Shown one piece after another: positions 1 through 64,000 of a stretch of DNA of 64,000 nt. The number at the start of each line of letters is the position of its first letter. Within the stretch, counting starts at the first letter, position 1. Under the pieces are notes generated by a model. It was not told where the DNA came from and made no database searches. It worked only from the letters and a program-made list of their open reading frames with translations. The position numbers were made by a program, and so were the translations under genes. The DNA is from Cristatella mucedo. Lineage: Eukaryota > Bryozoa > Phylactolaemata > Cristatellidae. The stretch is from the NCBI GenBank assembly GCA_009760855.2, contig WPIO01000081.1:1433001-1497000 (forward strand), read 5' to 3'.

Positions 1-345
1 TTTGTCGAAAAGTGCATCACTATCTTATTGCCAAATTCAACGACCCACCTGCAGAGATTTGAGCTTTGAAAGCCAGTTTGCTTGATCAACAAATAACGTA
101 GTTACTTTTTTGATGCATCCGATTTTGTGCTAAAGCAGAGGCTCGCCCAGTCGCTTGATTTGAACACCCGTAGAATGAATACGGAGTAATATCAACAGGC
201 AGCTCAGGCCGTATGTTGGGCTTACACCAGTATCCGACCTATTCAGTAAAACTCATGCTCTGTCGAATATGCTACAGCAGAAGAGACCACGCAGATGCTG
301 TCAGCCTCTTTGCCTGGCTAAACAAGAGAGGTCATGAAAAAATAA

Positions 346-436
346 CGATGTTACATTTGATATAGCACCTTCAGAGAACTCGATCTCTTTCAAGGCACTT
401 TACATTTTATGCAAAGGAAGCATGATCGAAAATGCG
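346..436 (-). mobile_element. LINE-A 3' tail fragment
   Basis: Contains the minus-strand form of the LINE-A terminal hairpin (CAGAGAACTCGATCTCTTTC) and the adjoining 3' UTR (GCAAAGGAAGCATGATCGAA). Confidence 0.75.
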
Positions 437-1984
437 TACATACCAGCAGCATGTGTTTTGTCTCTTGGCTGTCAATAAATATACTCAAATGCTGCACGTT
501 ACTTTAATATTTGTGGCATCGTAGAAAACCCTCTTTATAACCGAACGAATTTACAGCCACAGCAGCGTTGGCCATACTGCAATAATTTTGTTTGCAGCTG
601 AGTGTATAAATGTCAATATAGAATGTCTCATTGATTGACCACTTTGGCTGCAGTTTCTATATCTAAATGTCTGCAAAAGTTTGCAATATTACTAAGATTA
701 AGGTAGACTGACTTGACTGTGAAGCTGGCCATTTAGGCAGAACATCATTTTGGAGCAGGGCACCCAGTTTCCATGTAGAGGCTCAGGGACTTTGCTGGCT
801 GAACTGATTTTGACGGTAAGGCTTTTCAGTTTCTGAATGACAAGCAGGTTTACCCGTAACTACTGGGGTAGTCTTTAATCATTTAATTTATGAAAGCTGG
901 CTACTATCCAAGCTCAATCGTCGGAAAGGGCGAGCTGCAGTGAAGCTAACAGAATGTTAGGTGCTGGAAGGCAAGAGGAATCAAACGACAAGTTGTGCTT
1001 AATGTCTATAGCAATGAAAGCGTGAGTATTGCATGGCACCAAGAGCAATTAATTTGCATAAATTTGGTGAAGGATGGAGCCTTAGAAAAGCGCCTGAGGT
1101 TATCCATAAGGTGCATAGCAACGAGGAGTATGAGAGTGATCTGGAAATGTCCGCATGAAACAATTGTAACCACCGGATTGAGGAGTTGCCTCGTGGATCA
1201 CCGGTTGACAAGAGGGTGATAGCTCCCCCGAAATATCCTGCTGGAGGGGACATCTCTTGGACATGACTAGACATTTGGATTGCTGTGCCGTCCTCGTTAC
1301 GCCGTGGCCGGTCGTTCAGGTGCCCCAGGTCGGACCAGATTGGCGACCTGGCAAAGGCCTGCCCTGAGGCAGTTCATGGCTGGCCATGCTTTGTGCAGCA
1401 GATGCAGTGTGCTCAACCCCAACTATCAGATAGCATGGTGCACCGAGGGATTTTTATCCGTTTGTGTTTGGCAACCTCCACTCCTGACAAGGGATTCCGG
1501 GCTGTGCTGTAGTCTTCGAGAGAGTCTAGTCTACTGTCTGCCTGATCAGAAGTCGCCTCTTGACTCTTTGTCAGCTCTTTAGAGGCCGTGCTTCACTGGA
1601 ATGTAGAGGGCATGTAGATGAATATACTAATAAAGTAATAATTATGATAATTAAGCACTTAGGTAGCACGCTAAGGGAACTAAATCACTCTCTGGGCACT
1701 TAGCATATCTTGCACTCAGTTCTTGCCTTGACTAAGCCAATTTCGAAAGCCGTTTTTCAGTTGCTATGCCTGCAAATGCAAGGACATTTGCTAGCCATAT
1801 ACGTGTTGATTGCAGGACAGCCCACGAAGCGATATCCTACCTATTAAAGCTCCTAATGTTAGAGCATGCTAGGAGTTCAAGAAACCGAACTTAACTTAAT
1901 GTAGTCACAATCGGGGTGATTTGCTGATGAACCTTTTGGCTGATTGGTGACTTCTGAGTCGATAACTTGCTGCATGACTAGTAA
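437..1984. other. No gene recognised
   Basis: Unique-looking DNA. A GC-richer patch at 1280-1580 is open in two + frames, but neither product resembles a known protein or continues across a good splice site. If TADA2A extends left, this would be an intron of it. Confidence 0.5.
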
Positions 1985-2120
1985 GACTCCGGCGGTTGAG
2001 GTGCTCGCCCCGACCAAGGCCTGGCTGAGGTCGTGGGCTCGAAGCCCGAGGTATATATGAAGCACCTGAATAGAGATTAAGTTCTCTTGGGGCGCTATAT
2101 AAATGAAGTATTTTTATTTA
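1985..2120 (+). mobile_element. SINE-A (tRNA-derived)
   Basis: Head GTTGAGGTGCTCGCCCCGACC, B-box-like GGGCTCGAAGCCC and 3' hairpin AGAGATTAAGTTCTCT, then GGGGCGCTATA. The 5' end lacks the first part of the A box. Confidence 0.85.
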
Positions 2121-2937
2121 AGACTAGTCGCCAGTGCTTCCTGATGGTGTTCTGATTATGAAGTGTGGGTATTCAGCTGTCAACGCTCAGCCTAGCTAGC
2201 ATTAGCTTTGCTGACAGAAAAGATTTCTTATTTATTACGGGTGGAGTTCAGGGAGCTATGAAGGTAATACTTTCACTGCTGCTGTTATTTTTTTGATAAT
2301 TCTCTCGATCATATGTTTGTATAATTTGTTTGAGCGACATTCGTAGCAGTTATCATTGCAATGCATAGTTGTATTTTCTACTTCTGAAGGTCCATCTTTT
2401 GGCGTGTCGTTGTAGACATAAATCTGTTTTGGAAGCCTACCTAGAGCTGATTTAAGATTGACCAATCGGCTGTCCATCGGGGACTGAGATGGCCCTTGGC
2501 TAGTTACATACTTAGGTATTGTTCTTGATTTCTGTATTGTGAGGTGACTGGCAGTGCTGCTACTTAAACAAATAGGGTGTAACTTTCACTGCTCTGTTCC
2601 ATTATTAGTGCCATGCCGGTGTGAGTTTTTCGTGAGTTTTGTTGCAAAAAAAGATGCAAGATTATCTTTAGTTGCATTGACATGACTCCCTTCTTTGCTG
2701 AGATTGTGTTAAACACCTCGATCAATGTCAGTGTATACGATCCGTCTGTACATGGCTGTGCTAGCTAGCTAGCTACGATGTCCAGAGCATCAAGTTTGAA
2801 GTGGCAATGGTTGCTCCTCTTATATTGGCTAGAGTCTCAACAATTTGAGTTAATTATAGAATGGATGTACCGAAGGGGCTGACTTTTCTGTAGCCACATT
2901 GCTGTGCAAGTGGAATGTATTACTGGCTGTGTATGTA

Positions 2938-3080
2938 TATATAATTCATTTATATAGCGCCCCACGAGAGCTTAATCTCTATTCAGACGCTTCACATATG
3001 CCTCGGGGCTCGAGCCCACGACCTCAGCCAGACCTCGGTCGGGGCGAGCACCTCGACCGCTGGACCAGACCGGCTTCTGG
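2938..3080 (-). mobile_element. SINE-A, minus orientation
   Basis: Full-length copy in reverse: tail with GCGCCCCACGAGAGCTTAAT first, then GGGCTCGAGCCC, then the A-box end at 3070. Confidence 0.88.
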
Positions 3081-3285
3081 CCTCTGAGCTAAAAATTGTC
3101 GAGCTCCCACCTGCAGCACAACCTTCTTTATCGTTCAGGATTGCTTGCAGGGTGCAGTCTTCCGGATGACCTAATCACTGCTCCTCATACTGCTTTACGT
3201 GTGAGCTGCTTTGTCTCGTACTCGTGTACACGGCCTCAGAGCGTGGCCTCGGTGCAAGTGCCTGCAGGCTGCTTACTCTTTGTAG

Positions 3286-3382
3286 GACAAGAACGCCTGC
3301 CAGCGCTGGTTGATGTCCCAGCCAGCTGTGGCAGCAGCGACTGGGAAGAATCAAGTGCCGCTCGTACCCTTACCGTCTGCTC
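3286..3382 (+). CDS. TADA2A: TADA2A internal exon (third from last found)
   Basis: TADA2A (ADA2-alpha) is a nuclear adaptor that supports GCN5/PCAF-type histone acetyltransferases; this exon encodes the linker before its C-terminal SWIRM domain. A pyrimidine-rich acceptor ending TTTGTAG precedes position 3286 and a GTAAGC donor follows 3382. The 97 bases read as 32 codons plus one base, starting DKNACQRWLMSQ. This resembles the segment DSSACQQWL that I recall in vertebrate TADA2A just before the SWIRM linker. The single leftover base (phase 1) matches the two leading bases of the exon at 7389, which gives SAPRKAAPP across the junction. It is short and weakly conserved, so the call rests on that motif, the good splice sites and the phase match. 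The preceding exons (ZZ finger, SANT and central region) were not found in 1-3285; they may lie off the left edge. Confidence 0.72.
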
Positions 3383-3719
3383 GTAAGCAAAAAGTCTTTC
3401 AGCTTCTTTCAGCTGAAGCCTAAGCTTCTGCATCACTAGCGCCAGCAGTGGCATCGGGAGCTGGCTGCAGCTTTGCGACCCTCGAGCCACTGCTGTCTAT
3501 ACCCTGGAAACAGCGATTAGACTCTGGAGCTCGGGGACCTGTGCCAGGTGGATTGGGCAGGGGGCTCTAGCTCCTTTGTGGCCAAGGTGTGGGCCCCAGG
3601 CCAAGTCTCTGTCTTAGGTCGTGAGCAGAAACGTTTTGACGACAATATTAATACTATATTGTAACTAATAATTATTGTAAGTCGTTTGTATAACTTTGCT
3701 CCTATTTACTAAGTAGCTA

Positions 3720-4720
3720 AAAAGCCTTAATACAGAGGACTCTGGGCAATTTGGGTCCTCTTCTATTCCGAATCTAGTGAGTCTTTGGTGGACCAACTTA
3801 GTTGCAGCAATAGGTCAGGATTATAATGCTACTCTCGATTAAGGGAACTGTTTCAAAACACCTGGGTAAGCCTAGGCTAGATTCTGAGGTTCTAGCTAAT
3901 TACTGCCTATTAGCTGCTCTTCTCGATTTTTTTGAGACAGCCTATCAAAGTTTCCCGATTTTTTTGAGACAGCCTATCAAAGTTTCCCGATAACGTTGTC
4001 GATGATTAGCTCGTAAAGCGCATAAACTAGTACCATGTATATGGAAAGTTTTCGGTCGGAATTCAGATTTCGGTATCCCGCTGAAAGTGCTCTCTTCTAA
4101 GTGACTAATGACACTTTAGGTAGTATAGATTATGGTAGTGCCACTGGCCTATCCCTCTCTAATCTATCGGCAACTTTTGACACTATTGATCACAAGATCC
4201 TGCTAGAGCTAGCAAGAGCAATTATATGTCTTATTGGTTAGTCTGTGTCACGTTTCGAATCGTACCTCGCATGTGGTGACTCTCCGTAGCTAATGGTGGT
4301 CCACTCTCATCCAGCAGATTTCCAATTTTGGTATTCCATCAGGGGCTATTATCGGTTCTTCACTACGCAGCCTTTCTGTCGAAGTCGGAATTCAGGCTCT
4401 CAGCAGGTCCGCTGATACGAGCCATTAAGCCTAAATAATTGGTGCTAAATATGGCCTCTATGTTCCCCTTCATATCTGAGAAGTTCTATTGTGTTTTCTT
4501 TGCTAAATGAGCTGTGATGGAGATCAATGAAAGCCCCGGTTCGCCAATGGGTGCAGGGCAAGTTTCTCACTTTAACCCACGAGACCCGACGCAGCTTTGA
4601 TCCTTCATACTTAGCCGAATTACTGTACCGCTTTTAGATAGAGATTATCACGCCCTTCTGACGTGCATCATCTCAACGTCAGCCTAATAAGGAGGTAGTT
4701 GCTTTTTTAGTTGAGAAAAG
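3720..4720 (+). mobile_element. LINE-B reverse-transcriptase fragment in TADA2A intron
   Basis: Broken frames recall reverse-transcriptase blocks: a KPGLDSEVLANY-like start at about 3865, LSATFDTIDHKILLE at about 4160-4210, and a C-terminal stretch near 4510-4640 matching the intact LINE-B order (LNELGW-like, then LAELL-like). It has many stops and internal deletions and is a dead copy, in the same direction as the host gene. Confidence 0.75.
3924..3987 (+). repeat. 32-bp perfect tandem duplication
   Basis: Two adjacent copies of a unit starting CGATTTTTTTGAGACAGCCT, inside the LINE-B fragment. It disrupts the old reading frame and therefore postdates insertion. Confidence 0.95.
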
Positions 4721-6326
4721 AAGTTAAATCCTGTAATGTTGCCCTCTGATTCACCGTTTTTGAGTGTGAGCGCTAGCTGCACTGCTCAATCTGCAGCTCG
4801 AGCAAGCTCCCAGATTATGGGAGATAGTAATGCTTAGCGGCAGCATTGTAAGCCACTGCTAAGCCAATACAATATTTTATCGTGTGGCTAAGCCCACTCA
4901 ACTGCCAAATTGATCTAATTGAAGTATCAACTTCTGTCTGTAGCCATCCCCTGTACCCCTGCATGGCAATCCTGTGATTGTAGCAATGAAAGCAGTCGTA
5001 ATCGTAATGTATTCCAATCCTTCCATCGGGGCGGACTAGTTTGTCGTTGCTAATGTGCTAAGCCTCTTTGTGGCTGGAATCGACTAGGCTCTAGCTATAT
5101 TCAATTGGTGATGCCGTCTACGCATTTGCGAATTCTTACCGATCCATAGAAACATTACCAAACCTGAGCCTAGTTTAACGGTTAATGTCGAGCAAATACT
5201 GAAAAAAATGTGTCCAACAATTAATGTTGTTTTAGGTTATCTGACAAAAACCTAGCATGTAGCTTCACTGTAAATGAAGCTTTTTAAAAGTCACAAGCAT
5301 GCACCTCAACAAGCTGCAAATATGTACCTTGATTTACTACGCTTCAATAAGTTAGGACAAAGTCGCATATGATGCTCAGATTGGTTAATTTATATTTCTA
5401 GATAGTTTGCTTTCAGTATACCTTTGGGTTCAACGTGGTTTGCATAATCATTTTTTCCTTTTATGTGGAAATCGTCAAACTTTTGATCTCATCTACCACG
5501 TTTGTCTTTTGCCATAAATAAATGTTGGAATATTGAACACATTGTTGCACGATTTTGTTGACATTGACCATTGAGCCGAAGTACTCCTTTCTACAAAAAT
5601 GTTAGTGCTTGCCTTTCAAAGAGCTTAATTTGTTGGCACTCGTAAATGCTGAATAGCAGCACCACAAACAGGTGTGAAGCGGTGTCCAGCTCCAGATATC
5701 CAAACTTTCTGATGCATTTTTATGTACTTTCGATGAATTGAAGGTATTTTTTCTTGGAGTGGACACTCTGTTTTGTTGAGATAGTACTGCACGAAGTGCT
5801 AGCACCCACCAGCTGTTGGCTACATACTCTTTGACTTGAAACATAATTGTTCCAGCTACCTACTTGCATAACAAGAAGTCGGGATCTGCATACGTTCCGA
5901 CCACCCCTGCAACTTAAAGATCGCTAGTGATGATGATATAATAAGCTTTCTTTTCGTTTAGCTTCCCAAGAGAACCAAATATCGGGGCAATTAACTACTT
6001 TTGATGCTTGGTTTTACGGTCTCGGAGACTTAGTGCAACAAGCCAAGGTGTAGTGGCTAGCACGATTGGGTTATGCTTATATTCATTTAAAAAAATACAC
6101 CAGATCGGGACTTCTGCCTTAACCAGAAACATCTGCTGCTTGTTTAGCCAACACAAGTTCTTTAGCATTGACTTACTTAAGCTGCTTCGCAAATCATCGG
6201 CTTGATGACACCCCCCCATTGTTGTCATCAGTTTTGACGACTGGGGCTTGTGCAAAGCAATCTATGTTGTTGATAGTCAGTGGTTTTAATTGGTTTTCAA
6301 GAGTTGATAAATACAGGGATGAAGTA
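4721..6326. other. TADA2A intron interior, nothing recognised
   Basis: AT-rich intronic sequence. Short open frames at 5602-5844 and 5995-6255 show no family resemblance. Confidence 0.5.
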
Positions 6327-6385
6327 ATAATAATAATAATGCACCTGATAAAGGGCCCTCAGAGAATTTACATCAAGATAATATG
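6327..6385 (-). mobile_element. LINE-A 3' tail fragment
   Basis: (AAT)n followed by GATAAAGGGCCCTCAGAGAA; only the terminal hairpin half remains. Confidence 0.7.
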
Positions 6386-6774
6386 CGTAGCCCACAGGGA
6401 GCACCTGGACGGCTGATTCACGACTTGCATGAAATTTAGTATCTTACTATGCTTGGGTTAGATAATGCAAGCAGTTTGCACTCACCCTCCCCTGATTTCT
6501 AGGTAAGTTGACGTTTTAAACCGAACTTGTAAAAGTTCCTTAGTGAATAATGAGCCCAACCGTGATGCCAGTATACTGCTTTACTGGGTGCTTAGAAGTG
6601 CAGTCAGGTAGCAAATGGACTTGTGGCTCTTTTGCTTTGCTGTGCTTCGTGTGCTGCATTTTCTCACTGTGCGGCAATTGTTATATTCAGACTTCGTGAT
6701 TGCAATGCTTAATTAAGTAATGCACATGTCTGATGCTGCCTTGCATTTAGTGATCTGCTTGAGGGTCGATCTCA

Positions 6775-6912
6775 CTGTGCTGGTTTGGTCCAGTGGTTAA
6801 GGTGCTCGCCCCGACCAAGGCCTGGCTGAGGTCGTGGGCTCGAGCCCTGAGGCATATGTGACGCGCCTGAATAGAGATTAAGTTCTCTTGGGGCGCTATA
6901 CAAATGAATTAT
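6775..6912 (+). mobile_element. SINE-A, best-preserved copy
   Basis: A box TGGTCCAGTGGTTAAGGTGC, B box GGCTCGAGCCC about 45 bp later, then the tail hairpin AGAGATTAAGTTCTCT and CAAATGAATTA. The A-box match to TRGCNNAGYNGG shows the tRNA origin. Confidence 0.92.
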
Positions 6913-7164
6913 GATTACTGTGTGAAACCTTTGGATAAGTAATCGGCCCTCTGGGATCGCCTGTAGTAATTATCTATGTGCAGTTGTTCTGCACAGGTGC
7001 ATGTCCTTAGGCTCGAGCAATGCTCAAATATCGTGGGTCGGGCTAGCCATGTTGGGTTGCTTAGCACTTGTGCTCTGGTTTTGACAAGCCTCCCAGGCTG
7101 TGGGGCTACGATGTGGAACGTTAGAGCTCAGACCCTCGACACTTTTCGTGGTCAAGGAGTCAGC

Positions 7165-7216
7165 ACATATATATACACACACACACATATATATACATAT
7201 ATATATATATTTTTTA
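7165..7216. repeat. (CA)n/(TA)n microsatellite
   Basis: Alternating purine-pyrimidine run in the TADA2A intron. Confidence 0.9.
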
Positions 7217-7388
7217 AATATAATGGAACAGCTGTCGTCGCTAAGCTAGGCTTAGTTCTTACAATCGTGAAATTTGGGAACCCGTGTGCACAAATTCGAG
7301 TTGCTGCAGTCAGATATTTTTGCTCTGCGCAGCGCAGCCCTCTCGCTCGGTGCACTCTGACCGCGTTGTGCACTTTTCCTCCATACAG

Positions 7389-7462
7389 CGCGCAAGGCGG
7401 CTCCTCCGATGGACGTGAGCGGCTTGCCCTGCTTTGAGCTCCTCACCCCGAAAGAGCAGGAG
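7389..7462 (+). CDS. TADA2A: TADA2A exon: start of SWIRM region
   Basis: The exon begins after the acceptor CCATACAG and ends before GTACTC. Read in the frame joined from 3382 it gives RKAAPPMDVSGLPCFELLTP then KEQE. The family pattern at this point is APPL(D/N)LTGLPG followed by LxEKEKE, the first part of the SWIRM domain. The intron on its left is about 4.0 kb and holds a LINE-B reverse-transcriptase fragment and three SINE or tail pieces. The intron on its right is 189 bp in phase 0. An ATG at 7409 lies inside the exon, but it aligns with a conserved internal position and is unlikely to be the gene's start. Confidence 0.88.
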
Positions 7463-7651
7463 GTACTCGCGCGCGCAGTGCTCGCGCCGTTTCTTGCCGC
7501 CAGCGTAGCTGCCATTGAGTCCTGGCCGCCGTGTCACACCTATGCCGAAGCTGCCGAAAGCGTGCTTATCATCCGCACATCAATCCTTAGCATCTATGCT
7601 GCTGCGCTCTCTCGCTGCTTCTTTCGCACTCTACTGCTGTGTCTGCTGCAG
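7463..7651 (+). other. TADA2A: TADA2A intron, 189 bp and open in frame
   Basis: GT at 7463 and AG at 7650-7651 bound an intron whose length is a multiple of three and which has no stop in the host frame. The 63 codons are hydrophobic and Ala/Ser/Leu-rich, with no family counterpart, so I treat the segment as an intron although the frame runs straight through it. Confidence 0.85.
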
Positions 7652-7840
7652 GTGTGCTCGAATGTGCGACTGGTGCCGAAGGTATATCTCGACATCAAGA
7701 GGATTCTGGTCAGTGAAAGCAAGAAACTTGGCTCGCTGCGCCTTGCACAAGCCCGCGAGCTCATAAAGATCGACGTGAACAAGACGCGAAAGCTATTTGA
7801 TTTTCTGTCGGTCGAGGGCTACATAGTAAAAGAAGGGTGA
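7652..7840 (+). CDS. TADA2A: TADA2A last coding exon: SWIRM domain and stop
   Basis: The acceptor CTGCTGCAG is followed by 62 codons and a TGA stop. The product begins VCSNVRLVPKVYLDIKRIL and contains LRLAQARELIKIDVNKTRK, then LFDFLSVEGYIVKEG. This is close to the TADA2A family C-terminus (VRLVPGAYLEYK, then LRLAQARALIKIDVNKTRK, then IYDFLIREGYI), the helical SWIRM core that in ADA2-alpha binds DNA or nucleosomes. The protein ends where the family normally ends, so this is the natural C-terminus. The reading frame is intact in all three exons, which argues for a working gene rather than a processed copy, since introns are present. I saw no canonical AATAAA within about 250 bp of the stop. LINE-A debris starts near 8190, which limits the likely 3' UTR. 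Confidence 0.95.
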   Translation: MCSNVRLVPKVYLDIKRILVSESKKLGSLRLAQARELIKIDVNKTRKLFDFLSVEGYIVKEG

Positions 7841-8189
7841 AGCGGGGCAGCTCTACCACAGCGATGACTGTTAGTTGTCAGCTTGGGTGTGCTTCTGTTA
7901 CTGGCTCTCTTGATGTCAGCTTTCCTCAAGCGTTCCAAGCTCTGATTTTTTGCTCAAGGCTGCCTGTCGTGGAGCCTAGTGGAACGATGATGCATAAGTC
8001 ATATAATGTCCGACTGTGTGGCGATGAAGCTTGTGTTATCCCTCTTGTAAATTTATTAAGCATTTTTTGTCTAAGCAATACAATATTGTGAAATACGAGA
8101 TGAAACTGACTGGAAAGATAATGGCCAATCAGTGCCAATAGCACTTGAGCCATGCAACTGGTGGACATGTGTAACTTACTGGTTGCAGG

Positions 8190-8815
8190 TATACCGGCTT
8201 ATGCATTAGGCACTTTCAGTTGGTGCAAAACTCTGCAGCTAGGCTTTTCTGTCGTGGTTGCAGTTGCCAGATAACACCACTGCTTGCCGACCTGCACCGG
8301 CTCCCAATCAAGCAGCATAGCGACTTCAAAGTTTTGTCATCCACTTTTAAGTCCCTTTATTCGCTGACTCCATCCTACCTCTTTGAACTAAGCCCCACCA
8401 TTCTAGGAATCATACCACCGGCTTTTCTGAATCAAATATTTTAGCTACACCTCGTACGAATCTGAAATTCATAGGAAACCTAATTTCAAGTTTGTATTCT
8501 TTCAGTCGCTCTCCAGATTGACGTCGTGAAATCCGCTGACTTGACATAAAAAGGATCTAAAACGCACCCTTTCTATCACAGCATTTAGTTGGTGGGTGTG
8601 ATTTTTCCTTTGTGTTGTGTGCTGTCACTGTGTGTGCCACCACTAACCACATTTTGCACGGTGACACTGCATGTCACTTATAACCATGTTATGCGTGTCG
8701 ACACTCCGTGTTACCACGAATTATTCGATCGAGCGTCCTTTACAGCATTTGTAAAGTGCCTAGAAAAGATTAAGTTTTCTGATGGTGCAATAAAAACGTA
8801 TTATTAATCCTAAGA
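8190..8815 (+). mobile_element. LINE-A 3' end, degraded
   Basis: Frame at 8220-8444 gives [24 protein letters not shown] and LYSLTPSYLFEL, the usual C-terminal domain of L2/CR1-type elements; the 3' UTR follows to a diverged hairpin AAGATTAAGTTTTCTGATGG near 8768. Confidence 0.88.
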
Positions 8816-8904
8816 GAAGAAAATTTTATTCTATGCACTAATCGTGAGCTGGAGCATGCTATTTGGTTTTCGAAAGCATGCACTGAGTCAGAACGTATTA
8901 AATT

Positions 8905-9025
8905 CATTTGTTCAGCGCCCTATGGAACTGTATCCAGGCGCTTCATATAAGCCACGGGGCCGTGCCCACGACCTGTCATCATATGCATTCACCATGACCT
9001 TGGTCGAGGCGAGCGCCTCAGTAAA
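8905..9025 (-). mobile_element. SINE-A, long-arm subtype, degraded
   Basis: Reverse copy with the tail near 8905, then the B-box region (GGGGCCGTGCCCACGACC) and an extra block CATATGCATTCACCATGACC that ordinary SINE-A copies lack. Confidence 0.7.
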
Positions 9026-9059
9026 GCCTACAAAGGACGATTGAAGCAGACGAGCAAGT

Positions 9060-9480
9060 GACGAATAATAGAGGTGAGCTAATAATAGCCTCTTGAAATG
9101 TCAAGTCAGGGGATGTCGAAATTCAAGTCCGGAGTGAGGTCCGGCCTTTGGGAACATTCAAACACAGCCACAGCCTCCTAAGGATGTAAGTGTGGTTAGA
9201 AGCACAGTTAAACGTCATCTAACTAGAGGTTAGGATAATAAGATGTAAAGCCTGATTGGGAAGTATTATTGATAAATTGGCTGATGCAAGAGAACCAGGG
9301 AACCTAAAATTGTGTGACGCAACATTTGAAATCGATCCTCTGCTAGATAAGGAGCCATTGCATTTCGAGGATAAGTGTGTAATTGGGATAACGAAGAACT
9401 CATCTGTGGAAAAGTGCAGATGCATAGTTTTGTAACATCTGTAAACATCCTAATGCACAGTCAATGAGACCTCCGAGAAG
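9060..9480 (-). mobile_element. LINE-A 3' region, degraded
   Basis: The stretch TCAAGTCAGGGGATGTCG at about 9098 is shared with the clearer minus-strand LINE-A copy at 44905; similarity then fades through old coding sequence. Confidence 0.55.
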
Positions 9481-9649
9481 CGAGTTACACTATTCTAGAC
9501 GAGTGGTAAAAAATACATGGATCGCCTTAGGCGAAAGAAATTCGAAGGCTTCGCTAGAATCAACAAACATGAAACAGAAACTTTCTACCCCTACGCCCAA
9601 TGCCAGCCATGGTTTGACTTGTTCTACCTAAATGAACTGCTGCGTCATT

Positions 9650-9975
9650 AGTTTCAGCCTTATCCTGGCCTACAGTCTTTGCAGTACAATATATTAGCTT
9701 TTTCATTATTTCCCGTAAAGACCGTTTTAGAAAGAACTTTATGTTTGCTTTGTAAGTCCTGGACTATGAAACTCGTTCGCTGTTCTTGAGCAGCGACATC
9801 TTTTTTGCAGCCAACTTGGTCACATCCTTTCCAGCCGCCGTGCACTGCTACGTCCATACTACTCACTTCCTCATCTGCCCTCCGGGTGCAGCCATGCTTT
9901 TCCATTTCTTTTCATTGCGTCAGATAAAGTCTGCTGGCTACCGCAGGCACACCGAAAGCGACCAAGGCCGAGATC
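9650..9975 (+). mobile_element. LINE-B 3' fragment
   Basis: Shares with other LINE-B copies the segment around GCAGCCATGCTTTTCCATTT, then CGTCAGATAAAGTCTGCTGG and the CTACCGCAGGCACACCGAAA end. Confidence 0.7.
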
Positions 9976-11391
9976 GAGCTGAAGAAACTCTCCAGCGCCT
10001 GTCTGTCTGTGTCAGCGTCAGCGTCTGTCTGCCAGTGTCTGCCTGTCTGTGCAGAGTTATAAGCTACATAACAGATGCAGACATGTACACGCCCTCTGGA
10101 GGAGGAGGGGGGTTAGAGCTAACTTTCAGCACAGGGCCGGCTCGGACCGAGCGAGCGACCTTTCGGCTCAGCCGAGCCTCCTTCCTTATGCGTCAATGCC
10201 GGCCGTCCGTAATTGCTTGCACGCCTTTCGCCAAAACAAATCATCCCGAGAGTCAAGTCTAACGCCATCCGATTACTTTCTTCCAAACGAGCGCGCTAAT
10301 TGTACAGGAATTCGGCGTGCGCACCTCGCTGAGAGTTCGCGGCTCGGCTGGCGACGACATCCGGCTAGCTGACATCAGGCACGCTGCCTCTTCCGACGCT
10401 CCGGCGACTCGCTAGCAGCCCTGCCGCCGTTGACGTTAGGGCGTGCGGCCGTAGGGCGTACGGGCGCGTGCAGTATGCCCTTTCAGGTCGGCTCGTGTAT
10501 TCTGCTTAAACTTTTAGTAGCCGCTCTCAATCGAAGCCGCCGCCCAGTCTACCTTAGCAAAGATCCGATGGCTGCTGCTGCAGGCAGTCCAGCGGCGTCG
10601 GGGCTCAAAGCAAACGACCGACTCCGTATCTCAGATCGGAAACTTAAGTAGGAGATCCGCAAATCTTGAGTTCCAAAAACCAAAGCAATATGAGACCGTG
10701 GCTCGCCACTGTCGCTGCCGTCGTGTCTTTTATGCCAGCACGCGTTCTTACAATGAACCGGAACTTAGCTGAACACTTCGACACGCCCAACGTCGAGGCA
10801 TCTTCTCAGCGAGGTGAACATTTTGTGTCTGCCAGCCGTGTGAGTCGGATGTCAACAGCGTACAAAACATCGGCTGCAAATACAACCGAGAGCGCCCCCC
10901 CCCCCCCCCCCCCGGCGCTGCCTCAGAGGCCGTGAAAGGCATGGCAGAGAAGGCCGTACTGTGTACGACTTGCACGCTCGACTACTGGTGCTATAGCGAG
11001 CAGCTGCACCGCAGCTGCATTTGCATGTTTTGATGCTCCATCTCCCGCGTGGGTAAAGTGCCCGGGGAGAGGTTTTGTTTTCAAAGGGTGCTACACAAAT
11101 ATCCTAAATTGTATTTATGTTAAGTCTACTTTCCTGTTTCTTCTCACCCTATAATATAAGGTTGGGGAAAACGTTCGTCCCCCGTGTTTTCGTTCAATCG
11201 TAAAATTCCTTTAATTATTATTTCATTAAACTCTTATTAAAATTATTATTTTAACACCGCGCGAGTGAACGTATATAATCAGCGGTCCTGTGACGGCCTC
11301 GGGAGCTTCGTATTGCATTGGAAAATTTGGGCTTTGGTCAGCTATAGAGCATTTCCTCCTGGTGAGCACGCTTTCTGTTGGGGGGGGGAGT
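9976..11391. other. Mixed DNA with CpG-rich patch, no gene recognised
   Basis: 10120-10640 is CpG-rich with several short open frames. A C-homopolymer of about 20 bases lies at 10896-10913. None of the frames resembles a known protein. Confidence 0.5.
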
Positions 11392-11985
11392 CCTAGCCAC
11401 ATTACTCCACTTCTCGCCGACCTGCACTGGTTACCAGTCAAGCAACGGATTGACTTCAAGGTTTTGTCGCTCACTTTTAGGTCTCTTCATTCTATGGCTC
11501 CAGCCTATCTTTCAGAGATACTACCCCATCAGGTAAAGCATCGTACCACTCGCTTTTCGGAATCCAACAGTCTAGAAATACCTCGTACAAACCCTAAATC
11601 CTTTGGAGACCGGGCATTTAGCTCGTATGCTCCCACAGCCTGGAACTCCCTCCCGACCTGCATCAGAACATCCCCTGACCTGACCACATTTAAAAGAAAC
11701 TTAAAAACATACCTATTTAGGACAGCATTTAGTGGGTCCTTGTGATTCGTCCTCGATGTGCTTATGCGTGCTGACACTGTTCATGCTGCCACTAACCACA
11801 TTTGCATGCTGACCCAGTGCATGTAACCCCTAACCATGTTATTCATTTTGTTTGTTTTTCAAGCATGATTTTACTTACTATTCTATTGCGTATCACTTTG
11901 CAGCAAATGTAAAGCGCCTAGAAAGAGATTAAGTTCTCTGAGGGCGCTTTATCAAGTGCAATATTATTATATTATTATTATTAAC
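11392..11985 (+). mobile_element. LINE-A 3' end, well preserved
   Basis: Open frame through the C-terminal domain: [20 protein letters not shown], then [15 protein letters not shown], then [20 protein letters not shown], stop at 11743. The 3' UTR is followed by the hairpin AGAGATTAAGTTCTCT and an ATTATTATT tail. The left end at 11380 abuts a G-run, so the copy is 5' truncated. Confidence 0.93.
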
Positions 11986-12024
11986 TGCACGAAGTAACTA
12001 GAGCTTAATGTCATTTCAAGTAAC

Positions 12025-12275
12025 TCCCGAAAAGCCACAAAAGCTAAGTGGGTATATGCAGAAAAGTTTTCCATAAGGCATTCAAAGTCTAAGTGAGTTT
12101 TGTTACTCTTTCGGTAGCCCACAGACTTCGTCTCACTCAACGAAGAGGAAGTGAGAAGCATAGCTGGGTCCGGAGGGCAGTCGTGGTAGTGAGCAGCGTG
12201 GAAGCGACAGCTCAGGACCGCTGGAAACAATGTGCCACAGTCGACGGCGGAAGAGTGGATGTTGTTGCGTCAACA
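12025..12275 (-). mobile_element. LINE-B 3' end fragment
   Basis: Minus-strand LINE-B tail: CTTTCGGTAGCCCACAGACT and GTGGTAGTGAGCAGCGTGGA match the clearer copies at 15375 and 41545. Confidence 0.8.
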
Positions 12276-13392
12276 AAAAGCCGGAAATCCGCTACTGATC
12301 GAGCCACTAGTTCAGTACTCCGTTCCGGCCAAAAGTCGCCGCTTGCAATGACTTTGCATCCATCTTGTAAGTCTCAGCTAAAGACACTTCTGCTCCGATC
12401 AGCTTTCTACTCCTTCCCAGGGAACTTGCTGTCTTTATTTTTGTTCCGGCGTGGGCTCTGCGTGCATTTGCGTTTTTGCACCATTCTTGCGTACGTCAGA
12501 GCAGCACTAGGTCCGCTGGGCGCGAGCGCCAGTTTTACGTTTGCTTGCAGCCTCAGCTGGAGCTTAGCAGTTCGCCTTGCGTACGTAATAATTTTGAATG
12601 CTCGATACTTTGTACGAAATCAAACCTTGGATATTGATTCTCTGGCAGAAAGCTTCCTAATGCCTGCGTAGTGATCAACTTCTCCTAGGGAGCTGTAAAG
12701 ACGAGGCGTTGTTATATTAATAAAGTAAAAACTAGAGCTTTCAATCCCGCTAAGTGCTTGAGATAGCGACGGTAACCGGTGACCGTATCGAGAGTTATCC
12801 ACCGCGATCGAAGCACTCTTTCCGAACTGTCGCGCCTGGTAAAAGAAAGTCTCCTCAGATAAACTTGTCCAAAAGACAGCGCCGGCAGGATCAGCGAATA
12901 TGGACATCGTTGGCGGCTGCACCGACGAGATACTTTACTAAGCGACTGCTGGTCGCGTGCCTGACCTCGACTTTGCCTGACTATAAGAACCTGTGCCTGG
13001 TCTTAACCTCGCCTGGCTATTGTGACCTGCACCTGAGCTCGGCGGCCGGCATTCGCTTGGGGCCTACTTGTACCCGCGCCACGCCAGCTTTAAAGCTGCG
13101 AAGTCTCCAAGTCCATCTGCTGAAATTTCATGGTAACGAAACCATTCGCGAAAGATTCTATTGGATATGCGTGGTGACGTGGAGACAGTGGAGTACTACA
13201 TTCTCCTATCAAAACAGCAGAATAATTCTGCGACTCGTTTGCTTAGACATGTAAGCGGTGGCAATCTCGCTGCACGAAGCTTCAGTTAATTGGCGTCTTG
13301 TTTCTATCCGTGCATGTATTCGATAGAAAAATGCTGCACGACCCTCATCCGTATGAAGTAGCTTTATCACGGCCACGTGAGTAGTTTCGTAA
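12276..13392. other. No gene recognised
   Basis: A 166-codon + frame (12754-13254) has no ATG start and no recognisable motif. Confidence 0.45.
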
Positions 13393-13620
13393 TGATAATA
13401 ATAATACTTTTACATGGAGCCCCCAGAGAAGTTAATCTCCGACGGTTTTGAAGTTCATACAAGCCACGGCTAAGCGATTCGAGTCAGAACAGCGGGTAGC
13501 ACGATTCTTGACCCGGTGGGAGAGTAGTTCTGATAGGTAGGCTGGAGCCAGAGAATAGAGGGATCTCAAAGTAAGTGATAGAACTCGTAAACTCAAATAT
13601 TTTCGGCCCACAAATTTCAA
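13393..13620 (-). mobile_element. LINE-A with internal deletion
   Basis: (AAT)n and the tail hairpin are joined almost directly to the C-terminal coding part (minus frame LTLRSLYSLAPAYLSELLSH). The 3' UTR found in other copies is missing. Confidence 0.8.
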
Positions 13621-14139
13621 ACTTTCAACATTTGAAGCAGACGCAAAGCTGCCGTAACAGATCCTGATCTTAAGTCCTTTTGTGGGCGCGGCCACGTCCA
13701 AAATGCTATGCTATTCCACCCCAGCCGGACCTACACCACCCCGCCCGGCCCACGGGCGCATCTGCGCATGCGCGCCCTAAACTTTGACGCGAATTCAGCG
13801 AAGGTGGCGGTTGTTTGTCCAGGCAGACATACCGCAAATATAGGTTTTAAAAGTGTGACCTTGGATGTCATAAGACGGCCGATCGGATCTAGCGAAGAGC
13901 GTAGAAGCAATCAAAGAACGCGAACGCCTTAAAAACGAGGCATCGCTGTTAACGCCGAGTGGGGTATTCTGTGGCCTCTGATGAGGTACACGTGCACAGC
14001 ACCAGCTTTTACGCTCCTCCACCCGAGCGCCATCTATTCTGTCATCCCTGCTGTAAAATGCATTACTTCCTAGACTGTAGATTTCGGTTTATTTGGTAAC
14101 AATTACAATCGTACCTAAGGCCAGTTTGTATCTTTGTAA

Positions 14140-14222
14140 CTTCAAAAAGCCACAAAGAGACTATGCGGGTGTTACGTAGGAGAATGTTTTAAAGCGCACT
14201 CACAGCCTAAGCGGCCTGGAAC
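14140..14222 (-). mobile_element. LINE-B tail fragment
   Basis: AAAAGCCACAAAGAGACTAT, GGGTGTTACGTAGGAGAATG and CACAGCCTAAGCGGCC mark the LINE-B 3' terminus. Confidence 0.75.
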
Positions 14223-14749
14223 TACCTGCGGACCGATGTGACAAAGCTTTCTTCCCTGACGATTTTAGAAAGCTAAATGACAAACCATTTTCTTTCTCAC
14301 ATTTTTGAACATGCATTTTTCTCACATTTTTGCACGCGTTTCGTACGTGGGACTCGCAGCTGACGAGCCGACGGCTGCTGCGAGTCAGGTTATTGTGGCA
14401 AAGTAAAGGCAAGCAAGTCTGGAGACCGTAAGTTTGAGGTGGTTGCACTGTAACGTAAAGCTGCTAAACTCCCGCGACGCACGATGGCCCTTAGCGAAAA
14501 ATAAATCATTGGCTGTGTCTAGATCTCACGTTCGATTGGAAGCAATATCTTCACCTGTTCGATCCGAACCGTGTGGGGCTAGCTCTGAATTGTTGCAAGC
14601 ATGGTGCAAGCCGCTTCCACGCCCGGACAGAACTAGAACGCAAACGCAGCGCTCCTAATGGTATCAGTCTCGGCCGACGCACGACGAATACTGATGAAGA
14701 CTGAACCTTGCATAGTGGCTAGCGACTTGTGGGTAAAATAAATGAAAAT

Positions 14750-14885
14750 AATATAGTTCATTTATATAGCGCCCAAGAGAACTTAATCTCTATTCAGGCG
14801 CTTCACACATGCCTCGGGGCTCGAGCCCACGACCTCAGTCGGACCCAGGTCGGGGCGAGCACCTTAACCTCTAGACCAACCGAGC
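14750..14885 (-). mobile_element. SINE-A, minus orientation
   Basis: Complete reverse copy: TTCATTTATATAGCGCCCAA, hairpin AGAGAACTTAATCTCT, GGGGCTCGAGCCC, then the A-box end. Confidence 0.9.
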
Positions 14886-15374
14886 TCGGCGCAGCACCAG
14901 AACGAATGACGAATACTGATAACGACTGAACCTTGTATAGCGGCTAGCGACTTGTAGGTGCAGCACCAGAACACGCAGGCAGGCACGGTGACAGCAGCAG
15001 GAGCAGCAGGCAGCGACGAAGAGAAAGCGTGGCGCAGAGAAGTCGATCTGACAGCGACAGAGAGCAACATGCGTTAAACGGTGATGCACCATGATGTGCA
15101 CCAACGGCTCTGTCGCCTGGAGCTGTGGCCTGGAGCTCAAATCAGCTCTAATGCCAATGCCGACTCTAGAATCGCAACTACGAGACTATCTCAGGGCTTC
15201 GACTTGTATGTGGCCTCGGCCGCAGGTTATCGCATAATCGATTTCCTAGACGTTACAATTTGAGAATCTGAAATAGCGAATGTCAGACACGATCTGGCTG
15301 ATTTAGCTCGCTGCCGTTTCAGGATGACGGAGACTGATATCGAGGCCGCCGTGCCAGCATACAAGTCAGCCAGT

Positions 15375-15850
15375 TAAAATGTAATGTATCTCCATCAGTA
15401 ACTCCACAAAGTCATAAAGACCATGTGGGTGTTACGCTGGAGAGTTTGTATAGCGAACTCACAGCCTAAGCGGCTTTCGGTACGAATTCGGGAGCCAACA
15501 GACTTCGGCTCACGCAACAAAGAGAAAGTGGGAAGCATAGCAGAGTCAGGAGAGCAGTTGAGGTAGTGAGTAGCATAGACGTAGCAGCACAGGACCGCTG
15601 AAAAGGATGTGCCATAGCCGGCAGTAGGAGAGTAGTTGTCGTTGCTTAAGAATTGTGGAAGCGAGTTCCACAGTCTTGGACCTGCAGAGCTAAAGCCTCT
15701 ATCGCCAACGGTCTTTAAGCGGAGGAATGGGACAGCTAATTTATTGTCCACACAGGACCTGAGGGCACGAACAGGCTGATGCAGCAGTTCAGCCAGGTAC
15801 GAAGGAGCCAAGCCGTGGCCTCGGCCTTGTGGGTCAGCGTAATAACTGAG
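15375..15850 (-). mobile_element. LINE-B 3' end with coding remnant
   Basis: Tail TGTAATGTATCTCC, then minus-strand coding frames LAELLHQPVRALRSCVDNKL and GDRGFSSAGPRLWNSLPQFL. The order agrees with the LINE-B copy at 31630. It is broken by frameshifts. Confidence 0.9.
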
Positions 15851-16379
15851 CTGAATACTTCCTGAGTTGAGTGACAAAGGAAGCCGCGCGAGCAAGCCAA
15901 GCGGCGCACTTTGAAAGAAGGCTCATCGAGGCATCTTGATAATTCTTTTGTAAGGTACCCGGGCGCGTTTACTCGGCGTGGCAACGCGGTTTTTATAGTT
16001 CCGTTGCGACTTGTTAAGCCTACCCGCTCGGGACTCGGTCGATAGCATAGCCTTCGCCGAGTGAGCTTGGACTTGGACTCGTCTCAGCACCGTCGCCACT
16101 CTCACGGTCCGCAACCTCAATTCCCTGAAAACCACGCCGACTTCCTTTCCCGCAGTCGGCTTCCGAGCACTCAGCGCTCAGTCGGAGGCAGCCGCCTTTC
16201 CACATCCGCTAGCGAACGTCCTTCGACATCCGCGAGCGTAGCTCTCGTCGCCAGGCAGACAATCCCTTTCCTGTCTCAGCGAGCGAAGTGGCCGACGTGC
16301 TTTCGCAAACGCGTGCGCAGCGACCAGAACGCACGCACGCACACGCCGCAAGCGAGTGCCGCCGAAACTCGGAGCTGGC
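15851..16379. other. CpG-rich block, no gene recognised
   Basis: High CpG density; open frames on both strands are Arg/Ser-rich and typical of unconstrained GC-rich DNA. Confidence 0.5.
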
Positions 16380-16649
16380 GCTCCTCCTCCTCCTCCTCCT
16401 CCTCCTCCTCCTCCTCCTCCTCCTCCTCCTCCTCCTCCTCCTCCTCCTCCTCCTCCTCCTCCTCCTCCTCCCTCCCTCCTCCTCCTCCTCCTCCTCTCCT
16501 CCCTCCTCCTCCTCCTCCTCCTCCTCCTCCTCCTCCTCCTCCTCCTCCTCCTCCTCCTCCTCCTCCTCCTCCTCCTCCTCCTCCTCCTCCTCCTCCTCCT
16601 CCTCCTCCTCCTCCTCCTCCTCCTCCTCCTCCTCCTCCTCCTCCTCCTC
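16380..16649 (+). repeat. (TCC)n microsatellite, about 270 bp
   Basis: Almost uninterrupted CTC/TCC triplets with two small breaks near 16470-16510. The long Leu, Ser, Pro, Glu, Arg and Gly runs in the six frames are artefacts of it. Confidence 0.98.
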
Positions 16650-16939
16650 AGTGAGACCACGTGACTGCGCCCCGGCTCGCATCGTCGGCCGTGCTCCTCC
16701 TGCAGGCCGCGCTGCGGCTCGCGGAGAACCTAAAGCGAGGAGAAGTCGAACGCGACGGGCAATATGTCTGCGCCCGAGCCCGCGTAGTTCGGCATACGGC
16801 GTATGTGCCGATCCATCTCGGCGCATCGAGAAACCGCAAGCGTTCATCGTCCGCCAAAACTCCGGTTGTGCCGCACTCTGCCGTGGGCATCGTTAAACTA
16901 TACGGACTCGTTACTGTGCTCAAAGTAGCAGCCTCATTT

Positions 16940-17078
16940 ATAATTCCGCAGAAAAGCCTTCATGGCCAGCACCACCGCTTGCTATGGGCAGTAAAGGATT
17001 TACCCACTGCAGGACTGACTTGAACTCGCGATCGGGGTCGTGAGGTGAGAGTATCGTAACCCTAGGCTAAGACCAGTG
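16940..17078 (-). mobile_element. SINE-B, diverged
   Basis: Reverse copy: CAGCACCACCGCTTGCTATG, then CAGTAAAGGATTTACCCACT, then a B-box-like stretch near 17015-17030. Confidence 0.65.
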
Positions 17079-17410
17079 GGCGGGGGGGGAATGTGCAACG
17101 AATACTGCTTCCTCATCTTAATCCTTCATAATGGTACTATTTTTGGCTTTCATATTTGTAACACTATGCGGCGATCGAGGCATTGCCTTGAATCTTGGGG
17201 ATTTTGTTGGCTTTTTGAACCAGCACCAGACGTGGGTGTAGATGCATTATTTTTCCGAGGCATAATCATATAGTTGCCAAGGCAAGGCGCACAACACAAT
17301 TACCCTCTTCTTAATTGACGAACAGACGTTCCGCGCTATTGACCACTTTTGCCTTATGTACATTACTTATTGGAAAAATGAAGAGCGAGCTATTCGCGCA
17401 AGGAACACCG

Positions 17411-17438
17411 CCGCCGCCGCCGCCGCCGCCACCGCCGC
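17411..17438 (+). repeat. (CCG)n microsatellite
   Basis: About ten CCG triplets in a CpG-rich setting. Confidence 0.95.
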
Positions 17439-17699
17439 ACGGCCACATCAACCAGTTCTGACTGACCGAGCGAGCGGCGGTGGCAGCGCGCACTGCGAAC
17501 CCGCAGAGTGCTTGAAGAATGATGGACGTGCGCGAGCGCTCGCTCTGCTACGTGGCCGAAAGGATATGGTGAAGCAGTGCATAGAATGGTCGTTGGGAAG
17601 CTTCTAGCGGCAGCTTTTCTTAACCGAGCACAGGTAATGAATATACATGAGTAGGCAACGATAGGTAGGTAATAATACGAGCACAGGTAAATAACGAAT

Positions 17700-18220
17700 T
17701 CTCTACCACAGGATTCGTGCCCGCAACCGGGGTCGCGAAGTGGAAGCGCCCGGACGCCGGGAGAGGGGAGGTTAAAATTGCCCAACAGCCTCTATTACGA
17801 ACGCCCAGCGGGCGCGGACGCGCCCAGACGCTCTCGTTCATCTTTGATTTCGCCGCTTGTCGTGGTCGCCCGAACGAAATCTCGATCGAGCCGCACAGCT
17901 CGAGACGCCGCTCGCGCGCATGCCCGAGCGAACGTGGCCGTGACCTTCCCGACTCGCTCTGCGGCGTTCTAGACTCGGTGGGCGCTGGCGCAGAGATTGA
18001 AATGCGCGAGCGAAATCCCTCCGCGCTGCCGCCACTGCCTTCCCTTTCCCGAGCCACTGGATCCGAGCTGGATCGCAGGCCTCCACCGCGGTAGGCCTCC
18101 ACCCCGGCTGCATCGAGCTTCTCGCCGCACAGCGTCGCGGCGCCTGCATTCGCTTTTCGCTCGGCTTTGGCGAGAGTGCCAGCGAAGGTTAGCAGCGTCA
18201 CCGTTCACCCATGTTAGGTT
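17700..18220. other. CpG-rich block, possible promoter, no gene recognised
   Basis: Dense CpG with overlapping open frames on both strands and no recognisable protein or TATA box. Confidence 0.4.
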
Positions 18221-18229
18221 CGACGAATT

Positions 18230-18915
18230 GCCGAAATCCACCGCAATCAAGCACGATCTAGTCTTATTACGCCAACGTTGACCCGACATCAGCGTTGCCG
18301 AGCTCAAATTTTTCGCTGATATTGTAGTACACGTTCGAATTTATCAATCCACCAAATGTCATGTCGCAGCGTGGCCGCGTACTTATACAAATGAGCTTTA
18401 ACGCCGGACGCCTGTACCACAATCCATTGCAATCCATTCTGGTTCTCTTCATATCCGCCACAAATCTACTGCTCAAAGTTGCTTCAAAAAGTTTGGAATA
18501 TCAAACTACGCTACACGCATCATGTACCCAGAAAATTTCGCGAGATTCCGCTAACGTGTTCTCACAAAGTCTTCTGAAATAACTTTCCAGTGGCCCGGAC
18601 CACAATCCACTGCATTCCACCGTGCAACGAAAGAAATCCTGTTCGAAAAGCTCCTTTTATGACTGCATATGATAACACATTCTGCGACAATTGTACTCAA
18701 TAAATTTAAACTTGCATTGGCACGGCCGTTCTCGCGCAATGTGCTGCAATCAACTGCAGATGCCCGAGTCTATAGCGAAATCCACTCCAGTCCAACAAAT
18801 CCACCGCGAAAAAATTTAAACAGATTGTGCGGAGCTCCAGTTTTTATTGCATATTAAAGTGCACCGTACTGTGTGCACAACCGCGTAAAATAAGGCAATT
18901 GTGCACCCTCGCATC
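18230..18915. repeat. About 170-bp satellite, left part
   Basis: Diverged units whose anchor (TGGCCCGGACCACAATCCACTG or similar) falls near 18412, 18592 and 18761, spaced 180 and 169 bp. The same anchor recurs in 21950-23910. Confidence 0.7.
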
Positions 18916-18929
18916 ACGCCGACGTGAAT

Positions 18930-21900
18930 ACAAGCCACTTTGTCGCCGTCGCCCAGTTATTGGACAGCCTCTTAAATTCCGCCTACTAAAGTTCCGCTCG
19001 CTGTAAGACAAGAGGTTACTTATCCGCGATCAGGTGGTCCAGGAGGAGCTAGATGCATTTCTGCTTGCCGAAACCTGGATGACGCCCTGTTTCAGTAGCT
19101 GTATTCCTGGGAACTCCCACTCCACCCGGGTTTTCATTCTCTCAGTCCGTGCGTTCTGACGAGGTTGGTGACGCGTTGCAATTGCTGTTCGCGAATCCTT
19201 CGACTATAAGATGCGCAGTTTTTTGCATGGGCCATCGCTTGAATTGGTTGCAATCAGGTCTTCATCAAAGACAGCGCCTCTCACTGCTGTGATATGCCGG
19301 CCTCCTTCTGGCTGTCTACACTTGCTTATAGAGGAGCTTCCAGAGTTCCTAGCTGAAATATTTGTGCGTGACTGGCCGTTACTGATTGTAGGAGACTTCA
19401 ATATTCACGTTGACAACCCTAGCAACAGTCTTGACTGTCTGGAGAATTTTGGTTCGGCCCAAAACGTTAGCAATAGCGCCCTCGTCGGTGGCCACATTCT
19501 AGATCTCGTGATCACTAAGGATGTCCTCCCACTGACCTTGTGGTGCGCCTACTGACCCTCTCAGATCGTTGTTCGGTCTCGTTACTGTTCCTGCTCCCTT
19601 GAACGAACAGAGTAATGTCGAACTTGTCAAGCGAGGTAACTTAGAAAGCATTGACATAGACAAGTTTTTGAAATCTGTTTGTGATGCATGTATTCTTGAT
19701 CTGCATTCAGACTTGACCGGCAGCCTCGATACCCTCACTGATGCTATGAACATAACACTAAGGAGTGCTCTTGACAAGCATGCTCCCGTTCATTCTATCC
19801 GTGTACAAAGTCGTGGAAATTCCTTTCAATTTACAAAAAAACTCCTAAAGATACGCCGGGTTAAGCGCAGGCTAGAACGTCGTTTCAGGAAATCGGAGTC
19901 TGATGCAGATCTAGTCAATTTCCTAGACTTCCTTCGAGTTTACACCCGGAAGCTTAAAAAAGCCTGGGCTTCTTTTTTCATCCGAAAGCTGATTTCCTGC
20001 TAGTCGGACAATAAACAGATTTATAAGACAGTAAACCATTTTTTACTGGCCAATGCTGAAAGGTCTGAATCCCCAGATATTAAGGGCTCAGCCGAAAAAT
20101 TTTCAGCCCTCTTTACTGAAAGAATTATATACATTCGTGCCTCCATAAAACCCCCTCCGACTAAAGCAATCACGGTTCCACAACCTGTGACCTTCCTTAA
20201 AAGGTTCTCCGATGTTTCTGCATACGATGTGGCTACCTTAATAAGGTCTAGCAAAAAAGCTCGTCTCCTGAAGACCCTATACCATCATCTCTGTGGTCTT
20301 TACTGGCAGATCAACTTAGCTCTGCCATAACCAAGCTTTTTAATGCTTCTTTGGGAAGAGGTGTCGTCCCCAAGTCCCTCAAATCGGCAATCGTTAGATC
20401 CATACTCAAAAAGCCTGGATTAGATACAGAGGTCCTTGCAAACTTTCGTCCAGGTTCCCTTCTTCCTTTCTTGTCAAAGATTCTTGAAAAAATTATTGCT
20501 AAGCATCTGTTGAACATATTGAAAATAAGTAAATGTCAGTAAACATTTCAATCAGGGTTCAAGAGGCAGCACTCCACTGAAACTGCTCTCCTCCGTGTTA
20601 ACAATGACATTCGACGTGGCAACGACGACGGGAAATGCCACTGCCCTAGCTCTGTTAGATCTGTCTGCTGCCTTCGACACCATTAATCAGATGTTCTGCT
20701 TGAACGATTGAGAACAAAGATCGGTCTGGCAGACGAAGCACTGGCGTGGTTTAAATCATACTTGTCTGATCGTGTTCACTCCGTGTCGTGTGGGGGTCAG
20801 GTCTCAGACATGAGAAGGGTCATCTGTGGAGTCCCTCAAGGGTCTGTACTTGGTCCCTTGCTGTTCTCCATTTATACACAACCTCTGGGAAAAGTGATTA
20901 AGGCCCGTGGAATAGGACATCACTTTTATGCTGAAGATACTTAGCTGTATTTGTCATTCAAACCGTTGGAATCTGCTGCAGCAACTGAGAAACTGCATGC
21001 TTGCCTTACCGACATTCGATCCTGGATGTCGGAAAACTTCTTGGAATTAAATGACGATAAAACCGAACTGCTGCTCACAGGACACCCTAAATGTTTGGCT
21101 GGATTAAAAGGCTTTGCATTTATAATAGATGATGCTATTGTGCGACCATCACCAAGTGCTCGAAATTTAGGAGTTGTTTCCGACAGCTGCCTCAATTTTA
21201 AAAGCTTCCTTCAGAAGCCTGCTTCTCAAGCTCGTCACTCCCGATCCCTAGCCAAGATCAGGAGCAGTCTTCCACAGTGGCTTGTAAAAGATTTAACTTG
21301 CTCCTTAGTTCTGTCTCGGCTTGATTATTGTAATTCCCTTTTGGATGGACTACTAAATAAAGCAACTAGGCCACTGCAGCTGACTATGAATATGGTTGCA
21401 AGGCTAGTCTTCAAGTCCCAGGCTTGAGCACATGTCTCCTCCGCTAAACGAGCTAGGATGGATGCCTGTTGAGTAACTGATGCAGAAAAAAGTTCTAAAG
21501 CTGACCAACAAGGCCCGCCACGGCTTGGCTTTTTTGTTCCTAGCTGAACTGCTGCACCAGTGTCAGCCTCTTCGTGCCCTCAGGTCCTGTGTGGTCCATT
21601 CCGCCACTCAAAGACCGTTTTCAACAGAAGCTTTAGCTCTGCTGGTCCTAGACTGCGGAACTCGCTTCCACAATTCTTACAAAGCGACAACTAATCTCCT
21701 GCAGCCGACTATGGCTCATCCATTTCCGCGATCCCGAGCTGCTACTTCCAGGCTACTCACTACCTCAACTGCTCTCCTGACCCTGCTATGCTTCTCACTT
21801 TCTCAGTATTGCGTGAGCCAAAGTCTGTTGGTTAACGAATGCATACTGAAAGCCGCTTAGGCTGTGTGTGATATAAAAAACTCTCCTGCGTAACACCCAC

Positions 21901-21945
21901 ATAGTCTTTATGACTTTGTGGAGTTATAGAAAGAGGTACATTTCT
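18930..21945 (+). mobile_element. LINE-B, longest copy, inactive
   Basis: A non-LTR retrotransposon, 5' truncated but carrying most of its second reading frame in pieces. The APE endonuclease part (about 19040-19555) shows VGDFNIHVDNP and HILDLVITKD. A linker at 19569-20003 carries ALDKHAPVHS. Reverse-transcriptase blocks at 20351-21427 show LSAAFDTIN, VPQGSVLGPLLFSIYTQPL and FYAED. The C-terminal part at 21480-21860 includes LAELLHQCQPLRALRSCV. The expected YADD catalytic motif reads YAED and is followed by a stop, and at least five frameshifts or stops separate the pieces, so it cannot encode a working enzyme. Copying by such elements is target-primed reverse transcription. It lies in the middle of a satellite array. 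Confidence 0.93.
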
Positions 21946-21949
21946 GTGG

Positions 21950-23910
21950 CAATGGGCGGCAATCGCCTGAAATGACCTGACAAACTACCGGAATCAACTC
22001 TATCCCATTGCAAATCATCGCCCAAATCGCCATCGCGAAGCTCTAATTGACATTGCATATAGGACCAGACTCAGTTTAAAGTGCACCCACACAATTTTGC
22101 TCCAGCGTGCACGTGCGTTCTCATGCAGTAAATTGCAATCGACACAACGGCCCGGTCTCATTCAGCAATCCACCTTAATCCGCCGAAATCCGCAGCAATC
22201 CGCTGCATAGCGACCAGAACCCGTACACTATAAGCTCTAGTTATGATTGCACGCTGCTCTACTCTTCGGTTATTGTGTACAAGCATAACTTCACTGTAAT
22301 TGCCTCGATCATTCTGCAGCAATGCACTGCAATTGACTGCAACTGCCCGGCCTAGTAGTCAATCTTCCGAAACCCGCAGAAAAAAGACCGTAATAGTACA
22401 CTTTAAGCTCTAATAGTGAGTGCATGCTGGTCTAATTTTTAGTTATTGTGTAATCGCACAGTTTCACTACAATTGCCTTGACCATTCGGCAGAAATGCAC
22501 TGCAATCGACTGCAATGGCCCGGGCCAATACCTCAATCTAAAGCAATCTAATGCAAAATGCCCTGAAATCGGTTAGCAATGCTCCAATATTGAATGCATG
22601 TTACAATGCACATTGGCTAAATTCAATCACTTCATTTTAAGCAATTGCGCTTGTACAATCTCGGGCAACGCATGGCAATCTACGGCAACGGCTCGGCTCG
22701 AAGCAACAATGCACTACAATCCTTGGCAAGTCAACCCCAAATTCTATGCACGAAGAGCCAATTGTCATTGCATTTCACATTTCTTTGTGCTTAAGGTAAA
22801 ATCGTAGGACTTTTAAGCTATTTCGTACCTCAATTGTCAACAATGGACAGCAACCAATTGCAATAGCAGGGACCAATACCGAAATCCGTGGTAAATCGAC
22901 GAGAAATCGGCTGCACCGAGCTCAAATTCTCATTCTACGTAACACCTCCCTGGCGCGCACATACTTTCAACCCTTTCAACCAGCTCTGACCGTTCAATGG
23001 TGGGCAATGCATAGCAATCGACGGCAATGGCCCGAGCAAATACGGCAATCAGTTATGATCCATCGCAAATCACTGAAAGTGACTGGGCCAAGATCAAATA
23101 TATCTTACCTGTCACAGGGTGCTGTGTTTAAAGTGCAACCACATCCTTTCAACTAATCGCATACGTACAATCGCGATCAATGAATGGCAATCGACAGCAG
23201 TGGCCCGGGCCAATACCCGAATTCCCGTTAAGTTGATGAGAAATAAGCAGCTCGAAGCCCCAGTTGTCATTACATATAACATTACGCTGCGTCCAAAGCA
23301 AAACAGTGGCATTTTCAAGATGCTTTGCTAGTTAGCTGTTAGCAATGCACGGCAATCCACAGCAATCGTAGGGGCCGATAGCGAAAGCCGTGTAAAATTG
23401 ACAAGATTGGCTGCAATAAACTGCAACTCTAATTCCACGTAACATGTACCTGCGTGCGCGCATACGTTTCACCCACTGTGCGCGTTCAATCGATGGCAAC
23501 GCATGAGCAATCGACAACAATTGCCCGGCCTCTACAGCAATCTGTTTCAAATTTGCTGGAAATCGGCTTTTTAAATTTGTAATTGTCTTAGCACATAACG
23601 CTCACTGTAGGCACACATACTGAAATTTTTTGCGTTCAACCTTGGTCAATGTATGGCAATCGACGGCAATTGCCTGAGACAATGCAGCAATCTATGATTG
23701 TCTGCTACAATTACAAATAAAGCTGGCAGGGGAAGATCCAATTTTCCTTGCGTATTACTGTGCGCTGTATTAAAAGTGCAACCGCATCCTTTAAACTAAC
23801 CTCGAACGTACATTCGAGGGTGATGAGCGGCAATAAACGGCAACGGCCTGAGAAAATACGAAAATATATCCGCCGTAAGTGTACACACTCAACTCAAGAC
23901 GTGAGACCAG
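21950..23910. repeat. About 170-bp satellite, right part
   Basis: At least eleven diverged units. Anchors of the type GGCAATCGACGGCAATGGCC/CGGGCCAATA fall near 22149, 22344, 22517, 22689, 22868, 23029, 23202, 23371, 23523, 23671 and 23845; mean spacing is about 170 bp. Several carry the palindrome GGCCCGGGCC. No coding potential is seen. Confidence 0.85.
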
Positions 23911-24309
23911 GGATATGCGTCAAGCGATCGTACCAGGTGAGGAAGGCCGTGTGGTTAGCTGGAAAAACATGTCACCGGCCCTCCGCAGCCATGTGTGGTG
24001 AGCACTAGAGTTCCAGTGAGCGCTAAAGCATCGGCTGTAAGGCGAGAAGCTACATTAATTAGTAAAACTTCAGGCTCGCACACCTGTAGTGATGCTTAGG
24101 TGAAAATAATAGACATTTATTTGTCGTGCTCTACTTGAGGGCTGTGGAAGAAGTTTCCAGGGATGCGAACTTTCAGTTTATAGGTCACAAGTTTCCAGAG
24201 GTGTTAAACTTTCAGTTTGCAGGCCATTGCCAAGCCATGAGGGACTTGTCAGTTGGACAAAAAAAGCATTTTCCTTTAAGCATATTAAGCATTTCAGTCC
24301 ATATTTAAG

Positions 24310-24435
24310 CATTTAAGCCTAAACGGCTTTTGGTGCGCATTCGTTAACCAAAAGACTTCGGTTCACGCAACAAAGAGAAAGTGGGAAGCACAGCAGAGTC
24401 AGGAGAGCAGTTGAGGTAGTGAGTAGCGTTGTTTC
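24310..24435 (-). mobile_element. LINE-B 3' fragment
   Basis: AAAGAGAAAGTGGGAAGCAC and AGTTGAGGTAGTGAGTAGCG match the LINE-B 3' region. Confidence 0.85.
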
Positions 24436-24509
24436 AATTGCTTGGGAATTGGGAATTTCAATTGCTTGGCAATGAAAGATGATCGGCCGCTTTGGACTGA
24501 CGACAGTGC

Positions 24510-25560
24510 TGACGACGAAGAACTTTCGCGACCTGTACCGCCGTCCGCGGCCGCGAAAGCAGTTCTTACGTCAACCACGACTCCAACCACGCGGTGACGC
24601 TCCAAGCGCGTGGACGCTCCAACCACGCGGCGACGCTCCAAGCGCCGCCGCCGCAGAGAGAGGGCTTCAATGCGGCTGCGGCTGGGCTGCAAAACTACTC
24701 GTGAAACACATTCCGACTGAACGCTTTCTCTCTCAGTCTCAACGAATGGACACATGCCGGAAGGGAATTGCAGTTAGCCTGCTCGTCGTCTGCTATTCGT
24801 TGGAAGATGGCCGCAGCGTGGGTTGCTAAGCCGTCTCGATGGCTGCAGCCAATGCAAGAGCGGGCCGTACTCTCGGCGCGGCTCCCTGTCGGCACGCTAT
24901 GCCGCCCAACGCTCGCCTGCAATTCGGCGTGCGGCCGAGAGGCGCAGCGAAAACACGGTGGGCACGCGGCCCGCGCGCGCGCGTGCGGACAGGCGCGACT
25001 GATAGTGTCTGGCGCTTTGCAAGCTACAGACGCGAAAAGCTCGCGGATGCGGACAAAGTTAGACCGGACCGACGCGGCCTTTCCTCCTCCGCTGCCCTGG
25101 GAAGTAATTTCGGCCAGTAACGAGCAGTCGGAGCGGCGGCGGCGGCGGCGGAGGCGGCGGCAGCAGCAGTAGCGTTCCGCTGCTGCTGGGGGACGCCGAG
25201 CTCTCGGTGCGCTTAAATAGAATCGAGCAAAAATAACGCCGCGTCAGCAGCACCGCTCTCCTTGGTCGCAAGTAATGGGCGTTTTTCTAGACGGCCGGCC
25301 TAGGACGGAGACGCCTAAAAGCCAGCGGCGCGAGGTGTCGGCGCTAAGCGTCTCCGATTCCATCGCCTCGGCGCTGCCGCATTCCGCTTCTGTCGTCTCC
25401 ACTAGCCCGCTATTAGCAAGCCGCCCAATTTTCTCGCGAAAGAGCCGCTTAAGCTAATCCAACGCGGGCTACGTGACCGAATGAGACCGAGGGCGTCGGT
25501 CGCGATCTTTGCATCGAGAAAGCGCCAGGCCGAGTGCACGCGACCGCTCAGTCGAGTTTC
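24510..25560. other. Long CpG-rich block, no gene recognised
   Basis: CpG-rich for about 1 kb, including a CGG-type run at 25129-25165 and two CAGCAG/CTGCTG clusters. Possible promoter or first exon of an unseen gene. Confidence 0.45.
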
Positions 25561-25639
25561 GCTGCAAATCGCGATCGACGTGAAACGCACCTGTATATTA
25601 CAGCATTCGGCTTGTCTTTGCGGTTCGTCTTTCGTGTCG

Positions 25640-25785
25640 ATGTACCTGCTATACTGTGCCTGCTGATTGCGAATGCTACCACCAAACAATTGGTAATGCT
25701 TTCTATGCAGCATCTGTAAAGTGCCTAGAAAAAGATTCAGTTATCTGAGGGTGCTATACAAATGTAGTACTATTATTAGTACCGT
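25640..25785 (+). mobile_element. LINE-A-like 3' tail, variant family
   Basis: TGCCTGCTGATTGCGAATGC, CAGCATCTGTAAAGTGCCTA, then a diverged hairpin AAAGATTCAGTTATCTGAGG and ATTATTA. The copy at 61375 shares the 5' part, so these form a separate subtype. Confidence 0.7.
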
Positions 25786-25914
25786 CTAGCGGTCTAAGAC
25801 TGGCAAGCTGCCTTACCGAAATGGCCGAGTTGGCAGTAATGGAGTTCCAGATGTTAATGAGGGCCACCGGTTTAACTACCAAAAAATTGCGAGACATGTC
25901 CGCATACTAACAGT

Positions 25915-26015
25915 AATATTAATAATAGAATTGTATAGCACCCGCAGAGAGCCGAATCTCTTTTCGGGCACTTTACTGATGCTGTAAGGAAAGCATTACC
26001 AAAGCACACGCGTGC
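25915..26015 (-). mobile_element. LINE-A-like 3' tail, variant
   Basis: Reverse hairpin GCAGAGAGCCGAATCTCTTT followed by CACTTTACTGATGCTGTAAG. Confidence 0.65.
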
Positions 26016-26439
26016 TGGTGTGTAATTTACTTCCTCCACTGGGAACTGTTACAAATGAGCTGTGGCGGGCCTCTATGCGGTAGTTTGCTAAGGCAGCCAG
26101 CGACGCCCTCCTAGCAGTGCTGCACCTTGCAGACGCGCTAAAAATACCCGCAACGCTGGCACCTGGAAGCAAGGCTGGCGAGGGGCAGATGCTGCCAAGA
26201 TGCACGCAAGTATTCCGACGGTCACTGAGTACGGCAGCTGCAAAAAATGCCCGTACCTTAATTTAACACGTCGTCTGTGTCCATAGCAACCACCAAGGGC
26301 TACAGGTACTCAGCTTTTGCCACACCTGCGATAGCTGCCACAGCAGTCCAAAGTGCGAGGGAGCGAGCGAGTGAGCGACGAGTCGTACACGAGTTAAAGA
26401 ATTTTAGGTCTATTAAGGGGTGTTTCTCCACAGAACTTC

Positions 26440-26612
26440 CTAAATAAATAGTAGCTGATTTTTCAGCCTCATTTGTATAGCACCAGAAGAACCTTAACGG
26501 CTTTCACCTCAGCTTTCGGATGACTATTAAAGATTTCCGACAGCAGGATTTGAACCCACGACCTCAGTCTTGAAGAGCAAGCACCTCGCCTCATGAGCTA
26601 TCACGGCCCAGT
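26440..26612 (-). mobile_element. SINE-B, minus orientation
   Basis: AATAAATAGTAGCTGATTTT tail, then the B box in reverse (GGATTTGAACCC) and an A-box end near 26590-26605. Confidence 0.85.
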
Positions 26613-27897
26613 AAATAGCAACTATTAGGCCCAAGCGGACACGGTGCGATTACTAGGAACCATTAAATCAGCTAAGACTTTACTGAATAAGGATACGCCC
26701 CCAAGTCTAATGGTCCACCTGGATAGTAATAATATAGTGCAAAAACGCTAACAACGGGAAATACGCGTAATAATAAAGCTGAATGTGTGGACTTACTAAC
26801 GCAGCTTTTATAGCTTATGAGTTTAATTTACTTATTATTGAAATGGCTGCTTGCTAGATCAGCTAGATTATTACCAAAGATATGCTATTCATCGTTCCTG
26901 AATTAAAACGATTAGAAACCGGTTATACCGAAATCTTTAATTAGATGGCACGCAAGCCTAAGCTCGATCCTATCCAGTCAGCTGTGCTCCGTTGTTCGAG
27001 CTGGGCAATAGTCCCTTTGGTCCAATAGTCAGTTCCAGTGGGCGTAGCTTATTAGCTAACGTACTTGAGACGTTCCCCGCACACACTGACGCTGGCTGTC
27101 AGTCAGTCTGGCCATCTTTCCCGATACTAAGCGGCTGCGCGAGATATATGTCACAGCAGCACCATAGCTATTGGACAAACGCGTTCATATACGCAAAGAC
27201 TCACTTTAAAACATATATCGCGTACAGGTAAGCGTGGGAAGCTAGACCGTAAACACCGGGTCAAGGTCACATGGGCCGGACACGCTCACAGACTGAACGC
27301 TCGTTTTAGGTGCACGGAAGGAGTTGAAAATCTTGACTGCCCAAACGCATACATAGTGAATTTATCTGTAATTAAAAAATCTCTCACATTGCTGTATCTT
27401 CAATAGATCGAGAAAGCCCAGCTGCCTCGTTAATCGCATTCAAAATCGACGATTGCTTTGGATTCGGACAGTCGTGGTCACGTATAAAACAATTTTCCTT
27501 ACGCAATTGATCGAGCGCGTTCAAAATTTTGTGCGTGTTTTGACCTCAGCCGACTTATCGGATGGAGCCGTCATCTGATCAGTTGGGCCATTAGCACCAG
27601 CTATTCGATTATCGCGCTGTCACAGTCACTCTCTAAGACAGCGAGCTTAATCAAATTCGCTCACTTTTCCCGCGCGGTAATGAAATTCCTGTTGAAAGCA
27701 AACCCGACGTGCCGGAGTGTACCGCAGGGCTCCCCCTTTCAGGAGGGCAGCGCATTACTAAAGTGGTCTGCCGCCCGCAGGGCTGGGTGTTCGTGGAATG
27801 GCTAGGTAAGGCAGGCGCTCCCATCGAGACTTTTCGCTCTTTCTAAAGAATTTTCTCTCCACGCCCCTGTCTATGGACGCCCAGGAATACGTTCACC
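26613..27897. other. No gene recognised
   Basis: Unique-looking, moderately AT-rich sequence. Scattered short frames only. Confidence 0.5.
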
Positions 27898-28101
27898 TTA
27901 ATTGAGCCAGTGCGGCACGCGGATGTGCTCGGGCACGCCGCGCCGCTCGCACACTCGTTGCGCCGTCGCGTCGCGCTCGTATCGCTGTCGCGCCAGGCCG
28001 CGAACTCTCCGGAACGACCGCTCGCGTTCAGAAGCGCCGGTGAGCAGCAGAAAAGCGGCCGCCGCCTTCGCTCCGGTTACGATGTCGTGTGCCAGTTGCA
28101 T
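27898..28101 (-). CDS. Candidate exon, unrecognised 67-residue frame
   Basis: On the minus strand an ATG at 28101 opens 67 codons ending in TAA at 27898. The product starts MQLAHDIVTGAKAAAAFLLL, continues TGASERERSFRRVRGLARQR and ends GVPEHIRVPHWLN. The segment is GC-rich with high GC at third positions, whereas the DNA at 28100-29100 is AT-rich; such an island suggests coding selection. A CAG two bases before the ATG could also be a splice acceptor, so the ATG may be internal. The protein is basic with a short hydrophobic N-terminal helix. I recognise no family. The overlapping + strand frame is less protein-like. It could also be a chance opening in a small CpG-rich patch. Confidence 0.33.
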   Translation of the reverse strand: MQLAHDIVTGAKAAAAFLLLTGASERERSFRRVRGLARQRYERDATAQRVCERRGVPEHIRVPHWLN

Positions 28102-28214
28102 GCCTGGTTTGATACACGATGCCGAAGGTTTGTTTTCCTATGCTAGTCATCGCAGTACTCCTTTTGTATTAAAAAAAAATGATTCACTTAATTTGACTGG
28201 CTTCCTGTCTTAAA

Positions 28215-29190
28215 AGTCAGCTACTATTATGCCAAGGTGAAATAAATCTTGCATTGTACGACTGTCGAGGAAGTAACGATATTACATCCAGTTTCACCGT
28301 ACATTAAAATGCAATCGCTGTTATCTCACAATAGTAATATAAGTCTTATTTAAATTAAATTAAATAGTAATCCTGAAATACAGTCGGCCTAAAATGCATT
28401 TAAATTTTAAGGTTCGCAACTTGCATAAAAATGAGCTAGTGAAGCCTATACCATGAATAGTTTAGTGCGTATTGATGCAAAACATGAACATTAAATTTGA
28501 TTATTTTTGCAGTATATGTAAAGCGTAAACTGTGGCGGTTGAGAAGACTTCATTATTATTTGATCAAAAGTTTCCTATAATTAGTATATGACATAAGAAA
28601 ATAATAAATTCAAAAAGGGAATAGAGAATTTATATCCATCATTATTAATTAATGGTTTCTGCATATACATGGGAGAAAAATGGCACAATGGCAGATTGAC
28701 AGTATTGCATCCAGCTCTACTTGCATTCAGCCATTGAGAAAACCGTTCCTCAGACTCATAAAGGATCTTTTACATTATAAATACAGACTCGGCTAATAAG
28801 ACGTCATCTGGGCATAGAGCCTGGTCCGTTTCTGCTATGAGCACAATTCACATAGCAGGCTATTCAACATAGTCACTAGCGTCCGTTTTTATTTACGTTG
28901 AATAAGCACGTTTTGTGACATCTTTTCTGTTTATAGTTCCTCTCTAAAACGTAAGCACTAAACCATAAGCCATACAAGCTAAATCATAAGCCCAAAAACG
29001 CAAACAAGTAGAAAATATATCTACTAAACCGTTGACTCAAAAAAATTCAACCCCTAAACTCTACATCTCCAATTCTAACCGTAAGCTAAAAAGATAGATC
29101 TATGACGTGTTTATTTTAACGTACATATGAATGGACGCTGGTGAAAATGTTGAACAGCCCGCTATGGGCACAGTGCCCGTAGCAGAAACT
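28215..29190. other. AT-rich DNA, no gene recognised
   Basis: Among the most AT-rich stretches of the window; no open frames or repeats identified. Confidence 0.55.
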
Positions 29191-29199
29191 GCCATGGCT

Positions 29200-29290
29200 T
29201 TATTCAGCAAATATAAAGCGCATAGACAGAGATTGAGTTCTCTGAGGGAGCTTTATCAAGTGCATTATTATTGTTATTATTATTTATGTC
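29200..29290 (+). mobile_element. LINE-A 3' tail fragment
   Basis: AGAGATTGAGTTCTCTGAGG hairpin and CAAGTGCATTATTATTG tail. Confidence 0.85.
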
Positions 29291-30294
29291 CAAACGAGGC
29301 CACATTAGCCGACAGGCTAGACGCATGAAATAAAATTCGTGCAGATGGAGCACGTCACGGAGATGGTCCACAGAAGAATGTTCTAGTCGTATCAAAGTCA
29401 GTGATACTGATGATAGATGCTGCTGCTGTGACTGAAGACAATCTTGCGTTGCATCCTGATAAAAATGAAGCAACGAAGGCTGTTGCAGAAATTCGTTGAC
29501 GAACCGTGACAATCGTGGCGAAATCTCGACACATAATCCGACAAAGCGCAGCTAGAGTTTCATCAGAGGCAGCCAGCCATCTTTCTGAATATACGGCTTC
29601 TCAATGAACCGTTCAGCGACTAAGAAAGTGACACGCTGTTCCATGCTTTGCGGTGAATTCTGTAGGTGATATCAGCATTCCTGGTCCGCTTAAACAGACT
29701 GCGAGACGAGGGCCCTGCAGACGAGCGCGAGACGAGGGTCCTGCAGACGCGTGCGGTGAGGAGAGAGGAGACGCAGGTCTAAGCTGAGAGTCTGTGAAAA
29801 GGTTACTGGAGATGTCCGAGCAGTGCCTTATTAAAGCAGGCAGCCCACGTAGCCAGCTGGTGGCCAAAGGCTGTGCTCTGGAGCGCCTGCTCCGCGCGGC
29901 TGTCGGACACCCCGGATGAGATTGAGGACACTCTTTGCCTGTATGTCACGTATTATGTATTTTGCATTTTGAATGTCACGCTGTGCGGTACTTTTAACAT
30001 CAGTGCTATCTTTTCCGGTTGTGTTTTCGTTGTTGTCCCGCTTAGGTCGCGACCTTAAGATCGCGAACGGAATGCGGCTTGATGCTCATGCAATGGCCAT
30101 TTCATGGCTCTTAGATGCCTGCTTGTCGACCAGCCACTGAATTGTAGCCTTTGATCTAGGCGGCTGCCCTTTTATGTCTGTCCATGACCTTGTCCTACGA
30201 TGCGCATTTTTATTGCTGGGTCCTTTGATAACGATATGCATGTAAGAGCTGAGGTAAGAGTGCTAGGTTGGCGAAGAGCGTGCCGACTATAATA

Positions 30295-30435
30295 ATGCCA
30301 GCCAATTTAGCAGCCTCTTTTTTTATACCGACAGAAGTGCCTTTACGGCTGTCACCACCGGTTGCAGCGGCGATAGAGGATCGCCCACCACAGCAGGATT
30401 CGAACCCGCGACCTTGTGCCATTATGGCTTACCGT
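30295..30435 (-). mobile_element. SINE-B, minus orientation
   Basis: CAGCCTCTTTTTTTATACCG, GGATCGCCCACCACAGCAGG, reverse B box GGATTCGAACCC. The A-box end is lost. Confidence 0.88.
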
Positions 30436-30479
30436 GGACCCAGCGAGGGTGAAATTGAAATACAACTTTTGAGGCCGTC

Positions 30480-31320
30480 GTGGGTGCCAGGATTTGTGCC
30501 GGAGTGAGCCGTTGAGCGTAAATCGTTTATAGGCGCGCATCGTCGGTGCGCTATTCATCGAACGTGGGCGGATGAGCTGGCGCGCTGCGTCGTCAAGGAT
30601 TGATGAAGGTGATCAAACGGCGCGTCGCTCCATTCAGAGTGCGGAGCAGAATCTGCGGCGACAAGCGGAGTGCAGCAAAGCAGCGACAGTCCCGCCAAAT
30701 GGACGCACGAGACGTGGGGCGCGTCCGCGATACTCGCGGACGTGAGGCGCAGAGACGAGATGAGACGCTACTGTGAGCGGCTTCTGCGCGGACCGCGTCC
30801 AGGTCCGACGAAGAGGCAAAAGCGACCGCAAGACCAAATAGGATCGGTCGGCAGTCGACGGCGGCCGAGCGACAGCACCATCTGTCTCTCGCAGCGCCAT
30901 CTGTTTGCGGCGGACGCGATTCGCTAGCGTAGCACTCGCTGCCGCCACCCGCCAGCAGCCACAATCTGGACTCGTCGCGCAGCGCCGCGCCACGAGCGCC
31001 GGCAGCAGGCGCGCGCGGGCGTCGAACGACGGCGGAGAAACGCCACGCCGGCATCTCGGTAGTTGACGTCATGCGCAAGACGAAGACGGCCGGGCGTCGG
31101 CCAATTCCTTTGCTGGCGCGCCTCGGCTACAGCCGAGACCGAGCGGCATTTGCGCAGCAGCTTCGGCCGCGCGCCAGGAGCAACGCGGCGCACGGGGCGC
31201 CACAGCGTGGCTTGGCGAGAGGTGGTCTTCAAGGCCGCTGCCGTCGCCGCCCTTGGTCTTGATGGGCGGCGCTGCGGTCGGCGGCACCTTCCAACGCGCG
31301 CTTGACTGGAGCGCCAACTT
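30480..31320. other. CpG-rich block, no gene recognised
   Basis: Open on both strands in several frames because stops are rare in GC-rich DNA; products are Arg/Ala-rich with no motif. Confidence 0.45.
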
Positions 31321-31484
31321 TCTCTCGACATTTCTTCTGTATCCGTTTCACCTTTTTTTCACTCATCCCTTTTCATATCCCTTTCACTCGCTCCCTCTTT
31401 CTGTTCCGAAGCTTTCTAACTGGCCCACTATCTTACGCTCTCTCTCTCTCTCTCACACACTCTCTACGTCATGAACCCGCCTAA

Positions 31485-31620
31485 CTGGTTTGGCCCAGTG
31501 GTTAAGGTGCTTGCCCCGACCGAGGTCAAGGTGAATGAATGTCTTTGATGGCCAAGGTCGTGGGCTCGAGCCCTGTGCTATATGTGAAGCATCTGAATTA
31601 AGTTGAAATAATTTAACTAG
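31485..31620 (+). mobile_element. SINE-A, long-arm subtype
   Basis: A box TGGCCCAGTGGTTAAGGTGC and B box GGGCTCGAGCCC, separated by an extra block of about 30 bp (AAGGTGAATGAATGTCTTTG) absent from the copy at 6775. The tail hairpin is decayed. Confidence 0.88.
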
Positions 31621-31629
31621 CTCATTAAC

Positions 31630-32310
31630 TCTTGTCTCAGAATGGTTACTGTAATTCCCTTTTGGTTGGGCTACCAAAAAAAGCAACTAGGCCACTGCAA
31701 AAGGCTATGAGTATGATAGTAAGGCTAGTTTACAAGCCCCAGCGGTTTGATCACGTGTCTCCTTTGCGAAAGGAGCTAGGATGCCTGCAGGTTGATCGAC
31801 GAATACAGAGCGAAGTTCTTACGCTGACTCACAAAGGCCGCCACGTCTTGGCTCCTACATACCTACCTGAACTGCTGCACCAGTTTCAGCCTCCTCGTGC
31901 CCTCAGGTCCTGTGTGGACAATAAATTAGCTTTTCCATTCCTCCGCTTAAAGATCGTTGGTGACTGAAGCTTTAGCCATGCAGGCCTTAGGCTGCGGAAC
32001 TCGCTTCCGAAATTCTTACGCAGCGACAACTACTCTCCTGCTGCCGAATATGGCTCATCCTTTTCAGTGATCCTAAGCTGCTACTTCCATGCTACTCACT
32101 AGCTCAACTACTCTCCTGACTCTGCTATGCTTCCAACTTTCTCTCTGTTGCGTGAGATGAAGTCTGTTGGCTACCGAATGCGTACCGAAAGCCGCTTAGG
32201 CTGTGAGTGCGCTTTACAAAACTCTCATGGGTACCACCCACGTAGTCTTTATGGTTTTGTGGAGTTACAGACAGAGATACATTACAATACATTACATCAC
32301 AAATTCTCGT
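31630..32310 (+). mobile_element. LINE-B 3' end, fairly intact
   Basis: Frame 31632-31967 reads NGYCNSLLVGLPKKATRPLQ, SMIVRLVYKPQRFDHVSPL, LAPTYLPELLHQFQPPRALR and then frameshifts. The tail has CCGCTTAGGCTGTGAGTG and ends in ATTACA-type repeats near 32290. Confidence 0.92.
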
Positions 32311-32460
32311 AGGGCAATATACAAATAAATTATATTATTTTTGTATATTAATACGTCTCCCACTGTCTCTTCCTTGCCCCCGTCTGACTTTCCAACTCTC
32401 TGAGTCTCTTCTGAAACTTCTTCACAATTTTCCTATATGGTTCTGTCTTTCTATACACGT

Positions 32461-33365
<905 letters not shown>

Positions 33366-33448
33366 AAACGGCTGCAGAACGTGCGGCGACATTGCGTGCG
33401 TTTGGGGCGAATGAAACTCAGTAAAATCACCTACTCGCAGTAACTCAA

Positions 33449-33484
33449 TCTAGGTCGCGCTAGCTTGGTCTAGCGCGACCTAGA
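33449..33484. repeat. Perfect 15-bp inverted repeat
   Basis: TCTAGGTCGCGCTAG, a 6-base loop CTTGGT, then the exact reverse complement of the first arm. Confidence 0.97.
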
Positions 33485-34499
33485 GTACGCTATCTTACCC
33501 TAGTGAACTGGCGACCTCTTGCGTATGGTGAGTAGGAAAAGCGACGGAAACGCTGCGGGCAAGGTTAGACCTGCTCATCGCGCGCCCAGTGCAGTGAACT
33601 GGCACCCAGCAGAGGGCTGCCCCGTGCCGCTAGAGCTGTAGTGGAATCGTCAACCTCCTCACCGAGGGCGACAACGTTAGGTCGGACCCCGGCTCGGAAA
33701 AAGCACTGAAAAATGCACTGGCAAGCCCAAGGCGCAGGGAGTTGGACAAGTAGACTGGGGCATTAATAAAAACAACGCATCGCTCTTAGCCTCAGTCACG
33801 ACGTCTACAGGTTCGCAGCACGCGGCTACGAGAAAGAGAATTTGTTTGACTCCAATAGACCAAAGGCCATAGGGAAGGGTCACGTTTTTAGCACCTTGTT
33901 TTATGTCAAAACAGGGTGTGACAGTATGTGGCAGTCGATAGTGAGCTCCAAGGTTCGGTAGCATCCTAGCTGATGGAGAAACCTCCACGACATTTGAAGT
34001 AAATTGAGGGCGAAATTAATCAACCAAATTAAGGAAACCGGCTATTACAACGAGAGGCTTGATATCGTAATAATTCAGATAGGTTGGCCGGAGACAGACA
34101 ATAGAGTGACCTAGAGGCAGAATCTCGCAGTCGTACGTGCTTGCTAGCCGCATATTGGCGAGCACTAGTAGTAGCTGCGACGTTAACGGCAGATAAGCCT
34201 TGCAATTGTTTGCACCAACTGTGAGAATTTATTGCACAGGGTTATTGCAGGATGATATGGTGGATGCATGGGCTAGTTTGTAAAGCTGTATAATTATCCT
34301 ACCGACGCCAAATTTTTGTAAAGCTATTTAGGTTCAAGTTGTCAGACTCGACGGTAGATTTGATATGTTCATCCAGCGATACGCGATTTTTGAAGAGGAC
34401 ACCCAGACTGCGAGTGGAGGTGATGGGGACATATTGACAGAGCCGATTTGAAGAGGCTGGCTTTCAGTTTCTCAGCAACACTTGGTTCACCCATAGTTA

Positions 34500-35350
34500 T
34501 TTTAACAATAACAAGTTTGTATAGCGCCCTGAGAGAACCCAATCTCTTGCTAAGCACTCTGCGTATGCTGTAAAGGAAGCATGATCATATGGCGAGTAAT
34601 AGCATGCACAATGTCAACAAGGATAACATGGTTAGAGTTGACATGCTGAGGGTCAGCATGCAAATTTCGTTAGCGACAGCATGCACGTTGTCATCAAGTA
34701 AAGCCAAACAAATTACGAATCACATAATATGGATCCACTAAATGCTGTGAGAAGCAGGTGCGTGTTTTGCTTTTTCTAAATGTCGCCAAGTAAGGGGCTG
34801 TCGTGACGTCATTCGGGAGTGAGTTCCAGACTTTGGGAGCATACGAGCTAAAATCACGGTCTCCAAGGATTTTAAGTTCGTACGAGGTCTAGCTGAATGG
34901 TTTTATTAAGAAAAGTGGGTTGTTCAATACCTAGTCTGGTGGGGCAGTAGTTCTGATAGGTAGACTGGAGCAAGAGAATGGAGGGACCTAAAAGTGACGG
35001 ACAGAACCTTGAAACCGATGCGTTGCTTGAATGGTAGCCAGTGCAGGTCTCCGAGAAGAGGTGTGACGTGCCAACTGCGACGCTCACGACAGACAAGCCT
35101 AGCTGCCGAGTTTTGCACCAACTGTAGGCACCTGATTGCACTCGAAGGTAGACCAACAAGCAATGAGTTGCAGAGTTCTAGACGGGATGTTACAAATGCA
35201 TGTACAAATTTTGATTTAGTGTCTCCGCGTAAACTGGCCCGTATGTTTTAGTAATGTTGCGTAGCTGAAAGCAGACAGCCTTAACTGTGGTGTTGATGCG
35301 GTCCTCTGGTGCAAGGTCACTTCGGAACAGGATACCTAATTAGTAAGTTT
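34500..35350 (-). mobile_element. LINE-A 3' end, minus orientation
   Basis: Tail hairpin at 34525-34550, 3' UTR, then coding frame 35163-34924: [40 protein letters not shown]. The coding part continues with decay to about 35350. Confidence 0.92.
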
Positions 35351-36259
35351 TTTTATCGTAATTGAATTTCGTAAAGTTTACTTCCATCCAAATGCAAATG
35401 TCAGCCATGTATGCTGTTAGCGAGCTGTGCAGTTTTGACATTGACCCATAGGACAGTGAAGGTTCAAAGCAAGCGTGAAGCGCCGTGGGCGTTGTCTGCT
35501 TCAAGAAATGACAGCCCAGATTGTGCTGGGTGATAGCACCGGCAAAGAAAGAATTTTAATACGTTTTGGAAAAAGTGGACCTGAAGTGAAATTTTGGAGC
35601 ACTCCTTTCTTAAAAGGCTCACTGAAAGACCGGTTTACTTTGACATCTATTTACTAAATTATACCACGTAAGGTGTTATAAGACAGTGCCTGTGATACCT
35701 AGGTCAGGCGACAGGCTCTAAATAATTGCCAGTAGAATTAGCCAAAAAAAGCCTAGGAACTCTATTTAGGTCTGAATTACTGAGAAACTCGTTACATAAT
35801 CTTAGTAAAGCTGAATCTGAAGAGTAATTAGCTTTAAAACCTTATTGTACTTGCGTGCTAGATTTTCTTTACTTCAGATATAAGGATTTATCTGTTCCCT
35901 CACTATTCGTTCCACTGTCTTTAATTCGAAGAGCTGTCAGAAGACTGTGCGGAAGTTTCTTAAATTACTCTGGTCTAGTGTTGACCTCCTAATAAGTATC
36001 GCGACAACCACTTCTTTTGAAATGTGTTTGGAAAACCAGCAGCTAAAAGCTGACTTTCAAAGTTAACTATGCATGGCAGAAGCTAATCTAGGCATCCCAC
36101 ACGGAGAACAGTGGGTGCAAGGGCTAAAGGGCAAAAGGCAGTCGTCTTATTGTTAGTGACGCACTTCCTGATCATCGCATCGAGGGCAGGCTGAAAGGTA
36201 GACTTGGAGGAAGATCAAGAAACAGAAGACGTCATCTTGCTTACTAAATCTGTGATTGA

Positions 36260-36490
36260 GTAAACCTTTCTGATAAGGAAGCTAACAAAAATTGGCTTGA
36301 GCATCACAATGGTCGTTCGGTACGGTGCCAACTTGAGCAGGATTAAGGAAATATTTGACAGTCGACGTCGTAGTGACGTTTGGATAGCGCATCTTTGATT
36401 TCACAATGCTCTCACAGAAGCCAGGTAGAATTTGACCCTTCCGTGGTGGTTTGGTACGGCCTACATTAAATCGGACATGCACTCTCATTC
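36260..36490 (-). mobile_element. LINE-A linker fragment
   Basis: Minus frame CESIVKSKMRYPNVTTTSTV and KYFLNPAQVGTVP resembles the minus-strand LINE-A linker near 46180-46290. The 900 bp between this and 35350 is unassigned and may be the decayed middle of the same copy. Confidence 0.55.
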
Positions 36491-37355
36491 TTGATTTTCA
36501 GGCGCTTTATTTAACATAATCGACTATTTCTAGTTCTTTTAACATCTACTGTTAGCGTAAGATGTCTCGGTAATGTTGGACATTTGGTTTATTGAGAGAA
36601 GCAAGCTTCTCCGGGAAATCGGCAAGCGTCTCGTTGTTGCATTCTATCGGCTAGGTTAGCTTAGATACAGGATTACGCGGAAGTAGGGAGGACAAGATTG
36701 TATGCGAACGGCTTCAATTTCAAGGTTCCTTAGGTTTTTCTTGATTCCTGAAATTCGTGAATTTTCTGAAGTTCCTGAATTTTCATTGATTCCTGTTCGT
36801 TATCAAATGGGATGCAAACAGCATAGTTACAGAGATCAACGTGCGGTCAGAAATGTCAAATTTGGTGTTCTTAAGTGTTTTACTTGGTACATCGCGGGAA
36901 AATAATTGACAAAAATGTCTTTTTATGCAATTAGGCCCATGCACACGAGACACTAGAAAATAAATTAATCACCCAGCAGCAAAACTCTGCACCTAAATGG
37001 TCAGTTGATTATTGGAATGAAATTTTTGAAAACTGAGTACAGGAAAAGGACGATTTCTCGAGGGAAGAATCAAAATGAAATTCGAACTTTCAAAATTAAA
37101 GCAAGTCCTAGCACCTGGAGGCCTAGGTGACTTCCTCCATTAGCAGCTGGCTTCGGATTGGAAGCGGATTGCGGAACGCAGTACAAAAAACTCAAATGAT
37201 AGATTCAAGGGGACTGCAAATATCTTAAAATTCAGAGAGGAACTGGTAACCAATATTAATTTGATACCATTTAAAATAGACCTTGGGGTATTAACAATGA
37301 GTTGCCTGTCAGGGTGCCTTTATTAATGGTAGATAGAGCACGTTGAGGATATCAA

Positions 37356-37607
37356 TCAGGCATCGATCGGTCTTCCTAAAAAATTTAAGGCGTCCTCTAT
37401 AGTCATGTCTCTGACCACGAGGCAGTTATTTCGTTTGGAGCGTGCCCTCCGCTGGCACCGCATTTTACCAGTGGCCCTTGGCATCGTGGACGGCTTAAGG
37501 ACCAGTACATTAAGTACGTCGCTGCTGCGGTCGAGCGTGATGTAAACGTTAGACTGCTCGAAACAAGTGTCGGCAACGCTGGAGATTTCTGCCCCTCTGC
37601 CCCTCAC
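37356..37607 (-). CDS. Candidate exon, unrecognised 83-residue frame
   Basis: The minus-strand frame runs from ATG at 37607 to TGA at 37356. It has a balanced composition: SNVYITLDRSSDVLNVLVLK, then a basic Cys-flanked stretch CQRRARSKRNNC, then LVVRDMTIEDALNFLGRPIDA. Just upstream on the same strand is a perfect GTAAGT donor-like site, at the edge of a CpG-rich block (37610-38090) that could be the promoter and first exon. If so, the true exon here starts at a downstream acceptor rather than at the ATG. I recognise no family and cannot find a partner exon, so the gene status is uncertain. Confidence 0.3.
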   Translation of the reverse strand: MRGRGAEISSVADTCFEQSNVYITLDRSSDVLNVLVLKPSTMPRATGKMRCQRRARSKRNNCLVVRDMTIEDALNFLGRPIDA

Positions 37608-37609
37608 TT

Positions 37610-38090
37610 ACTTCGCCTCCTCTGTGTCCGATGACGGAAAAGATCCAATCGACGACGAAGCGCGGCGGCAGCGGCAGCCGGGCGAGCTTTTGAGCCGCCA
37701 AAGAGGAGCTACGAGAGGCTATCGCGAGAGCACAGCGGACGAGCGTGGCGACCGAGGGCCGGCGCGGCTCTAACTGCAGCCGGCCCTCGGTAGCGGAAGC
37801 GCGCGCGCCGACGCTCCGAGGGGCGCGCGCGAGGCAGCACTTGCCGCGTCTGCGTTGGCGACGGAAGCGCGAGCCGACGCGACTGTCGGCGCCGAAGCCG
37901 ACGCGGACGAGGATGCGTGTCCGCGGAAGATTTGAGCCGACAGCGGACAGACAGCTGCAGGGCGCATGCAGCGAGCGTTCGCATCTTTGCAGACTTTACG
38001 GAGCTTCTCTCGCACTGTGGACAAAAGGCAGCTGCGCTTCAAATAGACGCTAGCTGTCTGGGATTCCGCGCTCGACGAGCGCCAGAGCTG
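37610..38090. other. CpG-rich block
   Basis: Possible promoter region for the minus-strand candidate exon next to it. No TATA box was found. Confidence 0.35.
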
Positions 38091-38114
38091 GGAAGCTCAC
38101 GTACTTCTGCAACG

Positions 38115-38258
38115 TTTTGGTCCAGCGGTTAAGGTGCTCACCCCGACCGAGGTCTGGCTGAGGTCGTGGGCTCGAGCCCCGAGGTGTATGTGAAGCGCCT
38201 GAGTTGAGATTAATTTCTCTTGGGGTGCTACACAAATGAATTGTATTTATTTATTTTT
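38115..38258 (+). mobile_element. SINE-A
   Basis: A box TGGTCCAGCGGTTAAGGTGC, B box GGGCTCGAGCCCC, hairpin GAGATTAATTTCTC, then GGGGTGCTACACAAATGAAT and a TATTTATTTATT tail. Confidence 0.92.
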
Positions 38259-38374
38259 ATTTACACTCCGAAAGCGCGAATCGCGCTGGGCGGGAGGAAG
38301 CGGAAAAAGGTAGCTCATGTTATATAGCATGCACGAGGCGTGCATCGCCGTCTGCAAATTCACAAACCAAAATC

Positions 38375-38525
38375 AGCAAAGAGAAGTGAGAGGCTCAACT
38401 GAGCGGCAGGAGGGCAGTTGAGATTGTGAGTAGCCTAGAAGTAGATGCTCGGGACGGCTGAAAAGGATGTACCATAGTCGACAGCAGGATAATAAATGTC
38501 GTTGCGTAAGAATTAAGGCAATGCC
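38375..38525 (-). mobile_element. LINE-B 3' fragment
   Basis: AGTTGAGATTGTGAGTAGCC and GGCTGAAAAGGATGTACCAT match the region just upstream of the LINE-B tail. Confidence 0.8.
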
Positions 38526-38580
38526 TAAGTAGATTATACTCGCGGTAACCTTCCGTGTACATGCACACGAGCAGACCTGT

Positions 38581-38692
<112 letters not shown>

Positions 38693-38697
<5 letters not shown>

Positions 38698-39656
38698 ATA
38701 ATGTACTTGATAAAGCGCCCTCAGAGAACTTAATCTCTTTCTAGGCGTTTTACATTTGCTGCAAAGAGAAATGCAATTGAATGGTAAGTAAAATCATGCT
38801 TGAAAAACAAACAAAATGAATAACATGGTTAGGGGTGACATGCACAGGGTCAGCATGCAAATGTGGTTAGTGGCAGCATGCACAGTGTCAGCACGCATAA
38901 GCACGTGAAGGACGAATCACAGGGACCCACTATCATGGTATAATCACTGGTCCATGCATTCGTGACATCTCGTCGCGACTTCTGCAACTCACTGCTTACT
39001 GGCCTACCAGCATGTGCGATCAGGCGATTGCAGCTGGTGCAAAACTCTGCAGCTAGGCTTGTCTGTCGTGAGCGTCGCAGTTGCCACATTACTCCACTTC
39101 TCGCCGACCTGCACTGGCTACCAGTCAAGCAACGGATTGACTTCAAGGTTTTGTCTCTCACTTTTAGGTCCCTTCATTCTATGGCTCCAGCCTATCTGTC
39201 AGATATACTACCCCATCAGGCCAAGCATCGTACCACCCGCTTTTTGGAATCCAACAATCTACAAATACCCCGTACAAACCTCAAATCCTTTGGGGACCGT
39301 GCATTTAGTTCGTATGCTCCCAAAGCCTGGAACTCTCTCCCGACCTGCGTCAGAACATCCCCTGACTTGACCACATTTAAAAGGAACTTAAAAACACACC
39401 TATTTAGGACAGCATAAGGTGGGTCCCTGTGATTCGTCCTTCACGTGCTTATGCGTGCTGACACTGTGCATGCTGCCACTAACCACATTTGCATGCTGAC
39501 CCTGTGCATGTCACCCCTAACCATGTTATTCATTTTGTTAGTTTTTCAAGCATGATTTTACTTACCATTCAATTGCATTTCTCTTTGCAGCAAATGTAAA
39601 GCGCCTAGAAAGAGATTAAGTTCTCTGAGGGCGCTTTATCAAGTACATTATATATA
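38693..39656. mobile_element. LINE-A inserted as a near-perfect palindrome
   Basis: The right part is a 5'-truncated + LINE-A: frame 38962-39417 runs without a stop through [40 protein letters not shown] and [13 protein letters not shown], then the 3' UTR and hairpin to 39656. The left arm (38693-38930) is the same 238-bp 3' UTR and hairpin in reverse. By eye the arms differ at about two bases. TA repeats flank both ends. Confidence 0.93.
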
Positions 39657-39720
39657 TATATATATATATATACGATGCATATATATATATATATATATAT
39701 ATATCTGTGTGTGTATATAT
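39657..39720 (+). repeat. (TA)n microsatellite
   Basis: Right flank of the LINE-A palindrome. Confidence 0.95.
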
Positions 39721-39813
39721 CTACACATACGTGCAGACCTGCGGGCCGGCGACTGACAGCTCTATGCCGGTCGCTGCGGTAGCTGACCGGGCGATCGCGC
39801 GTTTGCTGACCGC

Positions 39814-39885
39814 TTCAAGCGGTACGATAGACGCCTGCGCTATGTAAATGAATTATATTTATTTATTTCAAGCGGTACGATAGAC
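39814..39885 (+). mobile_element. Extremely truncated SINE-A insertion with target duplication
   Basis: The 19-bp word TTCAAGCGGTACGATAGAC occurs at 39814-39832 and 39867-39885. Between them are 34 bp: GCCTGCGCTATGTAAATGAA then TTATATTTATTTA, the last bases of SINE-A. Confidence 0.88.
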
Positions 39886-40100
39886 ACCGTCGTTCTCTGG
39901 CCTATCCACAAATGAAGCCGTCGAGTAAGTTACTCTCTGCTGCGCATTACATGTTTACGCCGCAGGCTCGCACCTAGCCAGCCGTTCATTTGGGCGCTGC
40001 TCGTCGTCCGCGTGCACGCGAAAATAAAAATTGACGTTCGCGTCTGGTTCAGGGGCTCTACTGACCGTTTGCAACGCCCGCTAATGAGCCCTCGACGGCT

Positions 40101-40287
<187 letters not shown>

Positions 40288-40289
40288 CT

Positions 40290-41530
40290 TTCGTTTCGTG
40301 ATGGCCAATGGAGCAGCTGCAGGGAGTGGACAAGCCGCTAGAAACGCCTTGCCGCTTCTCGCTAGTCGACTTGACGCCGTCGCCGGGCGTCGATGAGGCA
40401 GCGTTCGTGAAACCAGAGGCGGCGGGCACTGGGCGAGCGGCCCGCTACGCAGCTCTTCGGCTCCGCTACGAAGTGAGCGGAGCCAGCGTGAGGGGGCGCC
40501 GCAATGAAGCCAAGGAAACCGGCTCAATCAATCGAAGCGGCACCGACGGACGGCGGTAGCTCTGCCGTGAGTATTCATGCGGCACTCGTCGTCTCCGCTA
40601 CCTGCGCCATCTTGCAGTTTGGTCTCACGAGTTCCCGCGCGCAGCAGCGCGTGAACTCTCTCGGTACTCGACGGGCGACCACCAACCTTCGGCGCAGCCA
40701 GTGCGGTGGCACGAACGACAACGAGCCGGAGCGAACCGGCCACAGCGGCTTGAGGCGGCCACGTCGTCGACAGTTTGTCTCGTTCGCAGTCCTCTGCATC
40801 TGAAGTTCGCGACTCCCATAGCGCCAGCGATAGATTGAATGCTTTGGCCGAAACTGCCGAACGCCACAGCAATGTCTAGCTCCAGCGCTGGATGGGCTTG
40901 CGAGCCGGCTTCCTTCTTCTGTAAGCGCCAGCCTCGTTTGCCTTTTGATGTATAGATGGCTGCGCTGCACTAGAAAGGCGACCGCGGCGCTAGCTTGCTC
41001 CGTGACGTCGAGCCGACTTGTCGCCGCGGTTTCCCGGCTGCTACGCCCCCTTCCCGCTGCTATGTCCGGAATGAGATGCAAAAACAGACGCGCCGCGAGA
41101 CGAGGGACTAGCTCAGCGACGCAGCGCACCCGGCGCCGTCCGCGGGTGCGGCGCGCGATCGCCATCTGCCGTCGTCGGTGCGCTAATTTTAGTGCTTCCT
41201 TTTCGCTAGCGGAGCGAATGCGAATCGTTGACGCGGAGCAACTCAGCACCGCGACTAGAGGGGGCTCGATCGATAGAGGGCGCCCACTCGCCACTGCCAG
41301 CGATGACTTCGGCAGGCGCTCGTTCGCTCGCGCCCGTCGCTGTTGTTCCCCTCTTTCGTCGACCAAGTCGCGTGGCGACTGCTGGCAGAGAACGGGCGTG
41401 CGGTACCACTCCAGAGCAGCCCGTCGAAGGGCAACTAGTGCGCATGCGCGCTCGAGAGCGATCGTCGCTCCGAGCGGGCGCGTCGCACGCAGCGGCCAAT
41501 CGTGACAGGCCTAGCGCGCTTCGGACGCCA
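40290..41530. other. Long CpG-rich block, no gene recognised
   Basis: Many overlapping open frames. A + frame from ATG at 40308 runs to a GTGAGC donor at 40472 and could be a first exon, but no partner exon was found. Confidence 0.4.
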
Positions 41531-41544
41531 GTTCCGCCATCTGT

Positions 41545-41850
41545 CAATGTAATGTAATATAATGTAATGTAATGTATCTCCGTCTGTAACTCCACAAAGT
41601 CATAAAGACCATGTGGGTGTTACGCAGGAGAGTTTTGTATGGCCAACTCACAGCCTAAGCGGCTTTCGGTATGCATTCGGTAGCCAACAGACTTCGTCCA
41701 ACGCAAAAAAGAGAAAGTGGGAAGCATAACAGAGTCATGAGAGCAGTTGAGGTAGTGAGTAGCATGGAAGTAGCAGCTCAGGACCGCTGAAAAGGATGAG
41801 CCATAGTCGGCAGTAGGAGAGTAGTTGTCGTTGCGGAAGAATTCTGTCGA
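41545..41850 (-). mobile_element. LINE-B 3' end
   Basis: (AATGT)n tail at 41545-41575, ACTCCACAAAGTCATAAAGA, CACAGCCTAAGCGGCTTTCG. The coding part breaks off at 41850. Confidence 0.92.
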
Positions 41851-42689
41851 TGAACGCAGGGCCCGCTGCGATCGTGAGCGCTCGCTTCCGTACGGTCTCG
41901 ACGGCAGCATCCGGGTATTGAAGGCGCCGGCATGGCAGCGGGACCGGCTGGGGCGTTTGTGCATCGGCGACCGCCCAAACCTATCTCGTAGGTATCGTTG
42001 GACGAGCTTCGGTGACTTATTGAGGTCTTTCCTAAGCTTCCTTTGAAGAATGCCGACCACCGGCGAGGTGAACCGGCAATAACCATGAAAAGCACCAAAA
42101 TTTGAAGCCCGGTCGCTGTCAAGAAAGACATGGCTGAAGACTGTGGTAAACGCTGGTCAAGAGCGCCGCAAGCAGCACAGATTCTGTGCTAGGAAATGCT
42201 GGTCTACTCTCGAAGGTTCCTTGCGATAGCAGCGCGAAACGCCTTCTAGCCTTCTTCATATTCACAGGTCTTTCCTAACTGATATTTTCACACAAATACT
42301 TTCACGGGCTCGCGCACGCTCGTAGCCACCGGCCATCCGAACCGGATGTTTGCACCTTCCGACTACAGGACGAAGAACCGCCTAAACTGTCGACCTATCA
42401 TGATATGCTCATCAGGACCAGTGGGCATTCTAGCTGAATGCAATCGGCGTCCGGGCCCTGACGAGAAGATGCTGCTTTCTTATTACTATTCTTCTTCTTA
42501 TCATTATTATTACCATCCAATGTGCAATAAAGCATGAACATTGGGTGGAAAAGGGTTGAAAACTTCTCTCCGTGCGGTAATGGGTATTGCCATATACTTG
42601 CTCTGCCCACCGTTTATTTCGTAACGGACAGTTAGCAGCCGGTCACAAACACAAACACGTAGCACAGAAGCTAAAGAGAATCGTGCGCA

Positions 42690-42690
42690 A

Positions 42691-42733
<43 letters not shown>

Positions 42734-42902
42734 TTATATATATATATATATATTGTTAAAATATATAACACATATTAATATATTAATATATATATATATA
42801 TTTATACAATTAGGTATATATAAAGTATATATATATCTCTCTTTATATCTATATATTGTTAAAATATATAACACATATTAATATATATATATATATATAT
42901 AT
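42690..42902 (+). repeat. (TA)n-rich tract
   Basis: Several TA runs with an imperfect duplication of about 95 bp (TTGTTAAAATATATAACACA at 42753 and 42856). Confidence 0.93.
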
Positions 42903-43025
42903 ACACTTCATTTGTGTAGCGCCATACGAGAACTTAATCTCTCATGAGGCACATCCCATGCACCATGGGGTTAGAGACGACGACCTCGGTCATTAAATAC
43001 ATTCACCTTGACCTAGCTGAAGAAG
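42903..43025 (-). mobile_element. SINE-A, long-arm subtype
   Basis: TTCATTTGTGTAGCGCCATA, AGAACTTAATCTCT, then the extra block ATACATTCACCTTGACCTAG between the boxes. Confidence 0.82.
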
Positions 43026-43029
43026 CTCA

Positions 43030-43270
43030 GATGGCTCGATGGTCGATCGAATGTCAAACGATTCAGAGCGAAATTCTTCGGCTGACTTGCAAGGCATGCC
43101 GCGGGCGGCTCATCTTCCTCATGCCTAGCTCAGCTGCTGAAACAGTTTCAGCCTCATCGTGCCCTCAGACAGTCTCAGAACAATGGATGAGCTGTTTCAT
43201 TTTATTTCACACAACGACCATGGATGACAGAATCTTGCTCCGCAGAAGCCAGGATGCATAACTCACTGAG
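43030..43270 (+). mobile_element. LINE-B C-terminal fragment
   Basis: ATTCAGAGCGAAATTCTTCG and AAACAGTTTCAGCCTCATCG correspond to LINE-B coding sequence near 31800-31900. Confidence 0.75.
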
Positions 43271-44315
43271 ATCCTTCCCACGACGCAGCGACATCGACTT
43301 CTCTTACGCTTTCGGCTCGGGCGCATCGGGCCCAGCCGGCGCCGTGCGCTGCTCTGCCGTGCGCTGCTACATCCGCCGCTACATCCTGGCTCTCGCTTCT
43401 TCGACTGTCCTGCAGACTGAGATACGCTTTTTGCTTTCTTCCCTTCGTTGCTCGAGATTATGTCTCCGCTGGCAGCCGCGAGCTGAACGAGCCGAAAGTT
43501 GCGCCGGCTTTTGGTGCACGGCAGAACGCTCTCGTGCGTAACTCGTATCTGGTATTGGCGACTTAGTCGTCGATTTACTGCCGGGGACGCATGCGCGCAT
43601 ACACCCGCAGCCGCCATCGGGGTGCAGGCAACCGTGCAGACGGGCGGCGGCTGCTGCTGGCTTTCGCCTGCCTAGGAGACGCGCGGACGCAGCCCGCAGA
43701 CCAAAAACTAGGAGCGGCGACCACTGTCTCAGGGCTACCACGACGGCACGTTTTCCACCGCTTGAGGACGGCAGCGAAGAAGCTACCCTATGGCGAGGCG
43801 TGTGCCAAACGTCTAATTCGCACGCCAAATCACTTTATTGGGCGAGATTATGCGTTTTCTGCCACGTGATGGTTCGCATAACATGGCCGCCGACCGACAG
43901 AGTTTCGTTTGCAGAGCGTGCAGTGAGCAGGCGTTACTCCAATTCCGCTCTTATCTGATGTCTGGTGCCTTTTCCGCCAATCGATTTCCGAAATGCTTTC
44001 CCTCTCTACAGATTGGCCGGAATGACGCCTGTGGCACATGTCTCTTCTTCTACGGCTACGTTGTCGGCTGTCCCTCTTTTCGACCTTCGGCCTTAGAGCG
44101 TTTCGTCTCGCGACTAGTGCGCTTGAAGGCCCCTCGCTCCGTTAAAGCGTCCGCGCTGCGATCAGGAGTTGGTTACGAATCACACCGCTCAGAGCCAGCA
44201 ATTCTCGATGGCTCGCCGACGCCCCACCTACATTGTGCTTTGAAGCTCTGGCTTTTCAGGATCAAGTTAAAGGTCAAGCTTCGGTGCCGAATACACCTGC
44301 TGAGTCTAATTCAAA
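43271..44315. other. CpG-rich block, no gene recognised
   Basis: The longest + frame (43838-44326, with ATGGCCGCC at 43883) has no known motif and runs into a SINE-B tail. Confidence 0.4.
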
Positions 44316-44317
44316 TA

Positions 44318-44498
44318 AATAAATAAACAGTAGCTGATTTAACAGCCTCTTATCGTATAGCGACAGAAGAGCCTTCACGGCTATCACCACCGCTTGCAGT
44401 AGCGATAAAGAATCGCCCACTGCGGGATTCGAACCCGTGACCTCGGGGCCGAGGTCGTGAAAAGCAAACGCCTTACGTAGTGAGCCATGACGGCTCAC
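44318..44498 (-). mobile_element. SINE-B, best copy
   Basis: Reverse copy: AAATAAATAAACAGTAGCTG tail, CTATCACCACCGCTTGCAGT, reverse B box GGGATTCGAACCC, A-box end TGAGCCATGACGGCTCAC. The boxes and their spacing show a tRNA origin. Confidence 0.92.
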
Positions 44499-44604
44499 CA
44501 TAAATGCCAGCGCGTTCTCGATTGGTACTCTCTAGACCGAGGCACGCGTTCTCTACTTACTTGTGGCGGTGGTATAAGTAGTGGGGAAGAAGAGAGAAAA
44601 TAAT

Positions 44605-45090
44605 ATTAATAATAATAATAAAATACTTGATGAAGCACCCCCAGATAACTCAATGTCTTTCTAGACGCTTTGCATTTGCTGTGAAGGAAGCACGATCGAA
44701 TGGTGAGCAATATCATGCTTGATAAGCAAACAACATGAATAAAATGGTTAGGGGTGACATGCACAGGGTCAGCATGCAAATGTAGTTAGTGGCAGCATGC
44801 ACAGCGTCAGCATGCATAAGCACATAAAGGACGAATTACAGGGACCCACTAAATGCTGTCATAAATAGGTGCGTCTTAAAGTTCTTTTTAAAATGTGGTC
44901 AAGTCAGGGGATGTCGTGACGGAAGTCGGTAGTGAGTTCTCGGCTTGGAGAGCATTCGAACTAAACGCACGGTCTCCAAAGGATTTGAGGTTTGTACGAG
45001 GTATAGGTAAACAGTTAGATTCCGAAAAGCGGGTGGTGCGATGCTTAGCCTGGTGAGAGAGTAGGTCTGATAGGTAAAAATGGAAAGGAA
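44605..45090 (-). mobile_element. LINE-A 3' end, minus orientation
   Basis: (AAT)n, diverged hairpin, ACATGCACAGGGTCAGCATG in the 3' UTR, then the decayed end of the coding region. Confidence 0.9.
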
Positions 45091-45119
45091 GTTAGATAGG
45101 AGCCAGAGAGATGTAAACA

Positions 45120-45275
45120 GTTAGAAAGATGCATATATATTTTTAATTATGTATATGTATATATATGTATATATATGTATATAATATGTATAGATAGTGA
45201 GAAAGAGCCAGAGCGAGAGAGATGGGATGGGAGAGAAAGGGAGGGGATGGGAGAAAAAGAGAGAGAGAGAGAGAG
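45120..45275 (+). repeat. TA-rich then GA-rich simple repeats
   Basis: ATGTATATATATGTATATAT run followed by GGGAGAGAAAGGGAGGGG-type purine DNA. Confidence 0.9.
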
Positions 45276-45624
45276 ACGTCTAGTGTTTGAGCGGTGGCGA
45301 TTATGTATTAATCGTCGGTGTCACGATTGCGTCGCCGCTGTCACGCGAAATCTATAATCTCAGACGCGATTGAACCGCGTGGACAAGAGTCGTCTCGACT
45401 CGCTGAAAAGCCGAGGCGGCGATTGAGCCGATTTCCAAAGTGAGTGCTCGCAGCAGCAGCGGCAGTCGCAGTTGACAGAGGCCGCTACCCTTACAGCTGC
45501 GGCAGCGGCGGTGGCGGCTCGCCAGTCGTCGTGCTTGGCAGCGGCATCGGGCCGCCACTGCTACGCTTAACCTCCCGCGAGAAGCGTCCGACTCTCACGG
45601 CACGTGCTCCGTAGCCCGCGCTTT

Positions 45625-46000
45625 TGGAAACCGTGCATTTAATTCGCATGCTCCCAAAGCCGGGAACTCACTCCCGACTTGCGTCACGACATACCCTGAC
45701 TTGACCACATTTAAAGAGAACTTAAAGACGCACCTATTTGTGACAGTATTTAGTGGGTTCCTGTGATTCGTCTTTTATGTGCTCATCCGTGCTGACACTG
45801 TCGCATGGTGCCACCAACCACACGTGCATGTTGACCGTGTGCATGTCAACTCTAACCATTTTATTCGTGTTGTTTATCAAGCAAGACCTCACTCATCATT
45901 CAATCGCGTTTGCCTTTGCAGCAAATGTAAAGCGTCTAGAACTAGATTGATTTCTCTTAGGGCACTTTATCAAGTGTATTTTTATTGTCATTAATATTAT
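45625..46000 (+). mobile_element. LINE-A 3' end
   Basis: GAAACCGTGCATTTAATTCG, TTGACCACATTTAAAGAGAA, 3' UTR, and a decayed hairpin near 45940-45975. Confidence 0.88.
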
Positions 46001-46019
46001 ATGAACTTCAGGATGAGGT

Positions 46020-47010
46020 CACTAGTGAACTCGATGAATGTAGACATTGAAGTGTGAAAGGAATTGAAGTACAGCATTCCAGGCTATCGTAGTGTTTGAC
46101 TCCCTGATCCTGTCTATCTACTGGAAAAAGAAGCTATAGAAGCGATAGGCTAGATCCTCACAGGGTAAGTTTGGTAAGAAGCTTACCTGGGAGCGGTTGA
46201 AGAGATAGTTGATTGTCGAAATCAGAATTTTTCCATTTTGCATCTGTGATTCAACAATGTTTTTATAGAAGCTAGACTTGGCCTTTGCTATAATCGATTG
46301 GTACGACCTACAGTAGTACTCGTATGCCTGTAGATGGACAGTCAGTCCTGATCTTTTGTATGCTTTTTAAAGCTTCCGCTCAGTAGACCTAGCTAGTTAA
46401 ATGTCTGTGGCAAACCATAGGCCGTCTGGGCGAGGGCTCATTATGGACCTAGTTTGAGTGTCAAACTCGTCGAGCACGTCAGCTAGTGTCGTGTTGCAGC
46501 AATCTACCAATAATGACAGGTCGGAGGCTGATATTCTTGCAGGGACTGCATCGATGTTTAGGGTCTTGAGGTTTTGCGTTTCAGAGGTGATTTTGCAGGA
46601 GGAGGGCACACATTGTGGACTGAGCGGTATCTGCATGCGGTCAGATAAAAAAAAATCCTGGCTGATCAAACAGCTTCTTTTTGTATAGCGACAGAGGAGC
46701 CTTGACGGCTAAAACCACCACTTGCAGTGGCGATAAAGAATCGCCCACCGCAGGAATCGAACCCACGACCTCGGGACCGAGGTCGTGAAAGCAACCGCCG
46801 TACCTGGTGTGCCATCACGGCTCACCATGATAAGCAGGATTTAGTAATAACTGGTGATGACAAAGTACAGTTGTATGAGAAAATGTGGTCAAGTATGTGA
46901 CTCTTGGTACGATGCACATGCAGCCACAAGAGACAATGAGTCAGTAAACGCACAAAGTTCAGTGCTGAAGGAGTCAGATAAGTTATCAAAGTGAATGTTG
47001 AAATCACCCG
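46020..47010 (-). mobile_element. LINE-A endonuclease and linker, split by SINE-B
   Basis: Minus strand: an endonuclease remnant (GDFNIHF-like near 47000, HILDHIFSYNCTLSSPVITK at about 46880), an inserted SINE-B, then the linker frame 46669-46397 with LSLLVDCCNTTLADVLDEFD and RPDGLWFATDI, matching the usual order after the endonuclease in this clade. Confidence 0.82.
46655..46828 (-). mobile_element. SINE-B nested in LINE-A
   Basis: AAATCCTGGCTGATCAAACA tail, TAGCGACAGAGGAGCCTTGA, reverse B box GGAATCGAACCC. LINE-A coding sequence resumes on both sides. Confidence 0.9.
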
Positions 47011-47029
47011 TATCGAGGACGGATCGATT

Positions 47030-47490
47030 GGTTTAACACACTCGCTGCTGAATACAGACGGATGAAGAGCCGGCGCAGACGGGCGATGCAGCGGCCATGC
47101 AGTGTGCCAGTTTCGACGTTCGCGACAGACAAGCGCCGTTGCCTGTTGAATTAGCAGCGAGTCGGAATTCCGGCCGCTTATCTGCGGAACGAGTCGCACG
47201 GCGCGCGTGACCTCTGCCGTGACCTCAATCTCGGCCACCTTCGGATTGCACGCCGGTCGCGAAATGCTCGAGAGTGACGTTTGTGCCGCCAGGCATTCTC
47301 GCAGCTGCGCGCGACGTTCGCTTTGAGCAGACGATTTCGCGAGAACCGAGCTAAGAGTGTACAGGTTCGGCAGTGCAGGGTTGATTCTGCGCGTGGATTC
47401 GACGATTCCGGACAAAGCGAACGAGCTCGCGTTTGTCAATTCGTCACGTATAAACGGATGTGAGCATTTCCTTTCCAAAGCGTGCAGCAA
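47030..47490. other. CpG-rich block with open minus frame
   Basis: A minus frame (about 47490-47150) is open for over 110 codons with balanced composition but has no ATG start. Near 47090-47160 it shows LVCRERRNWH, a LINE-A C-terminal motif, so part of it may be transposon-derived. Confidence 0.4.
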
Positions 47491-47499
47491 TTCCGCCTA

Positions 47500-48580
47500 A
47501 TAGGATAGACGCGGACCACAGGGAGCTGTCAAATTAAAAACTGTACGGGCTGCTCGTTGAGAAGAAATGAGTGCGAATGCTGAACGTATGCATTAGGACT
47601 CCTTCCGCATCCAGAGGTAGTGACTACCTCTGCTGCCCCGGGCCTCGTGAACGTCTTCAGTCGCGTGATAGCTTTCGTTCTGCCTAAGCCCGTGAGAAAC
47701 ACCGCATCTACAGCACGCCGGGGTGGCCAAATTTGGAGTACGCTCCAAGCAAATATTAGGATCGCGGTTTGTCATGCATTAGGCGTCACAATGGTTTTAT
47801 GCCACCTTCTTAAGCTTCGGCTACGTCCAATGATGTTTGGGAAGGTGAAAGCCTTGGGTTGAGACTGGACCGATGACAGACTGGGGGACTCTAAAGTAGG
47901 CATGCGGCACCTACTATATGCGAGAGGCGAGCTTAATGCTTTCCAGCAATTGTGTCTTGCACGGAAAACAGTAGGCAGTCGACGTAGAAATGACTGCGCT
48001 ATGGGCCTGAACTCTAAAAATGACATATAGAATCAAGGACGGAACGTCACAGAACTCTGCAAGTGACGGATCGGTTCGAAAAGATCCGACTGCAATATGG
48101 CAAGGTCTCCAGTATTAAACGGATGTGACGTCGTGGCCTTATTCGTCAGACTCGCCATTGATCTCCGTCTCTTTTTTAGGAAATGGTGATCGATATTATA
48201 AAATTATGCGGGAAAGTCGAGGGGGACCAAATAAGCACAATTTCGCTTTCATCGTTTCGAGAGTACGGCTGTTGTTAATGCCGAGAAGATCGTTCACCTT
48301 TGATTGTACGACCTAATTTCCGAATTTTCGTAAACTCCCTGTAGGCGAATAATTTCCAATGCGTTCCAAGAGCGTTTGAAGGACTCTTATATACGATCAG
48401 TGGCAGTGGCTACGGCGTGCAGATTGGATGCTCAGGCAGGCCTCAGCCATAAGCCTTGCTCACGTTTGGCTGCGAGCCAAGTAACCAGGCACGCAGCCAT
48501 ACCTGCACGTCTGCCAGTCTGGCTTTTCCTGCTACGTAGCACTCCAAAATCCCTGCCTGCTTAGACAGGTAAGCCAAATC
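47500..48580. other. No gene recognised
   Basis: Unique-looking sequence; short frames only. Confidence 0.5.
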
Positions 48581-48584
48581 AGAA

Positions 48585-49110
48585 TTTGGTCCATGCACTT
48601 GTGACATCCCGTCTTGACTTCTGCGACTCGCTGCTTGCACGTCATTTGGTCTGTGCAATCGGGCACTTACGCTTGGTGCGGGGCTCGGCTCCCGGGCTTG
48701 TCTGACGTGAGCGGCGCAATAGCCGCAATACACCACTTCTCACCAGCCTGCACTGAGCTGCAGTCAAGCGGCATATCGACTTCAAGGTTCTGCCACTTTC
48801 TTTTTGGGTATTCTCTGACTCTCAAGTTTTCCTATCAGAACTAATCTTTTTTCACCAGGCTGGGCATCGCACCATCCGCTTTTCTCAATCAAATCTTTTG
48901 TATGCGCCTTCTACGAGCCCCAAGTCGTTTGGAGATTGTGCACCAATGCCTGTAACTCAATTCCGACTGACGTCACGGCATCGTTTGACGTGAACAAGTT
49001 TTAAAGAAGCTAAAACGCACCTGTTCCTGACAGCGCTTGCTGGATCCTTGTTAAGTCATTTTTTGCTTGTGCGTGCTTACACTGCGCATGTTATCATTAG
49101 CCATGTTGGC
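48585..49110 (+). mobile_element. LINE-A 3' region, degraded
   Basis: TTGTGACATCCCGTCTTGAC, CACCACTTCTCACCAGCCTG and GCATATCGACTTCAAGGTTC follow the LINE-A coding order seen at 38950-39150. Confidence 0.82.
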
Positions 49111-49284
49111 CTACTTCTTTTAGAGCACACGTTCAGTGCATAGAATGATAAAGGAAAGAAAAGCAAAGAAATCTCTCTGAAAAATGCAAAGAAAGCTCTC
49201 ACGCAAAGAAAACACTCTGAAAATTCTATACAAATATATTATCATCACCTTTTAACAATAACACAACGGGTAGCGGCTCTATAC

Positions 49285-49680
49285 GACGGAATTTAGTGGG
49301 TCCATGAGATTCGTCTTTTATGTGCTTATGCGCGCTGACACTTTGCATGCTGCATGCTAATCAAACTTGCTTTCACCACCTTGGTCCTGAGGTTGTGGGG
49401 TCGATCCCTGTGGTGGGCGATCCTTTATCACCGCTGCAAGCGGCAGTGATAGCCGTGAAGGCTCTTCTGTCGCTATACAAAAGAGGCTTTTGATTCAGCT
49501 AGGATTTATTTATTTACTTATTGCATGCTGACCCTGTGCATGTTGTCCCTAACCATTTTATTCTTTTGCTTATTGAGCATGCTACCACTAATCACTCGAT
49601 CGTGCTTCCTTTGCAGCAATTGTAAATCGCCTAGATAGTGATTGCGTTCTCTGAGGACGCTTTATCAAATGTATTATTAT
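49285..49680 (+). mobile_element. LINE-A 3' UTR, split by SINE-B
   Basis: TTTAGTGGGTCCATGAGATT starts the UTR; it is interrupted at about 49365-49520 and resumes with TTGCATGCTGACCCTGTGCA to a hairpin near 49635-49660 and ATTATTATT. Confidence 0.9.
49365..49520 (+). mobile_element. SINE-B nested in LINE-A 3' UTR
   Basis: B box GGGGTCGATCCC, CCGCTGCAAGCGGCAGTGAT, and tail ATTTATTTATTTACTTATT. The 5' head is weak. Confidence 0.88.
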
Positions 49681-50344
49681 TGAAACTAGTATACCGTCTA
49701 AGGCTTTAGCCTCATGTTATGAGAGGTAAAAAAGTGCTTCGTTGCAAGCAACTACTTCTTTGATATTTTCAGATAGCTTTCTCTTCTTTAAGTGCTATGT
49801 AGGCTTCATATGCTGTTTTCAATTAATCTAAGTCAGAAATCATATCTGTGGTCTGCCCATAACATTTCCGGTGAACCCGGAAGTTATGGCTCATTGCCTT
49901 CATTCTTGTAGCTTGCATCTACCCGGTCTCACTTGTGGACAGTTATCCATGACTTTCGAGAATTTAGGCGGAAATATTTACAGCATTGCAAAATTTACTT
50001 CAGCAATAATATTGGTCTGGCTTGGTGAGCGGATAACTCTGGTGAATTTAATGAAGGAAATGGTAAGAAGATGTACGTACGCAAAGAGACTAGCCCAATT
50101 CATCGAGTGTCAGCAAAACAGCACGTCTGCAGGCCATAGCAATTTAAAGATTATTTGAAGCATGCAAGAATTTTTAATTGTACGAAATGAAGTCATGGTG
50201 TGTAGTATCGCGTGTGTAGCTTGGGCTGTGCCAGTCCAACATGGCGAGGTCGATCTGAGCTGAGTCTATTTCCGTGAGTTGGAAATTAACATCTCTACCT
50301 TCTGTAGCATTTTCTGGATGTAGCTTGTTAATAATAGTAATACT

Positions 50345-50420
50345 AAAAATAATAATAAATTTGATAAAGCCCCCTCAGAGAAGTTAATCTCTTTCTAGGC
50401 ACTAGCTTGTGAAGGAATGC
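50345..50420 (-). mobile_element. LINE-A 3' tail fragment
   Basis: (AAT)n then GATAAAGCCCCCTCAGAGAA and TCTCTTTCTAGGCACT. Confidence 0.88.
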
Positions 50421-50989
50421 ACATTTACTTACAGCCTCAAACTGAAGCACATTTAGGAATGTTTTCATCAGAAGAATTCACAGGCCGCCATAAATGCAGT
50501 TTGAATAACCATCTGCGGAACAGCTTACTGCCCTGGCTAGCATTCTGTCGGTTCTTAGCTAATAGCTTCTACCGTTGCATGCTCTCTTTCCGGTTCCGGC
50601 CTTTCGACCTTCGAGAAAAGATCGTCTCTTATGATCACTGATACATGATATTTCGCGAGCATTCCCACGAGTTACCTGATTTGATCCACAGGATTCACTT
50701 CTTGAATCATGTGATGCCCTGCCCTTTGTTATCCTGCAAAAGTTGCAGCAGTTACAGTTGTAGTGCAATGCATGGGAGATTTGAAGTTGACCAATCAAAG
50801 TGCCTTGCCTATGTCGAGGTAGATGAGCGTTAGTGACTCTTACCTCCTTGTATCGGGCAGTGCGTGATTTCCCGTTGTAAGGTCTAAACCCGCAACCTGG
50901 GTGGTGAAGCACGGGTACATTATACTGCTGCTGTAAGAGCCGGCGGCAAAAGCTCGGAAAATTCAACAGCTTATTTCATTTACGAAGCG

Positions 50990-51130
50990 GATGCTGATGA
51001 GTTTAGTAGCTTGCACGAAATTGGTACCCGTAAATTGAGAGATTTCCTTCTGCAGTGTTCAAACCTACGACCCAGTTGGGTAAGTGCCAGAAACCTATCC
51101 GCTAAGTTAGACCGCTCGCGTAGGGTGTTA
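50990..51130 (-). mobile_element. Possible third tRNA-derived SINE
   Basis: On the minus strand an A-box-like CTAACTTAGCGGATAGG (51111-51095) and a B-box-like GTAGGTTTGAACAC (51068-51055) are about 40 bp apart, with a small CCCAACTGGG variable-arm-like hairpin between. Only one copy was seen, so it could be a decayed tRNA gene. Confidence 0.35.
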
Positions 51131-51499
51131 GTTTGGGTGCCGCAAGAGCGTAAGGATAAAGCGATTGTTGAGTAATTAACACTGCTTTCAGCGCTACCCA
51201 CGTATGGCGAGTGAAAAACTTGATTGGCTCGCGAGAAAGACAGCAAGGGACAACATCGATGGCGACTGTTTTGTGCACAAGAGTTGACAGGCGAGAAAGT
51301 ACCTGTTGTTGATGTGTTCCCGTGTGAAATCTCTAACGTGCACAGATCTAAATTGACCTTGCAGCTACAAAACATGATTTTCAAGCAGCTTAACTTGCCT
51401 TCACAGCGGAGCTCTGCCAACATTGGCAGCTTCATTGGCGTCCTAGGAAAAGCCTACTCATTTAGATGCTCAGATCGTCTGCTCGTCTGAACAGTATCC

Positions 51500-52670
51500 G
51501 CCTGCCGGCTTCTATAAATCATTCTCAGCTATTGCTAATGGACGTTAGCGTATGACGAGCTTGTTCTCGACTCGTCACTCGCAGGAGTTATCATCCCACC
51601 CATTAAGCCCCGCCCATTAGGAAGTGCTTAGAAGCATGCTCTAAAATCTAGCGGGAATGGTGTCGGAAGAAGCTGAATAGACTTCCGTTCATGGCGGCAC
51701 ACGCGAGCCGAGATTTTTATTTAGGAATGCATGGAACGCCTCTGGACTATCAATTGCGAGCCAGCACAATGTTAATTGCGGGTTCTAGACCTAAAGGTCG
51801 CGTGTGACCGATATTCACAGAAGTAGCACCTCGAAGCACATGAAGCGAAGTGTGTGATCAATCTTCAGTACACACTTATTCAGGCCGCTTGACGTATACA
51901 ATCCCGATCAATACTGTCCGTCAGTCAGGAATCAATGCGTACCCCTGCATGCGAATACCTAGTTGTTCACCTTGCTGCAACCGTCTCTGCAGTAGTATCC
52001 GACATTCACAGGCTCATATACCATAAGGAGACCGACAGTCTTTAATGTGATTATCGTACAGCCGTTTCTGACTGTTAAAAAATACAAGCACCACGAGCCA
52101 ACACTGCCGGGCATTAGACCGTAATATAGATCGATTTTGACTAGCTGTCAGTGTTTTACTGCCTCCTCATAAAATGGCCGCCCTCGGCTGGTCAATAAAA
52201 GAAATCAAGCACAAAGGCTTCTCTTTTATCGGTCGGGTCACTGGCACTTAGTCGGACTTCAACTGGCAAGCTCATCGATTGTTAGCCACCATCTCGTATG
52301 CCATTTGGAACGGTCTGAAACTTGTCTGCTATTGGTGCCTAAAAAAACATGGACGAGCGAACGTACGTTCACAGTGGCGAAGAATAGACTTGCCACCCTG
52401 TAGCCAGGAGCCATCTTGCCAGTCAAGACCAGCGCGCCTTGTATCAGGCACGATTGCTGCCAGTGATGCACGATCGACCGTGCCGATGAGACTCTAAGCT
52501 AAGCGGACTCACCGGCAAGCATCTAGAAACGCAAGAGAAATCTAGTAACTGTGAGTCTGGGCATTAGGTAAAATCCACTCGCCATTACAAACATGCAAAT
52601 TTGGCAACCGTACTATGGCGCGACCACAGTAGCTGGTGACACGCTAATATCGCCTATTCGAGTATGTTAA
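51500..52670. other. No gene recognised
   Basis: Unique-looking sequence with short frames only. Confidence 0.5.
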
Positions 52671-52679
52671 GGGACTCGC

Positions 52680-52800
52680 CTCAACTAAGGTCTAGACTCG
52701 TGTATCCTTAAGTCTGGGGTCGGAGGCTCGAGCCCCGTGGCACATGTGAAGCTCGTGAATATAAATTAAGCTTTCGCAGGGCACTATGCTAATCGGTTGT
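52680..52800 (+). mobile_element. SINE-A, degraded
   Basis: GTCGGAGGCTCGAGCCCCGT B-box region and a decayed hairpin (ATAAATTAAGCTTTCGCAGG). Confidence 0.75.
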
Positions 52801-52989
52801 GTTAAATTATTGTCCCCAATCCTAGCTCAAAGTTAAGCAAAATAAACAATTTTGTTTACACTTTCATGCAGACATCCGGCGACTTTCGCAAACAAGCATT
52901 TCGCCAACTTAATCAAAACGAGACGAGAAATTCTTGGAACAGCAGTCAGCGCTAGACGGAAGCGTAGAGACGTCTCCGTCACGGCGCAG

Positions 52990-53650
52990 CCGTCAGAATA
53001 AAGTGCACAGCCAAGTCGCTCGTGGCTTTGAATTGCCGAAGCGTGGAGGACAGTCATCGGATGCGTAATCAGTAATGTCGGCGGCTAGGAAGCTTGTAGG
53101 GCTGACACCAACAAACATTTGCATGTCGTCAGAGCTGCTTAGCAAGCATAGGCACCACAGTCCGTTACATGATAATGTTACATGAAATTCTAGATTGTGC
53201 TTAGCAATCACATCGGCAAGAGGAAGAGCGTAAACCGTAAAACGAACCGGACCAAGCACGGAGCCTTCAGGTACCCTATATGTCAGAGGTACCTCTGATG
53301 ATCTTTGTCCATTCACATCGATACTCTGGAGTCTCCCACTGAGGTAGGACCAGAACCATCGCAGAGCAGTGCCAGCGATGCACAGGCGAGATGACAATTG
53401 TTCAAGAAGGACTTGGTGATTAATAGTATCAAAAGCTGCCGTATGATCGAGCAAAACAAGCAGAAGTAATCTACTTAAGTCTGCATTCCTAAGTAGGTTG
53501 TTATGCACCCGAAGAAATGCTGACTCACTTGAGCGATAAGCTCTAAAATCAGACTGGAATTTACCAGCTAGGTTTGAAGTTTCAAGATATAAGTTTAGCT
53601 GGTCTGCCATGACGGTTCCAGTGTTAGTAAGAACCTCCCACATCCTGCGT
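52990..53650 (-). mobile_element. LINE-A reverse-transcriptase core
   Basis: A 216-codon minus frame (53643-52993) contains reverse-transcriptase blocks: FQSDFRAYRSSESAFLRVHN, LLDHTAAFDTINHQVLLEQL, VPEGSVLGPVRFTVYALPLA and SSDDMQMFV in place of YADD. It has no stop over this length but has lost motif residues (Q to E in VPQG, and the Tyr-Ala of YADD), so it is an inactive fragment. Confidence 0.88.
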
Positions 53651-54511
53651 TCACCCTATCAGCAGGTTGGCTGTCAAACCTACAACTCTCAAGTTAAAAG
53701 CGCTGATTAGCACTCGTTTCGATAATAGCTTACTCACCGTGCCTCAAGATGTTGCAAAAAGTCGACAGGCGACCGTTACTAAGGTAGAATTTAAATTCGA
53801 AATAGAAGCGTCTGCCGGGCCGTCTACATTCCGACTAAAATGCAGGGTACTTTATCGCCATCGCTCACTTATTGGACAGCCACTTAAGTGCTGCCCGTTA
53901 AATGTCCACTAGCTAAAAACCAAGGGATTACTTGAATGCAATCAAGCTGTCCAGGAGAAGCTCGATCTATTTTTGCTGACCAAAACGTGGATGACGTCAT
54001 TCTCCTGTAGCTCTATATCTGGGACTACGCCCCCCCCCCAGGTTCTCTTTCTTTCAGTCAACGCGATGTAATAGGTTGATGCGGGATTGACATTTTTGGT
54101 CGTGAATTGTTTGGTTACAAGAAATGTGGTGTTTTGCACCCGCCACCGTTTGAATCAGTTGCGATCAGGTCCTCATCAAAGACAGTAACTGTTATTGTTG
54201 TGATTTACCTCCTCCTTATGTGACCTCCTTCTGGCTGTCTACACTTGTTTTTAGAGGAGTTTTCGGAGTTCCTCACTAAAGTATTTTAGTGTGGCAGGCC
54301 ATTAGTGATTGCAGGAGACTTCAACATTCACGTTGACAACCCAAGCAACCTTAAGATCCCCTCATTTCTTGAATGTCTGGAGAACTCTGGTTTGGTTCAA
54401 TACGTTGATCATTCCACTGACGTCGGTGGCCATATCCTGGTTCTCATTTTCGCTTAGAATATCGGCCTCACTGACCTTGTTGTATGCCCGCTGACCCAAT
54501 TGGATCGTTGT

Positions 54512-54544
54512 TGGTACAGCGGTTAAGGGGCTCGCCCCGACCAA
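54512..54544 (+). mobile_element. SINE-A head only
   Basis: GGTACAGCGGTTAAGGGGCT then CGCCCCGACC; the B box and tail are absent. Confidence 0.7.
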
Positions 54545-54669
54545 CGAGGCACCCAGACTCAACCGACTGCCTGACCAACCTCACTGACGCAGTGAGCATG
54601 GCACTTAGGATTGCTCTTGATGAGCCTGTAAATTCTTTCCGTATGCATAGTCATGGAGACGCCACGCTT

Positions 54670-54810
54670 GTTTTGGCCCAGTGGTTCAGGTGCTCTCCCC
54701 GACAAAGGTTTGCCGAGGTCGTGGGCTCGAGCCCTGTGGCATATGTGAATCACCTGAATAGAGGTTAAGTTTTCTTAGGGCTCTATACAAAAACAAATTA
54801 TATTTAAATT
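54670..54810 (+). mobile_element. SINE-A nested in LINE-B
   Basis: A box TGGCCCAGTGGTTCAGGTGC, B box GGGCTCGAGCCC, tail to AAATTATATTTAAATTG. LINE-B linker sequence flanks it on both sides. Confidence 0.9.
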
Positions 54811-55477
54811 GTTTTCATTTCCTTTCAATTTACAAAAACCTTCAGAAGATGCGCTGTATTTACATGCAGGCTTGAACGCCGTATTCAGAAGTCTAGGTGT
54901 GCGACAGCCCTCAGCACTACCTGTCGTCGGGCGCGAACGAGCAACAAGCCTGCTGGCTCCAAGAGAACTCTTTACTCTCCAAACCACGCCGGCAAAGCCT
55001 AGCCTACGCGCTCTAGACGGCTGCCGGCATCGAGGGATCTAGTCATCCCCTCCTTGTACTCCTTCGGCAGCCCTTATGTTTCACGCATGCGTTGTTTTTC
55101 GCACTGTCGGGTCATTGTTTGTTCCGAACCCACCCAACAGTTGGCTGCAATTTTTGGTAGACGGACGTCCCCACAGATGCCACCCGATGCATGGATTTGG
55201 ACCGGACTACCGAGTCGTATGCCGAGTCGTATGCCGAGTCGTCGTCTGCCCTTCCACCGCTGGTGAGCCTGCAGCTGCTTAGGCACTCTGAATCCTCGTA
55301 GGGTCTCCACCCAGTACCCGCAGGCAGCAAGAGTCGTGTTTCCCCACAGTGTGATGAAGATTTAGTCAATGTCAAAGACTTCCTTCAATTCTACAACCGG
55401 AAGCTTAGCAAAGCCAATGCATCTTTTCTCACTGCAAACTAAAGTCCTGCCAGTCAGACCCAAAAAACGTATAATAA

Positions 55478-55572
55478 TAACAATAATGCACTTGATAAAG
55501 CGCCCTCAGAGAACTCAATCTCTTTCTAGGCGCTTCACATTTGCTGCAAAGGGAGTTATAAGATGGTGAAAG
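55478..55572 (-). mobile_element. LINE-A tail nested in LINE-B
   Basis: ATAATAATAACAATAATGCA, GATAAAGCGCCCTCAGAGAA, TTTGCTGCAAAGGGAG. Confidence 0.9.
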
Positions 55573-57099
55573 TTTGCTGGCCGAAGTTGACGGTGAAAGT
55601 TTGCGGCGAAGTCTCACTCCCCAGATATTTTAGGCTCGGCCAAAAATATTTGGCCATCTTTACTGGATAAAGTTATGCACATTCGTTTCTCCATGAAGCC
55701 CCTTCCGACTAAAGCTATTGCTGAATAGCAACGTGTGGCCTTTCTTAAAAGATTTTCGGCGTTTCTTCGTGCGATGTTGCTACCTTAATAAGTTATAGTA
55801 AAAAGAGCTCGTCTCCTCAAGATCCTACGCCAGCATGTCTGTAGTCTTCACTGGCAGACAAACTTAGCCAGCCGTAACTGAGATTTTCAACGGTTCTCTG
55901 GAAAAAGAGTTTGCATCCAATTTCTTTACATCTGCCATCATCAGATTGATATTTAAAAAGCATGGGTTAGATAAAAGTCTATGCAAACTATTGCCAAGTT
56001 TCTCATCTTTTTTTTTCAAAGACTCTTAAAAATTTTGGCCGTAAGCAGATAGTAAAAAGAATGGTAGCGCGCATTGAAAACAAAGAAAGTTCAGAAGAAT
56101 TTCAATCGGGGCTCCAGCGGCAGCACTCCACTGAAACTGCTCTCCTCCGTGGAACTAGTGACATCCTATTCAGCAAAGATGACGGGTATGTCACTGTCCT
56201 AGCACTGCTTGGTCTATCAGCTCCTTTCGACACTATCGATCGCAATATCCTACTTGAACAATTGAAAACAATGATCGATCTGGTAGACGAGGCACTGTTG
56301 TGGTTTAAATCTTACTTATCCGATCGTGTTCAATCCGTATCATGTAGGAGTCTGGTCTCATCCACCAGACCAGTCACCTGCGCAGTCCCACAAGGGTCCG
56401 TCCTCGGTTCCTTGCTGTTCCCAATTTATACTCAGCCTCTGGAAAAAGTTATCAAGGCCCATGGAATAGGCTATGACTTTTAGATTGACGATACTCAGCT
56501 GTATTTTTAATTCAAACAGTCGGAGTCTGCTGCAGCAACTGATAAACTGAATGCTTGCCTTGCCGACATTCGATCCAGGATGTCGGTAATGCTCTGAAAC
56601 CGAACGACGAGAAAGCACAGCTGCTGTTCACAGGAAACCCCAAGCGTGTGGCTTGCCTAGAATGCTTCTCTGTTCTCATAGGTGATGCTGTTTTGCGACC
56701 ATCACCATGTGCTCGAAAAAAATATCGTCGTCTTCGACAGCTGCCCAAGTTTTGAAAGCTTCATCACGAAGACTGCTTCCACAGCTAGCCATCACGTCCG
56801 ATCCCTATCTAAGATTCGAATCTGTCCTCTACGGTGCTTGCAAAGAATTTAACTGGCTCCTTTAGGTCTGTCTCGACAAGAACCCGTACGGTCGACCTTA
56901 GCAAGCCCTTATTGGCTTAGGCTGCAGCGGTTTAAAGGGCAGAGTACCCACTCGTATGCGACGTGAACGAACGCAGGCTCCTATGCGGTGCTACTCTCGC
57001 GCCAATATTCTGGATGCCGCTGGAGGTGTTGCCGTCTCCCAATCTCATTGCGGACATTTAAGCGCGATGGGCTAGTCTGCTGACATCACGAAATGCACG

Positions 57100-57349
57100 A
57101 ATTTACGTACAGCGTCTCGAGCGAGTGAGCTCTGCAACATCTGCAGGCGCAGCAGCAGCATCGGCGGGATGACCAAGACGAGCTGGTGCAGCTGCTTCGA
57201 GCTACCAGCTCGAGTGCTGCGCGCCGTTGACGCACACTGTTGCTTTGCAAGCTTCCATGCATGAGCGAAGTCACTAAATTCAACTTAATCGTGCGCAAAT
57301 GCCTCGTGCAAGCTCATAGAGCATCTGTCGGCATCAGCAATGACGTTCA

Positions 57350-57393
<44 letters not shown>

Positions 57394-58320
57394 AGCAGCT
57401 GCTGCTGCTGCCGCTGCTGCTGGGCGACGAGGGCAACTCGCTAATGAGTAACGTGCGGGCGACGAGTTTCGCCGGACACCTTAGGCAGTTTCCGGTCATT
57501 AGTTGCTGCGGCCTGTCTTCCGACTTCCGACCTTCGGTTTCCGACTGGGAACTCGCACTCGCTTGCGCGTGCGGCCGCCTGTCTAACCAGCGAGCGAGAG
57601 GAGGGAGCGCGGCGAGCGGCTCCGCCAATCAGCCAGCCAGCCTGCGACTAGCGGGGCAACTCGGTGGCCACTGGATCGCGGCTGGCCGCGACCATTTAAA
57701 GCCGGCTTCGTCGCCCGACGGATTGACGCATAGGGTGACGGTCAGCTGCCGAGTGCCACTCTCGCGTACAGTGCATGCGACGCATTCGGTAGCCGACATA
57801 CGGACTCGGAAGCCGATGCGACGGTGGGCCACGCGTTCAGGTGGACGCCAGCAGCGAGCTCGGCGACTGGCGGTCAGTCGCCGAGCGGAGACGCCACAAG
57901 CTAAGAGCTGCTGTTGGAAAGCGGCATCGGTCGATCTGCGCTTAGCGTTCTAGAAAAAAGCCCCTCGGACAAAACTGAGCCGTGCAAATCCGCGCGCGGT
58001 TCTCCGCTTTCACGGGCTACCGCCCGACACATGGCGTGCACGCGCTGCGACCAGACGACCGATTGTGTTTGCTCTGAGACCAGACCGCCGCTCATTAATC
58101 GACGCTGCTCGTGCGCTCGCTCGCATCGAACGCGTCACGGAAACCACATGCTCGACGCATTCGTCGCAGAGAAGCAAACATTGCGCGGCACCCGTTTCGC
58201 TCGTGCGCCACATCTTGGGGAAAGTTCATCGCGCGCGGGTGGCTGATTTTACGCATCCCTGGAGAGAAAGCGCGCGTTCGTTACGCCGACTTGATTAAGG
58301 CGTGCTCGAGGTCGATAGCC
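57100..58320. other. Long CpG-rich block with (CCG)n, no gene recognised
   Basis: Contains a CCG run at 57350-57391 followed by CAG/CTG triplets. A 237-codon + frame (57240-57953) is Pro/Leu-rich at the repeat and otherwise unremarkable. Confidence 0.45.
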
Positions 58321-58619
58321 ATGGCCGGCGCCACCATGGGGCAAAACGAGGCAATATCAGCAACAGCCTGTAACTGCTTAAGTTTTACTTTCTCTCTTAA
58401 CTCACCTCATTTCTACCTAGTCGAATCCACATATCTTCGTTTCTCCATATCTCTATATGCAGTGGTGAAGCTAAACATTTTATCTGGGAATAATAAGACC
58501 TGCAAAATGTTTATATAAGGAGCAATGCTCGCAGTATTTTCATGTTAGGGGTAAGACTCATGAGTAACAAGCAATGGTAGCTCCATGTCATAGTTTTCCT
58601 TTTACACGACCTCTATATC

Positions 58620-58912
58620 TCCATGCCTTCGTCTTCATCTATCTCTGCATCTCTGTCACTATCTCTACCGTTAGTATATAATATGCGTCCCTCTCTCTCT
58701 CTCTACCTCTATATCTACGTCTATTCTACGCGTCCCTCTCTCTTTCTGGCCATTGTTATTTCATCTTCATTATCGCTCTCACCTTTTATATTTGCTTCCT
58801 GTTCAGTTAGTTGCAAGCTTTTCTCTGTCTCTTTACCCTCCCATCTCGGCCTATCTGCCCTTGCTAATACATGCCTATCTTTCACTGTTTTTTTTCATTG
58901 CCCTCCTTCTGT

Positions 58913-58944
<32 letters not shown>

Positions 58945-58952
58945 TTCCTCTT

Positions 58953-58991
<39 letters not shown>

Positions 58992-59042
58992 GCTCTCTCT
59001 CCATTCTCTTCTCTCTCTCTCTCCCTCTCTTCCGCAATCCCA

Positions 59043-59104
<62 letters not shown>

Positions 59105-59475
59105 TTCCCTCCCTCCCCTTCTCCCCCTCTCTCTCGCTCGCTCCCTCCCCTTTTCTCTCTCTCTCTCTCCCCCTCTCTCTCTCTCTCTCTCTCTCCCCCT
59201 CTCTCTCTCTCTCTCTTCCTCCCCTTCTTTCTCTTTCTCCCTCTTCCCCTCCCTCCCTCCCTCCCTTCCCTTCTCTCTCTCTCTCTCTTCCTCCCCTTCT
59301 CTCTCTCTCTCTCTTCCTCCCCTCCTCTCTCTCTCTCTCTTCCTCCCCTCCTCTCTCTCGCTCGCTCTCTCAGTCTCTATATCTTCAGCTTCCTCTCTTT
59401 CTGACTTGCTTGCTTCTGGTCCCTTTCCCTCAACCAGGTCTCTCTGTCTCACTCCAGATCTCTCTCTCTCTCGTC
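58620..59475 (+). repeat. Long C/T-rich region
   Basis: About 850 bp, mainly CTCTCT with TCCC and CTTCC variants. The long Ser/Leu frames are artefacts. Confidence 0.95.
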
Positions 59476-60102
59476 ATGCAACGGTCTCCAAGGGCTTCGC
59501 CTTTAATTTGGTATTCAGATATATCTCCCGAACGTAAGCTTTTCTCAGCTCTGCCGCCGCTTTGCGCTATTTTCGCTTCAGCTGCCTCTATGAAGAGAGG
59601 AGAGCGTCTCTGCGCTTAAACGCATCACATAATCTCGCGCGTATTTCCTTTGTTTGCCGTGTCTTCCTTAGCCGCACTCTTACTTCTCAGATTTCGCTCT
59701 CTTCTCCTGCCATTCTAGTTCGCGTGCGCATGCTTGCTCGCCCCCTCATTCCCATCACTCCGTCCACCAGTCACGCCTGCCACGCTGCAGCTCATCTCAC
59801 TTCCTGTTTCTGCTGCTAGTCCTCCTTGATTGTGCTATTCTGGATCTCCAAGACAACACTGAGCAGGCGCCTTTCTAATGCACGGGCGCGCTGAAAGAAA
59901 ATAGATTAGCTAGCCTCGAGGAGGTAGAGCACTCACGCTCTGAGCACGCACTCGCTTTCGCCGCCTGCCTGGCGTTCGGGTCTCGGTGAGGCGCGAACGA
60001 ACGAGTTCCGGACTCGTGGGCGGTAATGGCCTCGCGCCAAATTGCCGAAGCCAACAGCACGGTCGCGGCGCAAGCCAAGTCGCTGCAGGTCACATGCGAC
60101 AG

Positions 60103-60106
60103 AGGG

Positions 60107-60187
<81 letters not shown>
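60103..60187 (+). repeat. (GA)n microsatellite
   Basis: About 84 bp of GA, the main purine-rich simple repeat on the + strand in this window. Confidence 0.97.
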
Positions 60188-60689
60188 AAGTCTGTCCGAG
60201 GATACTAACCACTCGCACGCTCCACTAATTAAATTGCCCGACGCGGGAAAATTTGCCGATGTGTGCTTATGTTTGCCGACGCGCCTATTCGATTACCTCG
60301 CACGAGATGCACGGAGCGTTTAATCAATGGCTCTCTATCTTGGCCGGAGATAGGACGATCCTCTTACGAAGGGGTGTTCGGCCTTCTTCGACGGAGACCG
60401 CGGCAAAATTTTTAAGCTGGAAAACCGGAGGATGCGCCTAGTGTCACGGCTCCTAGCTGGCTATGAGCATTCTTCGTCGAACGCTTCACTTCGCGAAACG
60501 CTACTGCGCGTGAGCCTGAATTCCTTGTCGTCGCAGCTACGACTTCCAAGCGAGCGCCGCAATCTCCGCTACCACCGCTACCGCCGCCGCCGCCGCCGAC
60601 GCATCCGACGCCCGGCCGTGGCGCTTTCGTAGTGTGCCGAGCTACTCTCGTGGGACCTGGATGACTAGCACGGCGGCGGGAGGGGTAGT

Positions 60690-60742
60690 CACGTGGCCTT
60701 GAGATCCCTATAAAATGACCGCCGAGCTATTGCCGGCCAATG
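60690..60742 (+). promoter_or_regulatory. Core promoter of the secreted-peptide gene
   Basis: A TATAAAA box lies at 60709-60715. An E-box CACGTG at 60690-60695 sits 14 bp upstream of it. A start site is expected about 30 bp downstream of the TATA box, near 60739-60742. The surrounding DNA is CpG-rich. No clear initiator motif is visible. This is inferred from sequence motifs and from the intact coding exon just downstream. Confidence 0.65.
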
Positions 60743-60817
60743 CCAACCCGTGCAGCGGGTAGTAGCTTGTGCTTGGGCCGCCGTTGCCCGGCGTTAGCAG
60801 TGAGGCGAGCTTTCGTC

Positions 60818-60876
60818 ATGAGGCCCCTGATATCGGATAGCGCCGGCAGACTAAATCGACAGACCAACCTAAACAG
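60818..60876 (+). CDS. Secreted peptide precursor, exon 1 (coding part)
   Basis: The exon opens with ATG at 60818 and ends AAACAG before GTAGGG, a good donor. It encodes 19 residues (MRPLISDSAGRLNRQTNLN) plus two bases, so the intron is phase 2. The two bases AG join the single leading base T of the exon at 62052 to make Ser, and the frame runs straight into a signal-peptide core. This phase match, together with the TATA box about 108 bp upstream, is the reason for joining the exons. An in-frame ATG at 60740 exists, but it falls at the expected transcription start and is probably not translated; if used it would add 26 residues. The N-terminal part before the hydrophobic core is rather long (about 20 residues) for a signal peptide. 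Confidence 0.72.
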
Positions 60877-61116
60877 GTAGGGTGCGGCGCGAGCAGCTGT
60901 CACTCTTGTCTGCACTGCGGTTGCTGCTGCAACTCTTCTCCCTCCCTCTCTCCCCCCTCTCTCTCTCTCTCTCTCTCTCCCTCTCTTTCCCCCTCTCTCT
61001 GTTTGCCACTACCTCTCCTCCTTCCGAATTCACCTGTCTCTTCCCTAACTCAATCTCTCGCCCTACCAATCTCTCTCTTTTCACTCCTTCCTTTTCTCTC
61101 GCCCTAACTATATCTC

Positions 61117-61217
61117 CCTCACTTCTCCTCTCCTCTCCTCTCCTCTCCTCTCCTCTCCTCTCCTCTCCTCTCCTCTCCTCTCCTCTCCTCTCCTCTCTTC
61201 TTCTCTCCTCTCCTCTC
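61117..61217 (+). repeat. (CTCCT)n pentamer array
   Basis: About sixteen nearly perfect units inside the peptide-gene intron. Confidence 0.96.
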
Positions 61218-61374
61218 TCTGTTCCACCTTACCTCGGTCCACGCTCTTGTTCTTTATCTGGCTATCTATCTACTTATCTATGTATCTGCATGTCTGCCTA
61301 TCTAGCCGTCTTTCTCTATTTATCTAGCTATCTAACTTTGTGAATCGTCCTTTGTGTCCATTTACCTGCTTACT

Positions 61375-61510
61375 TGCTCGTGCCTGCTGATTGCAGATGT
61401 TACCACCAAATATTTAGTCATGCTTTATATGTAGCATCTATAAAGTTCCTAGAGAGAAAGAGACTCAGTTCCCTGAGGGCGCCGTACAATTTATTATAAT
61501 TATTATTATT
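61375..61510 (+). mobile_element. LINE-A-like 3' tail, variant family
   Basis: Shares TGCCTGCTGATTGCAGATGT with the copy at 25640; GACTCAGTTCCCTGAGGGCG hairpin; TTATTATTATT tail. It lies within the peptide-gene intron, same strand. Confidence 0.78.
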
Positions 61511-62051
61511 ATATCCACCTATCTATCTATCCACCCACCTATCTATTTATCTATCTATATATCTATCTATCTATGTATTCATATATCTATCTGTCTACGT
61601 GCCTATCTTTAAATCTGTCTTTTTGTCTATCTGTCGATCTATCTATCTATCTCTCCCCTCTCGTTCTGTTTCTCTCGAGTTCAATTTTACGGTCTGCTAG
61701 CATGAATATTATACAGCAATATCAGCTTGAATATTAGCATGAATAGTATACACGCCCGCCTTTCGCTCGCTGCCCGAGTCTCAGCCGCTCTTCACGTCGA
61801 CTACCTCACGCGGTAGCGCGTCCGGCGAGCCGCGCAAGGGCGTCCATCGCCGCTCGATCAGCTCCAGCCGCGCGGGTGGCGCGATCGCTCGGACTGGCTA
61901 TAGCCGAGCAGGGCTCTCGCCGAGGCGAGCCGTCGACGCGCCGCACGCCGCGCGCCCGCCTGTGGCGTGCTGCAGAGGCGCGAGTGCGGCCCAGCGCGCC
62001 TGCGTCTCCCAACTAGCGATGACGCCAGTCGCGCGTCTTTTTTTCTTGCAG

Positions 62052-62610
62052 TCATGCCGCGCTCGCTGTAATCTCTTTCATCACTCTGGCGGTGATTGCG
62101 TCTCTGCTACCGGCGGCAGATGGCCAGCCGCTGCTGCTGCCGCCGACCGCCGCGAAGAAAGTACCGCCTCTTGGAAAACAGTGGTTTGGCGGCGCGCCGG
62201 CAGCGGCGCCGGTGGCTCCGCTGTCCACCAGAGAGCTCTTGCGGACGCTGTTCGAGAAGCTAAAGGCCGTCCTTGCCTTGTCTTCAGCAGCCACCCAACT
62301 GCGGCCGTCGGAAGCGGACGGCCCGCCCGCCGCCGCAGTCGCCGCTGCAGCTGCCGCCCCGCGCAGGGAAACTGCCGGTGGGAAGCCGACGGAGACGATG
62401 GCGGCGGTGAGATCTGCGGCGGCGGCGGCGCTACCGCGCGCGAGCGCCTTGGCGAATGAGCAGGGCCGCCGGCGGAGTGCATTCGACCTGCTGATGCTCA
62501 AGCGCAACAATCGCCGAGAGCAGTATCCGCACTACAACCCGTTCGGCGGCGGAGTGTGGGGCAAGCGAGCTGCGCCGCCGACGGACTTCGAGTATGAGGT
62601 GGAAGATTAG
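62052..62610 (+). CDS. Secreted peptide precursor, exon 2: signal core and amidated peptide
   Basis: A strong acceptor (a T-run then CTTGCAG) leads into HAALAVISFITLAVIASLL, a signal-peptide hydrophobic core, with likely cleavage near PAADG/QP. After an Ala/Pro-rich spacer with an amphipathic stretch (STRELLRTLFEKLKAVLAL), the end holds the cassette: RRR, SAFDLLML, KR, NNRREQYPHYNPFGGGVW, Gly-Lys-Arg, AAPPTDFEYEVED, stop. Dibasic sites are prohormone-convertase signals and Gly before Lys-Arg is the donor for C-terminal amidation, so an 18-residue Trp-amide is predicted; cleavage at the inner RR would leave EQYPHYNPFGGGVW-amide. The acidic Tyr-containing tail resembles a discarded or sulfatable spacer. 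Full precursor: 205 residues. I do not recognise the peptide as any named family; it lacks the paired Trp of allatostatin-B/MIP peptides and the short form of AKH or APGWamide. It presumably acts as a neuropeptide or hormone through a receptor outside the cell. Confidence 0.78.
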
Positions 62611-62651
62611 GCCGCTCCGACGAGTGTGGGCGCGTTCGTCCAATCCCTTCT

Positions 62652-62654
<3 letters not shown>

Positions 62655-62722
<68 letters not shown>

Positions 62723-62728
62723 TTCTCT
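62655..62728 (+). repeat. (CT)n tract in presumed 3' UTR
   Basis: About 74 bp of nearly pure CT dinucleotides, 45 bp after the peptide-gene stop codon. Confidence 0.95.
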
Positions 62729-62799
62729 CGCTCTCTTTTGTCCGCTGCAGCTCTTCCGGGTTGCTGCAAGTCCGTGCTGTAATACGTCGGCGTCTATTT

Positions 62800-62805
62800 A
62801 TTAAA
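62800..62805 (+). terminator. Possible polyadenylation signal (ATTAAA) of the peptide gene
   Basis: ATTAAA, the commonest variant of AATAAA, lies 190 bp after the stop at 62610 and after the CT tract of the presumed 3' UTR. No AATAAA occurs between the stop and here. Confidence 0.4.
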
Positions 62806-62934
62806 GCGATTCATCATCGCCTTGCTAAGTGGCGTCGAGTTTTTTCGCAGGACACAGATATGGCGACGGAAACGCAGCGAGAGAAAAAATATAAGCGGGA
62901 GCAACTGTATGACCTGAAAACGAATCAGGTCATG

Positions 62935-63115
62935 TAATATGTCGGAGTCCTTAACTCCACAAAGCCAAAAAGACTAAAATGGTGTTACGCAGGAGAGTTT
63001 TCTATAGCTTACTAAAAGCCTGTGTGGCTCTCAATACGCATTCGGTATCCAACATACTTAATCTTACGTAACAAAAATAAAGTGGGAAGCATTGCTGACT
63101 CTGAATGACAGTGTA
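62935..63115 (-). mobile_element. LINE-B 3' end fragment
   Basis: AACTCCACAAAGCCAAAAAG, TTACGCAGGAGAGTTTTCTA, AATACGCATTCGGTATCCAA. Confidence 0.82.

Positions 63116-63117
<2 letters not shown>

Positions 63118-63172
<55 letters not shown>
63118..63172 (+). repeat. (TA)n microsatellite
   Basis: Pure TA run between LINE-B and SINE-A fragments. Confidence 0.97.
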
Positions 63173-63173
<1 letters not shown>

Positions 63174-63174
63174 C

Positions 63175-63332
63175 ATGCATATAATTTGCATAGTGCCCTA
63201 TGAGAACTTAATCTATATTCACGCACTTCACATGTATGCCAATGGGTTCCAGCCCACGACATTGATCTCGGCCGTCAAATGCAATTACATCGACCACAGT
63301 CACTAAAGACGTGCACCTCTTAACCGCTGAGC
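63175..63332 (-). mobile_element. SINE-A, long-arm subtype
   Basis: TAGTGCCCTATGAGAACTTA tail, GTTCCAGCCCACGACATTGA B-box region, then the extra block containing AAATGCAATTACATCGACCA. Confidence 0.82.
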
Positions 63333-63509
63333 CAAAGACGCGCACGATGTACCGCAGTTGTGGCCAAACACAGTTAGAGTACTTAAGAATAGAAACAAGT
63401 TATAAGTGTGCTTGCATGCGAGTTAAGCAAACCAAAGGAGACAAGAGGAACAAGAGAGATGAAAAAGATACGAGAGTCCTGCGAGGAATATGCCAGCTGA
63501 CGGAGTTTA

Positions 63510-63690
63510 CATAAATAAATAAATCCTAGCTGATTATACAGCCTCTTTTTTATAGAGACAGAAGAGCTTTTACGGCTATCACCACCGCTTGCAGTAGCGA
63601 TAAAGGATCGCCCACCGCAGGAATCAAAATCACGACCGACGTCGTGAAAGCAACCGCCTTACCTAGTGTGCCATCATGGCTCACCACGAG
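63510..63690 (-). mobile_element. SINE-B
   Basis: AAATAAATAAATCCTAGCTG tail, CTATCACCACCGCTTGCAGT, decayed reverse B box (GGAATCAAAATCACGACC), A-box end TGCCATCATGGCTCACC. Confidence 0.9.
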
Positions 63691-63734
63691 TTGAATTCAA
63701 ACGACCGCCGCTCAGAAGTGAGCGAGAGGATTAA

Positions 63735-64000
63735 TAATATTACACTTGGTAAAGCGCCTCAGAGAACTCAATCTCTGTCTAGGGACTTTTATGTTGCTGG
63801 AAGGGAGACACGATCGTTTGGTGAGTGGTATCATGCTTGATAAATAAAAAGATGAAATGGTTCAGGGGTGACATGCACAGGGTCAGCATGCAAGTGTAGT
63901 TACTGGCAGCATGCAACAGTGTCATCACGCATAAGCACATAAAGGACGAATCACAGGGACCCACCTTATGCTGTCATAAATAGGTCCGTTTTTAAATTCT
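63735..64000 (-). mobile_element. LINE-A 3' end, runs off the window
   Basis: TAATAATATTACACTTGGTA, GCGCCTCAGAGAACTCAATC, ACATGCACAGGGTCAGCATG. The coding part would lie beyond 64000. Confidence 0.9.

Follow-up and report, generated by a model that had tools for sequence, protein, structure and literature searches.

Cholecystokinin (CCK) and sulfakinin (SK) are hormones of the gut and of satiety. CCK/SK peptides of molluscs follow the consensus X(1-6)(D/E)Y(G/N)(L/F/I)GGGR(F/W)-amide, as given in the excerpt of PMC4208409 used here. A member with C-terminal Trp, FDYNFGGGRW-amide, is found in Lottia (same excerpt) and in the oyster (excerpt of PMC4200219). The oyster peptide, CCK2, is printed as pEFDYGGGRWamide, without N-F, in the available portion of PMC6219549. 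According to that portion, non-chordate CCK/SK precursors, for example that of the oyster, yield two peptides each, and CCK/SK peptides share a Phe-amide, to which RW-amide is a singular exception. It also reports that the two known CCK receptors respond hardly at all to the W-amide CCK2, and it asks what receptor this peptide may have of its own. In the starfish, ArSK/CCK1 is a receptor ligand, and an antigen was made as its truncated form KYGHGLFW-NH2 with sulfated Tyr (excerpt of PMC8428848).

Here, we describe a precursor gene in a stretch of 64,000 nucleotides (the window). We consider, with a probability of about 0.6, that it is one of at least two paralogues and encodes a single-copy Trp-amide regulatory peptide of CCK/SK-like descent in a probably lophotrochozoan genome.

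Structure of the gene and its precursor

The gene lies on the plus strand and consists of two coding exons (CDS 60818-60876 and 62052-62610) that encode 205 amino acids. Exon 1 starts with the ATG at 60818 and comprises MRPLISDSAGRLNRQTNLN plus two bases (phase 2); a further in-frame ATG lies at 60740, at the expected cap site. The phase 2 GT..AG intron (60877-62051) is 1175 bases long and rich in pyrimidine. Ranked by self-made simple consensus weights drawn from general knowledge, the donor CAG/GTAGGG at 60876/60877 is among the best 16 of 3518 GT sites on the plus strand of the window, and the acceptor TTTTTTTCTTGCAG/T at 62051/62052 is among the best 2 of 4023 AG sites. Exon 2 shows codon periodicity and closes with a TAG stop at 62608-62610. 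Upstream of the gene, a TATA box (TATAAAA, 60709-60715) implies a transcription start at about 60737-60745. Since TATAAA occurs 13 times on the plus strand of the window, a single copy is weak by itself. The same is true of ATTAAA at 62800-62805, a possible poly(A) signal that is one of 24 copies on this strand. The TATA box, ATG, phase-2 intron, signal core, dibasic sites, Gly-Lys-Arg, acidic tail, and stop named in the preliminary description are all present in the sequence, and its joining of two coding exons is supported by the top-ranked splice sites and the coding periodicity.

The precursor is arranged in the order signal peptide, basic site, peptide, Gly-Lys-Arg, and acidic tail. The signal peptide was judged from hydropathy alone, which reaches 2.78 in the core HAALAVISFITLAVIASLLPAADG (62053-62124), and by the -3/-1 rule its cleavage would likely fall before Gln45. 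An RRR basic site (62467-62475) has a Gly just ahead of it; therefore, a Gln-amide product upstream, absent from the preliminary description, is possible. Between RRR and KR lies SAFDLLML (62476-62499), a possible connecting piece or second product. The flanking basic residues are the single sign of a second product, and the paralogue alignment has no counterpart of this segment. Two dibasic sites, KR-NN-RR (62500-62517), stand ahead of the predicted mature peptide EQYPHYNPFGGGVW-amide (62518-62559), whose core is conserved in the paralogue and resembles mollusc CCK2. The RR within NNRREQ, not spelled out in the preliminary description, makes this form the likely one; if RR stays uncut, the peptide becomes an 18-mer that includes NNRR. 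The peptide stretch reads NNRREQYPHYNPFGGGVW-GKR up to and including the Gly-Lys-Arg amidation and cleavage signal (62560-62568), which is kept in the paralogue, and the acidic tail AAPPTDFEYEVED follows at 62569-62607. Thus, a signal peptide by hydropathy, basic cleavage sites, and Gly before KR, as expected of an amidated precursor, are all found.

Based on this layout, the precursor would enter the secretory pathway, convertases would cut it at RR (62512) and KR, and a carboxypeptidase together with PHM/PAL would convert the Gly to an amide, yielding EQYPHYNPFGGGVW-amide, perhaps with an N-terminal pyroGlu. An AlphaFold2 model of exon 2 from the single sequence (mean pLDDT 59) contains helices of moderate confidence, one of which spans exon residues 112-157 and reaches the start of the peptide, and renders peptide and tail as coil; the model is too uncertain for a fold comparison.

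Tests against chance and a second locus

The preliminary observation is confirmed, and a real gene most likely lies at this position. An open frame alone is no evidence because a rival frame at 61743-62456 is longer. Of the 414 stop-to-stop frames of at least 60 amino acids in the window, seven combine G[KR][KR] close to their end with an upstream dibasic site, and just one of these seven, the candidate gene, has an acidic tail as well. The tail layout arose in 0.004% of 200,000 codon shuffles of exon 2, in 2 of 22,816 ORFs simulated under a window model, and in 8 of 45,848 simulated under a GC-rich local model; layout plus hydrophobic core arose in none of the three sets. These figures are post hoc since the criteria were fixed after the gene was seen. 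The codon periodicity of exon 2 exceeds that of all 5000 resampled sequences. The GC2 dip was reached by 0.16% of resamples in the C-terminal 47 codons (chi-square by 6.7%), by 8.7% in the signal part, and by 36% in the spacer.

At a cut-off of E<=10, a search of the same genome (572 Mb) with the last 47 residues as query returned two matches. One is the gene itself; the other, weak by its E-value of 1.2 (42% over 31 residues), is a paralogue on a different contig, at C222:5239109-5239201 on the minus strand. This second match lies within a 266-aa open frame that holds RKK-GLELSLDYDPFAGGPW-GKR, a hydrophobic signal core in VTKYAYVALLALAAAPPRSHA, and a Gly-rich tail, with codon-position GC of 0.79/0.61/0.78. 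Just upstream there is a predicted acceptor of phase 2, the same as in the window gene, and 36 bases further upstream a second one with slightly higher score and the same phase; a search for exon 1 of the paralogue found none. The E-value, the missing exon 1, the rival acceptor, and the Gly-rich tail weaken the case for the paralogue. Over the core, the two genes align by blastn at 86% over 35 nt (E 4e-5). The core Y[N/D]PF[G/A]GGxW-GKR is common to both loci, and the spacers have diverged. The motif Y[DN]PF[AG]GGxWG[KR][KR], which was chosen after the fact, has an expected chance number of 1.1e-5 in six frames of 572 Mb. Core conservation with a drifting spacer, which the preliminary description had proposed as a check, is therefore seen in one paralogue from the same genome, and its reading of the locus as an amidated-peptide precursor is borne out by the layout tests and by this second locus with the same core. 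Closer to the gene, no further copies occur within the 264 kb of C667:1333001-1597000, where non-self matches have E of at least 1.3.

Relation to CCK/SK and other peptide families

Among 47 peptide C-termini, FDYNFGGGRW-amide is the nearest to the window peptide with a score of 37, and the next other family, SIFamide, scores 23; the list was mostly drawn from general knowledge, and its mollusc CCK entries were added after the likeness had been noticed. With any entry of the list as partner, 4 of 2000 shuffled peptides reach a score of 37 when all residues are shuffled, and 2 of 2000 do so when Trp is kept. The window gene shares with mollusc CCK2 the series Y-N-F-G-G-G-x-W-amide in order, an amidated end, and a secretory precursor, and the paralogue has the DY before the core. 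In contrast to CCK2, both genes insert Pro between N/D and F and replace R by V or P. In addition, one peptide is seen per precursor instead of two, and there are two genes. The strict mollusc consensus is followed by neither HYNPFGGGVW of the window gene (extra Pro, V at the R position, His where D/E should precede Tyr) nor DYDPFAGGPW of the paralogue (extra Pro, P for R, D for G/N, AGG for GGG). An acidic residue precedes the key Tyr in the paralogue (LDYD) and is lacking in the window gene (PHYN). CCK/SK membership is tentative because of these departures, namely the extra Pro, the missing Arg before Trp, and the missing acidic residue before Tyr. The case is further weakened by the printed form of oyster CCK2 in PMC6219549, as the missing N-F gives the strongest likeness. 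A canonical mollusc CCK query, typed and run without a positive control, had no match in the same genome. Starfish ArSK/CCK1 is likewise a ligand of the CCK type that ends in Trp-amide and has a Tyr further upstream, but its end is GHGLFW rather than FGGGVW, and its Tyr is sulfated. The view that the window peptide is not placeable in a known family is revised, given that its core is similar to CCK/SK peptides of molluscs and most of all to FDYNFGGGRW-amide.

Alternatively, the two loci may be a real pair of amidated-peptide genes from an unrelated, lineage-specific family, and the likeness to CCK2 may be convergence of a short Gly-rich peptide. The unmet consensus is in keeping with this, as is the outcome of the searches, in which the databases gave no homologue and the literature did not contain the motif. 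We think it rather unlikely, since few shuffles reach the gapped CCK2 alignment and the DY ahead of the paralogue core is a pair typical of CCK/SK. Far less probable is that there is no functional gene, and that the frame is open merely through its richness in GC and resembles a precursor by chance, or else is what is left of a decayed copy. The spacer is indeed Ala-rich, several other frames of the GC-rich stretch are also open, and the GC2 dip of the precursor frame ranks just eighth of the 161 window frames of at least 90 codons. However, none of the 200,000 shuffles and none of the 68,664 simulated ORFs combine layout and core, the splice sites are top-ranked, and the core is kept at the second locus.

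Other known families fit still less well. The end ...NPFGGGVW-amide aligns ungapped to ...PPFNGSIF-amide, both reading P-F-x-G-x-[I/V]-aromatic-amide, and SIFamide was the best ungapped match among 46 C-termini in the first comparison; its score was reached by 0.24-0.44% of shuffles against SIFamide alone. Nevertheless, best-of-list shuffles reach this score in 4.6-7.2%, and it stands at 23 versus 37 once CCK2 is on the list. YRKPPFNGSIF-amide is located immediately after the signal peptide in its precursor. From this layout the window gene differs, having its peptide near the precursor end and no conserved RKPPFNGSIF stretch, and mollusc FFamide/SIF-like peptides (GMNPNMNSLFFamide) do not fit, so that a divergent SIFamide-like peptide is hardly credible. 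We give even less credence to membership in the Wamide superfamily (MIP/allatostatin-B, GLWamide), with which the window peptide shares an amidated C-terminal Trp. The GVW-amide end is the same as in medusozoan pQPPGVWamide (excerpts of PMC6402141 and PMC7523074), but it is not a conserved part of the core because the paralogue ends in GPW. Wamide precursors are described as repetitive, with many copies (excerpt of PMC7270403), and MIPs carry another Trp, placed 4 to 7 residues before the terminal one (PMC5996578), whereas the window gene has one copy and a single Trp in its peptide; the earlier exclusion of MIP was right. A kisspeptin-type gene was considered for its intron between precursor start and peptide exon and for F-G near the amidated end. 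It was rejected because the intron here is of phase 2 and that of vertebrate kisspeptin and echinoderm KPP1 genes is of phase 1 (excerpt of PMC9400282).

Predicted roles and genomic context

Within the preferred CCK/SK-like reading, it is possible, though well short of probable, that the 'CCK2' branch of CCK/SK signalling in lophotrochozoans, the one ending in W-amide, became two stand-alone genes with the new core [D/H]Y[D/N]PF[A/G]GG[P/V]W-amide. The paralogue would have a sulfatable Tyr, the window gene would have lost the acidic context, and both the ligand and, presumably, its receptor would have diverged from the RF-amide line of CCK. The paralogue is predicted to yield GLELSLDYDPFAGGPW-amide, in which the DYD context would suit Tyr sulfation; in contrast, the window peptide has no acidic residue ahead of Tyr. 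Both peptides would target GPCRs of the CCK type or neighbours of these, and by default one would expect them to control feeding or the gut. With two W-amide genes distinguished by the residue that governs Tyr sulfation, the CCK2 receptor question could be put to a direct test. Together with the starfish FW-amide ligand (excerpt of PMC8428848), the pair suggests a wider C-terminal range of CCK/SK peptides.

In the databases, Pfam has no family in exon 2, PDB has no significant chain by sequence, NCBIfam has no match to the precursor, and a protein database queried with two precursor versions has no homologue. In the same protein database a LINE-frame control query had 2152 matches, so animal proteins are included; the named entries among the 120 matches listed are mostly from fish, with one periwinkle and one Vibrio. 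The motif was not found in the literature searched, and HYNPFG was seen in one unrelated protein. Viral and prokaryote contig scans had 28 and 534 pattern matches, respectively, of which none was confirmed, and Rfam and tRNA scans were empty. Twenty other frames of the window were compared with Pfam: two gave RVT_1 and one SWIRM above the cut-off, three gave matches below it, and 14 were without match. A tick origin, considered on account of base composition, was abandoned in view of the absence of two tick SINE motifs, the matches of the LINE-frame query, and the mitochondrial contig. On that contig, CYTB, ND4L, ND4, and ND5 share the strand of COX1, and compared with known gene orders this arrangement looks lophotrochozoan.

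Anatomy of the predicted precursor gene

All parts of the gene can be read on the forward strand: TATAAAA at 60709, an ATG at 60818, a first coding exon of 59 nt (60818-60876), a phase-2 intron (60877-62051), a second exon (62052-62610) ending in the stop codon TAG (62608-62610), and ATTAAA further 3' at 62800. The joined exons translate into 205 residues. The N-terminus MRPLISDSAGRLNRQTNLN-S is followed by a hydrophobic core, HAALAVISFITLAVIASLLPAADG, and a long Ala/Pro-rich spacer, after which the precursor reads G-RRR-SAFDLLML-KR-NN-RR-EQYPHYNPFGGGVW-GKR-AAPPTDFEYEVED. Residues 55, 124, 159, 170, 174, and 191 each open a basic pair. The layout from which the preliminary description proposed an amidated-peptide precursor (TATA, ATG, phase-2 intron, hydrophobic core, dibasic sites, GKR, tail, and stop) is thus present in full. 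A Gly also immediately precedes RRR (NEQ-G-RRR, 62464-62475), and the upstream spacer peptide could therefore also be released as a C-terminal Gln-amide. An AlphaFold2 model of exon 2 made from the single sequence (mean pLDDT 59) has moderate-confidence helices, with the peptide and tail as coil; it is compatible with a propeptide, although weak as evidence.

Ranked with simple consensus weights against all sites of the window's forward strand, the donor falls in the top 16 of 3518 GT dinucleotides; for the acceptor, the rank is in the top 2 of 4023 AG dinucleotides. Both sites were chosen by a reader who had seen the frame. Under criteria framed post hoc, with the gene already seen, Gly-basic-basic near the end plus an upstream dibasic site occurs in 7 of 414 stop-to-stop frames of at least 60 aa in the window, and the window gene alone among these 7 has an acidic tail in addition. 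Under the same kind of criteria, the tail layout with a hydrophobic core arose in 0 of 200,000 codon shuffles of exon 2 and in 0 of 22,816 and 0 of 45,848 simulated ORFs (2 and 8, respectively, for the layout without the core). The codon periodicity of exon 2 exceeds that of all 5000 resampled sequences and is less even by segment: the GC2 dip is matched by 0.16% of resampled sequences for the C-terminal 47 codons (chi-square, 6.7%) and by 36% for the spacer. The frame ranks eighth among 161 window frames by GC2 dip. There are rival open frames in the region, one of them longer, and isolated TATA or ATTAAA words are frequent in the window.

A diverged second locus

The window gene is very probably a real gene (estimated probability about 0.9). 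The decisive evidence, weak by E-value, is a locus in the window's own genome. The assembly, in which the window is C667:1433001-1497000, has 572,011,866 bases in 688 contigs. Queried with the C-terminal 47 residues at an E-value limit of 10, it gave two matches. One was the gene itself; the other, C222:5239109-5239201 (minus strand of another contig; E 1.2, 42% over 31 residues), falls inside a 266-aa open frame that reads ...SQPMLVRKK-GLELSLDYDPFAGGPW-GKR-SVDSQSYLLGG.... A predicted acceptor, CCGTCTTTCGTCTTTAG with the cut before G, immediately precedes CVTKYAYVALLALAAAPPRSHA, which has a hydrophobic core. The predicted exon opens with one codon-completing base, so that its intron phase, 2, equals that of the window gene; an alternative predicted acceptor 36 bases upstream has a slightly higher score (6.0 vs 5.7) and leaves the phase unchanged. 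GC by codon position in this exon is 0.79/0.61/0.78.

The core DNA of the two loci is 86% identical over 35 bases (E 4e-5, 3 kb compared with 30 kb), and beyond the core the precursors align loosely. The expectation of the preliminary description, that the core would be conserved while the spacer drifts, is therefore borne out within one genome. The motif Y[DN]PF[AG]GGxWG[KR][KR], defined post hoc, is expected 1.1e-5 times in six frames of the genome. The sequences show how the precursor is built and that this build is conserved at both loci. The window gene's first exon, as sole query, did not find exon 1 of the paralogue, and no further copy was seen within 264 kb (C667:1333001-1597000) around the window gene.

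Likeness to known peptide families

The precursor matched 0 Pfam families, no PDB chain better than E 0.4, and in NCBIfam only entries far under cut-off. The last 50 residues, searched in two length ranges of a 5.8-billion protein database, gave no candidate with three words in common; this database includes animal proteins, since a LINE frame of the window, the positive control, matched them there. NPFGGGVW and FGGGVW were not found in the PubMed Central papers searched, and HYNPFG occurred in one unrelated structure paper.

Mollusc cholecystokinin/sulfakinin (CCK/SK) precursors carry pQGAWDYDYGLGGGRF-amide (the oyster form) and then a second peptide, described as FDYNFGGGRW-amide in oyster (CCK2) and SFGDYSLGGGRF-amide in Pinctada (PMC4200219). 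FDYNFGGGRWa is also present in Lottia, and the consensus is X(1-6)(D/E)Y(G/N)(L/F/I)GGGR(F/W)-amide (PMC4208409). Aligned from the C-terminus, PHYNPFGGGVW of the window shares Y, N, F, G, G, G, and W with FDYNFGGGRW, and differs by one inserted Pro. The likeness to the oyster peptide would be weaker because PMC6219549 gives it as pEFDYGGGRWamide. FDYNFGGGRW was the top match (37; next other family 23) among 47 C-termini, a compiled list that was extended by the mollusc CCK peptides once the match had been noticed. A score of 37 against any listed peptide arose in 4 of 2000 shuffles, and in 2 of 2000 when the Trp was kept in place. Because the exact consensus is absent, the gene is not assigned to CCK/SK proper. 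DY in the paralogue would support the link; HY in the window gene would not.

Sulfakinin precursors are listed for nemerteans, brachiopods, and phoronids (PMC8557429). A typed canonical mollusc CCK, run against the Cristatella genome without a positive control, gave no match. Oyster CCK2 has weak activity on the two CCK receptors, and Tyr8 sulfation increases CCK1 potency 90- and 50-fold (PMC6219549). A Trp-amide end is compatible with CCK-type activity, since a truncated antigen form of the starfish receptor ligand ArSK/CCK1 ends GHGLFW-NH2 (PMC8428848).

Other families fit less closely. SIFamide ranked first in an earlier 46-entry list without the mollusc CCK entries, with a score that best-of-list shuffles matched at 4.6-7.2%. 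The relevant GVWamide-like strings in the literature, among the matches listed, are cnidarian and other Wamides; medusozoan pQPPGVW-amide (PMC6402141, PMC7523074) has its last three residues in common with the window peptide, but the window gene and its paralogue do not conserve this tripeptide. Wamide superfamily precursors are described as repetitive (PMC7270403), and the one copy and one Trp of the window gene make this family unlikely. The intron is in phase 2, in contrast to phase 1 in vertebrate kisspeptin and echinoderm KPP1 genes (PMC9400282). On balance, CCK/SK-like descent appears somewhat favored. The precursor would enter regulated secretion, be cleaved at RR and KR, and be amidated; EQYPHYNPFGGGVW-amide would be released from neurons or endocrine cells, with a CCK-type or neighbouring receptor as its putative target. 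Tyr sulfation is probable for the paralogue peptide and improbable for the window peptide. The window gene would be of more interest if the W-amide branch turns out to have its own receptor.

Genomic setting

The mitochondrial contig C688 (21,008 bases) was scanned with the invertebrate code up to its last 1008 bases. Pfam confirmed, all on the same strand, ND5, ND4, ND4L, cytochrome b, ND3, COX1, ATP6, and COX3, together with an ND2-like frame on the opposite strand; a frame taken for ND6 had no Pfam match. The block cytochrome b-ND4L-ND4-ND5 on the COX1 strand presumably matches the gene orders of lophotrochozoans, but not those of arthropods or vertebrates. A unit of ~2.1 kb, marked by recurring 96-aa and 95-aa frames, occurs both in tandem and inverted; these frames lie in two stretches of the contig, L042 (3075-3365 and 2534-2821, minus strand) and L043 (1632-1922, 2176-2463, 3747-4037, and 4291-4578, plus strand).

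The window has a GC content of 48.7% and CpG at the expected frequency. A 0.9-kb array of the 12-base unit TGTCTCCCTGTC spans 32462-33364 (76 copies, 93% matches). Broken LINE pieces, which we take to be L2-like, include 38944-39414 (+), 52996-53655 (-), and 55971-56480 (+), the latter two with RVT_1. The best protein relatives of the first are unnamed (74% and 68% identity); its named relatives, at ~51-56% among the matches listed, are mostly from fish, with one from a periwinkle. At 7361-7837 (+), ~53 kb 5' of the peptide gene, TADA2A (Ada2a) is represented by the final portion of its coding sequence, including a SWIRM domain (Pfam E 7e-8; PDB 2cuj E 6e-22). Judged by eye, the region is flanked by what we assume to be a Nudix-like stretch (C667:1409165-1409647, +) and a HIRA-like WD40 stretch (C667:1571360-1572166, +).
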